Source of the DNA: an uncultured bacterium
Lineage (GTDB): Bacteria; Bacillota; Clostridia; Oscillospirales; Acutalibacteraceae
NCBI GenBank assembly: GCA_949283655.1
Contig: CASDTH010000003.1
Location: forward strand, 124,001 to 188,000
DNA: 64,000 nt
Reading direction: 5' to 3'
The position numbers were made by a program, and so were the translations under genes. Positions 1 through 64,000 of the stretch are shown here, in pieces; within the stretch, counting starts at the first letter, position 1; the number at the start of each line of letters is the position of its first letter. The notes beneath the pieces were generated by a model, which was given only the letters and a program-made list of their open reading frames with translations, had not been told where the DNA came from and did not search any database.

Positions 1-54
1 CCGAAACAGGCGAACCGGCATCAAGAGCTGCTCCGCCGGAAGCGGAACGCCTAA
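1..54 (+). CDS. C-terminal tail of an upstream gene (partial)
   Basis: An open frame enters from the left edge and ends at a TAA at 52-54. Only 17 residues are visible, rich in Arg, Lys and Gln, so the family cannot be told. The next gene starts 20 bases later behind a purine-rich ribosome site, so the two may share a transcript. This could also be a chance open frame, because nothing in so short a tail confirms coding. Confidence 0.35.
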   Translation, partial: PKQANRHQELLRRKRNA

Positions 55-74
55 GCGGAAAGGGGGGATTATCC

Positions 75-917
75 GTGGCGCCGACAGTCTCAATTTATAT
101 CCTTTATTTTTTCTTCTACAGTGCCGCCGGCTGGTTGATGGAGTCGCTTTACTGCTCGCTGGCAAAGCATAAGTGGATCAACCGCGGCTTTTTGACCGGC
201 CCTATGTGCCCGATTTACGGTACGGGTGCCGTTGCGTTCCTCATTTGCTTATCCCCAATCAAAGACAGCTTCGTGATTCCCTCCCTTCTTAAGCCGCCCA
301 TTCTGTTTATCGCGGGCATGGTAGTCGCCGATATTGTAGAATTTATCACCAGCGTGCTGATGGAAAAGCTCTTCCACGCCCGTTGGTGGGATTATTCCGA
401 TCGTAAATTTAATATCCAGGGCCGCATCTGCCTGCGCAACTCTCTGTATTGGGGGATCGCTACGCTCGTCTTCCTCTACATGGTGCACCCGCCAGTGGAG
501 GAAATCATCCTGATGATTCCAGAGAACATCGTCTATATCATTCTGGGGCTGATTTTCGCCGTTTTCCTAGCGGATCTCATTAACGCGGTGCGCACGGCGC
601 TCGATATCCGCAAGCTGATGGATAAAATGCGCTCCCTGCGGGAGGCTCTGGAGCAGAAGATGACGGAATTTCAGCAATCCGTCAGCAAGCGCACAGATCC
701 TGCCTCCTGGGCGGGCGATTTTTCTGCTCGCCTGATGGAGATGCGGGAGCAGCTGGATAGCTACCGGAAAATAAAACGCCCAGGGACGCATAAAACCGGG
801 CGAATGTTTCGTGGCTCCCAGCTCTCCAAATCCACCGACAGCACCATGCGCGCCATTGAGGAGGCGCTTGAGGAGCTCAAACGCAAGCTTACAAACGATG
901 ATGAAGAAATGTATTGA
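75..917 (+). CDS. Multi-pass membrane protein, putative ABC-transporter type IV (CmpB-like) family
   Basis: 280 aa with about five hydrophobic segments near residues 5-28, 42-62, 70-100, 118-140 and 147-172, followed by a charged, probably coiled-coil cytoplasmic tail (175-280). The N-terminal Gly-Trp-Leu-Met-Glu followed by a conserved Gly-Pro-x-Cys-Pro-Ile-Tyr-Gly stretch (about 42-50) is the signature of the Firmicutes family annotated as putative ABC-transporter type IV (PF06541). No ATPase partner lies next to it, so transport is only a family label. The start is a GTG at 75 behind AGGGGGGAT at 61-69. It ends 24 bases before the acetyltransferase gene, with which it is probably co-transcribed. 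Confidence 0.75.
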   Translation: MAPTVSIYILYFFFYSAAGWLMESLYCSLAKHKWINRGFLTGPMCPIYGTGAVAFLICLSPIKDSFVIPSLLKPPILFIAGMVVADIVEFITSVLMEKLFHARWWDYSDRKFNIQGRICLRNSLYWGIATLVFLYMVHPPVEEIILMIPENIVYIILGLIFAVFLADLINAVRTALDIRKLMDKMRSLREALEQKMTEFQQSVSKRTDPASWAGDFSARLMEMREQLDSYRKIKRPGTHKTGRMFRGSQLSKSTDSTMRAIEEALEELKRKLTNDDEEMY

Positions 918-941
918 CATAGCTGGAAGGAGGATTACACC

Positions 942-1541
942 ATGACAGTAAAGGAACGGATGCAAAGCGGCAAGCTCTATTTCTGCACGGATGAAGAGCT
1001 GGCAGAGGAGCAGATGCAATGCTTGGAAATCCTGTATGATTATAATCACACCCGTCCCTCGGAAGGGAAAAAGAGGGAAGAAATTTTAAATCGTCTGCTG
1101 GCTGAAGTAGGCGAAGGCTGTTACATCGAGCCTCCCCTGCACGCCAACTGGGGCAAGCATTCCCACTTTGGCAATAACGTTTATGCCAATTTCAATCTGA
1201 CGCTTGTAGACGACACAGATATTTACATTGGGGACAATGTAATGTTTGGGCCAAATGTTGTCGTTGCGACGGCGGGCCATCCGATTGACCCATCGCTCCG
1301 GCGTAAGGTGGCTCAGTTCAATATCCCTGTACGCATCGGTAGCAATGTCTGGATTGGTGCAGGTGCGATTCTTTTGCCCGGCGTAGAGATTGGTGATAAC
1401 TCCGTTATCGGCGCAGGGAGCGTGGTCACCAAGAATATCCCTGCCAACGTCGTCGCTGTAGGGAACCCCTGCCGTGTGTTGCGTGAAATCGGGCCGAGGG
1501 ATCGGGAATTCTACTATAAGGATTTAAAAATTGATTTGTGA
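942..1541 (+). CDS. Sugar O-acetyltransferase (maltose/galactoside acetyltransferase family)
   Basis: 199 aa, the usual length for the Maa/LacA/NodL group. These trimeric enzymes move an acetyl group from acetyl-CoA to a sugar hydroxyl in the cytoplasm. The N-terminal Maa-type helical region (1-60) is followed by hexapeptide repeats of a left-handed beta helix (about 75-185). The catalytic His is His113 in Ala-Gly-His-Pro, and the C-terminal Gly-Asn-Pro-Cys-Arg-Val motif is typical. The start is supported by GGAAGGAGG about nine bases upstream. It follows the membrane protein gene by 24 bases. The acceptor sugar cannot be inferred. Confidence 0.88.
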   Translation: MTVKERMQSGKLYFCTDEELAEEQMQCLEILYDYNHTRPSEGKKREEILNRLLAEVGEGCYIEPPLHANWGKHSHFGNNVYANFNLTLVDDTDIYIGDNVMFGPNVVVATAGHPIDPSLRRKVAQFNIPVRIGSNVWIGAGAILLPGVEIGDNSVIGAGSVVTKNIPANVVAVGNPCRVLREIGPRDREFYYKDLKIDL

Positions 1542-1716
1542 GCGCCCTGTCAATACCAGCAAACAAGCCTTCGGAAGCAGCAGGCAGTGCATACAGGCCT
1601 CAGCTCGTTTCAGCTGAGTGGATTGAAATGAAGGCTACGGGCAGGACAACCCCGGCGCAAAGAGCCACAGCGTTTACGGTGCATTTTCTGCGGTTTCATG
1701 CCACAGGATGCGCCGT

Positions 1717-1750
1717 AACCTTTTGGCGTGCGCCTGCGTGAGGTTTTTTC
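1717..1750 (+). terminator. Possible rho-independent terminator after the acetyltransferase gene
   Basis: AACCT (1717-1721) and AGGTT (1741-1745) can pair around an inner GGCG/CGCC hairpin, and a run of six T follows at 1744-1749. The outer stem is short, so this is a weak call. It sits just upstream of the promoter for the YfhO-family gene. A second perfect 7-bp hairpin (CTCAGCT/AGCTGAG) at about 1598-1617 lacks a T run. Confidence 0.4.
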
Positions 1751-1780
1751 ATTCATGCGCGGTTGTATGGCTAAATTTCC

Positions 1781-1809
1781 TTGAAAGGCAGTTTGATTTA
1801 TGATACACT
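1781..1809 (+). promoter_or_regulatory. SigA-type promoter of the YfhO-family gene
   Basis: TTGAAA at 1781-1786 and TACACT at 1804-1809 are separated by 17 bases. The TTG at 1781 opens the long frame of the next gene but is better read as the -35 box. This favours the downstream ATG at 1856 as the start. Confidence 0.6.
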
Positions 1810-1855
1810 ATTTCCGTTTAATTTGCGGCCCTATGGCTCAGAAAGAAGGATGACG

Positions 1856-4696
1856 ATGGAACAAACGCACAGCAGGCTCAAACGTCAGGCGCTGTCCCAA
1901 CGTTTTTACAACAACCGGTATGTATGGATTGCCTTTGCCGCCTCCGCGCTGGTGATGCTCCTTGTCTATATCTGCTTTGAGCTGATCCCCTTTGGCGGGC
2001 GAACCATTTTACGCATGGATCTATACCATCAATACGGTCCCCTGTTTGCGGAGCTCTATGAGCGGGTTACGGGCGGAGAAAGTCTGATTTATTCCTGGGA
2101 TACGGGGCTCGGCAGCAGCTTCCTCGGCAATTTTTACAATTATCTTTCCAGCCCCTTATCGGCCATTATCTTTTTATTTGGTCATGAGAATATTCCAGAG
2201 GCCATCGCAACAATGATCCTGCTAAAGGCTGCTCTGGCAAGCGCTGCATTCGCCTATTATCTCAAGCGCTCTACCGGCAGAAATGACGCCACAATCTCTG
2301 CGTTTGGTGTGCTGTATTCATTTTGCGGCTTCTTCATCGCCTACTACTGGAATGTGATGTGGCTTGACGCCATGGTCCTGCTGCCCCTGATCGCGCTCGG
2401 AATTGAGTGGATCATCCAAAACGGCCGGTTTGGCCCGTATTGCGCGGCTCTGACGCTGACCATGCTCTCTAACTACTACATGTCTTTTATGGTGTGCATC
2501 TTTGCAGTGCTATATTTTGTGGTATATTACTTCAGCCATTATGAGCTTTCCGCCCAGCTGGCCTATTCTCTGCCGGAAGACGGTAAGCTTACGGCGGGGC
2601 GCCGTATCCAAAGCAGCCGTTTCCTGCAGAGCGGCCTGCGCTTTGCGGGCGCATCAATCCTCGCGGCCGGCCTTGCGGCCTTTGCATTGCTCCCCACCTA
2701 TTTTATCCTACAGGCCTGCTCTGCAACGTCAGGCACCTTTCCGCAGGAGTTTTCCTCCTATTTTACGATCTTCGATTTCCTGGCCAATCATTTTGCGAGC
2801 GTGACGCCGACCATCCGTAGCAGCGGCGAGGACGTGCTGCCTAACGTCTATTGCGGAGCAATCGTATTAATTTTAATCCCGCTCTATCTCTTTGCCAAAA
2901 CAATTTCCAAGCGGGAAAAAGTGATGCACCTTGCCCTGCTCGTTTTCTTTTATTTCGGCTTCAACACCAATTTTCTCAACTATATCTGGCATGGGTTTCA
3001 TTTCCCCAACGACCTGCCGTACCGGCAATCCTTCCTCTATTCTTTTATCCTGCTGATCATGGCCTATCAGGTTCTGGTTCGGCTCAAGGAATTTTCCGCA
3101 AAGGAGATTGCAGGCGTTGGGCTGGCAGTGATGGCCTATGTGGTCATCGTGCAGAAAATCACCTCGAAAAATGTGGATGAGCTTTCCGTGATCCTCACGC
3201 TGATCCTGATTGCCATTTATGTGCTTGTGATGATCCTTATGAAGGATAAACGCTACCAATCTTCAGCGGTGGCCATGCTGCTGCTCTGCTGTGTCGTCAC
3301 CGAAGCGGCGGCCGCCAACACGGATAATTACAGCATGGATCAGCCGAAAAGCAACTACGCCTCCGACCTGGGGGATTTTGAGGCCGTAAAGGCCCAGCTT
3401 GACGAGCGGGAAAACGGTGGCTTTTACCGCATGGAGCTGACAAACCTGCGCACACGGATGGACCCCGCCTGGTATCACTACAACGGTGTTTCCACCTTCT
3501 CCTCTATGGCGTATGAGAAGCTTTCCAACCTACAAAGCCGGATGGGGATGTTTGGCAACTTCATTAACAGCTACACCTATCATTTGCAAACGCCTGTTTA
3601 CAACAGCATGTTCGGCCTGCAATATATCGTCAATAATTCAGTAGATGTCAGCCCAGATGCCGCTTTTTACACGGAGCTTCCCATTTCTCAGGGGAAATTC
3701 ACCGCATATGAATACAATTACGCCTTGCCAATCGCCTTCCGTGTCAACGACACGGTTCAGAGTTGGGCAACGGATGGCAGCGACCCCTTCATGGTTCAGG
3801 AGGATTTCTTTATGAAAGCCACTGGCTGCGGGCCAGTGTTCCATCCGATGGAGATCTCCAGCATTGATTATTATAACATTGACCCATTCAGTGATGAGTC
3901 GCAGCTTGGCACGTTCACCTTCTTCCGCACCACGCCGGGCGAGGACGCCAGCGTGACCATCCATCTGGTCAGCCCCGGCACAGAAAACCTGTATTTGTAT
4001 GTCAATTCGGATAATGTGGAGCAGATCAGCATCAATTCGGACAGCTACAATAATATCCAAAGCGTGGATCGGGAGTATATCCTCGATATCGGCCGCCACG
4101 AAGAGGGCGAGATTGTCAGCGTTGATATCACCATCAGCAGCGGGGATTCCGGCTATATTGACCTGTATGCCTATGGCTTTGATGAGGAAGAGTTCGCGCG
4201 CGGCTATGAGCGCCTAAAAGCAAATTCCATGCAGATTGAGCGCTTTGCCGATACGGAAATCGAAGGCTCTGTCGATTTTGCAGAGAGCGGCATTCTGTAT
4301 ACCTCCATCCCCTATGACGAGGGGTGGACGGTCACAGTGGACGGCGAGGAGGTAGCGCCGGAAGATCTGCTCGCTGTGGGAGATTCCCTGCTGGCGGTGC
4401 AGCTAGAAAGCGGCAGCCACACGGTAACCTTTTCCTACACGCCAAAGGGGCTGCCCGCCGGCGCCGGCATCTCGATCTGCGCACTGGCAGCTGCAATCCT
4501 GCTTTTGTTCTGGGCATATCGAAAGAAAGCAGCTCCTGCCTTTGTGGCTCCATTCCCGGTGCACAAAGCGGTTCATGCGCCGTCTGCCAGTGAAGCTTCC
4601 GCCGACTCTGCCACTGAAGCCATAGCAGACCAACTACCCACGCAGGAAGCGCCGGAACTGCCTGGGGCAAAGCAAGACGGCATAGAGCCAAAATAA
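1856..4696 (+). CDS. YfhO-family polytopic membrane protein
   Basis: 946 aa from the chosen start. After a basic N-terminus, about a dozen hydrophobic helices fill roughly residues 25-495. A large outside-facing beta-rich domain (about 500-885) follows, then a final helix near 890-910 and an Ala/Pro-rich tail. The architecture matches YfhO (PF09586), a GT-C-like membrane protein. In Bacillus, YfhO is linked to glycosylation of lipoteichoic acid using undecaprenyl-linked sugars. The ATG at 1856 lies five bases after AAGAAGGA. The frame is open back to TTG 1781, but that codon is probably the -35 element. The gene is monocistronic, with its own promoter and terminator. Substrate is unknown. Confidence 0.85.
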   Translation: MEQTHSRLKRQALSQRFYNNRYVWIAFAASALVMLLVYICFELIPFGGRTILRMDLYHQYGPLFAELYERVTGGESLIYSWDTGLGSSFLGNFYNYLSSPLSAIIFLFGHENIPEAIATMILLKAALASAAFAYYLKRSTGRNDATISAFGVLYSFCGFFIAYYWNVMWLDAMVLLPLIALGIEWIIQNGRFGPYCAALTLTMLSNYYMSFMVCIFAVLYFVVYYFSHYELSAQLAYSLPEDGKLTAGRRIQSSRFLQSGLRFAGASILAAGLAAFALLPTYFILQACSATSGTFPQEFSSYFTIFDFLANHFASVTPTIRSSGEDVLPNVYCGAIVLILIPLYLFAKTISKREKVMHLALLVFFYFGFNTNFLNYIWHGFHFPNDLPYRQSFLYSFILLIMAYQVLVRLKEFSAKEIAGVGLAVMAYVVIVQKITSKNVDELSVILTLILIAIYVLVMILMKDKRYQSSAVAMLLLCCVVTEAAAANTDNYSMDQPKSNYASDLGDFEAVKAQLDERENGGFYRMELTNLRTRMDPAWYHYNGVSTFSSMAYEKLSNLQSRMGMFGNFINSYTYHLQTPVYNSMFGLQYIVNNSVDVSPDAAFYTELPISQGKFTAYEYNYALPIAFRVNDTVQSWATDGSDPFMVQEDFFMKATGCGPVFHPMEISSIDYYNIDPFSDESQLGTFTFFRTTPGEDASVTIHLVSPGTENLYLYVNSDNVEQISINSDSYNNIQSVDREYILDIGRHEEGEIVSVDITISSGDSGYIDLYAYGFDEEEFARGYERLKANSMQIERFADTEIEGSVDFAESGILYTSIPYDEGWTVTVDGEEVAPEDLLAVGDSLLAVQLESGSHTVTFSYTPKGLPAGAGISICALAAAILLLFWAYRKKAAPAFVAPFPVHKAVHAPSASEASADSATEAIADQLPTQEAPELPGAKQDGIEPK

Positions 4697-4741
4697 ACCG
4701 CCTCTCACAGTGCGCCCAAGCGCTGATTCGCTCCATATATA

Positions 4742-4783
4742 AAAGCTTTCCAAACCACTTAGGGGCTTTGGGAGGCTTTTTGC
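4742..4783 (+). terminator. Rho-independent terminator of the YfhO-family gene
   Basis: A 13-bp stem with two G-T pairs (AAAGCTTTCCAAA at 4742-4754 with TTTGGGAGGCTTT at 4767-4779) ends in a T run at 4777-4781. It lies 45 bases after the stop codon. Confidence 0.85.
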
Positions 4784-4838
4784 TTTTGATGCAGCAAATG
4801 AAAATCTTGTTTTTTGCAGAATCTTTTAGGATTTATGC

Positions 4839-4867
4839 TTGTTCCAACGGCAAACTTGTGCTATGAT
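4839..4867 (+). promoter_or_regulatory. Promoter of the iol operon
   Basis: TTGTTC (4839-4844) and TATGAT (4862-4867) are 17 bases apart. The predicted start of transcription is near 4874, about 36 bases upstream of the iolG ATG. Confidence 0.7.
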
Positions 4868-4878
4868 GAATTCAGTCA

Positions 4879-4892
4879 TGCAAACGTTTACG
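4879..4892 (+). promoter_or_regulatory. LacI/CcpA-type operator over the iol transcription start
   Basis: TGCAAACGTTTACG is a near-perfect palindrome around a central CG. It matches 12 of 14 positions of the catabolite-responsive element consensus TGWAANCGNTNWCA. It lies just downstream of the predicted transcription start, where a bound LacI-family protein (CcpA or a local regulator) would block transcription. Which protein binds is not visible. Its half-sites differ from the operator of the LacI-family gene at 25.4 kb. Confidence 0.6.
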
Positions 4893-4909
4893 AAAAGAGG
4901 AGGCATCCC

Positions 4910-5929
4910 ATGAAACAACTGAACATCGGCATCATCGGCGCCGGCAGAATCGGCAAGCTTCACGCACAATCCATTACATATGCCGTCCCCTCCGCACGGG
5001 TCTACGGCATTACGGATGTGCGCCAGAGCGGGCTTGAAGAGCTCAAGGAAAAATTCGGGATTGAAAAAATTTATGCCAGTGTGGAGGAAATGCTTGCGGA
5101 CAAGGCGATCGACGCAGTGTTGATCTGCTCGTCTACAGATACGCATGCGGATATTGCAATCCAGGCTGCTGAGGCAGGGAAACATATCTTCTGCGAAAAG
5201 CCGGTCGACCTCACGCCGGAAAAGGTGGAGGCCGTGCTCGACGCAGTTGACAAGGCTGGTGTGAAATTGCAGGTTGGCTTTAACCGCCGCTTTGATCACA
5301 ACTTTGCCCGTCTGCGTGAGCTCATTGAGCAGGAAAAGATCGGCAAGCTAGAGCTTGTCAAAATCACCTCCCGCGACCCGGAGCCGCCACCGGCGGAGTA
5401 TGCGGCGAGCTCAGGCGGTATGTTCCTTGATATGACGATTCATGATTTCGATATGGCACGCTTTTTAGCGGGCAGCGATATCGAATCGATTTACGTGCAG
5501 GCTGCGTGCCTAGTAGACCCTGCCATTGGAGAGGCAGGCGATGTGGATTCCGCTGTGATTACGCTGAAATTTGAAAATGGGGCGCTGGGCGTCATCGATA
5601 ACAGCCGCCGCGCAGCCTATGGCTACGACCAACGCATCGAGGTGTTTGGCTCCAAGGGCGCCGCGCAGGCGCAGAACGATACGCCGACAACGGTTACGCT
5701 TTCCACGGAGGATGGAGTAACGGGCGATAAACCGCTTTATTTCTTTCTGGAGCGGTATATGCAATCCTTCCGCGATGAGATGATCGCCTTTACGGACGCT
5801 GTACTTCACGACCTGCCTACGCCTACCACAGGCGAGGATGGCCTCGCCTCCATTCTTGTCGGCCTCGCGGCCAAAAAGAGCGTTGCGGAAGGCCGCCCGG
5901 TGGAGCTTAGCGAAATGTACGGCGAATAA
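4910..5929 (+). CDS. iolG: Inositol 2-dehydrogenase (Gfo/Idh/MocA family)
   Basis: 339 aa. It oxidises myo-inositol to 2-keto-myo-inositol with NAD+, the first step of inositol breakdown. The Rossmann motif Gly-Ala-Gly-Arg-Ile-Gly is at residues 10-15 and Glu-Lys-Pro at 96-98. Asp174 and His178 in Leu-Asp-Met-Thr-Ile-His-Asp match the catalytic Asp/His pair of the Bacillus enzyme. The frame is open back to 4814, but the ATG at 4910 follows GAGGAGG with normal spacing and aligns with the family N-terminus. The longer version would also start upstream of the promoter. It is the first gene of iolG-iolB-iolD-iolE. Context makes myo-inositol the likely substrate, although related polyols are possible. 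Confidence 0.88.
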   Translation: MKQLNIGIIGAGRIGKLHAQSITYAVPSARVYGITDVRQSGLEELKEKFGIEKIYASVEEMLADKAIDAVLICSSTDTHADIAIQAAEAGKHIFCEKPVDLTPEKVEAVLDAVDKAGVKLQVGFNRRFDHNFARLRELIEQEKIGKLELVKITSRDPEPPPAEYAASSGGMFLDMTIHDFDMARFLAGSDIESIYVQAACLVDPAIGEAGDVDSAVITLKFENGALGVIDNSRRAAYGYDQRIEVFGSKGAAQAQNDTPTTVTLSTEDGVTGDKPLYFFLERYMQSFRDEMIAFTDAVLHDLPTPTTGEDGLASILVGLAAKKSVAEGRPVELSEMYGE

Positions 5930-6011
5930 AGCTTTATTTGTAGAACGCCCTGTTTGTGACAGGCTGAGGCCTGATCCCGGTAAATTCGATTTTTCATCGG
6001 AGGTTTCTATC

Positions 6012-6803
6012 ATGCATATCAAAGGCCCTAAGGAATATCCGTTCGGCTATACGCCGATTACCACAATGGACGATCAGGAGCAGAACACCTTAATGGATTT
6101 CGGACTCCTGCGCCTTGCGCCCGGTCAAAGCTTTTCAGAAGCGCAGCATCTGGAGCGCGCCTATCTGCTCATCCACGGCGAGGTCACACTCGAGTGGGGC
6201 GGCCAAAAGCAGACCGTATCGCGTGGGAACTGCTTTGACGACTCCCCCTGGGTGCTCCATGTGCCAAACGACGTGCCTGTTGCCATTACCGCTGTGCAGG
6301 AAAGCGAGCTGACCGTCCACCGCACAGAGAATACGACCGTGTTTGACGCAAAACTCTATACGCCCGAGGAATGTGCGAGTGAGGAGCGCGGCAAGGGCAC
6401 TATGCGGGAGACCTCCACCCGGATCGTCCGCACGGTGTTTGATTACTCCAACGCCCCTTATTCCAATCTGGTGGTGGGCGAAGTCATCGGTTTCCCCGGC
6501 AAATGGTCGAGCTACCCGCCGCACTGGCATCCGCAGCCGGAGGTGTATTTCTACCGTTTCCTGCCGGAGAACGGCTATGGCTTTGCGGAGCTTTCGGAGG
6601 ATGTTGTGAAAACGCATAACAACAGCACCGTACTGATTACAAAGGAGGAGACCCACCCTCAGACCACCGCGCCCGGCTATGCCATGTGGTATCTGTGGGT
6701 GATCCGCCATCTGGAAGACAATCCCTATATCACACCGACCTTTGTGCCGGAGCATCTCTGGGTGACCGAGCCGGATGCGGATATGTGGCCCTATCAGAAA
6801 TAA
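6012..6803 (+). CDS. iolB: 5-deoxy-glucuronate isomerase
   Basis: 263 aa, close to the usual 270. IolB is a double-cupin metalloenzyme that converts 5-deoxy-D-glucuronate to 2-deoxy-5-keto-D-gluconate. The C-terminal metal site is visible in His-Trp-His-Pro-Gln-Pro-Glu-Val-Tyr (about residues 173-181), with later His residues near Trp-Tyr-Leu-Trp-Val-Ile-Arg. The ATG at 6012 is chosen because CGGAGG lies about ten bases upstream and the protein begins at the family start. The frame opens earlier, but that part overlaps iolG. It is 82 bases from iolG and 79 from iolD. Confidence 0.9.
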   Translation: MHIKGPKEYPFGYTPITTMDDQEQNTLMDFGLLRLAPGQSFSEAQHLERAYLLIHGEVTLEWGGQKQTVSRGNCFDDSPWVLHVPNDVPVAITAVQESELTVHRTENTTVFDAKLYTPEECASEERGKGTMRETSTRIVRTVFDYSNAPYSNLVVGEVIGFPGKWSSYPPHWHPQPEVYFYRFLPENGYGFAELSEDVVKTHNNSTVLITKEETHPQTTAPGYAMWYLWVIRHLEDNPYITPTFVPEHLWVTEPDADMWPYQK

Positions 6804-6882
6804 AACGGAATCAGGGGTTGGGAGAGGCTGTGTAAACTGCGTCTCTCCCCTTTGCCCCACTCCACGACTGAGGTGATGTTTT

Positions 6883-8736
6883 ATGAAGTTAACCATGGCG
6901 CAGGCCCTTGTGAAATTTCTTGATAACCAATATGTCTGCTTCGATGGCCGGGAAGAAAAATTTGTAAACGGTATTTTCGGTATTTTCGGGCATGGCTGTG
7001 TGGTCGGCATCGGGCAGGCGCTCGAGCAAGGCGGCCACAGCTTAACCTATTATCAGGGCCACAACGAGCAGGGCATGGCGCACGCCGCAATCGCCTATGC
7101 TAAGCAAAACCGCAGGCGCAAGATTATCGCCTGCACCTCCTCTATCGGCCCAGGCGCGCTGAATATGGTCACCGCCGCAGGCACAGCCACAGCCAACCGC
7201 ATCCCTCTGCTTCTGCTGCCCGGCGACACCTTTGCCTGCCGCCAGCCGGACCCTGTGCTTCAGCAGATAGAGCAGACGGATTGCTATGAAACCACCGCAA
7301 ACGACGCCTTCCGCGCCGTGTGCAAATATTGGGACCGCATCGCCCGCCCAGAGCAGCTCATGACAGCCGCACTCAACGCGATGCGCGTGCTCACGGACCC
7401 TGCACAGACCGGCGCTGTCTGCCTTGCCATGCCGCAGGATGTGGAGGGCGAGGCATATGACTATCCGGATTATTTCCTACAAAAGCGCGTGTGGTATATG
7501 GACCGCCGTCTCCCCGTTGCCCGGGAAATTGAAGCAGCTGCCGCGCTGATTGCGCAGGCGAAACGCCCCCTGCTGATTGCGGGCGGCGGCGTGACTTATA
7601 GCGAAGCGGAAGATGTGCTGCTTCAATTTGCAGAGCGCTTCTCTATCCCCATTGGCGAAACGCAGGCGGGCAAGGGGCAGCTTCCCTGGGAGCATCCGCT
7701 CAACCTCGGCGGTATCGGCGTGACGGGCGGCGCGGCGGCAAACGCGCTCGCCAAGGAAGCCGACCTTGTCATCGCTGTGGGCAGCAGGCTAACAGATTTC
7801 ACAACCGCCTCCAAGTGGGGCTTCCAGCAGCCGGGGGCGAAGCTGCTCGGCATCAATGTTTGCGCCTTTGACGCTTTCAAAATGGATGCACAGGCCATTC
7901 TTGCGGATGCGAAGGAAACGCTCTCTGCCCTCCTCCCCGCTCTGGCGGAAACGGGCTATCAGGCCCAGTGGGGCGGCCGGATTCAGGAGGTGAAGGATGC
8001 CTTTACCGCAGAGGTGGACCGGCAATATGCTGTGGAGCTGCCCGAGGGGCTTTCACAAACGCGCGCCTTGGGCGAGATTAACCGCACAATCGCGAAGGAT
8101 TCCGTTATCGTCGGCTCGTCCGGGAGCCTTCCAGGCTGTTTGCAGCGGCTGTGGCGTCCAGGTGAGAAGCACACCTATCATCTGGAATACGGCTTCTCCT
8201 GCATGGGCTATGAAATCTGCGGCGCGCTGGGCGTAAAGCTTGCAGAGCCGGAGAAAGAGGTTTACGCCATGGTGGGCGACGGCAGCTTTTTAATGCTGCA
8301 CAGCGAGCTCTACACTGCCGTACAGGAGGGCGCCAAGATCAATGTGCTGCTCTTTGACAACACGGGCTGGGGCTGCATTGAAAACCTGCAAAATGAGCAG
8401 GGTACAAAAACCTTTGGTACACGGTTTACACGCCGCAACCCGGAAACCGGCCTCCTCGACGGTGAGGTTGTGCCCATTGATTTTGCCAAATGCGCGGCGG
8501 GTTACGGCTGCAAAACCTATACTGCCACAACCGCACAGGAGCTGCACGCGGCGCTGGAGGATGCGAAAAAGCAAACGGTGCCGACGCTCATTGACATCAA
8601 GGTTGTGCACGGCAGTATGAGCCACGGCTATGACGCATGGTGGCGGGTAGGCGTGGCAGAGGTTTCTACGAGCGAAACCGTGCAGAAGGCCTACGATGCG
8701 ATGCAGGAAAACATCCAAAAAGCCCGGTTATATTAA
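6883..8736 (+). CDS. iolD: 3D-(3,5/4)-trihydroxycyclohexane-1,2-dione acylhydrolase (decyclizing), ThDP-dependent
   Basis: 617 aa. IolD opens the ring of the diketo intermediate to give 5-deoxyglucuronate. It has the three domains of thiamine-diphosphate enzymes: a PYR domain with the cofactor-activating Glu62 in Gly-His-Asn-Glu-Gln-Gly, a middle Rossmann-like domain (about 215-350), and a PP domain with Gly-Asp-Gly at 465-467 followed by Asp-Asn-Thr-Gly-Trp at 492-496 for Mg-ThDP binding. The start is supported by GAGGTGATG about eight bases upstream. Its place between iolB and iolE separates it from acetolactate synthases, which share the fold. Confidence 0.93.
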
Positions 8737-8765
8737 ATATTATGAAACAGAGGGGTTGTATTTCA

Positions 8766-9659
8766 ATGCTCGATGCAAACAAAGTCCATCTGGCCATTGC
8801 GCCGATCGCGTGGACGAATGACGATCTGCCGGATCTCGGTGCGGAAAACACCTTTGAGCAGTGCATCAGTGAGATGGCGCTCAGCGGCTTCACCGGCAGC
8901 GAGATCGGCAACAAATATCCAAAGGATGTGGAAACGCTCAAGCATAAGCTCGAAATCCGCGGGCTGCAAATCTGCAACGCCTGGTTCTCCTCTACCCTGC
9001 TCTCCGAGGGCTATGATGCAACGATCAAGGCGTTTATTGCGCACCGCGACTTTCTGCACGCACTGGGTGCAAAGGTCATCGGCGCCTCTGAGCAGGGCAA
9101 TAGCATTCAGGGCAAGCCCGTGAGCATCTTCGGTGAGAAGCCGGTTTACACTGAAGAGGAGTGGGCGCTGGTAGCGCGCGGCTTCAATGAGATGGGCCGC
9201 CTCGCACGGGAAAAGGGCATGTATTTCACGGTGCACCACCACATGGGCACTGGCGTGCAGACTGCGGCAGAAATCGACCGCCTCATGGAGCTGACCGATC
9301 CGGATCTCGTCTATCTGCTCTATGATACGGGCCATCTCGCCTTCTCCGGTGAGGATGCGCTTGCCGTGCTTCGGAAATATGCCAAGCGCGTCAAGCATGT
9401 GCACCTCAAAAGTGTGCGCAACGATGTAGTCGCCAAGGCGAAGGCGGAGGGGTATTCCTTCCTCGATGCGGTGCGCGCCGGAGCCTTTACCGTGCCGGGA
9501 GATGGTGATTTTGACTTCCAGCCGGTGTTTGATACCCTCGCGGAGAACGATTATGAAGGCTGGGTTGTCGTGGAGGCTGAGCAGGATCCCGCCAAGGCGA
9601 ACCCGTTTGAATATGCCGTGATGGCAAGGGAATATATCCGCCAGACGGCAGGGCTGTAA
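8766..9659 (+). CDS. iolE: 2-keto-myo-inositol dehydratase
   Basis: 297 aa, the typical IolE length. It removes water from 2-keto-myo-inositol to give the diketo compound that IolD opens. It is an AP-endonuclease-2-type TIM barrel. The opening [10 protein letters not shown] and the metal-site pieces Val-His-His-His-Met-Gly-Thr, Tyr-Asp-Thr-Gly-His and the C-terminal Val-Val-Glu-Ala-Glu-Gln are characteristic. The ATG at 8766 follows AGAGGGG. An upstream extension of the same frame overlaps iolD and is not used. It is the last gene of the operon. iolC, iolJ, iolA and a transporter are not in the window. Confidence 0.92.
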
Positions 9660-9705
9660 GGTCGATCCAAAAATCACGCTTTCAAACCTTCACATAATAT
9701 GAAAC

Positions 9706-9748
9706 AACAAGGTTAGGAATCCTTTTGGAGCCTAACCTTGTTATTTTT
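9706..9748 (+). terminator. Rho-independent terminator of the iol operon
   Basis: A perfect 12-bp stem (AACAAGGTTAGG at 9706-9717 with CCTAACCTTGTT at 9731-9742) is followed by ATTTTT. It lies about 46 bases after the iolE stop. Confidence 0.93.
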
Positions 9749-9974
9749 AACCGTTATTCTTCACACGTTACTCTTTCAAAATCCATAGCGGCCCAGTTAT
9801 CTGCAACCTTTCTCCACTGCTTTCGCTTGCTATCATTTTACTGCGTCCATGCAAAGCGGGGGATCGATTTCCCCAATGGCGCCACTATCGTACATCGAAA
9901 CCGCAGCACCCCTTTGCATATCACTGAGGGTGATACAGCGGCGCCTATCACGGAAGTCCCCGGCAGCCTCATCC
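9749..9974. other. Convergent intergenic stretch between iolE and mltG
   Basis: About 225 bases lie between the iol terminator and the mltG stop. On the minus strand a 46-codon open frame begins in the mltG stop (ATGA overlap near 9976). Its product resembles nothing I recognise and it has no clear ribosome site. No convincing terminator for mltG was found here. Confidence 0.4.
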
Positions 9975-11003
9975 TCATGCCAAGCCGGCCAATTTCAAAT
10001 TCTGCTGATGCGCTTCATAGGTGGTGGCTGTATACAGCTTATTATCCGCTCCATAGCAGAAATACAGCGCGTCTGTCTTCGTTGGATTCAACACCGCGCG
10101 AATCGACGAGCGGCCAGGGTTGCAAATCGGGCCGGCCGGCAGGCCGGGGCAGGTGGAACCGTTATATGTGTTATACACATAGGCATATTCCATATACGGT
10201 CCGGCCAGCTTATCATACTTCCCGGTGTTGGGGTCCAAGTAGTTGATGCAGTAATCCCGCGTCGCGTCGGACTCCAGCTTCATCCCCTGCTTGAGGCGAT
10301 TCAGAAAAATGCCAGCGACAAGATTTTTCTCCGTATTGGTTTTTGCCTCCTTCTCCACAATGGAGGCCAGGGTCAGGATTTCATCCATATTTTTGAGCTG
10401 CGCCGTGCTGGTGGGATAGCTGCCGAGCACCGCCTTGCCCCCACGGAGAAATTTCCCCACCGCATCCTGTGGCTTCATGTTTTTATAAAACTCGTAAGTA
10501 TCTGGAAAGAGATAGCCCTCCAGCTTAAACGCTCGGTATTGCCTGGAGGGAATACTGCCCACCAAAGGGTAATAGGAAAAATCATACGTCTGCGCCGTGT
10601 TGATAAAATCCTCCGCACTGCAAACGCCGTTTGCCTCCAGCTTCTTGGCGATCTGGATGATGTTATAACCCTCCGGAATCGTCACCCGGACGGTGCGGGA
10701 TTCTGTCTCCTCCGGTTCGTCCGGTGTTGGGGCGGCTGTGGGATCCTGCCCATCCTTTGTTGTGCCTGCGGGGGCGATGGAAACAGCGCCACTCTCCGCA
10801 TCCTCTCCACCGGCAGGCAGAGCGGAAGCCGATTCATCCGGCGGCAGCAGCGGTTCCGGCTCCTCTGAAGAGGGCAGCTCCGCCTGGCCGGAAGCGTAGG
10901 AAGAATCCTCCCCCTCCGCTGGGTCCGTGCTGCAGGAGACCAGGCTCATGCAGAGGCAAAGCGCCAGAATGACTGCGGCAAAGCGCAAAAATCGCTCCTT
11001 CAT
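9975..11003 (-). CDS. mltG: Endolytic murein transglycosylase MltG (YceG-like), predicted lipoprotein
   Basis: 342 aa. MltG cuts nascent glycan strands at the outer face of the membrane and so limits peptidoglycan chain length. The N-terminus has a hydrophobic segment (5-20) ending in Leu-Val-Ser-Cys24, a good lipobox. An acidic Pro/Ser/Glu-rich linker (about 25-102) follows, then the YceG domain (about 105-340). The catalytic Glu is Glu217 in Ala-Ser-Ile-Val-Glu-Lys-Glu. Most MltG proteins are anchored by a plain transmembrane helix, so a lipid anchor is unusual. The start has AGGAGG about eight bases upstream. The gene has its own promoter. Confidence 0.9.
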   Translation of the reverse strand: MKERFLRFAAVILALCLCMSLVSCSTDPAEGEDSSYASGQAELPSSEEPEPLLPPDESASALPAGGEDAESGAVSIAPAGTTKDGQDPTAAPTPDEPEETESRTVRVTIPEGYNIIQIAKKLEANGVCSAEDFINTAQTYDFSYYPLVGSIPSRQYRAFKLEGYLFPDTYEFYKNMKPQDAVGKFLRGGKAVLGSYPTSTAQLKNMDEILTLASIVEKEAKTNTEKNLVAGIFLNRLKQGMKLESDATRDYCINYLDPNTGKYDKLAGPYMEYAYVYNTYNGSTCPGLPAGPICNPGRSSIRAVLNPTKTDALYFCYGADNKLYTATTYEAHQQNLKLAGLA

Positions 11004-11104
11004 ATCAAAAAAACCTCCTGTGCGGATATGGATTAAGCCCTATCGCAAATGCGGCCAAAAACAAAAGAATGGTTTCTGCTCACACGTCAACATTCCTTTG
11101 CCAC

Positions 11105-11133
11105 ATTATACGACACAACCGCTGTAAATGCAA
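11105..11133 (-). promoter_or_regulatory. Promoter of mltG
   Basis: On the minus strand TTGCAT (11133-11128) and a perfect TATAAT (11110-11105) are 17 bases apart, giving a start near 11098. This makes mltG independent of the RNA element upstream. Confidence 0.75.
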
Positions 11134-11195
11134 ATGAATTTCATCCCATCCTTGCTAATGTAGCGGTATGATGATGTTTTATGACAGACAGGCAG

Positions 11196-11226
11196 AAAAA
11201 TCGCCGGCATCACACCGGCGATTTTT
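11196..11226 (-). terminator. Strong rho-independent terminator ending the candidate ncRNA
   Basis: AAAAATCGCCGG (11196-11207) and CCGGCGATTTTT (11215-11226) form a perfect 12-bp stem with a 7-base loop and T runs on both strands. It can stop transcription either way. Read on the minus strand it ends the structured region 11227-11485, upstream of mltG's own promoter. Confidence 0.85.
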
Positions 11227-11485
11227 CAAAATGGGGGAAAGAAAGGAGAGAAAAATGAAGAAGCAATCTATATGAGAAACCCTCTTGCGAGGGGATTGTA
11301 GGTTGTCTGCCCTCCCCTGCCGGAGGGTTCTATTCCGGCAGGAGGAGCAGTGAAAATCAAAAGAGAGGAAATGCAGAAGCCACTCAAACAACAGCTGTGT
11401 GCGGAAAGGTGTGGGAGTAAGCACAGCCGCCATTTGATCTACCAACCCTTACATACCGTTCATCCCCTTTCGTTTATCTTGGCTA
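11196..11485 (-). ncRNA. Candidate structured non-coding RNA, about 290 nt, family not recognised
   Basis: Between genes, the minus strand carries a TATACT box (11492-11487, with a poor -35), a string of strong hairpins and a terminator at 11226-11196. One hairpin pairs TCAAATGGCGGCTGTG with CACAGCTGTTGTTTGA over 16 bp (including G-U pairs, roughly 11440-11385). Another pairs TGCCGGA with TCCGGCA inside CTCC/GGAG arms (about 11347-11310). A third is CCCTC/GAGGG (about 11295-11280). The 88-codon frame here runs through the terminator and has no good ribosome site. It does not show the hallmarks of tmRNA, SRP RNA or RNase P RNA. A 6S-type RNA is possible because that family has little sequence conservation. 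Confidence 0.45.
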
Positions 11486-11591
11486 CAGTATAGGACGAAA
11501 TTATGACAGGTGTGTGACAGAGAAAAAAAGAATGTGCAAAATCCATATGAACGATCGGTAAGGAAATCATGTCCAATTTTTAGATGGGCTT

Positions 11592-14500
11592 CTATGCCTT
11601 CCGCAGAATAAACAGGATGCCATCCCGCCCGGGCAGCATATTTTCCCCGTACAGATTGACGGCGCGCGCAATTTTCCGCCGCTCGCCCATGCGCAGGCGG
11701 ATGGGCTCTCTTCGCCCGGGGAGGAAGGGCAGCTTATCCTCATCAATCTGATAATGAAAATGCTGCCGCCGCTCAGAAAAGTTATAGACCGCCGCCAGAA
11801 GCGAATCCTCTTTTTGGTATACAGTAACGAGCACCTCAGCGTTATCTGTGTGGATTGGGCAGCGGCTATGCCAGTAACCGAGCATCTGCGCCCCCTGAAT
11901 GCCAAAGGCATCCCACACGCGATAGACACGGTCCGCATTTTGCACGCCCCAGCCATAGCGGTTATTCATCGCATAGAGCATCCCAGCATACGGGTCGCCG
12001 CCTCCCTCCAGCATCTGGCTGGTGTTTCCATAAAACAGGCCGCTGACCTCGGTGAGGATATAATCGGCCGGCAGCTTGCGGCAATCAAAGCCCTCGCCGA
12101 TCCACAGGCTATCTAAAAAGGGCAGGATACCAGCATAGATGTTCATACACGCAGCATCTCCGGCGCGCTTCTCCTCATGGTTCCACATGTGCATATCAAT
12201 CAGGCCACCCACCTGATCCAGCACCTTGCGCGCCCGGCGCAGGGTGACTGCATCCAAGGAGGTATCGTCAATATAGATACCCTTGATGCCAATGTGCTCT
12301 ATCAGCCATTGCAAGCCCTCAATATAATAATTCTCGATTCTGGAATCCGGTTGGATGATGAAAGAGATATCGTTATCCCCCTTGTGTGGGCCGGAACGGT
12401 AATGCACTTGCCAGGCCGGGATGATATCCTGCCCAAAATACTTGTGCAACCACTCCCGATCCTGAAAGCCATCATGCCCCTGCCCTTTGCGCTGTAGGAT
12501 GATCTCATTCCCAAAGGATTTATAGCAGAATACCTCCGCCGTGTGGTTGCTCATCTCCCGCGCTGTATAATAGACCTTTACCCCAATCCCCTTGCAGGCC
12601 GCCTCCTGCACAAAACGTTTCAAGCGCTCTGTTTCAATAAAAGGATAGTTGATATAAGGGTGCAGCTCATTGCCATGATGCACGTTGATCACATTCAGGC
12701 CCGCTTTTTCGGCCTTTTTGAGATGCTTATACTCTTTGCCCTTCATGGCGTTGCTGTGATAATACCGCACCGCATAGTGTTTTTTGTAATCAACCGGCTT
12801 ATACGGCGTGAGGAAGAATTCATAACGGAAAACACGGCGTTCCCCTTTTTTCAGTGAAAAGCTTCCCGTGCATGCCTTAAACACGGCGCCGTTCGTACCC
12901 TTTTTTACAGACATTTCGCCCAGCCCGTGATTATCCCAGGTCTCCACCGGCCGCACAAGCGGGAGGTTGTGATAATAAATGTTGACCAGCGGCGTGCGAT
13001 ACCGCTCCGCCTTCAGGCGAATCATCGCACCGACGTTGATGTTGCCCACATACATGCTGTCATGCCGCTGGTCGTCCCACCGGGTAGAAACATCTGCAAA
13101 ACGTCCGCCACGTTTGCCGAGGCCAAAATTATAGGCGGATGCGTATTCACTGAATGGAATGCGCAGGGATACCTCTGTTTCGCAATCCTCCAGGGCTGTA
13201 ACCTCTGTAAAATATTCCAAATTGCCTTCACAGCGGGCGAGCAATCTGGTGTTTATCCGCAGGGTATCGCTGTGCCCCTGAGCCGACAGCTCTGCCCACG
13301 CGCCCCGGTTCTCCACCGCCACCGGCGCAAAGGAAATAGCATGGCCCTTTAGCCGGAAGGATGCCGGTGCACACAACAGACAGGCCTGCACGGTATCCGT
13401 CAGGTTGACGCCCTCGTCAAAAAAGCTCTCCACCTGCTTCAGCTGAAGATCCTCTGCCAACTGGATGGTGCGGCCCAGCAGGGTGAGCGTTCGCCCATCC
13501 GTTTGAATCGGCTGGAAGGGCGGCGTGACCTCATCATCCTGCGCACGGGTGCTGTTGAGCCAGTTGAGGCGGGAAAGCCGCCACAGTTCGTTATACCCGT
13601 GGTTTTCCACCGGAGACGATGTAACCTCAAACAGCAGGCGGACCGTTGCGGTATCCGCGCCCTGTATCCGGATATGCGTTTCGTACGCTCCCGGCTCCAG
13701 GGCGGCAAAATCTACGCCCACATAGAGCGGATTGATCCGGTTCGCCTGTGTCTCATAGGGCTTGGAAAACGGCTGACCATATTTATCGATACCCTGTGTG
13801 TTGTAAACCGTCACGCGCCCATCCAAGCCCTCCGACATGATCACATAGGGACCGGAGCAATCACATAACAGCAGCTGCACGACATAATATTCCTCCCGGC
13901 ACACCTGAAAGGAAAAACTGTTCCCGGCCCGCAGCCCCTCCAATTCACTGAAATCGTCAAACAGCCTGACCGGCTCCCGCCGGTCCTTTTGATAAACCAG
14001 CACGGTATAAGCTCCCCTCCCGTTTGCAGGCCAATGAATTTGGTCGTAAAGCCTCAGCCCATCCTCCCCAAACGCAAGGACGATACCACCGTGCTCCTTG
14101 GCGCCATAAATGGCCGTATGCGTCCGGTTCAAGTTTTTGCGCACCTGCGCATCTACATCATGAATTGTATTGGTCAGGATTGCGATATCCGGCGAGAGCG
14201 CCTGTGCAAATCCCTCTGAGGTAGAGCCCGCATAACCATGATGGCCAACCTTTAATACATCCACATGGCCAATCTGCGGGCCGAGCGCATCCTCAGTGCC
14301 ATCCGCATTGTTGATATCACCCGCGAGGAACACGCGCTTTCCGTCTTTTTCGACCAAAATACCCAGTGAATTTTCATTTTCCCCGCGCTGCTTCGGGCCC
14401 ACGTAATCCTCCGTGTTAAAAAACGTGATCGTAAAATTCCCAAATGCAAAGCTCTCCTCCGGAATATCCTGAATCACCTGCACGTCATGCGTACGGCAGG

Positions 14501-15038
14501 CCTCCAGCATCTGGTCATAAACCTCCTGATTATCCCAGTCCTCGCGCTCCGATGCGGTAATCCACTGCGGGTCATAGGCCTTGAGATAAGCCGTTTGAAC
14601 GGTAATATCCGGATCGTTCAGGAGTGTATCAAAACCGCCCAGGTGATCCGAATGCGCGTGCGTGCCGACAATAAAATCCAGCGAAACATTTCCCTCTGCA
14701 TCCGAGGCGGCTTTTTTGACGTAGGAAAGCACCTTTTCCTCATATCCGTCATAAGCAAGCGCTGCAAAACCTCGTGGGTTGTCACTATCTTCCGCAGCGT
14801 CGATCAGGGCAAAATGGCCATTGCTCTCAAGCAGAATGGCATCTGCACTCTGCGTATCCAAAAAATGAATACGATCCGCTTCGTTACTTTCTGCGGCCGG
14901 CATAAATTCATAGCGTGAAGCATTGCTATGCATCTGCATGAGGGGAACAGTGAAAATCAGGGCGACTACGACCCCTATCACTGCTACCGACACTACGCCA
15001 GCTACGATCCATTGCTTTGCCTTTTTTTGCAGCTTCAT
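11592..15038 (-). CDS. Fusion of a membrane-anchored metallo-beta-lactamase-fold domain with a GH123/DUF6067-like glycosidase domain
   Basis: 1148 aa in one unbroken frame. Residues 11-33 are a single hydrophobic segment after a basic start, so the rest is probably outside the cell. Residues about 55-335 are a ComEC-like metallo-beta-lactamase fold with His-Ala-His-Ser-Asp-His at 127-132, the metal Asp241 in Gly-Asp-Ile-Asn-Asn and His-His at 266-267. From about 350 a beta-rich region leads into a glycosidase-like part: Trp-Leu-Asn-Ser-Thr-Arg-Ala-Gln-Asp-Asp near 510 and Tyr-Ile-Asp-Asp-Thr-Ser near 970, as in large uncharacterised GH123-N/DUF6067 proteins. It has a good promoter at 15076-15104. 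The substrate of either half is unknown. The lactamase half is confident, the glycosidase assignment moderate. Confidence 0.72.
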   Translation of the reverse strand: MKLQKKAKQWIVAGVVSVAVIGVVVALIFTVPLMQMHSNASRYEFMPAAESNEADRIHFLDTQSADAILLESNGHFALIDAAEDSDNPRGFAALAYDGYEEKVLSYVKKAASDAEGNVSLDFIVGTHAHSDHLGGFDTLLNDPDITVQTAYLKAYDPQWITASEREDWDNQEVYDQMLEACRTHDVQVIQDIPEESFAFGNFTITFFNTEDYVGPKQRGENENSLGILVEKDGKRVFLAGDINNADGTEDALGPQIGHVDVLKVGHHGYAGSTSEGFAQALSPDIAILTNTIHDVDAQVRKNLNRTHTAIYGAKEHGGIVLAFGEDGLRLYDQIHWPANGRGAYTVLVYQKDRREPVRLFDDFSELEGLRAGNSFSFQVCREEYYVVQLLLCDCSGPYVIMSEGLDGRVTVYNTQGIDKYGQPFSKPYETQANRINPLYVGVDFAALEPGAYETHIRIQGADTATVRLLFEVTSSPVENHGYNELWRLSRLNWLNSTRAQDDEVTPPFQPIQTDGRTLTLLGRTIQLAEDLQLKQVESFFDEGVNLTDTVQACLLCAPASFRLKGHAISFAPVAVENRGAWAELSAQGHSDTLRINTRLLARCEGNLEYFTEVTALEDCETEVSLRIPFSEYASAYNFGLGKRGGRFADVSTRWDDQRHDSMYVGNINVGAMIRLKAERYRTPLVNIYYHNLPLVRPVETWDNHGLGEMSVKKGTNGAVFKACTGSFSLKKGERRVFRYEFFLTPYKPVDYKKHYAVRYYHSNAMKGKEYKHLKKAEKAGLNVINVHHGNELHPYINYPFIETERLKRFVQEAACKGIGVKVYYTAREMSNHTAEVFCYKSFGNEIILQRKGQGHDGFQDREWLHKYFGQDIIPAWQVHYRSGPHKGDNDISFIIQPDSRIENYYIEGLQWLIEHIGIKGIYIDDTSLDAVTLRRARKVLDQVGGLIDMHMWNHEEKRAGDAACMNIYAGILPFLDSLWIGEGFDCRKLPADYILTEVSGLFYGNTSQMLEGGGDPYAGMLYAMNNRYGWGVQNADRVYRVWDAFGIQGAQMLGYWHSRCPIHTDNAEVLVTVYQKEDSLLAAVYNFSERRQHFHYQIDEDKLPFLPGRREPIRLRMGERRKIARAVNLYGENMLPGRDGILFILRKA

Positions 15039-15075
15039 CTTCCTTCAATCTCCTTTTCAGAATCTGTTTATGTGC

Positions 15076-15104
15076 ATTTTAATCAATTGTAAAGCAAATT
15101 TCAA
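15076..15104 (-). promoter_or_regulatory. Promoter of the MBL-glycosidase fusion gene
   Basis: On the minus strand TTGAAA (15104-15099) and TAAAAT (15081-15076) are 17 bases apart, about 40 bases upstream of the ATG at 15038. A 7-bp inverted repeat (TGCTGTA/TACAGCA) near 15144-15170 lies between the divergent genes and could be a regulator site. Confidence 0.65.
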
Positions 15105-15244
15105 TCGGAAATTCATAAATTTACAGCGAATTTTGGGGTGCTTGCTGTATGCCATCTATTTACAGCATCCTTCCTCCGGTTTTTCAGAGAATTTCGGAAA
15201 CGCTATCCATCAGAAAGCTTTTGTTTGAAGCGAGGGAAATCTAC

Positions 15245-16081
15245 ATGAAAGCTCTCATTACAGGCGCGAGCTCTGGCCTTGGCCGGGATATTGCACGGGT
15301 GCTCGGGGATATGGGCTGTGAAGTGATTGCGACCGCTCGCCGTAAAGACCGGCTGGAGGAGCTACAGCAGCAGCTCTCTGCCCCAGTGCGGATCATAGAG
15401 GCTGACCTTGCCTCAGAGCAGAACTGCTTTGCCTTATATGAATCGGTAAAACTAGAAAAAATCGACATTTTGGTGAACAATGCGGGCTTTGGAATCTTCG
15501 GAGCTTTCTGCCAAACCGATTTAATGCAGGAACTTCGGCTCATCGATACCAACATCCGCGCGGTGCACATTCTGACAAAGCTCTTCTTAAGGGATTTTAT
15601 CGCGCGGGATAGCGGCTACCTCCTCAACGTCTCCTCTGCCACGGCGTTCACGCCTGGGCCATTAATGGCTGCCTACTATGCCTCCAAGGCATATATCCTT
15701 CACCTGACGCTCGCCGTCTGGAAGGAGCTACGGCAACAGAGCAGCCATGTCTCCATCAGCGCATTGTGCCCCGGGCCGGTGGAAACCGAATTTGAGCAGA
15801 AGGCGGCAGTTTCTTTCACACCGGCTCACTTTTCCAGTGAGCGGGTAGCGCAGATTGCTGTGCGGAGCATGTTTGCCCGCCGGATGCTGATTGTGCCCGG
15901 CGCGCAGATAAAGCTCGCGCGGCTCTTCGCACGGCTTCTGCCGGAGCGCTCCATCCTAGCAGCGGCATACCATTTGCAGCATCGGAGAATACCGGAGGGC
16001 CCCGGCGACACATTGCCGCTCAATCAGAGGAACGTTCAAAGCGATATGGCTGAAGGACGGCCTCCTGTTCCCCCAATTTAG
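15245..16081 (+). CDS. Short-chain dehydrogenase/reductase
   Basis: 278 aa. A classical SDR: nucleotide motif Thr-Gly-Ala-Ser-Ser-Gly-Leu-Gly at residues 6-13, an Asn-Asn-Ala-Gly motif near 80-83, and the active-site Ser, Tyr and Lys in Val-Ser-Ser-Ala-Thr and Tyr-Tyr-Ala-Ser-Lys. The Arg-Arg after the second strand suggests NADP(H) preference. The ATG at 15245 has GCGAGGGA upstream. The frame is open from 15149, but that part carries no domain. The C-terminal 40 residues are Pro/Arg-rich. It stands alone between the divergent fusion gene and the convergent glycan operon. Substrate is unknown. Confidence 0.87.
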   Translation: MKALITGASSGLGRDIARVLGDMGCEVIATARRKDRLEELQQQLSAPVRIIEADLASEQNCFALYESVKLEKIDILVNNAGFGIFGAFCQTDLMQELRLIDTNIRAVHILTKLFLRDFIARDSGYLLNVSSATAFTPGPLMAAYYASKAYILHLTLAVWKELRQQSSHVSISALCPGPVETEFEQKAAVSFTPAHFSSERVAQIAVRSMFARRMLIVPGAQIKLARLFARLLPERSILAAAYHLQHRRIPEGPGDTLPLNQRNVQSDMAEGRPPVPPI

Positions 16082-16100
16082 CGAAAATCATTTTCCACGC

Positions 16101-16143
16101 AAAAAGCGACGGCCTGTAAGACGTATGCTTGCTCTCACAGACC
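16101..16143 (-). terminator. Terminator of the minus-strand glycan operon
   Basis: On the minus strand GGTCTGTGAGA (16143-16133) pairs with TCTTACAGGCC (16121-16111) over 11 bp with two G-T pairs. A short spacer and TTTTT at 16105-16101 follow. It lies about 90 bases beyond the last gene of the operon. Confidence 0.65.
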
Positions 16144-16230
16144 GCCACACAGAAAAAGCGAACTTCTACATCATTCAGGCTGCCATACGCACCATTTTGA
16201 ATTACGCTCTCGATCCGTTATTATCCATTT

Positions 16231-17469
16231 TCAATCCAGGGCGTATTTTCCGGTAGCCTTGTCCGTCCTGTTTTTATATTTTCCATTTGTAAAATCAGGA
16301 ATTTCCATTGGCATATTGCCGCCTTGGATCGACTTTTCAGACAGTACCGTAATACACATCCATGACGCCGCATCATAAACGTCAATGGCCGGCAGGGTTT
16401 CCCCCTTTGCAGCGTTCACCATAGCCCGCAGGACAAGGTAATCCATGCCGCCGTGTCCGCTCTCACGCATGCCTTTTGAGGGATGCTTCCACAAGCCATT
16501 ATCATACCTTTCGGCATAGCGCTCGGCATTTCTCCAGATCAGATGTGGGCTCTCTTCAATCTCTGCAAGGCTGGCTTCCATTTCCTTTTCCAGGAACACA
16601 TAATCGCCATCCTCCTGATACATCCCCTTTGTGCCGTGAACGGTAAAATTCCTGCTGTAAATACGGGGAAGCGTGGTATCAAGCGTGAGTGTGATCGTCT
16701 CCCCATTTTCGCAGGTGATGACTGTGGTAACAATATCGCCCTGTTGAAACTGCGTATGCAGTAGGGTTTCGTCCTCCGGCTTCTGTGTTTTGATGTATTC
16801 ATGCAGGCCGCAGGATTTGCTCGCAACGGAAACGAGTCTCACCATACGATTGCCACGGTTAATCCCCAGAATTTTTGCAATCGGGCCTAAATCATGCGTG
16901 GGATAATTTTCACAATTATGCGATTTGTAATGGTCTAGGCGATAATGACGGTTCTCTCTGCCGTAAGAAATCTCGTTTCTCAAATCGTGGCGGTATGCCC
17001 CATCGCAGTGAACAATCTCCCCAAACAAACCTTGCCGCGCCATATTCAGGCACATCAGCTCACGCTGGCCATAGCAGCAGTTTTCAAGAAAGAAAAAGGG
17101 CGTGCCTGTTTCCTCCTGCACCTGAACCAGCTGAAAGCAATCCTCCAGGCGGTAAGTGCCGCCCACTTCCATCGCGGTAAAAAGGCCGCGCTGCATAGCC
17201 GCCAGCGCAATCTCTACATGGTGCTCCCACGATGTTGCAATGATGACGGCGTCAAGCGCATCCAATGCAAGCACCTCTTTGTAATCCGTCGTCTGGAACG
17301 GCGCCTCTCCCCCTGCTTCTCTCACCATCTCCGCCGCGTGCTGCACCCTGTCGCCATATAAATCACAGACGGCGGCAACCTGCACATCCTCCATTTTCAG
17401 CAAGGGTTTTATCAGCTGTGGGCCCCGGCTGCCCAAACCGATCACGCCAAGCTTCACCATTGTTTTCAT
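16231..17469 (-). CDS. Gfo/Idh/MocA-family protein resembling GH109 alpha-N-acetylgalactosaminidases
   Basis: 412 aa. The NAD-binding motif Gly-Leu-Gly-Ser-Arg-Gly is at residues 11-16. The central Leu-Glu-Asn-Cys-Cys-Tyr-Gly (128-134) and Tyr-Pro-Thr-His-Asp-Leu-Gly-Pro (189-196) are the hallmarks of the GH109 group. GH109 enzymes hydrolyse glycosidic bonds through a bound NAD+ by transient oxidation. GH109 members are usually exported, but no signal peptide is present here. The start ATG overlaps the stop of the gene before it (ATGA, 17469-17466), so translation is coupled. It is the last gene of the operon. It could act as a plain sugar dehydrogenase instead. Confidence 0.75.
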   Translation of the reverse strand: MKTMVKLGVIGLGSRGPQLIKPLLKMEDVQVAAVCDLYGDRVQHAAEMVREAGGEAPFQTTDYKEVLALDALDAVIIATSWEHHVEIALAAMQRGLFTAMEVGGTYRLEDCFQLVQVQEETGTPFFFLENCCYGQRELMCLNMARQGLFGEIVHCDGAYRHDLRNEISYGRENRHYRLDHYKSHNCENYPTHDLGPIAKILGINRGNRMVRLVSVASKSCGLHEYIKTQKPEDETLLHTQFQQGDIVTTVITCENGETITLTLDTTLPRIYSRNFTVHGTKGMYQEDGDYVFLEKEMEASLAEIEESPHLIWRNAERYAERYDNGLWKHPSKGMRESGHGGMDYLVLRAMVNAAKGETLPAIDVYDAASWMCITVLSEKSIQGGNMPMEIPDFTNGKYKNRTDKATGKYALD

Positions 17470-19622
17470 ATGTCTTTCCTCCCTATTTCCGGCGCCCGCA
17501 GCACATACCAGCGATAGGACATGGCGGGCAGCGCAATTTGCATGGTAATATTTCCGTTTGTATCAATGCGGTAGCTGACAGGAGCATTATCCTCCTGTGA
17601 GACACAGATTGTGTGCTGGGTCGGCTCCGCATTCTGCAAGGGCGGAATGGGCCGGTCTACAACCTTCTCGTCGGTTATAAAGGTACGCTTTGAGCCATCG
17701 CGGGCCTTGATAACCAAAGGCGCAATTTCTTCCCCATAAAGTGGATAGGAAACATCACAGTTTTTCGTGTTTTCAAAGGGGGCGGGCGGAGTGGATAGAC
17801 CCGTCAGCCCAGTATAATACACCGGCAGCGTAATGTCCTCCGTGCGGTCGCTATCCGTCTGGTTAAAGAACATCACAAATCCGCGTACAGGCCCATAAGG
17901 CAGCTGATTCATAATGGCATCTATGCAGGTTGTCCGATCCGGCTTTTCGGGGTCGATGCGCGGGGGCATAAAGTGAACCGTAATGCCGTTGAGCACTTGG
18001 CGGTATTTTTGAAAGATAGCAACCCATTTTTGAAAGATTTTTTTCCCGGTTTGAGAATCGTAAACGCGCTTTCCTCGGATGGTGGGCCAAACCCCGCTGG
18101 CCGTAATCTGCGCCAGAGCCCAGTCAAATGCAAAGGCGTTTTTGTCAGTTGGGAAAAACATGGCCTCCTTGCCGCCACCATGATACACATTCAGCGGCAA
18201 AAATCCCCACCCCTGCGAGGGGTTTTTATCAAAGGTACCCTTGTAATAATAAATACGGGAGGTAATCAGCTGCTCCAAACGCTTTTCAGAAAATGCAATC
18301 TCTTCATACCCCACGCCACAGCGGTTGCTGCCATTTAAAAAATGCCAATCCGGCGCATTGATGTAAATGCCACGCTGCTTCAACTCTCGATACCAGTCCA
18401 CCACTGCCCCCTTCCATTGATGATACTGGGAATCTGTGAAATCCTCGTGGCAATGTGTCTTCCCACCCGCGCACAGGAGCATCCCATAAGGGCCGTCGAT
18501 TTCAACGGCATCTGCCCCAGTTTGGTCAATAAAGCGAAGCACATTGCGCATATATTGCCGGGACCAATCGGTCGCAAGGCAGCGGCAAATGTGGCTACCG
18601 TCGTGATTGAGCGCCTCATCGCCTTTGACGGGGCGGTAATTTTTCACGTAGGCAAGCGTGTAGGCGCCCATCCGGATTCCCTTTTCATGGCCGTAATCAT
18701 AAGCTTTTTTAATACGCCGAAGGTAACGTGCGCTATCACTCTCCATATTCACACCGGAGCCGAAAGACTGAATCACCATTTCCAGCCCTACCTCCGCACA
18801 CTGATCCACCGCCTTGCGGATCGCGCGGCTGCTGTTTGCAATCAGATGGAAAAACAACACCTGATCGGTGCACCAGGGCGCGATACGGCGGTACATCTCC
18901 TTGACCTCGATCAGCCGGTGCTCATAATACGCCGCTGTGAAAAGCAGCTCATAGGCGCAAATAGAAGCGGCCTCTTCGCCCGGCGCAAGGGTTACATTCA
19001 TACGGTAAAGCGGCGCGACCTCTAAGATATCATAGCGGTAGCGCGCATAGTTCTTTGCGTATTTGGCAAGCTCCAGCCCCAAAAACTGCGTGGTGGAATC
19101 ATAATCGCTATCTATAAACAGCATATCGCGGTTCTGCGTGACGCACATCACATCAACGGCAATGTTATCTATGATAATAGCCTCTTTTGAAAGATTTTTT
19201 GCGGTGATCCGCTTCATCAGCACAGGCATGCCGTCGTACATCTCATATCGCACCGTCAAGCTGAGCGGAAGCTCCTTGCCGGTGTAGCAAAGCTCGACCG
19301 CCTTGCCCGGAGGCGGATATGGACCCGTATAAGTCATCGTAGCCGCCCTACGGAACGGCACACGCTCTTCGCAGGGAACAAGCCGAAGCGCTGAAAACAC
19401 AAAATCATCCGCGTCATAAAGCTGCCCGCCGGCCGAAAGCTGAAAACCGCTATGGGGCTTGGTGATAAGCTCTGTCTCTGTTTGCACGTTCAAAAAGGAT
19501 ACTGTCTTGCAGCCCCGCGTTTCAATTTCGCGGCGGATCAATCCATTTTCCAGGCGAACGATCCCTGCTGTGTGCGTAATAACGGACGGCTCCTTGACAG
19601 GATGCACAACCCAATCCTTCAT
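17466..19622 (-). CDS. Putative glycoside hydrolase, clan GH-D-like (alpha-galactosidase-like) fold, family uncertain
   Basis: 718 aa. Residues 1-240 look like the beta-rich N-terminal domain of GH36-like enzymes. Residues about 265-560 look like a TIM barrel, with candidate acidic residues in Ala-Val-Glu-Ile-Asp-Gly-Pro-Tyr-Gly and His-Cys-His-Glu-Asp-Phe-Thr-Asp-Ser. A C-terminal beta domain follows. I do not recognise a defined CAZy family. The ATG at 19622 follows an AGGAGG site. The frame is open to 19781, but that part precedes the ribosome site. There is no signal peptide. It lies 95 bases after the GH39 gene and is translationally coupled to the GH109-like gene. The substrate presumably fits the other hemicellulose or mixed-glycan enzymes of the operon. 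Confidence 0.6.
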   Translation of the reverse strand: MKDWVVHPVKEPSVITHTAGIVRLENGLIRREIETRGCKTVSFLNVQTETELITKPHSGFQLSAGGQLYDADDFVFSALRLVPCEERVPFRRAATMTYTGPYPPPGKAVELCYTGKELPLSLTVRYEMYDGMPVLMKRITAKNLSKEAIIIDNIAVDVMCVTQNRDMLFIDSDYDSTTQFLGLELAKYAKNYARYRYDILEVAPLYRMNVTLAPGEEAASICAYELLFTAAYYEHRLIEVKEMYRRIAPWCTDQVLFFHLIANSSRAIRKAVDQCAEVGLEMVIQSFGSGVNMESDSARYLRRIKKAYDYGHEKGIRMGAYTLAYVKNYRPVKGDEALNHDGSHICRCLATDWSRQYMRNVLRFIDQTGADAVEIDGPYGMLLCAGGKTHCHEDFTDSQYHQWKGAVVDWYRELKQRGIYINAPDWHFLNGSNRCGVGYEEIAFSEKRLEQLITSRIYYYKGTFDKNPSQGWGFLPLNVYHGGGKEAMFFPTDKNAFAFDWALAQITASGVWPTIRGKRVYDSQTGKKIFQKWVAIFQKYRQVLNGITVHFMPPRIDPEKPDRTTCIDAIMNQLPYGPVRGFVMFFNQTDSDRTEDITLPVYYTGLTGLSTPPAPFENTKNCDVSYPLYGEEIAPLVIKARDGSKRTFITDEKVVDRPIPPLQNAEPTQHTICVSQEDNAPVSYRIDTNGNITMQIALPAMSYRWYVLRAPEIGRKDI

Positions 19623-19717
19623 AAATAAAACCTCCTGTTTCTCATAACGTCTGACAGCTGTGCTACATCGTTCGCTTCTGCTCCGGTAACGAATGCGTGC
19701 AGCCTGCTCCCGAAGGA

Positions 19718-21271
19718 TCAGCTCTTGCACAGTTTGATGAGCGCAACCTCGTTTTCCTCCAATACCAGATGGATAGCACATGCATCATTCTCACAGTTCA
19801 GCTGCAACGATTCACACGACGGCTCTGACGTTTTTTGGATATAAGCGAGCTCGCCTTTTGACAGTACGGGCGGCTTTCCTATGTTTTCCCACAGCTTAAC
19901 GGGGTTTCCGCTATGGCTGTTAATTCGCTGTACCTGTGCATTGAAAAAACCAGGCGAATGCTTCACGGTCAGCATAACAGTGTATTGTCGCTTTACATCT
20001 TCAAAATTTTGAGCATAAAGCATTAGAAAAATATCTCCGTTATCCGCTCGAAATGCCGCAAGTTCAACCTCTCGATTGGCCACAGGCAAACAGTAACGGG
20101 TATTTGGAAGCTGGTTTAGCAATTTAAAAGCCCAAAACGCAGGCTTTTTTATCCCATCGACTGTTAAAAGCCCGAAGCCACCGCAAAATGGATCTGAAAA
20201 GAAAAATAATTCTTCAAAGATATCCGAAAAAGTCCAATAACTTGATCCATCTACAATGCCTTGATAGTCGAGTACCGTTTTCACCAGAAAGGATGATGCA
20301 CGTGTTGTATCGTGGATAGCGGCGACACAGTTGGAGCTTATGCTCCATTCGGTATAAAAAAGAGGAAGATTTCCAACCTCACTGCGCGCACGCTCTGCCT
20401 CCCTGAAAAGATATCCTTTTAATTCATCAGTAAAATCATTACAAGTGTCAAATACAGGCTGTAAAAGCGCACGCATTGATACATGTGCATTGCCTGCCTT
20501 CAGATTTTTAATTTTCTTTAACCGTTTGCGATTTATTGAGTGGCCAAGCTCATCCGTGGGATATTGGTGTGTAGAAACAAAATCCACCGGTACATTTTCA
20601 CGTTTACAAAAATTTAAAAATTCTGTTATGCAACTGCTTCTGGCTGTGGCAGGCCCACCCACCATAAGCTCGGAATCCACACTTTTAATCGCCTGAACTG
20701 TTAAGGCATACAGCCGGTAATAATCCTGCATGCTCCCTTTAAAAAAGCAGGAAAGATTCGGTTCATTCCATACCTCAAAATACCAGCTGCGCACTTCCTT
20801 GGCGCCATATCTGCTGATCAAGAAGCGTATAAATTCACGGATAAAATCCTGCCATTCATTTATTCTTTTCGGCAGTGTAACATTTCCCTTGTAAGCAAAC
20901 ACTGTTTTTCTCCCGGAAGCCAGCGCTGAAGGCATAAAACCAATTTCTACAAAAGGCCTGATCCCGATTTTAAGAAGTTGGTCATAAATCTTTGCGATTT
21001 GATAAAAACTATATATCTTGATGCAACTGCGCTTAGGCACCGGAAGATAGTCACCAATCCGTTGGCAAACATGCATATCATCATTGAAAATACCGTGAAA
21101 GCGCACCCGCTCTATCCCAAGCTCATCATGCACGATGCGCAGCTGCTCCATGTAATCAGTGCGATGGGCCAGCGCAGCGTGTCCGCTTCCAATGCAAAAT
21201 TGCCAATTTTTAGACACGGTGCGAACTTCTCCGTTGTAATCCATTACAAACGAAACTGAATTCCTGTCCAT
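19718..21271 (-). CDS. GH39-family glycosidase (beta-xylosidase type)
   Basis: 517 aa, normal GH39 length. GH39 enzymes are retaining beta-xylosidases or alpha-L-iduronidases with a TIM barrel and a small beta-sandwich. The acid/base is Glu170 in Phe-Glu-Val-Trp-Asn-Glu-Pro-Asn. The likely nucleophile is Glu308 in Phe-Tyr-Thr-Glu-Trp-Ser. The C-terminal beta region spans about 400-517. No signal peptide is present, so it acts in the cytoplasm. It is somewhat more AT-rich than its neighbours. The start has GAGATGAGG upstream. With GH3 and GH35 enzymes nearby, a xylose- or galactose-bearing oligosaccharide is the likely substrate. Confidence 0.85.
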   Translation of the reverse strand: MDRNSVSFVMDYNGEVRTVSKNWQFCIGSGHAALAHRTDYMEQLRIVHDELGIERVRFHGIFNDDMHVCQRIGDYLPVPKRSCIKIYSFYQIAKIYDQLLKIGIRPFVEIGFMPSALASGRKTVFAYKGNVTLPKRINEWQDFIREFIRFLISRYGAKEVRSWYFEVWNEPNLSCFFKGSMQDYYRLYALTVQAIKSVDSELMVGGPATARSSCITEFLNFCKRENVPVDFVSTHQYPTDELGHSINRKRLKKIKNLKAGNAHVSMRALLQPVFDTCNDFTDELKGYLFREAERARSEVGNLPLFYTEWSISSNCVAAIHDTTRASSFLVKTVLDYQGIVDGSSYWTFSDIFEELFFFSDPFCGGFGLLTVDGIKKPAFWAFKLLNQLPNTRYCLPVANREVELAAFRADNGDIFLMLYAQNFEDVKRQYTVMLTVKHSPGFFNAQVQRINSHSGNPVKLWENIGKPPVLSKGELAYIQKTSEPSCESLQLNCENDACAIHLVLEENEVALIKLCKS

Positions 21272-21356
21272 GCTTTTGACCTCATCTCCATCACCTATGA
21301 CTGGGCAAATGGGCGCAAATAAGCGTGCTTCTCTCTACAATGCGCCGGCCCTGTGT

Positions 21357-23132
21357 TTACCGAAAGACCGGATGATCAATGATCTCAACACATGGCTTTT
21401 GACACTTCTCCAGTTCTAAGACGACAATCTCGTTTGTCTCCTTCAGCCACACGCCGGGCAGATACAGTGTATGCTGAGGCCCTACGTTCCAATACCGGCC
21501 AAGGTTCATGCCATTGACAAAAACATATCCTTTGGTAAAACCGTCCAAACGGATAAAGCAGTCGGCTTTTGACGACGCAGGGAATACGCCCCTGAGATAA
21601 GCAGGGTACTGGCTGGCGCCGTCATAAACAAGTTTGCCAAGGTTTTCAACAGGCAGGGTATAAATATCAAAATCATATACATACTGCTCGCCAATACAGA
21701 CATTTGCAAGCCCCTTGCGGTCATAAATTTGTTTGTTGAAATTGATACGCCCCATCCCTTCAACCAGGATATCGATCTCCACTTTTCCGCAAAAGGCCGG
21801 GATGGGAAAACGGAAGCTCTCCAAGGCCTGAACGCCGTGCTTGCGCTGCTGCTTAGTTAATGGAAGGCTGCGGTCATATTTGCCGGCCAATTTACGGTTC
21901 ACATACACATAGGCAATATCATGAACGCCATCCGCAAAGATGGAGGTATCCGGATAATCCCCCTCAATTTCAGTATGGTACAGAATCAAACCGTGCTGCT
22001 GGCCGTAATGCTCCATATAATGTGGAATATGGTCAAAATAATGTGTGCCGATATTCTTGACATTCGCGGCCAAAGAGGCAGTTTCTCCAAGCGCAACCGA
22101 GCCGATTTTTTGTGTTTGCGGGCGTGGTGGAAGCGGAGGATCGATCCCTTGCTTTTTACACAAAGCCTCACGCATGGCGAAATATTTTGGCGTATAATCC
22201 CCGTACTCATTGAGCGGAGCATCGTAATCATAGCTTGTGGTAGTAGGCTGATAAAAACCGTCATAGTTTGCGCCCGCCATACAGCCAAAATTTGTTCCCC
22301 CATGAAACATGTAAAAATTAAAATTGGCGTCTTCTTCAAAAAACTGCTGCAGAATTTTTGAAAACGTCCTTCTGGACCAAGCCGCTGCGGAATGATGATG
22401 CTTCTCGCGGAAATGATCAAACCAACCGCACCACATTTCTCCGCACATCAGAGGTTTCTCCGGCTGATATTCCCGCAAATCATGAAAGCTGCTTTGCGGG
22501 AATCCTCCAAAATTCACCACTTTAAACTCCTCAGGCAAGCTACCGCCGGATAAATGATATTTGCTCTCACCGTCAGAAGTGAATAAAGGCACATCAATCC
22601 CATTTTGGCGTATCAGGTCTCGCAAATAGGAGAGATACTTTTTATCCCGGCCGTAACTCCCATATTCATTTTCAATCTGCATCATGATCACAGGGCCGCC
22701 ATGTGAAACCTGAAGCGGCGCCAACCTGGGCAGCAGCTCATCGAAATACCGCTTTACCAGGGAGAGATAGGGCTCACTGTAACAGCGCAGGCGAATCCCC
22801 TCATATTTTAGAAGCCAGGCCGGGAAACCACCGAAATCCCACTCCGCGCAAATATAAGGCCCGGGGCGGACAATGACATACAACCCGATCTCCTGTGCCG
22901 TCCGGATAAATCGGAACACATCGGCTTGCCCCTCAAAGCACCACCGCTCCTCCTCCGGCTGATGTACGTTCCAAGCCACATAGGTTTCCACCGTATTGAA
23001 GCCAGCAGCTTTCAGCTTTTCCAGACGGTCGCGCCAGTATTCGTGCGGCACTCGGAAATAATGAATCGCTCCAGAATAAACATTTACTTTTTTATTGTCT
23101 AAATAAAAATTTTTCCCGCGGATTTCAAACAT
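21357..23132 (-). CDS. GH35 beta-galactosidase
   Basis: 591 aa, the short bacterial GH35 form. It releases terminal beta-galactose. The TIM barrel (about 10-320) has Gly-Pro-Tyr-Ile-Cys-Ala-Glu-Trp near 91-98. The acid/base lies in Gln-Ile-Glu-Asn-Glu-Tyr-Gly (Glu156), and the nucleophile is Glu232 in Met-Cys-Gly-Glu-Met-Trp. Tandem beta domains follow. No export signal is present. The start overlaps the end of the preceding gene by eight bases, so the two are probably coupled. It is 85 bases ahead of the GH39 gene. Confidence 0.92.
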   Translation of the reverse strand: MFEIRGKNFYLDNKKVNVYSGAIHYFRVPHEYWRDRLEKLKAAGFNTVETYVAWNVHQPEEERWCFEGQADVFRFIRTAQEIGLYVIVRPGPYICAEWDFGGFPAWLLKYEGIRLRCYSEPYLSLVKRYFDELLPRLAPLQVSHGGPVIMMQIENEYGSYGRDKKYLSYLRDLIRQNGIDVPLFTSDGESKYHLSGGSLPEEFKVVNFGGFPQSSFHDLREYQPEKPLMCGEMWCGWFDHFREKHHHSAAAWSRRTFSKILQQFFEEDANFNFYMFHGGTNFGCMAGANYDGFYQPTTTSYDYDAPLNEYGDYTPKYFAMREALCKKQGIDPPLPPRPQTQKIGSVALGETASLAANVKNIGTHYFDHIPHYMEHYGQQHGLILYHTEIEGDYPDTSIFADGVHDIAYVYVNRKLAGKYDRSLPLTKQQRKHGVQALESFRFPIPAFCGKVEIDILVEGMGRINFNKQIYDRKGLANVCIGEQYVYDFDIYTLPVENLGKLVYDGASQYPAYLRGVFPASSKADCFIRLDGFTKGYVFVNGMNLGRYWNVGPQHTLYLPGVWLKETNEIVVLELEKCQKPCVEIIDHPVFR

Positions 23133-25434
23133 AAGATCCTCTCCTGTTGCATGATATTTGGAGCGTTTCCCCTGATTTCAGAAAGATGGTCTGCACCGGC
23201 AAAGCGTTTCCCGGCGGCATTGGGCAACCAGCTGAAGCGGAATCCTCAATAAAAATGCGGTACGCAGCGCCATACTCCGTGGGGTTGTGAAGCACCAGTG
23301 TAAGCGCCTGCTCCGACTTGCTTTGGATAGAGCACGTAATATGATCCATGGTAAAGCAAAGCCCTGTGTCGGGTTGAATATAGACAGCCGGGATCTCCAG
23401 ATAGGTCAGCATTGCAGAAACCTCGCACCAGCAGGAACCGAGCGGGATCTCGCCGACGTTATTTGTTCCCTCCCAATCGGAAAGGTTCACCCGCTCATTG
23501 ATGCGGCCTACCGGGTTACAAATGGCATCGTGCAGCGGTGCAAGCAGCTTTTTTAGCCCTCTGCTTTTCGAAGAAAGGGCGGTTAACAACCGGACATACT
23601 GCCGGATCATCAGCTTATGTAAATGGGCGGGACCATTGTGCCAGACGTAGCTTGCGTATATTGGCTGCTCTGGGGTACTCACATACTGTGTAATATTATG
23701 TGAGATGTCCTTAAGCAGCTCCAGATAAGCGAGATTCCCCGTCGCGCGGTAGAGGTGCAGCAGCGACTCCCCTGACATGGTGCATATCCCCGGCGCGGCG
23801 TGCTTATTCTGTACGCTTGCCCAGACCGCCCCTGTAGTAGCCACCCCACGCGCAAAAAGCTGCGTATCGCTCCGGTAAGCATAATCATAGCCGACGCACC
23901 AGCTCGCGCAGAGCGAAGCGGTATCCTTGGCATAGCCCAGCCATTTTCTCAAGTGTGTGGAGCGGTAGAGGAGCACATAGCTCTCCAAAAGAGCAAAGGC
24001 TGATTCGCTATCCGGGCAAGATAGAATCTCCCCCGGCCCACCTGTGGAAAACCCTTTCGCGATATAATCGCGATAATAGCACTCGCCAATTCTTGACGCC
24101 GTTTCAAGGTAGCTTTCCTTATCAAAAAGAGTTGCGCAAAGCACCAGCCCACCGCATACCAGGCCGCCGCTTGCCGAGCCCGAAACATACGGCTTCCCGC
24201 GCTCTATATCGATAAACTGCCCGATCTCCCCATTTTTTTCATAGAAGAGGATAAAGGCATCTGCCAATCTTTTTAAGCCATCCCACCAGATTTCGGGAAA
24301 CTGATCTCCCTTCTCCCGCAGCAAAAGCAACAGCTTTGCAATATAATAGAGGGCGTCCGCGTTTTTCCGGCTCATGACAATCTGCTTGTTTTCCGGCTTT
24401 AAATCATCGCCGTACACTTGCCCATCACAAAAAATCCCATATAAGAAACCGCTTGTATGCTGCAAGGTTTGGAATACAAAATCAAGCGTCCGGCGGCTTT
24501 TCTCCTTTGTCTCCTCACCACCGATCAAAAGCCCCGGCAGGGTATTCATTGCCCCGCCTACCCAACCGGTCTGCCATTGGCGAAAAATACCGGATTTTGC
24601 CTCAGAGGAGGTGTAAAATCCAAACTCTGCCTGCCAGTTACGGTGATTATACTTCTGCTCAATCAGCTCAAAGGCATAATGCCATGGGACACGGTTAGGA
24701 TGGCTGCGCGGCAATGTATTGTGTTGACGGTATTGGAAGAATTGGTTGAGAAATTCGCAAACACTGCCGCAGGGGAAGCGGTATTCACAATAGGAAAACG
24801 TAATATGGTCGCCTTCCCTGAGTACGGCAGCCATATCGTCTGACTTCTCATGCGTAGTACACATCGCATATTTCTCCGGCATACGGACGCAGGGAGACGA
24901 CAGAATAAACGTTACGGATTTGGAATCCGCCCCTTCCTGTACGGTAACGCCAAAGTTCCCCCATTCATTCCCCTGCTCGAAAAACACCAGGTATCCCATC
25001 GATTTTTCCGCCGAGTAATATCCCACACAGGGAATGGATAGATCGCCGGCGTTGAGCTGTGCACAGCCGCCGCCCCCCTCTTTTAATCTGGGGACATCAG
25101 AGAGCACCGTTTGCCCCTTATAAAGCCGGGCCTCCTCCTTGGTCAGCATAGGCGGATATGGTTTGGGGAGGCTTTTAAAACGGTTCCCACGATAGAGGGC
25201 GGCAGGAGCAAAAATATAATCCGCTTTCCCCTCCGATTCCTCAAGTACCAACCGCACGGCCGCCCTGTGGGGAATCTTTTTATGCACCGACAAAACAGCC
25301 TGTATCTTTAAGCCCCACTCCCCCTGTGGCTGCGTTTGTTCATGGACTGTAAAAAAGCCATTTCGTGATGCATTTGTTTCTTCCAAAACCGTATGATCCT
25401 CTGCATATTGTAAAACAGAAAAAGCTTTCATCAC
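23125..25434 (-). CDS. Uncharacterised protein with a predicted alpha/alpha-barrel, probable glycosidase
   Basis: 769 aa. I cannot place it in a named family. The first 230 residues look beta-rich. Residues about 240-640 show the spaced amphipathic helices of an (alpha/alpha)6 barrel, with acidic and aromatic patches such as Cys-Pro-Asp-Ser-Glu-Ser-Ala-Phe near 475 and Trp-His-Asn-Gly-Pro-Ala-His near 615. The last 70 residues form a small beta domain. There is no signal peptide. It is the second gene of the operon, 13 bases after the LacI-family regulator and overlapping the GH35 gene, so it probably acts on the same glycan as a hydrolase or a lyase. Confidence 0.6.
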   Translation of the reverse strand: MMKAFSVLQYAEDHTVLEETNASRNGFFTVHEQTQPQGEWGLKIQAVLSVHKKIPHRAAVRLVLEESEGKADYIFAPAALYRGNRFKSLPKPYPPMLTKEEARLYKGQTVLSDVPRLKEGGGGCAQLNAGDLSIPCVGYYSAEKSMGYLVFFEQGNEWGNFGVTVQEGADSKSVTFILSSPCVRMPEKYAMCTTHEKSDDMAAVLREGDHITFSYCEYRFPCGSVCEFLNQFFQYRQHNTLPRSHPNRVPWHYAFELIEQKYNHRNWQAEFGFYTSSEAKSGIFRQWQTGWVGGAMNTLPGLLIGGEETKEKSRRTLDFVFQTLQHTSGFLYGIFCDGQVYGDDLKPENKQIVMSRKNADALYYIAKLLLLLREKGDQFPEIWWDGLKRLADAFILFYEKNGEIGQFIDIERGKPYVSGSASGGLVCGGLVLCATLFDKESYLETASRIGECYYRDYIAKGFSTGGPGEILSCPDSESAFALLESYVLLYRSTHLRKWLGYAKDTASLCASWCVGYDYAYRSDTQLFARGVATTGAVWASVQNKHAAPGICTMSGESLLHLYRATGNLAYLELLKDISHNITQYVSTPEQPIYASYVWHNGPAHLHKLMIRQYVRLLTALSSKSRGLKKLLAPLHDAICNPVGRINERVNLSDWEGTNNVGEIPLGSCWCEVSAMLTYLEIPAVYIQPDTGLCFTMDHITCSIQSKSEQALTLVLHNPTEYGAAYRIFIEDSASAGCPMPPGNALPVQTIFLKSGETLQISCNRRGSYV

Positions 25435-25447
25435 TCCACCTCACAGA

Positions 25448-26461
25448 TTACAGCGATTGATCGACTTTAATTGAAAGATCCGTATAAATGGGATGCTTTA
25501 CATCCTTTTTCAATATGATCTTTTCAAATAGGACCTTGATTGCCAGGTAGCCCTGCTCAAAAGGCTGCTGGCAAATGGTCGCAAGCACCTCTCCGCTGCG
25601 CAGTGCATCGCGTGTTACCGGAACATCGTCAAAGGCGCATGCCTTCACCGTATGGCTATGCTCCTTTAATGCCAGAAGCGTGCCCTTCACACCGGCGGCA
25701 GTGATATATACAAAATCAATCTCCGGATGTTCTTTTAGGGCTGCCCGCATGGCATGAAATGCAGTGGAATCATCGTCATTGCTCTCTGAAATTCCAATGA
25801 GCTCAATGGATGGATAGGTCCGCTCTAACACAGCGCGGATCCCCTCAACACGCTGCGCATGTCCCTTATGCTGCGAACTGCCCGTCATAATATAAAGCCG
25901 GGCGTTCCCGTTTGAAAAAAGCCCAGTTAAACGCCCGGCAATCCGGCCGCTTTTCAAATAATCGCACCCGACATATATCGCATTTTCGATCCCTTCCAGC
26001 TCGCTGGAGAGCATCACAACGTTTACGCCTCGTGCCTGAAGGGCGCGTATTTTGGCCGCCACACGCGGATTGCAAATGGGAGTTAAAACAAGCTGAGAGA
26101 TATTCTCCGGCAATGCCTCCAGTAAGCGGAGCAAATCATCAGCTTGATAGCCCTTCCATTCAGAGAGCGTGATTTCAAACCCGTAGCTAGCAAAATCCTC
26201 CTGCGCGGCAAAAATCCCGGCCTTTACATCGTCAAAAAAGGGGTTGCCGGAGCTGTTCAGGATAACGCATACCTTGATCGGTTTACCGGAATAGACAAGA
26301 GCCTTGCCGATAATATTGGGCTTATAAGCATGCTGTTTGGCAATTTCGAGAATACGCGCCTTCGTTTTTTCACTGACGCCGGGCCGCCCCTTCAGCGCGC
26401 GATCCACCGTGCCCCGGCTAACGCCTGCGAGCTGTGCAATCTCCTTTGCCGTGATGGCCAT
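25448..26461 (-). CDS. LacI-family transcriptional regulator of the glycan locus
   Basis: 337 aa. The N-terminal helix-turn-helix (residues about 4-26, Thr-Ala-Lys-Glu-Ile-Ala-Gln-Leu-Ala-Gly-Val-Ser) and hinge helix are followed by a two-lobed periplasmic-binding-protein-like sensor domain (about 60-335) of the ribose-binding type. The ATG at 26461 is preferred over upstream starts because LacI proteins begin a few residues before this helix and AGGGGGA lies upstream. It is the first gene of the minus-strand operon and is read away from the GH3 gene. It probably represses both transcripts through the palindrome at 26514-26529 and is released by a sugar from the glycan. Confidence 0.92.
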   Translation of the reverse strand: MAITAKEIAQLAGVSRGTVDRALKGRPGVSEKTKARILEIAKQHAYKPNIIGKALVYSGKPIKVCVILNSSGNPFFDDVKAGIFAAQEDFASYGFEITLSEWKGYQADDLLRLLEALPENISQLVLTPICNPRVAAKIRALQARGVNVVMLSSELEGIENAIYVGCDYLKSGRIAGRLTGLFSNGNARLYIMTGSSQHKGHAQRVEGIRAVLERTYPSIELIGISESNDDDSTAFHAMRAALKEHPEIDFVYITAAGVKGTLLALKEHSHTVKACAFDDVPVTRDALRSGEVLATICQQPFEQGYLAIKVLFEKIILKKDVKHPIYTDLSIKVDQSL

Positions 26462-26474
26462 TTTACCGTCCCCC

Positions 26475-26503
26475 TTGCTTTCCCCTACTGGCAATGTTAT
26501 AAT
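26475..26503 (+). promoter_or_regulatory. Promoter of the GH3 gene
   Basis: TTGCTT (26475-26480) and a perfect TATAAT (26498-26503) are 17 bases apart, giving a start near 26510. It lies between the regulator's ATG and the operator, and the regulator's own transcript runs across it in the opposite direction. Confidence 0.75.
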
Positions 26504-26513
26504 GATTGCAGTT

Positions 26514-26529
26514 ACGTGCACGAGCACGT
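26514..26529. promoter_or_regulatory. LacI-type operator shared by the divergent glycan genes
   Basis: ACGTGCACGAGCACGT has perfect 6-bp arms and a central CG, typical for LacI-family proteins. It lies just downstream of both predicted transcription starts (about 26510 on plus and 26535 on minus), so one bound repressor would block both. The adjacent regulator gene is the obvious candidate to bind it. Confidence 0.72.
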
Positions 26530-26541
26530 TTTGCTTTTTCA

Positions 26542-26571
26542 ATTATATAATGCGGAAAAGCCGGTTGTCAA
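26542..26571 (-). promoter_or_regulatory. Promoter of the regulator-led glycan operon
   Basis: On the minus strand a perfect TTGACA (26571-26566) and a perfect TATAAT (26547-26542) are separated by 18 bases, one more than ideal. The -35 box overlaps the start of the GH3 ribosome site on the other strand. Confidence 0.75.
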
Positions 26572-26583
26572 GGAGGAAAAGAA

Positions 26584-28695
26584 ATGGACAGTCAGAGCTG
26601 GGCAAAGCACCTAAGAATCGGAAAAACTCTTGCGGCAAAGCTCTCTGCTACAGAGCTGGTTTCACAGCTAATGCACTGCTCCAAGGGCATTCAGCGCCTG
26701 GGTATCAAGCCTTATGTTTGGTGGAACGAGGCTCTGCACGGCGTTGCCCGCGCCGGCATCGCGACCGTATTTCCGCAAGCGATCTGTATGGCTGCCTCCT
26801 TCAATGAAAACATGCTGTTTCACGTGGCGGAAGCGATATCGACAGAAGCGCGTGCAAAATTTAATGAGAGCCAGCAAAAATCCGATTACGGGATCTATAA
26901 AGGGCTGACCATGTGGTCACCAAACATCAATATTTTTCGCGATCCGCGGTGGGGCCGCGGGCAGGAAACCTATGGGGAGGATCCCTATCTCACAAGCATT
27001 CTGGGCGTTGCGTTCATCCGTGGGTTGCAGGGCGAGGACGATACCTATATCAAAACGGCTGCCTGTGCAAAGCATTTTGCAGTGCATAGCGGCCCTGAGG
27101 GTAAGCGCCACTCCTTCAATGCCGTCGTTTCCAATAAAGACCTCTTTGAAACCTATTTGCCCGCCTTTCAAAAGGCTGTACAGGAGGCGCATGTATGCGG
27201 CGTGATGGGCGCTTATAATCGTGTGAACGGCGAGGCCTGCTGCGCCTCTGACACGCTGATTCAAAAAATACTGAGGAAAAGCTGGGGATTTGACGGCTAC
27301 TTTGTGTCGGATTGCGGTGCCCTGCCCGATATCGTCTACCACCATGCGCTCACCCTAAACCCGGTGAAGGGCGCCGCCATGGCGCTCAATGCCGGCTGCG
27401 ATTTGGAGTGCGGCAAATTTTACAACATGCTATATTGGGCCTATGCAAGGCGTTATATCAAAAGAGCAACGCTGTTGCAATCGGCTGCAAGGCTGCTCGC
27501 CATTCGAAGTAGCTTGGGCATGTTTGACCCTGAATGCCCGTTTAACCGCATCTCCCCTGCGCAAAATGCATGTAGTGAGCATGAAGCCCTATCGGTGCAG
27601 GCAGCTGAGCAGGGCATTGTGCTTCTTGAAAACAATGGTATTCTGCCACTCAAGGGCAATGCACAAAAAATTTTGATTATCGGCTACAACGCTGAAAATG
27701 AGTTAGCCTATCTGGGCAATTATTTCGGCACGCCCAAGCGTTTTTGCAAGGTTTATGAAGCGGTGCGGCAGGAAAACGCCTGTACGGACTATGTGCAGGG
27801 CTATTCCTATGATCTCAGGGAAAACGAAGCCTTCCAACGCCAGGCGCTGGAACGGGCCGAAAAAGCCGATCTGCTTCTGTTTTGCAGCGGGCTGGACTGT
27901 TCTTTGGAGGGCGAAGAAGCGGGGGAACTATTAAAAGGCGGCGGCGGAACACTGGGCGATCAGGGCGACCGGCTCACGCTGGAGCTGCCACAGGTACAGC
28001 AGGAGCTTTTGGAAAAGCTGCTTGCCAAAGGGAAAGCACTTATCCTCCTTAATTTTTCAGGGGGATGTATCGATTTTCGCAGCTATAAAAGCCGCGCTGC
28101 GGCGATTCTGCAATGCTGGTACCCCGGCGCAATGGGCGGAAAAGCGATTGCAAATATTCTGTTTGGGAAACGCTCGCCATCAGGGAAGCTGCCCGTTACT
28201 TTTTACAATAGCATTGCCGATCTGCCGGACTTTGAGGATTATTCCATGCAAAACCGAACCTATCGCTATTTTTCCGGTGAAGTGCAGTATCCGTTTGGCT
28301 ACGGCCTCACCTATACCAATTTCCAGCTCATGGAGTATAAGCTCTGTGAAAATGAGCTGCGGGTCACTGTGAAAAATACGGGAGGGATGGATTGCGATGA
28401 AATCCTTCAGTTATACATGACCTGCCCTGAAACACAGTATCCCAATCCCATCCGTTCTCTGATTCAAATTGCACGTTTTTCTTTCATCCCTGGAGAGGAA
28501 AAAGAAATCGTCTTTCCTTTGCAGGCGCGGGATTTTTATTCCATCAATGAAAATGGAGATACAATTTATTTATCCGGCCGTTACGCCCTATATTTGACGG
28601 ATGGGCAGAGTATTTTCTGCCAGGTGGGCGACTATCAAAACACAAACGAAAGCTTGATCATTGCAAAGTGCCCGATTGACGGCTTTGACAAATGA
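26584..28695 (+). CDS. GH3-family beta-glycosidase (beta-xylosidase/beta-glucosidase type)
   Basis: 703 aa. The N-terminal TIM barrel carries Trp-Trp-Asn-Glu-Ala-Leu-His-Gly (46-53), Ser-Pro-Asn-Ile-Asn-Ile-Phe-Arg-Asp-Pro-Arg-Trp-Gly (112-124) and Lys-His-Phe (163-165). The nucleophile is Asp243 in Val-Ser-Asp-Cys-Gly-Ala. The alpha/beta-sandwich domain (about 330-560) and a fibronectin-III-like C-terminal domain (about 590-690) complete the usual plan. The Trp-Trp-Asn-Glu form is typical of the xylosidase-like branch. No signal peptide is present. The start has an AAGGAGG site. It is read divergently from the regulator operon and ends in a strong terminator. Confidence 0.9.
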   Translation: MDSQSWAKHLRIGKTLAAKLSATELVSQLMHCSKGIQRLGIKPYVWWNEALHGVARAGIATVFPQAICMAASFNENMLFHVAEAISTEARAKFNESQQKSDYGIYKGLTMWSPNINIFRDPRWGRGQETYGEDPYLTSILGVAFIRGLQGEDDTYIKTAACAKHFAVHSGPEGKRHSFNAVVSNKDLFETYLPAFQKAVQEAHVCGVMGAYNRVNGEACCASDTLIQKILRKSWGFDGYFVSDCGALPDIVYHHALTLNPVKGAAMALNAGCDLECGKFYNMLYWAYARRYIKRATLLQSAARLLAIRSSLGMFDPECPFNRISPAQNACSEHEALSVQAAEQGIVLLENNGILPLKGNAQKILIIGYNAENELAYLGNYFGTPKRFCKVYEAVRQENACTDYVQGYSYDLRENEAFQRQALERAEKADLLLFCSGLDCSLEGEEAGELLKGGGGTLGDQGDRLTLELPQVQQELLEKLLAKGKALILLNFSGGCIDFRSYKSRAAAILQCWYPGAMGGKAIANILFGKRSPSGKLPVTFYNSIADLPDFEDYSMQNRTYRYFSGEVQYPFGYGLTYTNFQLMEYKLCENELRVTVKNTGGMDCDEILQLYMTCPETQYPNPIRSLIQIARFSFIPGEEKEIVFPLQARDFYSINENGDTIYLSGRYALYLTDGQSIFCQVGDYQNTNESLIIAKCPIDGFDK

Positions 28696-28742
28696 AGCGA
28701 GGCTGATGCAACCGCTTACTCTGCATCAGCCTCGCTTTTTTA
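28696..28742 (+). terminator. Rho-independent terminator of the GH3 gene
   Basis: A perfect 15-bp stem (AGCGAGGCTGATGCA with TGCATCAGCCTCGCT, arms 28696-28710 and 28722-28736) is followed by six T. It begins directly after the stop codon. Confidence 0.95.
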
Positions 28743-28836
28743 TCGTTTTGAATACGTTTATCAAACCGTCTACCGCCAAACGCCGCCCACTGCTCTGTAA
28801 CAGCGGCGCCTTGCAGCGCTTGGAACGGGCAGCCCG

Positions 28837-29628
28837 TCACCTTTGATATTTTGCCAGCAGCCGTTCCAGATTCCCGTGCAGAATCAGCTCGCGCTCCTGC
28901 TGCGTCATTGGCACAAGCGAGAGCTTTTGAAGCTCCTCCTCCGGATTCCACATAGGGTAATCCGTGCCGAACAGCACATGATCCGCACCAAAAATATCAA
29001 TCAGCTCCCGTACCTGATGTGGCGTCAGGGCAAACTGGCTGCTGGAGGTATCCACATACACATGCGCAAGCGCAAGGCTCAATGCACCGTTTTCCCACTC
29101 CGAATACCCGCCGAAGTGCGCTGCGATCACATCGAGCTTCGGGAAACGCTCCAGCACTCTGGCTAACCGCCAGGGCTTGGAATACTCCGTGCGGCTATCC
29201 CCGGTGTGGACGAGCAGAGGCATACGCCCCTCAATTGCCTCATAGATTGGGAATGCCTTTTCATCATCTATGCAAAATTCTTGAAAATCCGGGTGGAGCT
29301 TGACGCCGGTCAACCCCATTTGAAGCGCCTGCTCCACCTGCTGCGCAATTCGTCCGCTATCCGGGTGTAGCGCCGCGAAGCCGATCAGGCGCTCAGGATA
29401 GAGCTGCACCTGCTGGGCGAGAAAATGGTTGATGGAATCCACCTGCCGGACAGTTGTAGCCACAGAGTGCACCACAAACCGGTCCACTCCATATTGATCA
29501 CCCCAGCGCAAAAGGTTCTCCACGGTACCGTCCGCCGCCATGGAGCAGCCATAAAACTGGCCGATGTGCTCCGTCGCCTTCCGTGCGATTTTTTCCGGGA
29601 AAATATGTGCATGTACATCAATGACCAT
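28837..29628 (-). CDS. Amidohydrolase-family metal-dependent hydrolase (amidohydrolase 2 type)
   Basis: 263 aa. A small TIM-barrel hydrolase of the amidohydrolase-2 group, which includes decarboxylases and lactonases. The metal motif His-Ala-His is at residues 6-8, a further His is in Val-Lys-Leu-His-Pro-Asp, another in Ile-Ala-Ala-His-Phe-Gly-Gly, and the conserved Asp is in Phe-Gly-Thr-Asp-Tyr-Pro. The start has GGAAGGGAAGG about 11 bases upstream. It follows parC in the same direction by 134 bases and may be read from the parE-parC transcript. The substrate cannot be inferred. Confidence 0.82.
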   Translation of the reverse strand: MVIDVHAHIFPEKIARKATEHIGQFYGCSMAADGTVENLLRWGDQYGVDRFVVHSVATTVRQVDSINHFLAQQVQLYPERLIGFAALHPDSGRIAQQVEQALQMGLTGVKLHPDFQEFCIDDEKAFPIYEAIEGRMPLLVHTGDSRTEYSKPWRLARVLERFPKLDVIAAHFGGYSEWENGALSLALAHVYVDTSSSQFALTPHQVRELIDIFGADHVLFGTDYPMWNPEEELQKLSLVPMTQQERELILHGNLERLLAKYQR

Positions 29629-29762
29629 GAATAAGCTGACCTTCCCTTCCTTCGCTCAGGCACGGAGGCACAGGCAAATCAAGCAAATGCTTTGCTCTCT
29701 CATTTTTGGCTGCATCCTCGGGGAAAGCACCAAAAGATGACACAGCAGTGAAGCGCTGCCGC

Positions 29763-32030
29763 TTAAGATTTGCCTTTCTCCCCGGCTACGGACAGCGCCA
29801 GCTGTTCCCCTTCATCCTCGGCGCTGAGCAGCGCGCCTGCGGCGGGCAAATTTTTGGTGCGGTAACGGTGGGGCTTTGCAAACTCCCCCTCGCGGTATTC
29901 CCGCACGCGCATGAGTTTCTGACCACGCCGGAGCGTCATAACGGCTACGCCAATGGTATCCTTTGTCGATTTCGGAGAGATGGCGCCCGTATGCAACAGC
30001 AGCAACCTGCCTGCGCTGGATTGCAGCACCAGCTCACAATCAACTTCAATAAACCGGGCGGCCGCCAACGGCGACTTATCGGAATAGGCCTTGACGAGCT
30101 TTTTACGGTTGGTTTTCGTCTCATAGGCAGAGAGCTCCACCTTGGCAACCTTACCATTCTCAAAGAAAAACAGCATAAAGCCACTGTAATCCTTTGTGAC
30201 CGCCATATAGACGACGCTCTCGCCCTCCTCCATCCCCAGCTTGGCGGGGACGAAATCCCCAAGCACGCTTGCCTTTGTATCATCAAAATCAGAAACCTTC
30301 GTCTTATAAACCTGGCAGCGATTTGTGAAAAACAGAAGCTCACGGTTGTTGGTGGATTCCATCGTTTGTGTCAGCTCGTCGCCATCCTTCAGCTTCTGCT
30401 CCCCGCTCATGCGCAGGGAAAGCGGCGTAATCTTTTTAAAATAGCCGTCGCGCGTGAGGAACAGATGCACCGGGTAATCCGGCGTTTCCTCCTCTTCCTC
30501 GCTCATTGCGGCATCCGCTGCATAAATCAGTTCACTGCGGCGGGGCTGGCTATATTTTTCAATGACGTTCTTTAGCTCGCCGATGATGATCTGTTGGAGC
30601 CTCCGGCGGCTGGCGAGGATCTCTTCCATCTCGGCAATCTCTTTTTCTAGCTTACCGGTTTCCTCTGTCCGTTTAAGAATATACTCACGGTTTAAATGGC
30701 GCAGCTTAATCTCCGCCACATACTCCGCTTGCGTCTCGTCAATGCCGAAGCCGATCATTAAATTGGGGATGACCTCGCTCTCCTCCTCTGTCTGGCGGAT
30801 GATCTGGATCGCCTTGTCGATATCCAGCAGGATTTTGGCAAGACCCTGTAGCAGATGCAGCTTTTCCCTGCTTTTGGTCAGGTCATAATAGGTGCGCCGG
30901 CGCACGCATTCCACACGGAACGCAATCCACTCATTGAGCAGCTCCTTCACACCGAGCACGCGCGGTACGCCCGCGATTAGCACATTAAAGTTGCAGGAGA
31001 ACGTATCCTCCAAAGGCGTGATGCGAAACAGCTTCTGCATGAGCTTATCCGGATCCACTCCGCGCTTGAGATCAACCGTCAGCTTCATGCCGGCAAGGCC
31101 GGTCTCATCGCGCACATCGCTGATCTCACGAATGGCGCCTGCCTTGACACGGTCAATAATCTTATCAATGATCGCCTCAATTGTGGTCGTTGGAGGAATC
31201 TGTGTAATATCAATGCAGTTATTGGCTTTGTCATAGGTGTATTTCGACCGCACACGGATGCCTCCGCGCCCAGTGCGGTAGATCTCCTCCATTTCCGCGC
31301 GGTCATAGAGAATCAGCCCGCCGCCTGTGAAATCCGGCGCCTTGAGCGTATCGGCCACGTTGTGCTCCTCATCCTGCATCAGGGCGATTGCCGTTTCACA
31401 GACCTCTCGAAGGTTAAATGGGCAGATCGAGCTCGCCATGCCGACGGCAATCCCCGTATTTGCATTGACCAAAATGGAGGGAAACGTCACTGGCAGCAGC
31501 GTCGGCTCCTTGAGCTTGCCGTCATAATTATCCACCAGATCAACCGTATCCTTATCAATATCGCGAAACAGTTCATTGCAAATCGGGTCAAGCTTTGCCT
31601 CTGTGTAGCGGGAGGCGGCCCACTGCATATCGCGGGAATACGCCTTGCCAAAATTTCCCTTAGAATCTACATATGGATGCAGTAGCGCCTCATATCCCCG
31701 GGAAAGGCGCACCATGGTGTCATAGATCGCCGCGTCGCCATGCGGGTTGAGCTTCATCGTGCTGCCGACAATATTGGCGGATTTTGTGCGGGAACCGGTG
31801 AGAAGGCCCATTTTATACATAGTGTATAAAATTTTGCGGTGAGAGGGCTTAAACCCATCGATCTCCGGAATCGCGCGGGATAAAATAACGCTCATCGCAT
31901 AGGGCATATAGTTTGTCTCCAACGTCTGGGTGATGCGCTGGTTGACCACCTCGCCCGCGCCAAGGATATGGGCGTTGCTATTCCCTTCTATCTTCCTCTC
32001 AGAGCTCTTTTTGCTTTTCCTCGGAGCCAT
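29763..32030 (-). CDS. parC: Topoisomerase IV subunit A-like protein (GyrA/ParC family), divergent
   Basis: 755 aa. This subunit cuts and rejoins DNA in a type IIA topoisomerase. The catalytic Tyr142 lies in Ala-Ala-Ser-Arg-Tyr-Thr-Glu. A DNA-gate winged helix, coiled coil and C-terminal beta-pinwheel-like region follow. In the quinolone-binding region Asn-Pro-His-Gly-Asp-Ala-Ala-Ile-Tyr-Asp, the residue matching E. coli GyrA Ser83 is Ala100, while the Asp87 equivalent (Asp104) is kept. The ATG at 32030 lies ten bases after AAAGGA. An ATG at 32042 overlaps that site. The gene follows parE by 41 bases. Divergence from canonical GyrA suggests a topoisomerase IV role. Confidence 0.85.
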   Translation of the reverse strand: MAPRKSKKSSERKIEGNSNAHILGAGEVVNQRITQTLETNYMPYAMSVILSRAIPEIDGFKPSHRKILYTMYKMGLLTGSRTKSANIVGSTMKLNPHGDAAIYDTMVRLSRGYEALLHPYVDSKGNFGKAYSRDMQWAASRYTEAKLDPICNELFRDIDKDTVDLVDNYDGKLKEPTLLPVTFPSILVNANTGIAVGMASSICPFNLREVCETAIALMQDEEHNVADTLKAPDFTGGGLILYDRAEMEEIYRTGRGGIRVRSKYTYDKANNCIDITQIPPTTTIEAIIDKIIDRVKAGAIREISDVRDETGLAGMKLTVDLKRGVDPDKLMQKLFRITPLEDTFSCNFNVLIAGVPRVLGVKELLNEWIAFRVECVRRRTYYDLTKSREKLHLLQGLAKILLDIDKAIQIIRQTEEESEVIPNLMIGFGIDETQAEYVAEIKLRHLNREYILKRTEETGKLEKEIAEMEEILASRRRLQQIIIGELKNVIEKYSQPRRSELIYAADAAMSEEEEETPDYPVHLFLTRDGYFKKITPLSLRMSGEQKLKDGDELTQTMESTNNRELLFFTNRCQVYKTKVSDFDDTKASVLGDFVPAKLGMEEGESVVYMAVTKDYSGFMLFFFENGKVAKVELSAYETKTNRKKLVKAYSDKSPLAAARFIEVDCELVLQSSAGRLLLLHTGAISPKSTKDTIGVAVMTLRRGQKLMRVREYREGEFAKPHRYRTKNLPAAGALLSAEDEGEQLALSVAGEKGKS

Positions 32031-32071
32031 TGAAAAATACATCCTTTCGCAGAGAGATTGCCAGGGGCGCC

Positions 32072-34063
32072 TCAGCTGACATCTGTCAGGTCGAGATACA
32101 GGTGCCCGTAATCTGCAATGTGTGTTTTGCGCGCCGCCAGATTGTTGCCCAGCAGCACATCAAATATCTGGGCGGTCGCCTGCGCCGCATCCGGCTCAAT
32201 TTGAATCAGCCTTCGTGTGGCCGGATTCATTGTGGTGAGGCTCATCATATCCGCATCGTTTTCGCCAAGGCCCTTGGAGCGCTGGATATCCGGCTTCGGC
32301 CGGCAATCGCCCAGCTCCGCCAGCACATCGGCTTTCTCCTTCTCCGTATAGGCGAACCATGTTTGGCCCTTGCAGTTGATCTCATACAGAGGCGATTCCG
32401 CGATAAATACCTTGCCCGCATCAATGAGCGTCGGCATCAGGCGATAAATCATGGTGAGCACAAGCGTACGGATTTGAAAGCCATCCACATCCGCATCCGT
32501 GCAAATGATCACCTTATTCCAGCGCAATAAGTCCAGGTTGAAGGAGGAAAGCTCTTTGCTTGCCTTGCTTTTGACCTCCACGCCACAGCCCAGAATTTTG
32601 ATGAGGTCTGTAATGATTTCATTTTTAAAAATTTTATCATATTCACATTTTAAACAGTTCAGAATCTTCCCGCGTAACGGGATAATCGCCTGAAAATCCG
32701 GATCGCGTGCCTGCTTACAGGAGCCCAGAGCAGAATCCCCCTCCACGATAAACAGCTCACGCTGCGTCACATCCTTGCTGCGGCAATCGACGAACTTGGC
32801 CACACGGTTCGTCATGTCGTTGGAGGTTTGCAGCGTCTTTTTCAGGTTTTGCCGCGTTGTCTCCGCCTTGATACGGCTGCGCATATTGATGAGCACCTGC
32901 TCGGCGATCTTATCCGCCTCCAGGCGGTTTTCAATGAAATAGACCTCCAACTGATGCCGCAGGAAATCCGTCATCGCCTCCTGGATGAATTTATTGGTGA
33001 TCGCCTTTTTCGTCTGGTTCTCATAAGAGGTCTGTGTAGAAAAGGAGGAGATCACGAGGATCAAGCAATCCTCCACATCCTGAAAGCTGATCTTGCTGTC
33101 GCTTTTCAGATATTTTCCGCTTTGCTTGAGGTAAGCGTCAAGCTGGGAGACAAACGCGCTGCGAGCGGCCTTTTCCGGCGCGCCACCATGCTCCAGAAAG
33201 CTGGAGTTGTGATAATATTCCTTCAGCTGCTTCTTGTTGGAAAAGCAAAGCGCAACATTGATTTTCACCTTATAATCGGGTTTATCCGCGCGATCTCGAC
33301 CCCTGCGCTCCGCCTGCCAAAACTGCACGCTGCTGAAGGCATCCTCCCCTGCGAATTCTTTCACATAATCGGAGATGCCGTTTTCATAAAAATACTCGTA
33401 GGTTTCAAAGCCCTTTTCCGTCTGATCGCGCAGCACAAAGCGCACGCCGGCATTGACAACGGCCTGCCGCAGGATCGTCTCTTGATAATACTCCAGAGGC
33501 ACATTGATATCAGTGAACACCTTTAGATCCGGACGCCAGCGGATTGTAGAGCCTGTGCCCTTTTTGGCATAGGGCTCCTTGATCAGCTCACCTGCGGGTT
33601 CGCCGTGCTCAAAATGCATCTGATAGCGCCATCCATCCCGATGCACCTCCGCATCCATATACTCTGAAGCATATTGCGTGGCACACAGGCCGAGCCCGTT
33701 CAGGCCGAGCGAATATTCATAGCTGCCGTCTCCATCATTGGTATTATATTTGCCGCCGGCATACAGCTCACAAAACACAAGCTCCCAGTTATAGCGGCCC
33801 TCGTTCTCATTGAAATCCATCGGGATACCGCGGCCAAAATCCTGCACCTCAATGGAGCCGTCAATATACCGGGTGACAATAATTTTATCCCCAAAGCCCT
33901 CGCGTGCCTCGTCGATGGAGTTAGAGAGAATTTCAAAAATAGAATGCTCACATCCCTCCAGCCCATCTGAGCCAAAGATAACGGCCGGGCGCTTACGCAC
34001 CCGGTCCGCCCCCTTGAGCGAAGTGATATTTTCATTGCCGTAGCTTGCTTTCTTTTTGGGCAT
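32072..34063 (-). CDS. parE: Topoisomerase IV subunit B-like protein (GyrB/ParE family), divergent
   Basis: 663 aa. The ATPase subunit of a type IIA topoisomerase. Numbered from this start, the GHKL ATPase domain (about 15-210) has Glu-Ile-Leu-Ser-Asn-Ser-Ile-Asp-Glu (44-52). The transducer domain follows. The TOPRIM domain has Glu441 in Val-Glu-Gly-Asp-Ser and the Mg pair Asp523/Asp525 in Thr-Asp-Ala-Asp-Val-Asp-Gly. The usual Ser-Ala-Gly-Gly-Ser is Ser-Ala-Leu-Gly-Ser here, and the ATP-lid Gly-Leu-His-Gly is Gly-Leu-Asn-Gly, so it belongs to a divergent clostridial branch. The ATG at 34063 follows AAAGGA by 11 bases. A second ATG at 34075 overlaps that site. Confidence 0.87.
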   Translation of the reverse strand: MPKKKASYGNENITSLKGADRVRKRPAVIFGSDGLEGCEHSIFEILSNSIDEAREGFGDKIIVTRYIDGSIEVQDFGRGIPMDFNENEGRYNWELVFCELYAGGKYNTNDGDGSYEYSLGLNGLGLCATQYASEYMDAEVHRDGWRYQMHFEHGEPAGELIKEPYAKKGTGSTIRWRPDLKVFTDINVPLEYYQETILRQAVVNAGVRFVLRDQTEKGFETYEYFYENGISDYVKEFAGEDAFSSVQFWQAERRGRDRADKPDYKVKINVALCFSNKKQLKEYYHNSSFLEHGGAPEKAARSAFVSQLDAYLKQSGKYLKSDSKISFQDVEDCLILVISSFSTQTSYENQTKKAITNKFIQEAMTDFLRHQLEVYFIENRLEADKIAEQVLINMRSRIKAETTRQNLKKTLQTSNDMTNRVAKFVDCRSKDVTQRELFIVEGDSALGSCKQARDPDFQAIIPLRGKILNCLKCEYDKIFKNEIITDLIKILGCGVEVKSKASKELSSFNLDLLRWNKVIICTDADVDGFQIRTLVLTMIYRLMPTLIDAGKVFIAESPLYEINCKGQTWFAYTEKEKADVLAELGDCRPKPDIQRSKGLGENDADMMSLTTMNPATRRLIQIEPDAAQATAQIFDVLLGNNLAARKTHIADYGHLYLDLTDVS

Positions 34064-34173
34064 AGAATCGGTCATCCTTTCACGGAAGGAGAAAATTTTT
34101 TACAGGTGGCACTGCCTTTACAGCGGGACGCCGCCTTTACTGGAGAACAAAAATTTCCTTTTCCCAGAATACT

Positions 34174-34203
34174 ACTTTACACGATATCTTGGGCCTGTGT
34201 CAA
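34174..34203 (-). promoter_or_regulatory. Promoter of parE-parC
   Basis: On the minus strand a perfect TTGACA (34203-34198) and TAAAGT (34179-34174) are 18 bases apart. This gives a leader of about 100 nt before parE. Confidence 0.6.
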
Positions 34204-34287
34204 GGGGAAGGACAAGATAGCGTAGGGAAAGCGCTATACACGCCGCGCCAAGCACATAAAAGCTGCAGCAAAAGATACAGCTCATCG

Positions 34288-34331
34288 AAAAAAGAGCCCG
34301 GCGCCGCCGTGCTGGCGGGTTCAGGCTCTTC
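34288..34331 (-). terminator. Terminator after ftsH (end of the housekeeping operon)
   Basis: On the minus strand AAGAGCC pairs with GGCTCTT around a GC-rich inner hairpin and is followed by six T (34293-34288). It lies about 25 bases after the ftsH stop. Confidence 0.8.
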
Positions 34332-34356
34332 TGACCTCGGTTTGAGTGTGGAAAGC

Positions 34357-36342
34357 TTATTCCTCTTGCTGGGGAGGCTCCTGTGCATCCGAACCCGATG
34401 CCGCCTGCTCCGTCTGCTCCGGCGCTTTTGCATCCTCTGCCGGAGATGGCTCTTCCTGCGCGGCGCTCTCCGTCTCCACCATCGGCTCCGTCTCAATGGA
34501 ATCATCGGTCATCAGCTGCTCAAACAGATCGCCATCCACCTTCTCGTGATTATAAAGGTAATGGGCTACTTTATGCAGCTTTTCCTTGTGCTCCTCCAAG
34601 ATGGAGCGACAGCGGTTATAGGCGCCCACAATAATGCGGTTGATCTCCTCGTCGATCTCAGAGGCCACATTTTCGGAATAATTGCGCGTATGGCTGAAAT
34701 CCCGGCCAAGGAAAACCTCATCGTTCCCGGAACCAAAGGCAATCGGGCCAAGCGTTTCGCTCATGCCGTATTTTGTAACCATTTTGCGCGCTATCTCCGT
34801 TGCACGCTCAATATCGTTGGATGCGCCCGTGGAAATATCACCCAAAATAAGCGATTCCGCCACCCGGCCGCCAAGCAGAACGACGAGCTCGTCAAGCATA
34901 TCGTTCTTGGAGGTATAGCTCTTATCCTCCTTCGGCATGGACATCGTGTAGCCGCCCGCCATGCCGCGGGGAATGATGGAAATCTGATGGACAGGATCCT
35001 GCGTGGGCAGATAGAACGTCGCCACTGCATGACCTGCCTCGTGATAGGCAGTCAACTTCTTCTCCTTGCTGCTCATCTTGTGGGATTTTTTCTCTGTGCC
35101 GACGACGACCTTGATGGTTGCCTCCTCAATCTCCGTCATCGTGATTGCCTTCAGATCCCGGCGCGCTGCCAAAAGGGCCGCCTCATTGAGCAAATTCTCC
35201 AAATCCGCACCCGTAAACCCAACGGTAGAGCGTGCAATCACATTCAGATCAACATCCGGTGCCAAGGGCTTGCCCTTGGCATGCACCTTTAAGATTGCCT
35301 CACGGCCCTTGAGATCCGGGTAACCAACGGTCACCTGGCGGTCAAACCGGCCGGGGCGCAAAAGCGCCGGGTCAAGGATATCCGGGCGGTTGGTTGCCGC
35401 AATGATAATGACGCCCTCGTTTGCGCCGAAGCCATCCATTTCAACAAGTAGCTGGTTCAAGGTCTGCTCGCGCTCATCGTGGCCGCCGCCCATGCCGGCG
35501 CCGCGGTGGCGGCCGACTGCGTCGATCTCATCGATAAAAATAATGGCAGGTGAGTTCTTTTTGGCCTGCTCAAACAAATCGCGCACACGGGAAGCGCCGA
35601 CACCGACATACATCTCCACAAAATCCGAACCGGAGATAGAGAAAAACGGCACATTCGCCTCGCCTGCCACTGCACGGGCCAAAAGTGTTTTGCCTGTGCC
35701 GGGCGGGCCGACGAGCAGCACACCCTTCGGAATTCTGGCGCCCAATTCATTGAACTTGCGCGGCTCGCGGAGAAAAGCGACAATCTCAGAGAGCTCCTCC
35801 TTCTCCTCATCCGCACCCGCAACGTCAGCAAAGGTGGTTTTTCGCTTTTCATCCTTTACCTGCTTGACACGCGCCTTGCCGAAACTGAGGGTCCGGTTGG
35901 TCTCATTGGTCATCGTCTGATTCATGCGACGCGTCATATAGACAAGGCCGCCCACCAGAAGCACCAGCATCAGCGCCGTCGGCAGCAGGCTCACCCACCA
36001 GGAGTTTGCGCTACCTGCCTCCATATTATATTTGATCGGATCATCCGGATGCTCTTTATTATATTCCCGCACGCCGCTGTGCACGTCTTCAATGAACAGG
36101 CTCGCGTTGGGAACTGTATATTTCTGCCACTCGTTGCTGCCCTTGAGCTGGTATTCCAGCACACGGCTGCTCAAATTAAAATGATAGGCCGCTACCTCGC
36201 CCTGATCAAAATACTGGACAATCTGATAATATTCCGTCTTTACACTGTTTTGCGTCGTGGTAAAAAGGGATAGCGCGAGAATCAGTACGACCGGCAACAG
36301 TAGATAAGGCAAAAAAGCTCGCCAATTCCTTTTCTTATCCAA
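34357..36342 (-). CDS. ftsH: ATP-dependent zinc metalloprotease FtsH
   Basis: 661 aa. A membrane-bound hexameric protease for quality control of membrane and regulatory proteins. Transmembrane helices lie near 10-28 and 115-136 around a small outside domain. The AAA domain has Walker A Gly-Pro-Pro-Gly-Thr-Gly-Lys-Thr (212-219), Walker B Phe-Ile-Asp-Glu-Ile-Asp near 269-274 and an Arg finger region near 330. The zinc site is His-Glu-Ala-Gly-His (434-438). The last 50 residues are an acidic, low-complexity tail. The start is a TTG about 12 bases after AAGGAG. It is the last gene of the rnj-to-ftsH operon. Confidence 0.96.
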
Positions 36343-36400
36343 GTTGATTAATCACTCCTTCAGCTATCTTGCCCAAAACGGCAGGGTTTCATCAATACAA

Positions 36401-36943
36401 TCATTTCCCTTCGTACACGCAGGGTTTTAACACGCCGACATACGGCAGGTTACGGTATTTTTCATCATAATCCAGGCCATATCCCACCACAAATTCATCT
36501 GGTACGCGTGCACCAACATAATCCGCCTCCAGCTCAACCTGACGCCGTTCCGGCTTATCCAGCAGCGTGCAGATGCGAATGCTTTTGGGGTTGCGGGCGG
36601 CCAAAAGTTCGCGTATGTAGTGGAGCGTCTTGCCGCTGTCGAGAATATCCTCAACAATTAGAAGGTCATAGCCTTCCAGGTTAATATCCAAATCCTTCAC
36701 AATCTTCACAACGCCGCTGGTCTTTATGCCGGAGCCATAGCTCGACACCGCCATGAAATCGATGCGGCATGGGATCGTGACCGCCCGCATCAAATCCGCC
36801 ATGAACACCACGGAGCCCTTCAAAACACTGATCATCAAAAGATTACGCCCTTGATAGTCCGCGCTAATTTTTGCTCCCATTTCATTTACAATGCTCGAAA
36901 GCGTTTTTTCATCGAGCAGGATTTTTTCAATATCATTCTGCAT
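36401..36943 (-). CDS. hpt: Hypoxanthine (guanine) phosphoribosyltransferase
   Basis: 180 aa, normal length. It salvages hypoxanthine and guanine to IMP and GMP using PRPP. The PRPP-binding motif Val-Glu-Asp-Ile-Leu-Asp-Ser-Gly-Lys-Thr is near residues 96-105, with the lid segment Ser-Ser-Tyr-Gly-Ser near 66-70. The start has a GGGGG site upstream. It overlaps the end of tilS by 11 bases and is followed by ftsH after 58 bases. The tilS-hpt-ftsH order is conserved in Firmicutes. Confidence 0.95.
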   Translation of the reverse strand: MQNDIEKILLDEKTLSSIVNEMGAKISADYQGRNLLMISVLKGSVVFMADLMRAVTIPCRIDFMAVSSYGSGIKTSGVVKIVKDLDINLEGYDLLIVEDILDSGKTLHYIRELLAARNPKSIRICTLLDKPERRQVELEADYVGARVPDEFVVGYGLDYDEKYRNLPYVGVLKPCVYEGK

Positions 36944-38309
36944 TACACTTGCCCCCTATGGTAATAAGCAGAAAACGCACGCTTTCCGCCCTGACAGCTA
37001 CGCGCTCATCCGCGCCAAAAAACGGAGCCCACACAGGGCCCTCCGTATCACACAAAACCGGCATACCGCCGCGTTTTTCCGGCGGAATCCCCATCTCCTG
37101 AAACAGGTTTTTAAACGTTTTGGAGCATCCTCTGCCAATTGGACGCAGGCGGTCGCCCGGCCCACGTGACCGTAAAATCAGATTATCATGTATTTTATCA
37201 TAATCCAGGCAATTCGCCAACTGGTGTTTATGAATTTTCTGTATCTTTATAAAATCTTTTTTATGAACAACAAGCGAAACCCCAAGCTTCTCCTCCCACA
37301 TCTCAAAAAACTGCTGCTCCGGCCATTGCGGCGGAGAAACGGAAAGGGAAAACGCACCGTGCTGATGCCCTGCCTGCGGGAACTCAAGCATACCACGCCG
37401 CAGGCGAACGAGGAGCCCTCCGCCCACCTGAACCTGACCGCTCCCCTGCTCAAGCAGCGCTTCCACCTGATGGATATGGAGAGAGGAGGGCTCCGGGCAG
37501 CCCTCCCGCCGCAGAACGGTTTCCAGCAGCCGGGCACGCAGCGCCTTTGGCAGGCAGAGAAACGCGGCCGCGTCATAGCCAGAAGGTGTTTGAACGCTAC
37601 GCATCGCATCGCTGGTTAACTCCTCCAGCAGCGATTCGTCTGCCTGCAGGGCAGAAAAGCAGCGGCGTGCAGCCTCATGGAGTTGAGGGTTGAGCGCCCG
37701 TAGGGCCGGCACGAGATCCATCCGTACCCGATTGCGCGTATATTCGCGGGAGAGATTGGTGCTGTCTATGATATAAGGAATCTGGCGCTCCCGGCAATAC
37801 GCTTCAACCTGCTCCCGCGTACAGTCGATCAACGGGCGGATAATCCGGCCGCGCCGGGCGAGAATTCCGCATAGGCCGTGCAGTCCGGCGCCGCGCGCAA
37901 AGTGCATCAAAAAGGTTTCCAACTGATCATCCAGCGTATGTGCTGTGGCAATCAGCGCCTGGTCATCCAGCGATTCCAGATAGGCGTACCGAATCCGCCG
38001 CCCGCACGCTTCAATCCCCTCGCCGGAGCGCTTGGCCTCCCCCGCCACATCCGCATGCAGCACAAAAAAGGGAACGCCAAGCCGCGCACAGGTAGCGCGC
38101 ACAAGCGCTTCATCCCGATCTGCCTCCGCGCCGCGCAGGCCGTGATTGATGTGGGCGGCGGACAGCTTCAGGCGGTATTCTGCCTGAATTTCATGCAAAA
38201 AAAAGAGCAGCGCCATCGAATCCGCCCCGCCTGAAACGGCGGCAATCACAGCCGTGCCGGGCATAAGCAGATGACAGCGCTGGATGGTTTCGAGTGCCTT
38301 AGATTTCAT
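36933..38309 (-). CDS. tilS: tRNA(Ile)-lysidine synthase
   Basis: 458 aa. It attaches lysine to C34 of the tRNA(Ile) CAU anticodon, which makes it read AUA. The PP-loop Ser-Gly-Gly-Ala-Asp-Ser is at residues 26-31, followed by the N-type ATP pyrophosphatase domain, the TilS linker domain and a C-terminal domain (about 380-450). The ATG at 38309 is chosen because GGAGAG lies upstream and the PP-loop is at its usual distance. The longer frame to 38384 overlaps dnaB. The start overlaps the dnaB stop by 11 bases and the end overlaps hpt, so these genes are translationally coupled. Confidence 0.93.
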   Translation of the reverse strand: MKSKALETIQRCHLLMPGTAVIAAVSGGADSMALLFFLHEIQAEYRLKLSAAHINHGLRGAEADRDEALVRATCARLGVPFFVLHADVAGEAKRSGEGIEACGRRIRYAYLESLDDQALIATAHTLDDQLETFLMHFARGAGLHGLCGILARRGRIIRPLIDCTREQVEAYCRERQIPYIIDSTNLSREYTRNRVRMDLVPALRALNPQLHEAARRCFSALQADESLLEELTSDAMRSVQTPSGYDAAAFLCLPKALRARLLETVLRREGCPEPSSLHIHQVEALLEQGSGQVQVGGGLLVRLRRGMLEFPQAGHQHGAFSLSVSPPQWPEQQFFEMWEEKLGVSLVVHKKDFIKIQKIHKHQLANCLDYDKIHDNLILRSRGPGDRLRPIGRGCSKTFKNLFQEMGIPPEKRGGMPVLCDTEGPVWAPFFGADERVAVRAESVRFLLITIGGKCNAE

Positions 38310-39672
38310 CACGGTTTCTCTCCAGAGTGGTGAACATCGTATATTCCGGATTCCAGCCCAGCTCCACTGTTTCCACAGGACCATGCCGGTTTTTCGCGAC
38401 GATCACCTCGGTGATGTTCGCATTGGCCTCCTCCGGAGGAGTGGTTTCATCCCGGTAATAATCCTCACGATAAAGCATCATAACGATATCGGCATCCTGT
38501 TCAATGGAGCCAGATTCCCGCAGGTCAGACAGCTGCGGGCGATGGGATTTGCCACGGCCTTCCGTGCCACGGGCGAGCTGCGCAAGCGTAATAACAGGGA
38601 CGTTAACATCCTTTGCCATCAGCTTCAGATTCCGTGTGATATCGGAAACCTCCTGCACGCGGTTTTCCGTGCGCTTGCCGGATTGCATCAGCTGCAAATA
38701 GTCGATCACAACGCAGTCCACATCCCGCATTTTCCGCACCCGAGCCTTCATCTCCGGCACGGTAATGCTGGAAGTATCGTCCACATAAAGCTCACACTCA
38801 TTGAGCACAACCGTCGCTGCGCCGAGCCTGCTCCACTCATCGTCTGTGAGCTGGCCGGTGCGCATTTTCTGGCTGCTAACGCGCGCCTCGCTGGAAAGCA
38901 GCCGCTGCGCCAGCTGCTCCTTTGTCATCTCCAGTGAGAAAAAAAGCACCTTTTTCTTCGCTTTCAGCGCCACATTGCGGGCAATATTGAGGGCAAAGCT
39001 CGTTTTACCCATGGCGGGGCGGGCGCCCACAATGATGAGATCAGATTTATTTAAGCCTGAAATCACGCGATCCAGGTCAGAAAAGCCGGTGGTGAAGCCC
39101 ATATACTGCTCGCGATCCGGAGAGCTCAGCTTATAAAGCCGGTCATACACCTCGTTGACGATCACGTCGCTCAGCCGGGAAGGGCCGATGGTATTCTTCC
39201 CCTGCCGGATATCATAAATACGCTGCTCAGCGGCATCCAGAAGCAGGTCTGCCTCTGCATCCTCCGCTGTGGCGGAATCAATGATTTCACGGGAGACATT
39301 GATCAGCGTGCGCATATAAAATTTCTCCCGCACAATGCGGGCGTAAGCCTCCACATTCGCAGTGGAGGGAACAACCTGCGCCAGCTGAAATAAATAGGTT
39401 TTGCCGCCCGCATCATCATAGATCTTTTCTTTTTTTAGTTGCTCGAGCACAATCAGGGGGTCAATCTTGCCGCCCATTGCATCGATATTGACCATAATGC
39501 CAAAGATCGCCTGATGCTGCGGCAGATAAAAATATTCCCCCTTGACCACCATGAGCACCTGGGGCATACAGGCGGGCTCAATCAGGATGGAGCCCAGCAC
39601 GGCCTGCTCTGCCTCAAGGCTAAACGGCATTTTCAGGCCGTCAAAGCTTGAGAGCGCGTTGATTTCATCCAT
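38299..39672 (-). CDS. dnaB: Replicative DNA helicase DnaB
   Basis: 457 aa. The hexameric helicase that unwinds DNA at the fork. The N-terminal helical domain (about 10-110) begins with Pro-Phe-Ser-Leu-Glu-Ala-Glu-Gln-Ala-Val-Leu-Gly. The RecA-like domain has Walker A Gly-Ala-Arg-Pro-Ala-Met-Gly-Lys-Thr near 208-216, a Walker B Val-Val-Ile-Asp-Tyr-Leu-Gln near 313-319 and Arg-Glu-Ser-Gly-Ser-Ile-Glu-Gln-Asp-Ala-Asp near 373-383. No intein is present. An alternative GTG start lies four codons upstream at 39684. It sits between rplI (32 bases upstream) and tilS. Confidence 0.96.
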   Translation of the reverse strand: MDEINALSSFDGLKMPFSLEAEQAVLGSILIEPACMPQVLMVVKGEYFYLPQHQAIFGIMVNIDAMGGKIDPLIVLEQLKKEKIYDDAGGKTYLFQLAQVVPSTANVEAYARIVREKFYMRTLINVSREIIDSATAEDAEADLLLDAAEQRIYDIRQGKNTIGPSRLSDVIVNEVYDRLYKLSSPDREQYMGFTTGFSDLDRVISGLNKSDLIIVGARPAMGKTSFALNIARNVALKAKKKVLFFSLEMTKEQLAQRLLSSEARVSSQKMRTGQLTDDEWSRLGAATVVLNECELYVDDTSSITVPEMKARVRKMRDVDCVVIDYLQLMQSGKRTENRVQEVSDITRNLKLMAKDVNVPVITLAQLARGTEGRGKSHRPQLSDLRESGSIEQDADIVMMLYREDYYRDETTPPEEANANITEVIVAKNRHGPVETVELGWNPEYTMFTTLERNRDEI

Positions 39673-39704
39673 GCCCTTCTCCACCCCTTTCTCTGATGCA
39701 GCCT

Positions 39705-40145
39705 TTATTCCCCAACCATCACATACAGCTTAGCGGTAACGCCGTTATAGAGCTTGACCTCCACCGGATAGGTGCCAAAGTTCTTGATATCCTCCACGCT
39801 TACCTTCCGCTTATCAACAGAAACGCCAAACTCCTTGACGAGCAGCTCCGCGATCTCCTTTGCGGTCACGGAGCCGAACAGACGGCCGTTCTGGCCCGCA
39901 TTGGCAGTCATTTTCAGTGTTTTGCCCTCAAGCTGCGCCGCAGCCTCCTTGGCTTTTGCCGTTTCCGTAGCAATACGGTAGCTTTCCGCCTCCTGGCGGT
40001 TTTTCAACTCACTCATCGCCTGCTTATTGGCCTCCATTGCAAGGCCGCGCGGGAAGAGAAAGTTACGGGCGTAGCCATCCGAAGTTTTGACCAGCTCGCC
40101 CTTTTTGCCGAGCCCTTTTACATCCTGCTTTAAAATCACATTCAT
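39705..40145 (-). CDS. rplI: 50S ribosomal protein bL9
   Basis: 146 aa, the standard length. An N-terminal domain beginning [16 protein letters not shown], the long connecting helix (about 40-75) and the C-terminal RNA-binding domain are all present. A GGGAGGA ribosome site precedes it. Its ATG overlaps the gdpP stop (ATGA, 40145-40142). The gdpP-rplI-dnaB order is conserved in Firmicutes. Confidence 0.97.
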
Positions 40146-42145
40146 TCTAAATTCCTCCCTGACTGTTCATCCGGATTCTCTGCCGGCGTATTCATTTGTG
40201 CATAAAATTGATCGATCCCCTGCAGAAGGCGGACCTTTGCTTCACTGACTGAAATATTTTTCAGCTGGGCGGCTGCCATTGTCTGGTGGCCGCCTCCGCC
40301 AAGCATCTCCATAATCAACTGCACGTTCATTGCACCCATGGAGCGGGCAGAAATATTCACGACATCCTCCGTGCGATACAGAACATAGGACGCGCGAATG
40401 CCGCTGATATTGAGCAGCTCATCCGCAGCCTGAGAGGCGATCACACGGATATCTTCCGATTCGATATCGGCAATCGCGATTGCGCAACCGCGGTAGGTGT
40501 CGAAGCTGGCGGTAACCGCATTACGCAGATGATAATCCTCCATGCTGTTGGAAAACAACTGCTTGACGCACACCGTATCCGCGCCACGGCCGCGCAGATA
40601 CGCCGCCGCTTCAAAGGTATGCACCCCCGTGCGCAAAACAAAATTGCGCGTGTCAAGCATGATCCCGGCGAGCAGCGCTTCCGCATGGAGCTTATCGATA
40701 AAGGGCTTGCGGCTCATATAAGGCAGCAGCTCTGTCACCATCTCCGAAGCGGAGGAGGCTGTTGGCTCGTGATAAAAGATAACGGCATGATCGATAAAAT
40801 TCACCGTTTTGCGGTGATGATCAATCACGATGACCGTCTGGATTTTATCCAGCAGAGGTGGATACTCCACAAAATCCGGGCGGTGCGTATCCACCACTAC
40901 GAGCAGCGTGCGCTTGCCGATTCGTTGCAGGGCGTCTCCAGGTTCGATAATAAAATCGCGCATCCCGCCCTTATCCAGCTGGTCTGTCAGCGCCTTGGCC
41001 AGCGACTTTGCGCGCGACATGACAATATAAGCGGGCTTTTTGAAAAAGCGAGCCGCGCTCCAAATACCAGCCGCCGCGCCAAGCGCATCCAAATCCGCAA
41101 AGCGGTGCCCCATAATCAGGATCGTATCGCTGCCCTCAAACAGCTCAGCGATTGCGGAGGCGACAATTCTCGTGCGCACCTTCGTCTGCTTTTCCACACT
41201 TTGCGAAACGCCACCATAAAAGGTGAACTGCCCATGCGTGTTTACCGCCGCCTGATCGCCGCCGCGGCCCAGTGCCATATCCAGCGCCTGCCGCGCCGCA
41301 TCCTCGCACTCATGCAGGCTGTCGCCCCGGCCCACGCCGATTGACAGCGTCACGCCTGTCATATCCTCATATGTATAGGCCCTGACATGATCCAGCACGT
41401 TGAAGCGCTGCTGCATCATCGTTTGCAGCGAACGCTCCTCCACCACCAGAATATAGCGGCTGTTAGCATATTTACGCATGACACAGTCAAACTGGGAGGA
41501 CCAGGTTTCGATGATTTTCTCTACGCCGCCGGTCAGCGCCGCTTTTTCGCTATCACGCAGGCCGTGGGCGATTTCATCCAGGCTATCCATCGCCACCAGC
41601 AAAACCGCGGGGCGGCTGGAGCGATATTCCTCCGCCTGTTTCTTCAGCTGTGTATCATCTACAAAATAAAAAACTGCAGCGCCATCGCTCCGATTGGTCA
41701 GACGATTGGCAAAAACAGTATAGAGCAGCCCGTCGTATTCCACAGGGACACTATCCTGCGCAAGGATTTCCTCCGCCGGGATGCCGGAAGTAAACTGCCC
41801 GATACTCGCATCCTCCAGCTTTTTTCCGCCCAAAACGCGGGTGCGAAACAACTCATTATACCAGAGCACACGGCCACTGCTTTCGGCCACGAGAAACGGC
41901 AGCGGAAACTCCCGCGCTGCCTCCCCGTCCGCAAACGAGAGAGAGGTGGAAAGCTGCGTCAAAGCCTTACGCACCCGACGGCCGTGAAAATGCAAACGCA
42001 GCAGTTCAAACGCTACTATACCGCACAGGAACGCAAGCTCCGCCACGGCCAACGGCCATGAAAATACAAACGTAACGCCGGCAAACACCAGGCAAACGCC
42101 AAGAGCGGCCATAGCCACCGGATCAGTTTTCCACAGATTTTTCAT
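40142..42145 (-). CDS. gdpP: Cyclic-di-AMP phosphodiesterase, GdpP-like (PAS/degenerate GGDEF/DHH-DHHA1)
   Basis: 667 aa. A membrane-bound enzyme that hydrolyses c-di-AMP to pApA. Two helices (about 10-52) precede a PAS-like domain (about 84-165). A GGDEF-like domain (about 180-305) lacks the catalytic GGDEF motif. The DHH domain has His347, Asp351 and Asp353 in Gly-His-Arg-Phe-Ala-Asp-Leu-Asp, Asp419 in Asp-Thr-His-Arg, and Asp-His-His at 442-444. The DHHA1 domain has Gly-Gly-Gly-Gly-His near 625. The ATG at 42145 follows GGGGGA. It lies 68 bases after rnj and overlaps rplI by four bases. Confidence 0.94.
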
Positions 42146-42213
42146 CCAAAATTCCCCCGGGAACAATAAGCGGCAGCGATCTCAGAGCACTCTGGCCGTA
42201 AAGCCGAAGCCCC

Positions 42214-44028
42214 TTATACCTCCATCAAAATCGGCAGAACCATAGGGCTGCGCTTCGTCCGCTCATACATCAAATGGGAGACTCCGTCGCGCAGCTTCAG
42301 CTTCATGGAGCCCCAGTCGTGCACGTGATTGACCGCGCAATCCTCCAGAATGCGCTGAGCAACCCGGCAGGCCTCTTCGATCAGCTCCTCCGACTCACGC
42401 ACATAAACAAACCCGCGCGAAACAACATCCGGGCCGGACAACACTTCGCCCGTTTTGCCCTCAATGGTCGCCACAACAATAATCAACCCATCCTGCGCAA
42501 GATGCTTCCTATCGCGCAGGACGATGCTACCCACATCTCCGACGCCATAACCATCCACAAACACACGGCCAGCCGGCACACTCCCGCTGACGCGAAATTC
42601 CTTTTCGGAGAGAGAAACCTCCACGCCGTTATCTGCAATCAGGATATTTTGCGAATCCATCCCCATGCTCAACGCCAAGCCCGCATGCTTGGTCAGATGC
42701 TTCTGCTCGCCATGAACAGGGATAAAATATTTCGGCCGCAAGATGCCGAGCATCAGTTTCTGCTCTTCCTGGCAGGCGTGACCGGAAACGTGGACATCAT
42801 ACATCTTCTCATAGACCACCTCTGCGCCCAGCTTCATCAGCTCATTGACCACTTTGCTGACGGTTTTTTCATTGCCGGGGATCGGGTTGGCGGAGATAAT
42901 GACGCAATCGTTCGGGCAAATGGAGACCTTCCGGTGATCAGAAAACGCCATACGCGTCAATGCGGACATAGGCTCGCCCTGGCTGCCGGTTGTGATAATC
43001 ACCATTTGATCCGCCGGATACCGGTTGATCATATCGATGCTTACCAGCAACCCATCCGGCACACGCAGATAGCCAAGCTCTGTACCGATTGCCACCACAT
43101 TCTCCAGGCTGCGGCCGGAAAGGGCGACCTTGCGCCCCAGGCTCTGGGCCACATCAATAATCTGCTGGACACGGTGGATATTGGAGGCAAATGTTGCCAC
43201 AATCAAGCGGCGATTGCCCGCCTTAGCAAACAGGCGCTCAAAGGATTCCCCTACCTTACGCTCGCTCTCCGTATAGCCGGGGCGCTCCGCATTGGTGGAG
43301 TCGGCAAGTAGGCAGAGCACTCCCTCCTTGCCAATCTCTGCAAAGCGGGCGAGATCGATCATCTCCCCATCGATGGGGGTAGTGTCGATTTTAAAATCGC
43401 CCGTCTGCACAATGGTGCCTGCCTTACAGCGGATAGCCAGCGCCACCGCATCGGGAATGGAGTGGTTGACATGGATCAGCTCCACATCAAACGCACCAAA
43501 GGAGATATGATCCCCCGGCTTCACCACGTTTAAGCTTGTGGTATGCAGCAGCCCGTGCTCCCTGAACTTGCCCTGAATCAGGCCGATGGTCAGCCGTGTG
43601 GCATAAACCGGGATATTCACTGTTTTCATCAAATAGGCCAGAGCGCCGATATGATCCTCATGGCCGTGGGTAATGACAATGCCGCGAATCTTGCTGGCAT
43701 TGCGCTCCACATAGGTAAAATCCGGAATCACAAGATCAACGCCGGGCATATCCTGATCCGGGAAGGCCAAGCCGCAATCCACCAGAAACATATCGTCCCC
43801 ATACTCATACAGGGTCATATTCTTGCCGATCTCATTGAGCCCGCCAAGGAAAGCGATTTTAACGGGAACGGCCTTCTTGGCTGTCTGCTGCTTTTTCCTG
43901 TTTTGATAATAGCGTGTTGAGGTAGCAGGCTTTCTCCCGTGCACGCTTGCATCGATAATTTTCGTTTTCGGCTCCTTGGAACCCTTCTGTGTTTTCTGGC
44001 CTCTGGTGTCGCTTTTGGTGTTGGGCAT
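42214..44028 (-). CDS. rnj: Ribonuclease J
   Basis: 604 aa. RNase J is an endo- and 5'-3' exoribonuclease of mRNA decay and RNA maturation. A basic, disordered N-terminal extension (about 1-54) precedes a metallo-beta-lactamase/beta-CASP core with His-Gly-His-Glu-Asp-His at 121-126, a later Asn-His-Ser near 174-176, and Gly-Asp-Phe-Lys-Ile-Asp around 199. The C-terminal part carries Pro-Val-His-Gly-Glu near 440. It heads the operon rnj-gdpP-rplI-dnaB-tilS-hpt-ftsH behind a leader of about 210 nt, which may mean autoregulation. Confidence 0.93.
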   Translation of the reverse strand: MPNTKSDTRGQKTQKGSKEPKTKIIDASVHGRKPATSTRYYQNRKKQQTAKKAVPVKIAFLGGLNEIGKNMTLYEYGDDMFLVDCGLAFPDQDMPGVDLVIPDFTYVERNASKIRGIVITHGHEDHIGALAYLMKTVNIPVYATRLTIGLIQGKFREHGLLHTTSLNVVKPGDHISFGAFDVELIHVNHSIPDAVALAIRCKAGTIVQTGDFKIDTTPIDGEMIDLARFAEIGKEGVLCLLADSTNAERPGYTESERKVGESFERLFAKAGNRRLIVATFASNIHRVQQIIDVAQSLGRKVALSGRSLENVVAIGTELGYLRVPDGLLVSIDMINRYPADQMVIITTGSQGEPMSALTRMAFSDHRKVSICPNDCVIISANPIPGNEKTVSKVVNELMKLGAEVVYEKMYDVHVSGHACQEEQKLMLGILRPKYFIPVHGEQKHLTKHAGLALSMGMDSQNILIADNGVEVSLSEKEFRVSGSVPAGRVFVDGYGVGDVGSIVLRDRKHLAQDGLIIVVATIEGKTGEVLSGPDVVSRGFVYVRESEELIEEACRVAQRILEDCAVNHVHDWGSMKLKLRDGVSHLMYERTKRSPMVLPILMEV

Positions 44029-44242
44029 TCCATCTACTCCTTCTGATTTTTATTTTCATCACAGCACGGTCTCGTAGCGAAAACAAGCGATGAAGCCCCA
44101 TAAAACACCCCTGCGCATGATTTGGCAAAGGCGACCGCCCCCGGCGCACACAGGGAGGCATCGCCGCCCGCAGGCTCTCTGCGCTCTCAGCCTGCGGCTG
44201 CGGCGGGGGGGGGCAACTCCCGGCAAACCTCTCACACACCGA
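44029..44242 (-). promoter_or_regulatory. Structured GC-rich 5' leader of the rnj operon
   Basis: The predicted transcript starts near 44237 and runs about 208 nt before the rnj ATG. It contains a C9 tract (G9 on plus at 44205-44213) and a strong hairpin in which CCGCAGGCT pairs with AGCCTGCGG, extended by GCCGC/GCGGC arms (about 44204-44162). No known riboswitch class was recognised. Upstream of the promoter, 44271-44577 shows no gene or clear element. Confidence 0.5.
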
Positions 44243-44270
44243 AGTATGCTTCTGGCGCGCCACTGCACAA
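44243..44270 (-). promoter_or_regulatory. Promoter of the rnj-to-ftsH operon
   Basis: On the minus strand TTGTGC (44270-44265) and CATACT (44248-44243) are 16 bases apart, giving a start near 44237. It is the best match upstream of rnj. Confidence 0.5.
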
Positions 44271-44577
44271 CCAGAAAACTCGCACTGTTTCACATTTCGA
44301 TTGTTGTATTGCCGTTTCCGATCGATCCAGCTGTTTATAAAACCCGCCTACCCATACACAGACGGGATATGAATCCAAAACGCGCTTTTCACGCAAGTAA
44401 CCGGCCGCCGCGTCCGGAGCCGGCCACGCCCGGCGGCGCTGCGCAAAAGCGGGCGCCGGATATGTTTGCAGCCCTTCCGCCAAGTGGATGCCGCATGCAC
44501 AGCTGACAGCACGCCAGGGGAACAGCCGCTGAGAATTTGAAAAAATTCCCAATTTCGCTTGCCTTATTTTTATTATT

Positions 44578-46908
44578 TTACTCCGATGATTTCCGTCTGT
44601 CAAGCTGCGCCGGTTTCAGCTTCTCCTCAATGTCTGCGCAGAGCTCCTTCGCTGCCTCCATACTCGCCGCCTCGGCCATCAGGCGAAGCCGCCTGCCGCT
44701 GTGGGTAGGCGTAATCAAAAGGCTACCCTCCCGCCGGCTCAGCGTGAGGCCCTCCTGTGCGTTCTTCACATCCTCTCCCCCGGCGGCAAGCAGCTCCGCC
44801 AGGCGGGAAGGGCGAATATCCACCTCGATGACCTGACGGGCCACTGAAAAGTCCGGCAGCTCCTCCAGCAGCTGCTGGAGTGACATGCCCCGCTCCTTCA
44901 TAATTGCCAAAAGCCTCACTGCCATAAACAGCCCATCCCGCACCCACAGCTGCGAGGCGCTAACCGATCTGGCGCGCGCATCACTGTTATCCGCAGGGCT
45001 AATCAGATAGCGCAGAATCCGCCGCTCATACCGCTGGGCAAGCGCATTGAGCAGATGCGGCGCGTCATAGGGCAGCGCAACGTCATGGCCGCTCTGTAAT
45101 TCATACAGCGTGCAAATTACCAGCAAGCGGTCGTGATCCACAAGGCCTGTTTCCGGCGTGCTGACGCTCAATTTGGTGCCGTGCCGGTTAATGTGCAACA
45201 CCAAATCACCCCGTTTACACTCCAGCCGGCCAAGGCAATCCCCCAGCAGCATCATAATCCGGTCATTTGCGCACTGCACACGGGCGCTTTGCCCCAAGAG
45301 CCCGCCCGGCGCCAGGCGGCACAGCTCCTGCTGATACATCATTTGGATACTGCTCATATCAGAAACATCCCGGCAACTGTCACTGCCGCAGCGGTTGAAT
45401 TCCCCCTTGGCAAAGCGTGCCTCGATCTCCCGCTCCAGCTCTCTGGAAACCGGCAGCCCACCCTCGCCGCAGATGCGGATACCAGCCTTCTCACCGCCTG
45501 TAACAAACAGACCCACGCCAAGCCCGCAAAACGAGGTAAAGAATGCCAACTGTGCCTCAAAGCATTCCCCAAAATTCCACACATGACTGCCTACGGAGAG
45601 CAGGCCGGACATCAGGCCAAAGGTGATTGCCTGTGCGCCCTTCTGCGCATCGCAGGCGATACCTACCCGTTTGCCCGCCTTACAGCTCCCGATGCTGGCC
45701 CCGATACGGGCGGAGAGTTCTGCGGTCAGCTCAACGCCGCTCTCCCCACCAAGGTTGCCGTCATCAAATAATTCGTGCCGTATCCCACCGTATTTGATAT
45801 TTTCAGAAGCAACAGCCCCGTCCCCTACAGCCTTGCCGGGCCAGATCAACACATCGGGAAGGACGCTCGCCCGCGCCCCAACAACCGCCTGCGTCCCCGC
45901 AGCGCTGCCTTCAAACATGGAGCCGCCGCGCTTAACGGAGGCGCCGGAGCACAGCAGCGCCCCTGTCATCGAAGCCTCCGGCGCCAGATACGTGCTCTCC
46001 AGAAGGACAGAATAGCGCGCCTTTGCGTTTGCACCGATGAAGCACTGGTCATCGATCACACAGTCCGGCCCAATTTGAGCACCCGGCGCAATCTCCACAT
46101 TTTCCCCAATATAAACCGGAGGGATCAAATGAAAATCCCCCTTGGAAAGCTCGCCCCTGGCATAAACGCCCTGGGCAATTTGCGGCGCCATGCGCACCTT
46201 GACGCGACCAGCCAGAAGATCCCGCTGGCATTGCAGGTAGGCGTGCAGGTCGCCGATATCGCACCAATACCCTTCCGCCCGGTAACCATAAAGCGCCATC
46301 CCGCGCCGCAGCATATCCGGGAAAAGCTCCTTTGCAAAGTCAAAAGGTTTACCATCCGGTACAAGCGCAAGGCAGGCAGGGTCAAGGATATAGATCCCGG
46401 TATTCGCCAGATCGGAAACTGCCTGCCCCCAGCCAGGCTTCTCAATAAAGCCCTCTACACGGCCCTCCTCATCCAGGCGTACCAGGCCATACTCGCGCGG
46501 ATCCTCCACCTGCGCGGCAAGCAGAGTTGCCTGTGCTCCGGAGGCTCGGTGGAACGCAACAGCTTTCTGTAACTCGTAATCACACAGGGCGTCTCCGCTG
46601 ATTACCAGAAAGGGCTCGCGCAAATTGCGCGCCGCATTTTTTACGCTGCCTGCCGTTCCTAAAGGAATCTCCTCCTCCACAAAGTGGAGCTTCATGCCGC
46701 CATAAACGCCCTCCTCAAAATAAGAGGTAACTGCCTGCGGCAAATATTTCAGCGTTAAATAAACCTCATCCACTTCATTTTGAGAAAGAAGGTCCAAAAT
46801 ATAACACAGCACCGGGCGGCCGCACAGCCGTGCCATCGGCTTTGGAATGTTGCAGGTTAAAGGCCTGAGCCTGGTGCCCTCCCCACCGGCCATGACAACT
46901 GCTTTCAC
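44578..46908 (-). CDS. NDP-sugar pyrophosphorylase fused to a degenerate phosphomannomutase-like domain
   Basis: 776 aa. The N-terminal nucleotidyltransferase (1-235) has the signature Gly-Gly-Glu-Gly-Thr-Arg-Leu-Arg-Pro (8-16), as in mannose-1-phosphate guanylyltransferases. A left-handed beta-helix follows (about 245-370). The rest (about 375-770) resembles phosphomannomutase/phosphoglucomutase. However, the phosphoserine loop Thr-Ala-Ser-His-Asn-Pro is missing, and Val-Thr-Gly-Gly-Glu-Lys-Ala-Gly stands where it should be, so the mutase half is probably inactive or regulatory. The GTG at 46908 follows GGAGAGG and starts exactly at the family N-terminus. The gene is monocistronic. The product sugar nucleotide is uncertain. 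Confidence 0.8.
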   Translation of the reverse strand: MKAVVMAGGEGTRLRPLTCNIPKPMARLCGRPVLCYILDLLSQNEVDEVYLTLKYLPQAVTSYFEEGVYGGMKLHFVEEEIPLGTAGSVKNAARNLREPFLVISGDALCDYELQKAVAFHRASGAQATLLAAQVEDPREYGLVRLDEEGRVEGFIEKPGWGQAVSDLANTGIYILDPACLALVPDGKPFDFAKELFPDMLRRGMALYGYRAEGYWCDIGDLHAYLQCQRDLLAGRVKVRMAPQIAQGVYARGELSKGDFHLIPPVYIGENVEIAPGAQIGPDCVIDDQCFIGANAKARYSVLLESTYLAPEASMTGALLCSGASVKRGGSMFEGSAAGTQAVVGARASVLPDVLIWPGKAVGDGAVASENIKYGGIRHELFDDGNLGGESGVELTAELSARIGASIGSCKAGKRVGIACDAQKGAQAITFGLMSGLLSVGSHVWNFGECFEAQLAFFTSFCGLGVGLFVTGGEKAGIRICGEGGLPVSRELEREIEARFAKGEFNRCGSDSCRDVSDMSSIQMMYQQELCRLAPGGLLGQSARVQCANDRIMMLLGDCLGRLECKRGDLVLHINRHGTKLSVSTPETGLVDHDRLLVICTLYELQSGHDVALPYDAPHLLNALAQRYERRILRYLISPADNSDARARSVSASQLWVRDGLFMAVRLLAIMKERGMSLQQLLEELPDFSVARQVIEVDIRPSRLAELLAAGGEDVKNAQEGLTLSRREGSLLITPTHSGRRLRLMAEAASMEAAKELCADIEEKLKPAQLDRRKSSE

Positions 46909-46918
46909 GAAAAAACCT

Positions 46919-46934
46919 CTCCTTCGGAAAGGAG
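46919..46934 (-). promoter_or_regulatory. Hairpin covering the ribosome site of the pyrophosphorylase fusion gene
   Basis: On the minus strand CTCCTT-TCCG-AAGGAG forms a perfect 6-bp hairpin that pairs the AAGGAG ribosome site just upstream of the GTG start. This could lower or regulate translation. Confidence 0.4.
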
Positions 46935-47077
46935 TGCACCGAAGCGCCCTTCCCATCCATTTTTCATTAGTATGGACAGAGAAAGGGCAAAATAACCGGA
47001 AGGCGAAGCACGGATATCGAAATTATTTCATGCAAAAGGGATGCGCCATTCCCCTTTTATTTTATCTCTCAAGGGAA

Positions 47078-47106
47078 TTGACCTTCCGTACAAACTGAGG
47101 TATTCT
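47078..47106 (+). promoter_or_regulatory. Promoter of rnhA
   Basis: TTGACC (47078-47083) and TATTCT (47101-47106) are 17 bases apart, about 30 bases upstream of the ATG. Confidence 0.65.
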
Positions 47107-47136
47107 TAGGGAAAGAAAAACCAAAGGAGTTATCGC

Positions 47137-47589
47137 ATGGAGAATGGACTTGACGTTGTAGAGCTGTTTACGGACGGAGCGTGCTCCGGTAACCCGGGGC
47201 CCGGCGGCTGGGGTGCAATCCTGCGCTGCCGCGGCAGAGAGAAAGAGCTCTCCGGCGGCGACAGGGAGACAACGAACAACCGCATGGAGCTCACCGCCGT
47301 GATTGAAGGGCTAAAGGCCCTGAAAAAACGCTGCCATGTTAAAATCTATACAGATTCACAATACGTCGCCAACGCCATCACCAAGGGTTGGGCAGCCAGC
47401 TGGCGGCGCAACGGCTGGCGCAAAGCGGATAAAAAGCCCGCGCTCAACGCTGAGCTCTGGGAAGAGCTGCTGAAGCGATTGGAGACGCAGGAATACGAAA
47501 TCATATGGGTCAAGGGCCATGCGGGGCACCCGGAAAACGAACGGTGCGACCAGCTGGCGGTGGCGCAAGCGCAGAAATACAAAGAGTGA
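47137..47589 (+). CDS. rnhA: Ribonuclease HI
   Basis: 150 aa, close to E. coli RNase HI. It degrades the RNA strand of RNA-DNA hybrids. The four active-site acids are Asp13 (Phe-Thr-Asp-Gly-Ala-Cys), Glu51 (Asn-Arg-Met-Glu-Leu), Asp73 (Tyr-Thr-Asp-Ser-Gln) and Asp138. The catalytic His lies in Val-Lys-Gly-His-Ala-Gly-His. The basic handle region (Trp-Arg-Arg-Asn-Gly-Trp-Arg, about 89-95) is present. AAAGGAG precedes the ATG. The gene is monocistronic and convergent with the flavodoxin gene. Confidence 0.96.
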
Positions 47590-47614
47590 GTTTATCAGAC
47601 GCGTCCATAAACGA

Positions 47615-47648
47615 TTCGCCCTCTTCCTGTTCACAGAAAGAGGGCGAA
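47615..47648. terminator. Hairpin between convergent rnhA and the flavodoxin gene, possible terminator
   Basis: TTCGCCCTCTT (47615-47625) and AAGAGGGCGAA (47638-47648) form a perfect 11-bp stem. Neither strand has a good T run after it, so it would be an atypical terminator. Confidence 0.45.
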
Positions 47649-47683
47649 CGAATCTGCATTCTACGCACTGCTAAAAACCTGTA

Positions 47684-48235
47684 TCAGTGCCCTTCACGGG
47701 CAAAATTCAAAATCGGATGAATTGCCGTGCGCTCCAAAAAATCTACCTTACCGCCGTAGGTAGCTAACAGCTGACGATCCTCCTCCCGCAAAGAGGAGGG
47801 ATCTTTTTTTTGTAAAAATTTTTTCAACATCGCCATCATGGCCCGGTGTACAGGGTTCAGGCGTTTATAGTCTATTCCGCCGCGCAAATGGAAAAAGCGG
47901 ATTGCCTTTTGCTGTGCCTCTGAAAAATGGCGGTCAACCGTCCGCTGGATCGTCTCCAGGTTTTCTTCCTTCGACGGGTCGGCAAGCCCGCAAGTAAAAA
48001 CTGCCAGCCGCTTCCCTGCCAGCTGCTCAAAATGACGTGTCAGAAATGAAACGCCGGCGATCCCGCCTGCATAAAGGCCCCCGCCGAAGATAACCACGTC
48101 ATAGCGCGGCAACTGGGCTGCATCCATTTGCCTGACAGAGTACAAATCTGCATCCAGCGCTTCACCAAGCCATTGCGCATATTGCTTGGTATGGCCATAG
48201 TACGATTGATAAAGAAGCAGGATGTTTTGTGCCAT
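47684..48235 (-). CDS. Flavodoxin-domain protein (HemG/flavodoxin_5-like)
   Basis: 183 aa. A flavodoxin-like fold with an FMN phosphate loop near the start (Tyr-Gln-Ser-Tyr-Tyr-Gly-His-Thr, about 9-16) and a second glycine-rich loop Phe-Gly-Gly-Gly-Leu-Tyr-Ala-Gly-Gly (about 50-58). It resembles the group that includes protoporphyrinogen oxidase HemG, but no heme genes are nearby. The ATG at 48235 follows AAGGAAG. The open frame extends to 48370 into the preceding gene. It follows the acyl-CoA synthetase gene by 61 bases and is probably co-transcribed. A redox or stress role is likely but unproven. Confidence 0.78.
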   Translation of the reverse strand: MAQNILLLYQSYYGHTKQYAQWLGEALDADLYSVRQMDAAQLPRYDVVIFGGGLYAGGIAGVSFLTRHFEQLAGKRLAVFTCGLADPSKEENLETIQRTVDRHFSEAQQKAIRFFHLRGGIDYKRLNPVHRAMMAMLKKFLQKKDPSSLREEDRQLLATYGGKVDFLERTAIHPILNFAREGH

Positions 48236-48296
48236 GGTGGGATTTCTTCCTTTCTTTGCTCGGCGCCCTCTGCGGGATATTGTTTGCACACTGTAG

Positions 48297-50021
48297 TTAT
48301 TTCTCTTTTTTTTCATCCTCCGCAAAACGTTTAATCTTTTGCGTAGTCGTCTTGACAAACTCCTGCTCACGGATGACGAGCTTTTTGATATTTTTGTAGG
48401 AAGGCAGCTTTTTATTGACCTCCTTCACCACATTGGAGAGCGCCTTAAAAATTTCTTCTTTCGAAACGGAAGACTGCTTCAGCTTTTCCCGAATTGCCTC
48501 CACATTCGGGAAAACTTTTGCCGTGACCATCGTTTCATCGTCTTCCTCTTCGCCGACGACAATGGACTCCGCTACAAAGGGATTTTTATTTAGGTAATAC
48601 TCCACTTCTTCCGGATAAATATTTTTGCCGTTTTTTGTGACAATCACATTTTTAATCCGGCCTGTGATACGGTAATAGCCATTTTCATCCACTGTGCCGA
48701 GGTCGCCGGTATGAAAAAATCCATCCGCATCGATCACCTCCGCCGTTGCCTCTGGGTCATTATAATAGCCGAGCATTACCATTGGGCCTCTCACGCAAAT
48801 CTCACCCACGCCGGAAAAATCCGGGTTGATAATCTTCGCATCCACTCCTGGCAGAGGCACTCCGACAGAATCCGGCAGCTCAAGGCGGTCATGATTCCCG
48901 ATGACCAGCGGGGAACATTCCGTCAGCCCGTAGCCAAGATAGACCGGTATACCAAACGTTTTAAAATCTTTCACCACCTCAGGGCTAACCGCCGCAGCAC
49001 CAGTAATAATCAACCGCAGCCGCCCCCCGAAATTGCGCTGAATCTCCCCAAAAATCTTATCGTTCAAATCCATGCCAAGGGCGCTGGTCGCATTCGAGAG
49101 CGCCTTGCCGATGCCCAGCATCAGCCGGCCGCCCTTCTTCTTCGCCGCAGCCTTCAGGATGCGGTGGTGCATCTTCTCCAGCATGAGCGGAACTGTGACG
49201 AAGATCGTCGGCTCCACCTCCTGCATATTTTTGACGATATAGCGCAAGCCCTCACAGAACGCGATGCAGGCGCCGGAATACAGGATCATAATAAATCCAA
49301 GCGAGCATTCATATGTATGATGCAGCGGCAAAATGGACAGCAGCTGATCTGTCGGGCGAATCTCCACCACGCCGCTGAGCGCCATAATATCCTCACAGAT
49401 ATTCCGCTGGCTGAGCATGACCCCCTTGGCCATCCCCGTCGTGCCGGAGGTGAAGAGCAGAGAGCCAAGGCCCTCCGCATCAACCGGCGCTTGCTGATAA
49501 CGGGTATCCCCCTGCTTTAACAGCGCATGGCCCTTCTCCAACAAAGCATTCAGCGAAAGAATCCCCTGCTGCGCATCCCCCGCCTCAAAAGCAATAAGGC
49601 GAAGCCGCTCCGGCAGGCCGGCACAGCTCTCCAGCACCTTGGGGGCAGACTTTTCATCAAAAAAAATCGCCGCAGCGCTAGAAACGCGCAGGATATTTTC
49701 GATATCGCAGGCCGGAAGCTCCTTATCAATGGGGACGACAACGCCGGCGCCGCAGGTAACCGCCAAATAGGAGAGGCACCATGCATAGCAGTTATGGCCG
49801 ATCACGGCGATCTTTTCCCCCTGCAAACCAAGCTCCAGCAACATGGTGCCTAGCGCATATACATCGGCTTGAAAAGCGGGATAGGATACTTTATAATATT
49901 CCCCTTCAGCATTTTTCAACTTAAAGGCTGGCCGGGAAGCAAACCGTTGCGCACTCTGGGCAAGCAGATCACGAAAATCGCGGATCGGGCGAATCGGATA
50001 AAAGGGCGTATTTTGATACAT
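48297..50021 (-). CDS. AMP-dependent acyl-CoA synthetase (long-chain fatty-acid-CoA ligase type)
   Basis: 574 aa. It activates a carboxylic acid through an acyl-AMP to the CoA thioester. The P-loop Thr-Ser-Gly-Thr-Thr-Gly-Met-Ala-Lys-Gly is near residues 185-194. The Tyr-Gly-Leu-Thr-Glu motif is near 345-349. The Thr-Gly-Asp-Leu-Gly segment and a late conserved Lys (Lys-Asn-Gly-Lys-Asn-Ile-Tyr-Pro-Glu-Glu) are present. The ATG at 50021 fits the family N-terminus. The frame to 50420 runs through the promoter and is rejected. It is followed by the flavodoxin gene. Fatty acids are the likely substrate; the chain length cannot be read. Confidence 0.88.
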   Translation of the reverse strand: MYQNTPFYPIRPIRDFRDLLAQSAQRFASRPAFKLKNAEGEYYKVSYPAFQADVYALGTMLLELGLQGEKIAVIGHNCYAWCLSYLAVTCGAGVVVPIDKELPACDIENILRVSSAAAIFFDEKSAPKVLESCAGLPERLRLIAFEAGDAQQGILSLNALLEKGHALLKQGDTRYQQAPVDAEGLGSLLFTSGTTGMAKGVMLSQRNICEDIMALSGVVEIRPTDQLLSILPLHHTYECSLGFIMILYSGACIAFCEGLRYIVKNMQEVEPTIFVTVPLMLEKMHHRILKAAAKKKGGRLMLGIGKALSNATSALGMDLNDKIFGEIQRNFGGRLRLIITGAAAVSPEVVKDFKTFGIPVYLGYGLTECSPLVIGNHDRLELPDSVGVPLPGVDAKIINPDFSGVGEICVRGPMVMLGYYNDPEATAEVIDADGFFHTGDLGTVDENGYYRITGRIKNVIVTKNGKNIYPEEVEYYLNKNPFVAESIVVGEEEDDETMVTAKVFPNVEAIREKLKQSSVSKEEIFKALSNVVKEVNKKLPSYKNIKKLVIREQEFVKTTTQKIKRFAEDEKKEK

Positions 50022-50124
50022 TGCGTACTCTCTCTTTTCATACAAACAGAATTTGCACCTAAAGCTGTAAAGGATGTTATTGTTACAGGAGAAAACAGCC
50101 TCGCCGGCGCTGAAAATTGTGTTC

Positions 50125-50153
50125 ATTATAGCACAGTTTCGCCGGCCTCTCAA
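50125..50153 (-). promoter_or_regulatory. Promoter of the acyl-CoA synthetase gene
   Basis: On the minus strand TTGAGA (50153-50148) and a perfect TATAAT (50130-50125) are 17 bases apart. The leader is about 97 nt. Confidence 0.75.
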
Positions 50154-50228
50154 GTAAAGGATCGGGAAGTTCACAGAATATTTGATTCCTACAGGGATGC
50201 GATAGATTTCTAAAAAACTGTATATTTT

Positions 50229-50246
50229 CGAGCGATTTATCGCTCG
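50229..50246 (+). promoter_or_regulatory. Palindromic hairpin just upstream of the mntP ribosome site
   Basis: CGAGCGA-TTTA-TCGCTCG is a perfect 7-bp inverted repeat ending eight bases before the GGGAGAG site. It could be a repressor operator or an RNA hairpin. No Mn-sensing yybP-ykoY riboswitch was recognised. Confidence 0.4.
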
Positions 50247-50266
50247 TATAGGGAGAGAAAAAACGG

Positions 50267-50866
50267 ATGGGCCTGTTGAACATCGTTGCAATTGGCCTTG
50301 GGCTTGCCATGGATGCGTTTGCTGTTTCCGTAAGCTGCGGCCTGGCCGTAACTTCTGTACGCATCCGCTATGCGCTGAAGCTTGCGTTATGCTTTGCCTT
50401 TTTTCAGGCGCTGATGCCAACTGTCGGCTGGCTGACCGGCATTCGGATCAGCGGACGGTTTCGGGGTGCGGGCCATTGGGCCGCTATGTTGCTGCTGGCA
50501 TACATTGGCGTCAAAATGATTTGGGGTGCCGTACAACGGCCCCCCTCTCCCACCCCGGCGCATATCACGGCGGACGCCACCGCCGGTGAGGCACCGCTGC
50601 ACACCCTGCTTTTGCTCGCCATTGCAACTAGTCTGGATGCGCTCGCGGCAGGCGTCTCCTTCTCCTGTGCCGGGGTGGCGCATATCACGCTTTTGCTGGC
50701 GGATGCGGGGCTGATTGGGTTCATCACCCTTTTGCTGTGCCTACCCGGCGTGTATATCGGGCACAGGTTTGGCACAGCGTATCGTAGGAAAGCTGAGATT
50801 GCCGGAGGGGTCATTCTCATTTTTATGGGCATTAAAATTTTACTGACACAGCTTCTCAGCACATAA
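50267..50866 (+). CDS. mntP: Manganese efflux pump MntP
   Basis: 199 aa with six hydrophobic helices in two related halves, typical for MntP (DUF204). It exports Mn(II) across the inner membrane and so protects against excess manganese. Each half carries the conserved acidic motif: Met-Asp-Ala-Phe-Ala-Val-Ser (Asp16) and Ser-Leu-Asp-Ala-Leu-Ala-Ala-Gly (near residue 124). A hydrophilic Pro-rich loop spans about 85-105. The start has GGGAGAG upstream. It is read divergently from the acyl-CoA synthetase gene and is monocistronic. Confidence 0.92.
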   Translation: MGLLNIVAIGLGLAMDAFAVSVSCGLAVTSVRIRYALKLALCFAFFQALMPTVGWLTGIRISGRFRGAGHWAAMLLLAYIGVKMIWGAVQRPPSPTPAHITADATAGEAPLHTLLLLAIATSLDALAAGVSFSCAGVAHITLLLADAGLIGFITLLLCLPGVYIGHRFGTAYRRKAEIAGGVILIFMGIKILLTQLLST

Positions 50867-50885
50867 GCCCTTTGTGAAGGCGCAC

Positions 50886-50920
50886 AAAAAGCCCCCTGCG
50901 GCTCAGCAACCGCAGGGGGC
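50886..50920 (-). terminator. Terminator of the Ig-like protein gene
   Basis: GCCCCCTGCGG (50891-50901) and CCGCAGGGGGC (50910-50920) form a perfect 11-bp stem. On the minus strand it is followed by TTTTT (50890-50886), about 40 bases past the stop. Confidence 0.9.
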
Positions 50921-50962
50921 CCACTTGTGTGCCTGTTGTGATGGGATTTAATCAGCAGGTGG

Positions 50963-53845
50963 TTATTTCTGCCAATCCCAGTTGTAAAAACGAACCTTAA
51001 CGACATCCTCAGCCGTGTTGCCGGCCTCATCCGTCACAATGACCTTGACCCAGCAGGAGCGGGCTCCGATGCCCTTGCCGTTGGGAGAGATCACAGCGGA
51101 ATCCATGATGCCGTCGCCGTCGGTATCCAGCGGCGTGATGTTGGCCTCGGGTTCGTCAATGGACCAGTTGGCATACTCCCAGACGACGCTCGCGATATCC
51201 GCGCCGTCGTTGACCTCAATATTCAGGTAGGCCTTCTGGCTCTTATAGGTCTGGTACCACGGGGTCTTGTGATAGATCATGTCATCCACACGCTCGTCGC
51301 CGCCGGTGATGTAAACGCTTTCCACCTCAACAATGCCGGTGATCGCCACATAAGCTGCGTGCAAGGCTTCATAAGCAGCGTCAACTTCGGCCTGCGTAGC
51401 GTACTCATCCTCAGAGACCGCAATAGCCGCATTCCGCTCCGCCTCAAGCTGCTCAAACGATGCCGTCTTCTCAATCAGCGCGTTGAGCTTCGTCTTATCC
51501 GCGCGCACCTTGACCGTGCAAGAGGCGGTGAAGCCGCCGTCCACCGTTGTCACGGTGATGGTAGCGTCGCCCACGCCAACCGCAGTTACCGTGCCATTCG
51601 CATCCACCGCAGCCACAGCAGGATCGCTGGAAGCCCAGGTGACGGAAGCGTTATCCGCATTCGACGGAGCTACATTGGCCGTCAGCTTGCCGGAGCCGCC
51701 CTCATAGAGCGCAAGCTCTGCCTGATCCAACGTGACGCCCGTGACATGCACAGACGCCTTCTGGAAGGTGACCGTGCAGCTGGCCGTCAGCGCAGGCTGA
51801 TCGACAGAGGTAGCGGTAATCGTCGCGGTGACCGGGTTCCAAAGCAGACCGGTATAGGAAACCTTGCCGTTTTCATCCACATGCACAAGCGCATTGCTGC
51901 TGCTCCAGGTGACCGCTTTGTTAGTAGCGTTCTCCGGCGCAACAACAGCCGTCAGCTGCGTGGATGCGTTGGCAAATCCGGCCGTTACAGCGGCCTCCAC
52001 CGTCACAGCTTCGCCCTCGGCAATCGAGATGCCAGTGACAGGCTGGTAGACACTCACTTTGATCTCTTTTACGATCCTCTTTTCGGAAACACCCGTACCA
52101 AGGCGCTGGCTGTCAGAGTGCGCACGCACATAGAGCGTGGTCTCGCCGCCGCCAACCGCTGTAACAGTAAACTGGCCGGAGGTGGATTTACCGGCATCTA
52201 CCTCAGAGCCCTTCTCTACATACAGCACGCCGTCAGTGATGTTATCCGCATAGCGGATCTCGCCATCGATCATCAGGCCGACCTCAATGTTGTTCATATC
52301 CCAAGCAATGCCGTCATCATACAGCACAGAGGGGTAAATCGTGAAGTCATAAGTGCCGGTATCGCCAACATTCAGGTTTGTCGGGCCGCCCACCTTCAAA
52401 TCAGTCGGCCATTGCGTGTTGCCGCCCAGAATGTTGCCATCGATCGTGGCAGTCACGTCGTCAATCGTGGCTGAAATGGTAAAGGAGTTGCCCCAACTGC
52501 CACCATCACGTGCGGTGACCTTACCGGTATTGTCCGCTATGGCGATCTCTTCATTGCTGGAAGTCCATGTGACATCTTCCGGCTTTACAACGGCACCCTC
52601 AGGCTGAATATCCGTGATGCTCACCAAGCGGTTGCCGCCAAAGGCGGACATGTTTTTGAGATCGCCCCAGATGGTAAAGCTTGTTACATCGAGCTGCTCT
52701 ACTATCTGCACAGTGACGGAATCGTTGATGGTAACGCCAAGAATCCAGTCGCTGACAGTGGAAATGATCTGCTTAAGCGCTTCTGCTTCATCTGTACCGC
52801 TGGCCTCAACAATCCCCTTGATTGTGCTTACCAGCACATCGATCACACCAGGGGCGACCGTCATACCGAAGACATCCTTCAGCACACTGCCGATCAAATC
52901 GGCTGCATCCGCAAGGCTGCCTGCTGTATTAATCAGCTCTGTCAGCTTGTTGTAAAGGCCCTCCGTATCCGGTGTGGCAGTGATCTTCACTGTGCCGGGC
53001 TGATTGAAGACAATATGGCCATTTTCATCAATCGTAGCTTTACTCGTTGGGACATCAAGGCCCAGAACCTTTTCCGTCACCTTCCAGTTAACGTCCATTT
53101 TCAGGCGAAGCGGCGTGGTGATGCCTTCCATATCCATCTCGTAACCAGCTTCAACCTGCGCAGGAACGGCATCATGGTTGGTGATATAGGTACCGTTCGG
53201 GATGAACTCGGCAGTCATCTTATCACTTTTGTCACAGACAACGTGTGTCGAGTTATAAGCAATCTCCTCACCCGTCGCTTCGTCCACAAGGGCGGCGCGG
53301 ATCTCCACATTGATGCTGTTCAGCGTATTCCGCAAAGAGTTGACCAGGCTTGCGGTCATATCCTCGCCCAAAATCGGCTCAAGGCCCACCTCGAGAATAT
53401 CAACGATCCCCTCAGTGTCCATACTGTCGATCTCATTCTCATCAAACCAGCCGTAGATTGTCTCAGCCAGGCTGGGGCCGATGAGCCAAAGGGAGGCGAT
53501 GTTGGTATCCACCCAAACGCGCAGAATCGCGCCCTTGGAGCTGTCACGCCCCGTAATGACGCCATTCTCATCTACATAGACCAGATATGGCGTTGGGGAG
53601 CTCCAAACAACCTTTGTGCCCTCCGGAATGGTGTCGCTGCCTTCATATTTTACAGTCAGCTGCTTCTGCTCCGTTTCTTTAATGTGCAGCGGATTATCTC
53701 CATTCTCGGAAACTAAAACCCCGTTTTCATAAATTTCCAACGGATAAGCGCCCTCATCCGCTGCAAAGACGGACATGGGAATAACAGTGGTACACAGCAG
53801 CACAAGGCTAAGCAGTATGCTGAGGTACCGTTTGGTTTTGCTCAT
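50963..53845 (-). CDS. Secreted bacterial Ig-like (BIG_2) repeat protein
   Basis: 960 aa. A signal peptide (basic start, hydrophobic 8-20, cleavage near Val-Phe-Ala-Ala, about 26-30) sends it out. At least four BIG_2-type domains are seen through their Thr-Trp-Ser-Ser-Ser and Gly-x-Val-Thr-Ala motifs (about 40-110, 395-475, 600-690 and 695-775). A helical segment (about 780-830) and a terminal domain with the Ca-binding-like Asp-Thr-Asp-Gly-Asp-Gly follow. No LPxTG anchor or SLH domain is seen, so attachment is unclear. The ATG at 53845 follows AAAGGTG. The frame runs on to 53935 inside the leader. An adhesin or matrix role is plausible. Confidence 0.82.
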   Translation of the reverse strand: MSKTKRYLSILLSLVLLCTTVIPMSVFAADEGAYPLEIYENGVLVSENGDNPLHIKETEQKQLTVKYEGSDTIPEGTKVVWSSPTPYLVYVDENGVITGRDSSKGAILRVWVDTNIASLWLIGPSLAETIYGWFDENEIDSMDTEGIVDILEVGLEPILGEDMTASLVNSLRNTLNSINVEIRAALVDEATGEEIAYNSTHVVCDKSDKMTAEFIPNGTYITNHDAVPAQVEAGYEMDMEGITTPLRLKMDVNWKVTEKVLGLDVPTSKATIDENGHIVFNQPGTVKITATPDTEGLYNKLTELINTAGSLADAADLIGSVLKDVFGMTVAPGVIDVLVSTIKGIVEASGTDEAEALKQIISTVSDWILGVTINDSVTVQIVEQLDVTSFTIWGDLKNMSAFGGNRLVSITDIQPEGAVVKPEDVTWTSSNEEIAIADNTGKVTARDGGSWGNSFTISATIDDVTATIDGNILGGNTQWPTDLKVGGPTNLNVGDTGTYDFTIYPSVLYDDGIAWDMNNIEVGLMIDGEIRYADNITDGVLYVEKGSEVDAGKSTSGQFTVTAVGGGETTLYVRAHSDSQRLGTGVSEKRIVKEIKVSVYQPVTGISIAEGEAVTVEAAVTAGFANASTQLTAVVAPENATNKAVTWSSSNALVHVDENGKVSYTGLLWNPVTATITATSVDQPALTASCTVTFQKASVHVTGVTLDQAELALYEGGSGKLTANVAPSNADNASVTWASSDPAVAAVDANGTVTAVGVGDATITVTTVDGGFTASCTVKVRADKTKLNALIEKTASFEQLEAERNAAIAVSEDEYATQAEVDAAYEALHAAYVAITGIVEVESVYITGGDERVDDMIYHKTPWYQTYKSQKAYLNIEVNDGADIASVVWEYANWSIDEPEANITPLDTDGDGIMDSAVISPNGKGIGARSCWVKVIVTDEAGNTAEDVVKVRFYNWDWQK

Positions 53846-53868
53846 TTCCATCACCTTTTTCTTCTCTC

Positions 53869-54001
53869 GGAGCCGCTTAGGAAAGCAGGGTTCGCAACGC
53901 CCTTTTACCGGCATGCGCCACAGCACGGTCATCACCCTCCGCAGCTGCGGTGCCGCTCGTATTTTTCACACAAGGCACACAGATATTGGAAAAACGGCTC
54001 C
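53869..54001 (-). promoter_or_regulatory. Structured 5' leader of the Ig-like protein gene
   Basis: GGAGCCG (54001-53995) and CGGCTCC (53875-53869) on the minus strand can close a stem around 119 nt that holds further hairpins (CCGCAGCTGCGG, and GGG/CCC around GTTGCGAA). It ends about 20 bases before the ribosome site, as a riboswitch or thermosensor would. I do not recognise a known class: the c-di-GMP, cobalamin, TPP and SAM signatures are absent. Confidence 0.4.
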
Positions 54002-54008
54002 ATATAAT

Positions 54009-54024
54009 TTGTCTCGAAAGACAA
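54009..54024 (-). promoter_or_regulatory. Palindrome at the transcription start of the Ig-like protein gene
   Basis: TTGTCT-CGAA-AGACAA spans the predicted start (about 54022). As DNA it could be a repressor site. As RNA it would be a 5'-terminal hairpin with a UUCG loop that could stabilise the message. Confidence 0.45.
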
Positions 54025-54028
54025 TTTT

Positions 54029-54057
54029 ATCTTATCACCTGGCTTATGGCCTGTCAA
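54029..54057 (-). promoter_or_regulatory. Promoter of the Ig-like protein gene
   Basis: On the minus strand a perfect TTGACA (54057-54052) and TAAGAT (54034-54029) are 17 bases apart, giving a leader of about 177 nt. Confidence 0.65.
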
Positions 54058-54136
54058 CAGTTTATTGAACAACAATTCGCCCAATTTTGTTGGAAAACAT
54101 AATGCTCCGCTGGCGGCCCCCGTTTTGCCTGCCTCT

Positions 54137-54179
54137 GCCCGCCAAAAGCGCCCGCCAGAAGCGGATGCTTTTGGCGGGC
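54137..54179. repeat. Strong inverted repeat after the M20 peptidase gene
   Basis: GCCCGCCAAAAGC (54137-54149) and GCTTTTGGCGGGC (54167-54179) are perfect 13-bp arms, and a second partial copy of the left arm lies inside the loop. It begins six bases after the peptidase stop, but a T-rich run occurs only on the plus strand side. It is probably an atypical terminator or an mRNA-end stabiliser. Confidence 0.55.
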
Positions 54180-54185
54180 ACAGTT

Positions 54186-55589
54186 TTATTTTGAAAAAGT
54201 AAGGCCGGTGATATATTTTTTATAAAAGTTGACGCATTCTCCGACCGAAGCAATGTCAAGGTTTTCATTGTCGCTGTGGACTGTCGCAAACTGCTCTTTG
54301 GAAAGGCTGATGGGCGCGAAGCGGTAAATGTTATCCGCGACGCCGCTTAACCTGCGGGCGTCCGTGCCCGCCGTCAAGAGGAAGGGAGCAGCGACAACGG
54401 AGGGGAAAATTTCATGAATAACGCTGCGCAGATATTCAAACGACGCGCACTGAAAATCAGCGGGCCTGCAATAATCTGCGCTTTCCAGCTCAACGGTGAT
54501 CCCGTATTTTGCGGCGACTCTTTTAAACGCCTCCACATCCTTTTGAAGATCCTCTTCCCTTACGCAGCGGAAGAATGCCGTGGCCTGCACCTGCTTAGAT
54601 TGGACATGGCCCTTGCCATCCACCGTTTCAATTTTGTTAAAGGATACAGTCGTGCCCAGCATGGCCCCGACCTGAGCGTTTACCTTCGGCAGGATTTTAA
54701 GCATCGGCCCGCGAAAAAGCTTCCAGCTTGTGAAGATGCACCGCAGGGGGTAGCTCATATAGGGCATTGTCTCTAAAAAGGTAGCCTCCACCTCGGGATA
54801 AAACCGCCGGATGTATTTGATATTTTCGGCCTCGCAAATAAACCGGCACATGCGCACAAGCGGATTGTCGCTTTTGCCGGTAAGGCCGGAATGACCTCCA
54901 TCTGCACTCGTATCCTTTGTAGCAATGCAGCGGTACGCGTGCCTGCCTTTTTCATGCACCGCTATCATGGCGCAGCGGCGCTTGACCGTGGGCACCATCC
55001 CATCCACAATCGCCCCGCCCTCATCGAGCACCGTTTCGAAATGGATGTTGTTTGCCTCGAAATAGGCCAGCGCATTCAGCATGCCATCCCCGCTTGTTTC
55101 CTCATTGGCAGAGGAAGCGATATAGATATTGCAGGGGAACTCCACGTTTTCACCCAGCAGCTCCTCTACTGCCTGCATCTCAGCAAAAAGGGGCGTTTTG
55201 GTATCCACCACGCCGCGCCCGAACAGCTTACCATCGTGTATCTCTGCAGCAAACGGGGGGTATTTCCAGTTTTCCGAAGCCTCCACCACGTCGTGGTGGC
55301 TCATAATCAAAATGTTTTTATCGCTTTTGCCCTCTATTTGAAACAAAAGGCAGCGCTCAAGGGGGATTTTTTTGCCCTTTTGATGAAGAAGCGGAAACTC
55401 CTGCTCAATCGTTTCATAGAACATTTTATATTGGGCGTCGTTTCTGTTGTCTTCCCTGTATACAGTTTGGCAGCGGATCATTTTTTGCAGTTTTCGCACA
55501 TACTCCCGCAGATGGACGCTATCCGCGCCAACGTTGGGCTGGTCAGACACTGTCCTTTTCTTCGCCGCCGTGATCGCTTTGATAAACAT
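54186..55589 (-). CDS. M20-family metallopeptidase (carboxypeptidase/amidohydrolase type)
   Basis: 467 aa. A two-zinc exopeptidase or amidohydrolase. Metal ligands are seen as His98 and Asp100 (Ser-His-His-Asp-Val-Val), Asp129 (Gly-Arg-Gly-Val-Val-Asp-Thr-Lys) and the Glu163-Glu164 pair (Asn-Glu-Glu-Thr-Ser-Gly-Asp). A last His lies in Thr-Val-His-Ser-Asp-Asn-Glu near 441. The dimerisation domain is about residues 205-350. It resembles carboxypeptidase S-like members more than DapE. It is third in an operon behind a GPH symporter (37 bases away) and an ATC-hydrolase-like gene, so it may cleave an imported amide or N-carbamoyl amino acid. No signal peptide. Confidence 0.88.
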   Translation of the reverse strand: MFIKAITAAKKRTVSDQPNVGADSVHLREYVRKLQKMIRCQTVYREDNRNDAQYKMFYETIEQEFPLLHQKGKKIPLERCLLFQIEGKSDKNILIMSHHDVVEASENWKYPPFAAEIHDGKLFGRGVVDTKTPLFAEMQAVEELLGENVEFPCNIYIASSANEETSGDGMLNALAYFEANNIHFETVLDEGGAIVDGMVPTVKRRCAMIAVHEKGRHAYRCIATKDTSADGGHSGLTGKSDNPLVRMCRFICEAENIKYIRRFYPEVEATFLETMPYMSYPLRCIFTSWKLFRGPMLKILPKVNAQVGAMLGTTVSFNKIETVDGKGHVQSKQVQATAFFRCVREEDLQKDVEAFKRVAAKYGITVELESADYCRPADFQCASFEYLRSVIHEIFPSVVAAPFLLTAGTDARRLSGVADNIYRFAPISLSKEQFATVHSDNENLDIASVGECVNFYKKYITGLTFSK

Positions 55590-55626
55590 GATAAACCTCC
55601 GTTACAGCATTCATTACGTGGCGAGC

Positions 55627-57036
55627 TCAATTCTTATCGCCCGGCTGCTCCTGCCTGTATTTTTTGATGATGCTCATCACTTTTTTATCATCATATATCA
55701 CAAAGAAAATCGCAGATACCAGGCTGAAGCCCGAAGCAAACAACCCAGTTAATTTGATGCCCTGAAGCGTAACGGTTTCGCCGGGAGCCGCACCTATGGC
55801 CAGCACGCTGGACACAATGACCATTGCAATTGCATAGCCTATTTTTTCAATAAAGGATTTTGACGCAGAGAAAATGCCTTCCCTGTTGACACCGTTCTGG
55901 AGGCTGTCCGCCTGAATGATATCCGAAACAACCGCCTGGGGCAAAACATTGATTGCGGCAAAAGGATAGGCAACCGCGATACCCATCAAAATGCCCAAAA
56001 GCAGCTCGCGGCCAGGCATCAGGCTTACAATGCTGTCGCCAAAATAGATTAGGAAAAATAGCGCCGTGAATAGGAAGGAGGCGATGATCAGCAGGATGCG
56101 CTTATTATATTTCCTGCTAATGTGAAGAATGAGGGGAAAGCAGGCAATGGCGGTCACGATCGCAGCAAGCATAACGAAAAAGGCCTGGGACTCCGGGATC
56201 CGTATCAGATCAACGATATAATAAATCATCGTCGTCTGGAAAAACGCCATGGAGATATAGCTTGCAAGATCCCCGATGGTGAATATAACAAAATTCTTGT
56301 TTTTGAAAACAGATTTAAAGGACTGAATAAAAGGGTCCGAGGGGATGCTGGTGTGCTGCAAATATTTTTTTTCATTAAAGGCGAACGCACTTGCAAGAAG
56401 GCAGATAAGCCCCACAACAGCAAAAATCAGGAACACGAGCCTCCAGGACCAAAGCGGAGAAAAGCCGGCGTTTTTGAAAAGGTTGACGAACAACGTGGCC
56501 GCATACATAACTGCGCTCGAGCCCATAAAGAAAACCGTGCTGATCGCGTAGTACCCGACACGCATTTTCGGATCGGGAATGATTTCGGGGATCAGGGCGC
56601 GCTGTGGGATAAAATATAAGGTATAGGCAACATAATACATCACAATAAAAAAGCCCACCCAAACAGCGTTTAAAACGCTCCCCGCAGCAAATGGGGCGAA
56701 GAAAATCAGAAGTACGCACACCGCATAGGGAATGGCAGAGGCCCTCAAAAAAGGCATGCGCCTGCCCCATTTGCTTGTGCATTTATCGGACCAATCTGCC
56801 ACGAGCGGATCTGTAACGGCGTCAACCACCTTGCTCACGCCCGTAATCAGGGCCATAATGGTGATGAACCCCAAAATCTTATTGGACGGCAGCAAATTCG
56901 GCAGCCCTGACGCCTCCGAGGGCTGGTAAAAATAAAGCAGGTAGTTACCGATCATACCGTTAAACAGGCCCTTGGCGATATCTGCAAGGAAATATTGGAT
57001 GATTTTTCCTCTGGGCAGGATGTTACTATTCTGCAT
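55627..57036 (-). CDS. GPH-family (MelB-like) cation symporter
   Basis: 469 aa with about twelve hydrophobic helices. The loop 2-3 motif Asp-Ala-Val-Thr-Asp-Pro-Leu-Val-Ala-Asp-Trp-Ser-Asp, with Trp-Gly-Arg-Arg-Met-Pro after it, is the hallmark of the glycoside-pentoside-hexuronide:cation symporter family in the MFS. The Asp residues are probably the cation site. The ATG at 57036 follows AAGGGAGC with normal spacing. Two ATGs further up are in frame. It overlaps the end of the ATC-hydrolase-like gene by 11 bases. The pairing with a peptidase and an ATC-hydrolase-like enzyme suggests that the cargo may not be a sugar. Confidence 0.85.
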   Translation of the reverse strand: MQNSNILPRGKIIQYFLADIAKGLFNGMIGNYLLYFYQPSEASGLPNLLPSNKILGFITIMALITGVSKVVDAVTDPLVADWSDKCTSKWGRRMPFLRASAIPYAVCVLLIFFAPFAAGSVLNAVWVGFFIVMYYVAYTLYFIPQRALIPEIIPDPKMRVGYYAISTVFFMGSSAVMYAATLFVNLFKNAGFSPLWSWRLVFLIFAVVGLICLLASAFAFNEKKYLQHTSIPSDPFIQSFKSVFKNKNFVIFTIGDLASYISMAFFQTTMIYYIVDLIRIPESQAFFVMLAAIVTAIACFPLILHISRKYNKRILLIIASFLFTALFFLIYFGDSIVSLMPGRELLLGILMGIAVAYPFAAINVLPQAVVSDIIQADSLQNGVNREGIFSASKSFIEKIGYAIAMVIVSSVLAIGAAPGETVTLQGIKLTGLFASGFSLVSAIFFVIYDDKKVMSIIKKYRQEQPGDKN

Positions 57037-57559
57037 GGCTTGCTCCCTTCCCCGCATTTTCATCGCGGACAAACCTTATTTTGCAGCAGTCGCAACCCTC
57101 TGCAATCGTTTGTTCCAGGTTGAGCCGGCCTCCAAACTGAGAGATGATGCCCCGGTCGCCACACATGGCGCAATCGCAGAGCTTTTTAATTTTCTCATCA
57201 TCATAGCCCATTTTCTGCCATGCTTTGACAAGCGGACAATAGTGGAAATCAATCGAAAGCGTATCGTGCGTGCACTCAATGATATCCATTTCAAAAACCT
57301 TGCGTGCGAAATAGCCGAACAGATTTTTCTTTAGCACACGAAAATCCTCTGATCCCCCAGAAAGCGCTTTGCCTTGAATGCATCCGCAACGCCTAATCGC
57401 GTCGCCGGCATACTCCTCCATCGGCAGACCGTGCTTTTCTGCTTCGTCAGACAAAACCGCCAGCCACATTGCGCGGTGCTCCAGCTGCTCCCTGATCCTG
57501 CCAAACGCGTAACGGCTCAAGGGGCTTTTTAATCCGGTTTCGTTTTTAATTTTGCTCAT
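57026..57559 (-). CDS. L-2-amino-thiazoline-4-carboxylic acid (ATC) hydrolase-family protein
   Basis: 177 aa. The C-terminal half carries the family pattern His-Tyr-Cys-Pro-Leu followed by Cys-Asp-Cys-Ala-Met-Cys-Gly-Asp-Arg-Gly (PF14196). Named members hydrolyse 2-amino-thiazoline-4-carboxylate toward cysteine, but most Firmicutes members are untested. The many Cys and His could bind metal. The ATG at 57559 follows AGAGGGA. An upstream ATG at 57604 has no ribosome site and lies at the promoter -10. It is the first gene of a three-gene operon with a GPH symporter and an M20 hydrolase. Confidence 0.75.
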   Translation of the reverse strand: MSKIKNETGLKSPLSRYAFGRIREQLEHRAMWLAVLSDEAEKHGLPMEEYAGDAIRRCGCIQGKALSGGSEDFRVLKKNLFGYFARKVFEMDIIECTHDTLSIDFHYCPLVKAWQKMGYDDEKIKKLCDCAMCGDRGIISQFGGRLNLEQTIAEGCDCCKIRFVRDENAGKGASHAE

Positions 57560-57595
57560 ACCAATCCCTCTTTTATTTCGATAAAAATCGCATTT

Positions 57596-57624
57596 ATTGT
57601 ACATTTTAAAGAGACAAAAATCAA
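57596..57624 (-). promoter_or_regulatory. Promoter of the ATC-hydrolase/GPH/M20 operon
   Basis: On the minus strand TTGATT (57624-57619) and TACAAT (57601-57596) are 17 bases apart. Confidence 0.65.
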
Positions 57625-57642
57625 TTCATTTTACAAAATGAA
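57625..57642. promoter_or_regulatory. Perfect 18-bp palindromic operator abutting the -35 box
   Basis: TTCATTTT-AC-AAAATGAA has exact 8-bp arms and lies directly upstream of the -35 element of the ATC-hydrolase operon, the usual place for an activator site or an upstream repressor site. No regulator gene is adjacent. Confidence 0.6.
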
Positions 57643-57693
57643 CTGCTTTTTTGAGCCTCTCGCAATCTCGCACCTTTTTTGAAGCGGACGTGC

Positions 57694-57722
57694 ACAAACC
57701 GCACAGCGCCCACATAAGCTGA
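57694..57722 (+). promoter_or_regulatory. Possible mother-cell sigma (SigE/SigK-type) promoter of sigK
   Basis: CATAAGCTG at 57713-57721 matches 8 of 9 of the SigK -10 pattern CATAnnnTA, and an AC lies 17 bases upstream at 57694-57695. sigK is expressed from SigE and SigK promoters in other spore formers. The match is short, so confidence is low. Confidence 0.35.
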
Positions 57723-57755
57723 TAATATCCTGATCATCCGGAAGGGTGGGGTATC

Positions 57756-58472
57756 ATGTTTGCTGCACTGTTGGGCCAGATTCTATCGCGCCTGCTCTAT
57801 TTCACGCTCCATTTAAGCTCTGCCAGCTCTTTCCCTCCCCCTCTCAGCGCAGCCAAGGAGCGGGAATGTCTCGCTCGAATGAAAAACGGCGATGCAGCGG
57901 CCGCAGATCTTCTCATTGAGCACAACCTCCGGCTGGTGGCGCATATCATCAAAAAATATTATGCCAGCTTTGCTGATCAGGAGGATCTGATCTCCATCGG
58001 CACCATTGGCCTGATCAAAGGAATTCGCACCTTCAATGCCGAAAAGGGCACCCGCCTCGCAACTTACGCAGCAAGGTGTATCGAAAACGAAATTCTCATG
58101 TATTTCCGCAGCCAAAAAAAGACTGCCCAGGATGTCTCCATGAGCGATCCGATCGATATTGACAGCGAAGGGAACCCTCTGACGCTCTCCGACATTATTT
58201 ATACAAATGATACAATTGCCGACGATCTGGATATCAAGCTAAAAAGCGAACAGCTGCGTCGATATGTCAGCGAATTGACCGATCCGCGCGAGCGAATGAT
58301 CATTGTGCTGCGATATGGATTGGCAAACGATATTCCCTTAACACAGCGCGAAGTGGCAAGCCGGCTGGATATCTCCCGATCGTATGTATCCCGCATTGAA
58401 AAAAAAGCATTGGAAAAGCTGAAACGGAAGTTTGATGCGGGCACGGCGCGGAAGGAGACAAAACATTGCTGA
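57756..58472 (+). CDS. sigK: Sporulation sigma factor SigK (pro-SigK), uninterrupted
   Basis: 238 aa. The late mother-cell sigma factor for spore coat and cortex genes. The hydrophobic N-terminus (about 1-22) looks like the pro-sequence removed at the membrane. It is followed by the Phe-Pro-Pro-Pro-Leu-Ser start of mature SigK. Region 2 has Asp-Leu-Ile-Ser-Ile-Gly-Thr-Ile-Gly-Leu-Ile-Lys-Gly (about 87-99). Region 4 has the helix-turn-helix Thr-Gln-Arg-Glu-Val-Ala-Ser-Arg-Leu-Asp-Ile-Ser (about 199-210). The gene is one frame, so no skin-type element splits it. GGAAGGGTGGGG precedes the ATG. It marks the host as a spore former. Confidence 0.93.
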   Translation: MFAALLGQILSRLLYFTLHLSSASSFPPPLSAAKERECLARMKNGDAAAADLLIEHNLRLVAHIIKKYYASFADQEDLISIGTIGLIKGIRTFNAEKGTRLATYAARCIENEILMYFRSQKKTAQDVSMSDPIDIDSEGNPLTLSDIIYTNDTIADDLDIKLKSEQLRRYVSELTDPRERMIIVLRYGLANDIPLTQREVASRLDISRSYVSRIEKKALEKLKRKFDAGTARKETKHC

Positions 58473-58797
58473 AGGAACAGGAGGAAGCAAGCGCAGCCTT
58501 TCTGATGCGCATTTTTGCTCCGGCTGTATAAGGTCCCCCTGAAAAAGGCGAATGAAAGCGGACGGCGGCGACCACCTCATAGCCGGGCGATGGGCCGGCA
58601 GCTTTGTCCTCTCTGCCGGCTGTCCTGTTCAAATTCTAAAAAACTCCGTAGAACCTGCCGGCGAGGCATAACGGGAGCCGGAATAGACGTGACGCATATC
58701 CGAACAGTAGGAAATCAGCCCGGAAAATCCCCTATTTCCACGCTCTCGGAATTGTGGTAAAATGAAAGACAGAGAAACGGAGATTGGAGAAAACCAA
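58473..58797 (+). other. Intergenic stretch after sigK
   Basis: It holds a perfect 8-bp hairpin GCCGGCAG/CTGCCGGC (58594-58620) without a T run, and a promoter-like TTTCCA (58735-58740) 17 bases before TAAAAT (58758-58763) for the next gene. A 21-codon frame from TTG 58466 behind AAGGAG overlaps the sigK stop and is probably chance. Base composition turns AT-rich from about 58760. Confidence 0.5.
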
Positions 58798-59130
58798 ATG
58801 GCTATTACAATTAACATCTATTACAAAGGAAAAAAAGGAAACGCAAAAAGATTTGCAGAAGAAATGATTTCAAGTGGTACTGTGAATGACATCCGTGCCG
58901 AAGAAGGGAATATCAGATATGAATATTTCTTTCCGATTGATGATGAAGAAACAGTGTTGCTCATTGATAGTTGGGTAGATCAACATTCGTTGGATGCTCA
59001 TCATGCCTCACCCATGATGGAAAAAATTTCTAATCTCAGGGAAAAATATGATTTACATATGAAAGTAGAACGATATGTATCTGAGGAAAATGGAATTTCA
59101 GCGACGGATACCGCCTTTATAAGAGAGTAA
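58798..59130 (+). CDS. Antibiotic-biosynthesis-monooxygenase (ABM)-domain protein
   Basis: 110 aa. A small dimeric ferredoxin-like alpha+beta barrel, like YgiN and related quinol or heme-modifying monooxygenases. Visible are the first strand (Ile-Thr-Ile-Asn-Ile-Tyr-Tyr), the helix with Ala-Lys-Arg-Phe-Ala-Glu-Glu-Met, the Arg-Tyr-Glu-Tyr-Phe strand, and the Trp-Val-Asp-Gln-His-Ser-Leu-Asp-Ala-His-His motif (about residues 60-70) typical of the family. The ATG at 58798 follows GGAG by about ten bases. An upstream in-frame ATG at 58762 lies in the -10 box. Codon use is clearly more AT-rich than in the flanks. The biological substrate is unknown. Confidence 0.75.
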   Translation: MAITINIYYKGKKGNAKRFAEEMISSGTVNDIRAEEGNIRYEYFFPIDDEETVLLIDSWVDQHSLDAHHASPMMEKISNLREKYDLHMKVERYVSEENGISATDTAFIRE

Positions 59131-59266
59131 ATCGCCATATCATGCAAGCATGTACGAAGGGAATAATGCTTGAAGAGAACACCAGCCCAAACAACTATGG
59201 CTGAATTGCTGATGAAAAGAAAACGGAATCGAAAATAGCAATATAGATTTGCTGATACAGGTGGGA

Positions 59267-59803
59267 ATGATTTTGAAAATATATTTGGTTAAGCCTGATT
59301 TAATGTATTTTGAGCAATATAATGAAATGATGGAAGAATGGATTAACAGCAATACGCAAATTGCGCCATGGTTTTTAGAGAGGCCATTTCAGACGATTGC
59401 AGAATTTGCACAGTTTATAAGAATGTTAAACGATATTGAGCATGGTATTGTTGATAAAAAATTTGCTTCTTCTACTTCTTATTTTGCGATTGATGAAAAT
59501 GATAATTTAATAGGGGCTGGCAGCCTTCGTCACTATTTAACAGAGGACGGCCTTCATTCATGGGGACATACCGGATATGGGGTAAGACCCTCTGAACGAA
59601 AAAAAGGGTATGCGACGCAGATAGAAAAATGCCTGCTTGAAGAAGCAAAAAAGAGACATATACGAAGGGTTTTAGTGGGCGTCCATGAATCCAATACCGG
59701 GTCAATAAGAGTGATTGAAAAATGTGGCGGAAGGCTCGAAAATATCGTCTCCTTTGAAGAAGATCCTATCTTAATTAGAAGATATTGGATTGACAATCGG
59801 TAA
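59267..59803 (+). CDS. GNAT-family N-acetyltransferase
   Basis: 178 aa. An acetyl-CoA-dependent acetyltransferase. Motif A is visible as Tyr-Gly-Val-Arg-Pro-Ser-Glu-Arg-Lys-Lys-Gly-Tyr-Ala (about 102-114), with Gln/Arg-x-x-Gly-x-Ala contacts for CoA. The later Asn-Thr-Gly-Ser-Ile-Arg-Val-Ile-Glu-Lys-Cys-Gly-Gly (about 144-156) is the usual motif B. The ATG at 59267 sits close behind AGGTGGGA. An in-frame TTG at 59249 has no ribosome site. The gene is AT-rich like the ABM gene before it and unlike its flanks. The acceptor is unknown. Confidence 0.8.
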   Translation: MILKIYLVKPDLMYFEQYNEMMEEWINSNTQIAPWFLERPFQTIAEFAQFIRMLNDIEHGIVDKKFASSTSYFAIDENDNLIGAGSLRHYLTEDGLHSWGHTGYGVRPSERKKGYATQIEKCLLEEAKKRHIRRVLVGVHESNTGSIRVIEKCGGRLENIVSFEEDPILIRRYWIDNR

Positions 59804-59835
59804 CGCAACAAATCGGGACGAATCTGTCAACGGTC

Positions 59836-59870
59836 AGTCATGGCCACCTCTTTTAGAGGTGGCCATGACT
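59836..59870. repeat. Perfect 16-bp inverted repeat between the GNAT and helicase genes
   Basis: AGTCATGGCCACCTCT (59836-59851) and AGAGGTGGCCATGACT (59855-59870) flank a 3-base loop. It ends 17 bases from the helicase stop and 33 from the GNAT stop. No T run follows on the plus strand. It may stop convergent transcription, or mark the end of the AT-rich segment. Confidence 0.6.
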
Positions 59871-59887
59871 CATATACAAACATTTAT

Positions 59888-62122
59888 CTATTCCGCTTCA
59901 TTGTGTGCATCGCCGGAGCTGTCTGGAAAAGCACAGGCAGCCGAAAGCGCCTCCCGCAGCCCGTCTGGCTCTAAAAAATCAAAAATAAACTCCTTGCGCA
60001 GCAAATCCAGCGGGATAAATTCATTATATTTGTGCTCGATCTGCACTTTTTCCGGTAGTGGCAGCCCGCTTAAATCCATCTCACCCTCCCATTGGGCCAG
60101 CTCCCGCAGCGCATTTTCAAGCTGCATTTTCGCATCCGGCGCTTTGCTGCGGAAGGTGACTTCCAGATATACACAGGTCCGCCACAAAATCTTGCTTTGA
60201 AACCCGTGCGCACGCAGCAGGAAGTGCAAGGTAAACAGCTGCCGCGTGCCCACCCATGGGAAAATGGCAAATTTATTCTCCGACAGCTGGGTGATCACAT
60301 TTGTCAGAATGCCGGAATTACGCGCCAGGTAGCGGATCTCTTCCAGCCGCTCGCAGCAGGAATCGCTCAGATAGGGATATTGATCCGAACACACCAAAAT
60401 CTGCCGCATCTTCTGCACAAGCACTGTGTGCAGATCTGTTTGAAAATCCACATCCCAATCCACAGTGGAAACGCCCGGCACCAGCTTGACAAAGAGCACC
60501 TTGGCCTGCCGGTTGACCTCCAGCGTCTCCCACGTCCTCCCGGCGAGGGCAAAGCGTGTGCCCTGCGGGTAAATTTTATCCACAGTGCCAATGGCTCGGT
60601 TTTCATCCTTCACGAGGTAATATTCCGGCACCTGAAACACCGCAAGGAAATGGTAGTCGTTGACAATCCGTTCCCCTGCGCGGCCAATCATCAAGCCGCC
60701 GCCCTCCACTTTTTGCAGGTGATCGATTTGAAGCAGATGGTGCAGCAGCATTCGGTAATCCTCCTGCGAAATCTGCCGGAAGCTGGACAGGGCGAGCACG
60801 CCCGCCTCCAATTCCCGCACACTCGCCTCCCCCACCGACAAGAGATAGCTCATCGTCTGATGATACAGCATGGCATAAGGGTAACGGCCCGAGGCGAGAG
60901 GCTCCACCCAATTCTGCTTTGTATACAGCTCGATGATCGCGATCATACGAAGAAAGCTCCAGTTGATTGGGCCAAGCGTATCCGCCGCCGTGGTGTGGAC
61001 ATCGTCGAGAAACGTAAACAAAATTTGCGGCACCTGCCCACGCCTGCCGCAGCGCCCTAGCCTCTGGGCAAAGCTGGAAACCGTTGCCGGCGTGCCAACC
61101 TGCACGACCTGATCAAGCGAGCCGATATCAATGCCAAGCTCCAGCGTGACGGTTGCACCGGTGACGAGCTTTTCCTCCCCCGCTTTCATCTCATCCTCTG
61201 CCTGCTCGCGCAGGACAGCGGAAATATTCCCATGATGCACCCGGTAGACATCGGGGGTTTTATTTTTCAGCGCGAGCTGCCGCAGGTGGGCTATAACGAG
61301 CTCCGTCTCCTCCCGCGAATTGGTGAAAAGGATGGTCTTGCGGTCCAACGTCATGCGGTAGAGGTAATCGTAGTGCGCGGCCTCGCCTGCATCCAGTGCA
61401 CCCTCCGGCGTGGTCTGATCCGCCCGCTGAAAGCGCTGCACCAGCAGCCGGATTTTCTGCTTCTCCGCCTTACAGACCGGTGCGGCACAGCAGCGGCCTG
61501 TGCCGGAGCTCAGCCAGCTTTGCGCGGCAGAGAGGTCACCCAGCGTGGCCGAGAGCCCGATGCGCCTCGGCCGAACGCCCGCCAGGCGCTCCAACCGCTC
61601 CAGCAGGCACAGCACCTGCACGCCGCGCACATCACGCATGAAATAATGCACCTCGTCAATGATGACGAAGCGTAAATCACAAAACAGTTTCACGCACGCG
61701 CCGCGCTTGCGGATCAGCAGGGATTCCAGAGATTCGGGCGTAATCTGCAAAACGCCCTGCGGGTGTTTAAGCAGCCGGTTTTTTTCCGCCTGCGAGGCAT
61801 CCCCATGCCATTTGCACACCGGGAGCTCCGATTCCAGCAGCAGCTCATCCAGCCGCTTGAACTGATCGTTGATCAGCGCCTTGAGCGGGCTGATATACAG
61901 CACCCCCACGGAGTGGGAAGGCTTGTGGTAAAGCTCGGTCAGCACAGGCAAAAATGCTGCCTCCGTTTTGCCGGAGGCGGTGCCAGAGGAGAGCAGCAGG
62001 TGATCCTCCGTGTCGAAAACAATACGGCAGGCCTCCACCTGAATCTCCCGCAGCTCCTGCCAGTTATTTGCATAGATATAATCCTGAATATACGGTGCGA
62101 GCCGGTCAAACATGTTTTCCAC
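59888..62122 (-). CDS. SF2 DEAD/DEAH-type helicase (Lhr/BrxH-like)
   Basis: 744 aa. A superfamily-2 DNA or RNA helicase. Walker A is Gly-Thr-Ala-Ser-Gly-Lys-Thr (47-53). Motif Ia region is Ser-Pro-Leu-Lys-Ala-Leu-Ile-Asn-Asp-Gln (78-87). Motif II is Asp-Glu-Val-His (156-159), motif III is Ser-Ala-Thr (near 194), and motif VI is Gln-Arg-Leu-Gly-Arg-Cys-Gly-Arg-Arg-Gly (near 351). About 320 residues follow the helicase core and are not assigned. It resembles Lhr-like helicases found beside BrxC/BrxD-type ATPases. It is the third gene of the TerB-like/ATPase/helicase operon, 17 bases after the ATPase. Confidence 0.85.
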   Translation of the reverse strand: MENMFDRLAPYIQDYIYANNWQELREIQVEACRIVFDTEDHLLLSSGTASGKTEAAFLPVLTELYHKPSHSVGVLYISPLKALINDQFKRLDELLLESELPVCKWHGDASQAEKNRLLKHPQGVLQITPESLESLLIRKRGACVKLFCDLRFVIIDEVHYFMRDVRGVQVLCLLERLERLAGVRPRRIGLSATLGDLSAAQSWLSSGTGRCCAAPVCKAEKQKIRLLVQRFQRADQTTPEGALDAGEAAHYDYLYRMTLDRKTILFTNSREETELVIAHLRQLALKNKTPDVYRVHHGNISAVLREQAEDEMKAGEEKLVTGATVTLELGIDIGSLDQVVQVGTPATVSSFAQRLGRCGRRGQVPQILFTFLDDVHTTAADTLGPINWSFLRMIAIIELYTKQNWVEPLASGRYPYAMLYHQTMSYLLSVGEASVRELEAGVLALSSFRQISQEDYRMLLHHLLQIDHLQKVEGGGLMIGRAGERIVNDYHFLAVFQVPEYYLVKDENRAIGTVDKIYPQGTRFALAGRTWETLEVNRQAKVLFVKLVPGVSTVDWDVDFQTDLHTVLVQKMRQILVCSDQYPYLSDSCCERLEEIRYLARNSGILTNVITQLSENKFAIFPWVGTRQLFTLHFLLRAHGFQSKILWRTCVYLEVTFRSKAPDAKMQLENALRELAQWEGEMDLSGLPLPEKVQIEHKYNEFIPLDLLRKEFIFDFLEPDGLREALSAACAFPDSSGDAHNEAE

Positions 62123-62139
62123 AGGGCTGGCCCCCTCGA

Positions 62140-63450
62140 TTACAGCTCAAATTCTAGAAATACATCCTCCTGCGCCGCATCAACCGGCAGCATAAAGCCG
62201 CTACCCTCCAAAATTTCCTGCGCGGTGCTAGAAGGGTTTTGATATAGGATGTTGAGAAACTCAATAAAATCCCGGATGATCTCACGCGGCGTGATGTGCG
62301 TATCCGCGCCGACCCGGTTATACTCCACATTCAAAAAGGCGACCAGCTCCCCCTGCGCCAGCTTTGGCTCATAGCCGAACAGCTGCCCATGCATCTGCGA
62401 GAGCTTTTCAATAAGCACAAACATCTCTTCATAGGTGAGCATATCCAGCCGGATGATCGGGGAAAGCATATCCTTCACACCGTCCGCTGTGAACCGGCCC
62501 TCCGACAACCGGGAGCGCAGCGCCTCATAGCTGAACACGCCCTTGTATTTATCCTCAATGCACTGTGGCGTCCCGCCGATCAAAAAGCCGATGTACTGTG
62601 CCTTGCCCTGCAAAACATCGTTATACATGGTGAGGATTTTTTCATAATTGCTCTGGCGGGTTGCGGCGTGCGGAATTTTAAAAAGGTTGACCAGCTCATC
62701 CACAATGACAAGCATCCCCCGGTAGCCCGCATGCACCATAAACGCAGCAAAGAGCTTCAAAAAATCATACCACGTATCATCTGTGACGATAAACCCGATG
62801 CCCAGCTCGCGCTTTGCCTCCGTTTTGGTCTGGTATTCGCCGCGGAACCACCTGAGCACATTGGAGCGTAGCACATCATCCCCATTGAGATAGGCTTTAT
62901 GATACAGCAGGATGGCCTTAGCAAACTCAAACCCGTTGACCATCCCCTCCAGGCTGCCCGTCACCCGGTAAACCTCCTGCTCCACCAGCTGTGCAAAGCG
63001 CGCATCCTCAGGGGAAATGCCCTGCGCTGCAACGGCAGACTGAATGCCGGAAATCCACCGTTCCAGAATCAGCGGCAGCGCACCGCCATCCGGCTTTGTT
63101 TTGGTGGACATATTTTTCATGAGCTCTTTAAAAGTGGCAAGCCCCTGCCCCCGTGTGCCGGTGAAGCGCCGCTCGGGCGACAGATCGGCATCCACCACCA
63201 CAAAGCCCCGCTCTGTGGCATAATTGCGAATGGTCTGGAGCAGAAAGCTCTTTCCGCTGCCATATTTTCCGACGATAAAGCGAAAAGCTGCGCCGCCATC
63301 TGCGATGATATCAATATCGTTTAAAAGCGCGTCGATCTCCCGCCCGCGGCCGACGGCGATATATTCCAGCCCCACCCGCGGCACCACGCCGCCCTTGAGC
63401 GCGTTGAGGATCGTGCTGGTGATCCGCTTTGGGGGATTACTCTGCTTCAT
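62140..63450 (-). CDS. P-loop ATPase of the BREX BrxC/BrxD (DUF2791) type
   Basis: 436 aa. An AAA-like ATPase: Walker A Gly-Lys-Tyr-Gly-Ser-Gly-Lys-Ser (61-68) and Walker B Leu-Val-Ile-Val-Asp-Glu (247-252) in a fold matching PF10923. The N-terminal Pro-Arg-Val-Gly-Leu-Glu-Tyr-Ile-Ala-Val-Gly-Arg-Gly-Arg-Glu is typical of BrxD-like proteins, which occur with helicases in BREX defence and in TerB-linked loci. Its ATG overlaps the stop of the TerB-C-like gene (ATGA, 63450-63447), and the helicase follows after 17 bases. The three products probably work as one complex on DNA. Other BREX genes are not visible. Confidence 0.83.
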   Translation of the reverse strand: MKQSNPPKRITSTILNALKGGVVPRVGLEYIAVGRGREIDALLNDIDIIADGGAAFRFIVGKYGSGKSFLLQTIRNYATERGFVVVDADLSPERRFTGTRGQGLATFKELMKNMSTKTKPDGGALPLILERWISGIQSAVAAQGISPEDARFAQLVEQEVYRVTGSLEGMVNGFEFAKAILLYHKAYLNGDDVLRSNVLRWFRGEYQTKTEAKRELGIGFIVTDDTWYDFLKLFAAFMVHAGYRGMLVIVDELVNLFKIPHAATRQSNYEKILTMYNDVLQGKAQYIGFLIGGTPQCIEDKYKGVFSYEALRSRLSEGRFTADGVKDMLSPIIRLDMLTYEEMFVLIEKLSQMHGQLFGYEPKLAQGELVAFLNVEYNRVGADTHITPREIIRDFIEFLNILYQNPSSTAQEILEGSGFMLPVDAAQEDVFLEFEL

Positions 63451-64000
63451 TTGAACATCACACTCTCTAATTCATCTTGATAATCCGGAAAAACCTGCGG
63501 CACGCCGGCACTTTCCAAAATCGTATCCTCCACAGTATCGACCGCCTTATCGTTGATGCCATCCCAAAGCACCTCCAGCATGATATGCCTTTGCCTAGCA
63601 TAACCGGCCAGCTCCGCGCCGGAAGCGCCGCGCAGCAGCAGCCTAAGCGCCGCGCTCTCCTCCGCGCTCAGGGCGGCAGCAAACCGCTCCCAAGGCCCGG
63701 CTTCCCCCGGCGGTTGGGTAGAGGCGCCCAGCAGGGCAGGCGAAGCCTCCTCATGCGCTTTCGCTTTGCTTCCATCCGAACTCGAATTGGCCATTGCACA
63801 GGGGGCGGCTTCTTCCGGCTCCTGCGGGATTGCCAGCAGCTTTTCCTGCGTGAGCTGCGCCCGCGCGCGGATTTGCTCCAGCTTCTGCGGATCCACTGTG
63901 ACCGTTTTGCGGTTGGAGGCCCGGTAGTAAGCGGCGATCGCCGCGTCAACACAGGTGAAAAAGCCCTCGTCACCACCCGGGAAGCGCGCAAGCTCCGGGG
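63447..64000 (-). CDS. TerB-C-domain-like protein, C-terminal part (runs off the right edge)
   Basis: At least 184 residues are open to the window edge with no stop. A GTG at 63896 is inside the protein, not its start. The visible part has Ala-Ala-Ile-Ala-Ala-Tyr-Tyr-Arg-Ala-Ser-Asn-Arg-Lys, then Thr-Val-Asp-Pro-Gln-Lys-Leu-Glu-Gln-Ile-Arg, as expected for the TerB-C region of TerB-N/TerB-C proteins. A low-complexity Ala/Pro/Ser/Glu linker (about 63860-63650) and a C-terminal helical domain follow. TerB-type proteins are tied to stress and phage-defence loci with helicases and ATPases. It is the upstream visible gene of the operon. The full domain plan needs the sequence beyond the edge. Confidence 0.65.
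   Translation of the reverse strand, partial: PELARFPGGDEGFFTCVDAAIAAYYRASNRKTVTVDPQKLEQIRARAQLTQEKLLAIPQEPEEAAPCAMANSSSDGSKAKAHEEASPALLGASTQPPGEAGPWERFAAALSAEESAALRLLLRGASGAELAGYARQRHIMLEVLWDGINDKAVDTVEDTILESAGVPQVFPDYQDELESVMFK

Follow-up and report, generated by a model that had tools for sequence, protein, structure and literature searches.

Ter-linked DNA-processing systems were reportedly proposed in 2012, when a protein with TerB_N and TerB_C domains was linked to DNA-processing enzymes; that proposal, which PMC10250203 cites as a hypothesis, was a genomic prediction only, and Shango is its tested form. Shango comprises a TerB-like protein (SngA), an ATPase (SngB) and a DEAD/DEAH helicase (SngC) (PMC10250203). 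Cloned from Pseudomonas aeruginosa PA14, it lowered plaque numbers and protected liquid cultures in strain PAO1, and it was independently reported in Escherichia coli (PMC10250203). A domain review lists PF05099 (the classical TerB domain) as a Shango domain (PMC10952713), SngC is grouped with BrxHI, DruE and DpdJ in one antiphage SF2 clade (PMC12278908), and a 2026 review gives the mechanism of Shango as unknown (PMC12926258). BREX type 2 contains a related dyad, BrxD–BrxHI, in which a homologous ATPase and an Lhr-like helicase are encoded by adjacent genes. BrxD is an ORC/Cdc6 AAA+ protein and the proposed loader of BrxHI, the C-terminal domain of which is homologous to Lhr (PMC12839542).

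Here we describe a locus at the right edge of a 64,000-nucleotide stretch of DNA (hereafter the window) that is almost certainly a complete Shango anti-phage system (SngA–SngB–SngC) of the Bacillota type. The sngA gene is cut by the window edge, beyond which the genome sequence continues for 4.2 kb before the contig ends. The features of the locus are as follows, positions beyond 64000 being window-equivalent:

59888–62122, minus strand: sngC, 744 aa, Lhr-like SF2 DNA helicase
62140–63450, minus strand: sngB, 436 aa, BrxD-like P-loop ATPase
63447–64000, minus strand: in-window part of sngA (TerB_C end), cut by the window edge
63447–65132 (C3:187447-189132), minus strand: full sngA gene, 561 aa, start codon GTG
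65162–65173 (C3:189162-189173): LexA-type box GAACATAAGTTC, 30–41 bases upstream of the sngA GTG
65208–65180: promoter-like TTGCCT-17-TACAAT upstream of sngA (one found, 0.2 expected)

All three frames are intact and adjacent in the order A-B-C. The end of sngA overlaps sngB by ATGA and a gap of 17 bases separates sngB from sngC, so that the coordinates and tight coupling given in the original prediction hold, as does its proposal of a defence-type operon, here found to be conserved, that encodes a TerB-family protein together with a BrxD-like P-loop ATPase and an Lhr/BrxH-like helicase. The PADLOC profiles for SngA, SngB and SngC were the top matches, far above the BREX models: SngC for the helicase (3.8e-221), SngB for the ATPase (1.4e-181) and SngA for residues 64–558 of the full-length upstream protein (3.9e-62). 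The number of genes and the domain content are those of Shango from P. aeruginosa PA14 and E. coli, except that SngA lacks TerB PF05099 here. What had been put forward as an incompletely described defence or DNA-processing system therefore already has a name (PADLOC; PMC10250203), and the locus can be removed from the list of unexplained systems. An anti-phage role of the operon in this host is probable. Two features go beyond what we found in the published description of Shango: the TerB-less SngA and the LexA box at sngA.

SngC retains helicase motifs I (GTASGKT, residues 47–53), II (DEVH, residues 156–159), III (SAT, residues 191–193) and VI (QRLGRCGRRG), all at columns that are invariant or nearly so among 39 homologues. 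Its Pfam DEAD and Helicase_C matches are real, and its predicted structure (mean pLDDT 72) matches Mycobacterium smegmatis Lhr (5v9x) with a Z of 24.4 and an rmsd of 9.5 over 526 aligned residues (approximately 22% aligned identity). Because this match spans residues 2–733, the predicted fold is Lhr-like over the full length of SngC, including its C-terminal half. The designation Lhr/BrxH-like helicase was thus sound, whereas the C-terminal half, previously listed as unassigned, belongs to the SngC/Lhr architecture (PADLOC SngC; 5v9x match). Unlike Lhr, which stands alone, SngC is tied to SngA and SngB. SngB carries a Walker A motif (GKYGSGKS, residues 61–68) and a Walker B acidic pair (D251 and E252), again at columns that are invariant or nearly so (25 homologues), and from its homology with BrxD we infer that it may act as a loader of SngC. 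Sequence searches gave no convincing solved relatives of SngA or SngB.

The trio is kept as a neighbourhood in relatives, in line with the original prediction. All three genes are present, in conserved order, in 68 of the 80 best SngB-encoding genome loci, and they mostly overlap or lie within a few bases of each other. Pairwise distances of SngA, SngB and SngC correlate with r values of 0.82–0.92 across 55 complete loci, far above the permutation maxima of 0.34–0.39; the three proteins thus travel together. Divergence is far faster in SngA than in its partners (median identity 40%, versus 79% for SngB and 76% for SngC), as would suit a component facing a changing partner. Clustering of the neighbours of 80 relatives yielded no conserved fourth gene or nuclease partner, and the genes that separate B from C or A from B at some loci are for the most part mutually unrelated (for example, those for LRR/SMI1, VOC-like and GNAT-like proteins). 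Within the family, 11 of 150 genomes carry Shango, and within the class 26 of 391; it is absent from the one same-genus genome sampled, in which homologues of the genes flanking the operon are weak or scattered. Plasmids account for 692 Shango records and the phage collection for none. Among 5,426 E. coli genomes, 793 match a Klebsiella copy by DNA, and in 440 the match covers at least 80% of the query. The SngB tree places an actinomycetotal copy (Raoultibacter) among those of Clostridia, which suggests transfer.

No other defence genes were seen beside the operon, the right flank of which stops after 3 kb at a contig end, and a search for RNA families in the flank gave none. Three minus-strand open reading frames at window-equivalent positions 65336–68153 (L002:6337-9154) adjoin sngA, reach the contig end and correspond to segments of large serine recombinases. 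The N-terminal resolvase domain is missing from two of them, and one consists of a resolvase domain and little else; they resemble broken remnants. At the opposite end, sngC and a GNAT gene converge on a perfect inverted repeat of 16 bp (59836–59870), which has a 3-base loop and no T-run on either side.

Full-length SngA contains both TerB_N (Pfam, 2e-29, residues 77–213) and TerB_C (2.5e-18, residues 406–556). The earlier description of a TerB-C-like protein was therefore correct as far as it went, and reading beyond position 64000 recovered TerB_N, but the classical TerB domain (PF05099) gave no Pfam match at E values up to 1. The same profile is absent from the close homologues in the SngA alignment (0/52), from ten further class-wide SngAs and every further Clostridia SngA scanned, and from two Paenibacillus SngAs. 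By contrast, it was found in all eight long-form SngAs scanned from Pseudomonadota and haloarchaea (Sulfitobacter, Mesorhizobium, Pseudoalteromonas, Halocatena, Klebsiella, Roseobacter, Sphingobium and Roseovarius), with the Halocatena match, at 24.3 bits, falling just below the cut-off of 24.4. Absence of the profile is compatible with a diverged fold. No TerB fold was listed among the structure matches for the middle of the short form, a region in which long and short SngAs align unreliably and which may nonetheless contain one. In the SngB tree, the TerB-less and TerB-bearing forms lie on opposite sides of one branch. Given the missing PF05099, we keep the locus out of the classical, TerB-bearing form of Shango, while its identity as the three-gene system stands. 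Since the PADLOC SngA model recognizes TerB-bearing and TerB-less proteins alike, detection tools probably include the short form in Shango already, even if it is undescribed.

We also examined a predicted structure of the SngA homologue from locus L004 (40% identity to the SngA studied here; mean pLDDT 84). Foldseek returned no significant fold match for it, and residues 481–565 showed a weak resemblance to winged-helix domains (best Z 6.5) that may reflect a common arrangement, making a winged-helix end in the TerB_C domain of SngA possible. As the rest of SngA is without a fold match, it is the rate of divergence that points to a role as target sensor, a tentative suggestion that we place a little short of an even chance. 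The Clostridia form narrows the minimal Shango machine, as TerB is lacking in gene sets maintained intact by evolution, and for this reason attention shifts to TerB_N/TerB_C and the SngB–SngC motor.

The 14-bp form of the LexA-type box at sngA, CGAACATAAGTTCG, lies between the promoter and the sngA start, just 3′ of the −10 element TACAAT. The recA box (CGAACAAATGTGCG) has the same layout after its −10 element, and lexA, which like recA is encoded in this genome, carries a related palindrome (CAAACAAATGTTTG). Exact GAACN4GTTC sites number eight in the 2.59-Mb genome, one of them at sngA. Other exact sites (L115:1501, L119:1501 and others) lie near a gene for a radical-SAM-like protein (MTTRTFERIVITNKC...) and a small membrane-protein-like open reading frame, and the genes near them are candidate members of the SOS regulon of the organism.

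With one half-site substitution (G to A, or C to T) allowed, a relaxed motif precedes sngA in 22 of 66 close relatives; among other gene starts at the same loci, its frequency is 7 of 628 (p 9e-19, a value made too small by relatedness among the loci). Although the window had been inspected before the motif was chosen, it is itself outside the count. Control patterns at these loci showed no excess. The boxes of the relatives vary in sequence and are found on either side of the −10 element, which suggests that LexA boxes were acquired at sngA repeatedly. In a second, broader sample of mostly more distant Clostridia, the excess was small and fell short of significance (3 of 23 versus 7 of 122, p 0.20); we therefore rejected SOS control as a class-wide rule and regard it as restricted to this clade and not general to Shango. 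Pseudomonadota differ in this respect: searches upstream of six sngA genes for LexA motifs of the E. coli and alphaproteobacterial types gave only one weak match (that of Sulfitobacter, which starts its record, was left out). In the literature searched, a single paper mentions both Shango and LexA, and it draws no connection between them.

On the strength of the box and its setting, control of this sngA copy by LexA is quite likely, and that the operon is a functional, LexA-controlled Shango system, taken as a joint claim with the finer mechanistic steps set aside, is likely too. The box offers a testable handle on the timing of Shango action and would place Shango among SOS-linked defences. 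For the wider lineage, we see an evenly balanced case that a Bacillota lineage of Shango works without TerB and was repeatedly placed under LexA, as an SOS-inducible second-wave defence answering DNA damage or phage replication. If so, TerB would be dispensable, and TerB_N/TerB_C with the motor pair would be the working core.

Several other readings of the operon were considered. The ATPase had been called BrxC/BrxD-type, and indeed its Pfam BrxC_BrxD match is real (2.5e-160); together with the BrxHI profile match of the helicase (1.1e-122), this would fit a decayed or satellite BREX locus, that is, a type 2 BrxD–BrxHI dyad that has lost its core. However, the ATPase scores 602 bits as SngB versus 150 bits as BrxD and the helicase 735 bits as SngC versus 409 bits as BrxHI (PADLOC), and the ATPase fails the curated NCBIfam BrxD equivalog (154.3 bits, cut-off 350). 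PglZ and BrxL (the latter of BREX types 1 and 4 only) had no match in the 99% complete genome of this organism, in searches that were positive in control genomes, and no BREX set follows past the window edge, in agreement with the predicted absence of BREX partners. The same trio also recurs in dozens of genomes with no conserved further partner. Unlike the type 2 dyad, the pair described here thus has no BREX core, belongs to separate profile families and is partnered by SngA. BREX was accordingly rejected as the parent system, and the remnant reading, very improbable on these scores, is refuted for practical purposes.

The SOS box itself makes a repair role a serious rival: the operon may be an SOS-regulated repair or replication-stress module, in which the Lhr helicase and its loader act on the damaged host chromosome and phage resistance is a side effect at most. 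Lhr is a repair-associated helicase and SngC is Lhr-like, and the box beside the sngA promoter is placed as at recA and enriched in close relatives. Set against this are the very patchy presence of the operon in its family and class, unlike that of core repair genes, the transfer suggested by the Raoultibacter copy, the recombinase remnants beside the operon and the proven anti-phage activity of the family (PMC10250203), which leave the repair reading improbable, although worth keeping in view. The SOS link is also a point for a system directed against plasmids or other mobile elements, or for an abortive-infection effector, raised on the stress of incoming DNA and acting on replicating foreign DNA or arresting the cell. 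Shango is common on plasmids and absent from the phage collection, and no nuclease domain was found. Yet plaque reduction and culture protection are published (PMC10250203), and no toxin-like domain was found; we consider this reading unlikely.

For the preferred reading, a LexA-controlled Shango defence, we infer a sequence of steps from the directly supported features, namely family identity, intact motor motifs, operon conservation, co-divergence, BREX absence and the LexA-type box. LexA would keep expression low in this clade until entry or replication of phage DNA, or other damage, gives rise to RecA filaments and induction. SngA, with its helical TerB_N and possible winged-helix TerB_C end, might then recognize the invader DNA or a replication intermediate and direct the motor pair to it. 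SngB, an ORC/Cdc6-type AAA+ ATPase like BrxD, would load or activate SngC, an Lhr-type DNA translocase that would disrupt the DNA transactions of the invader. Because Pfam found no nuclease domain in SngA, SngB or SngC, the block would most likely act on phage DNA by remodelling or stripping it, and host nucleases would do any cutting. We give this loader-plus-translocase scheme about an even chance.

Some distant loci have distinctive surroundings. Among the alphaproteobacterial plasmid loci (L101, L102, L103 and L083), three plasmids carry SbcCD-like nuclease-ATPase gene pairs in the vicinity of Shango. In Roseobacter denitrificans, the genes located between Shango and the SbcCD-like pair are CBASS-like (SAVED, ThiF and nucleotidyltransferase), and in Sulfitobacter (L083) genes for a PD-(D/E)XK nuclease and a UvrD helicase directly follow sngC. 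On a Halocatena salina plasmid (L098:1-10529), the archaeal Shango adjoins a BREX-5 pglZ and a helicase gene. Two distant trios (L178:3021-8180 and L179:2553-8264; SngB identity 35–37%) have an upstream protein with TerB_C and no Pfam TerB_N, in one case with a TM2 domain, and are possibly a further subtype.
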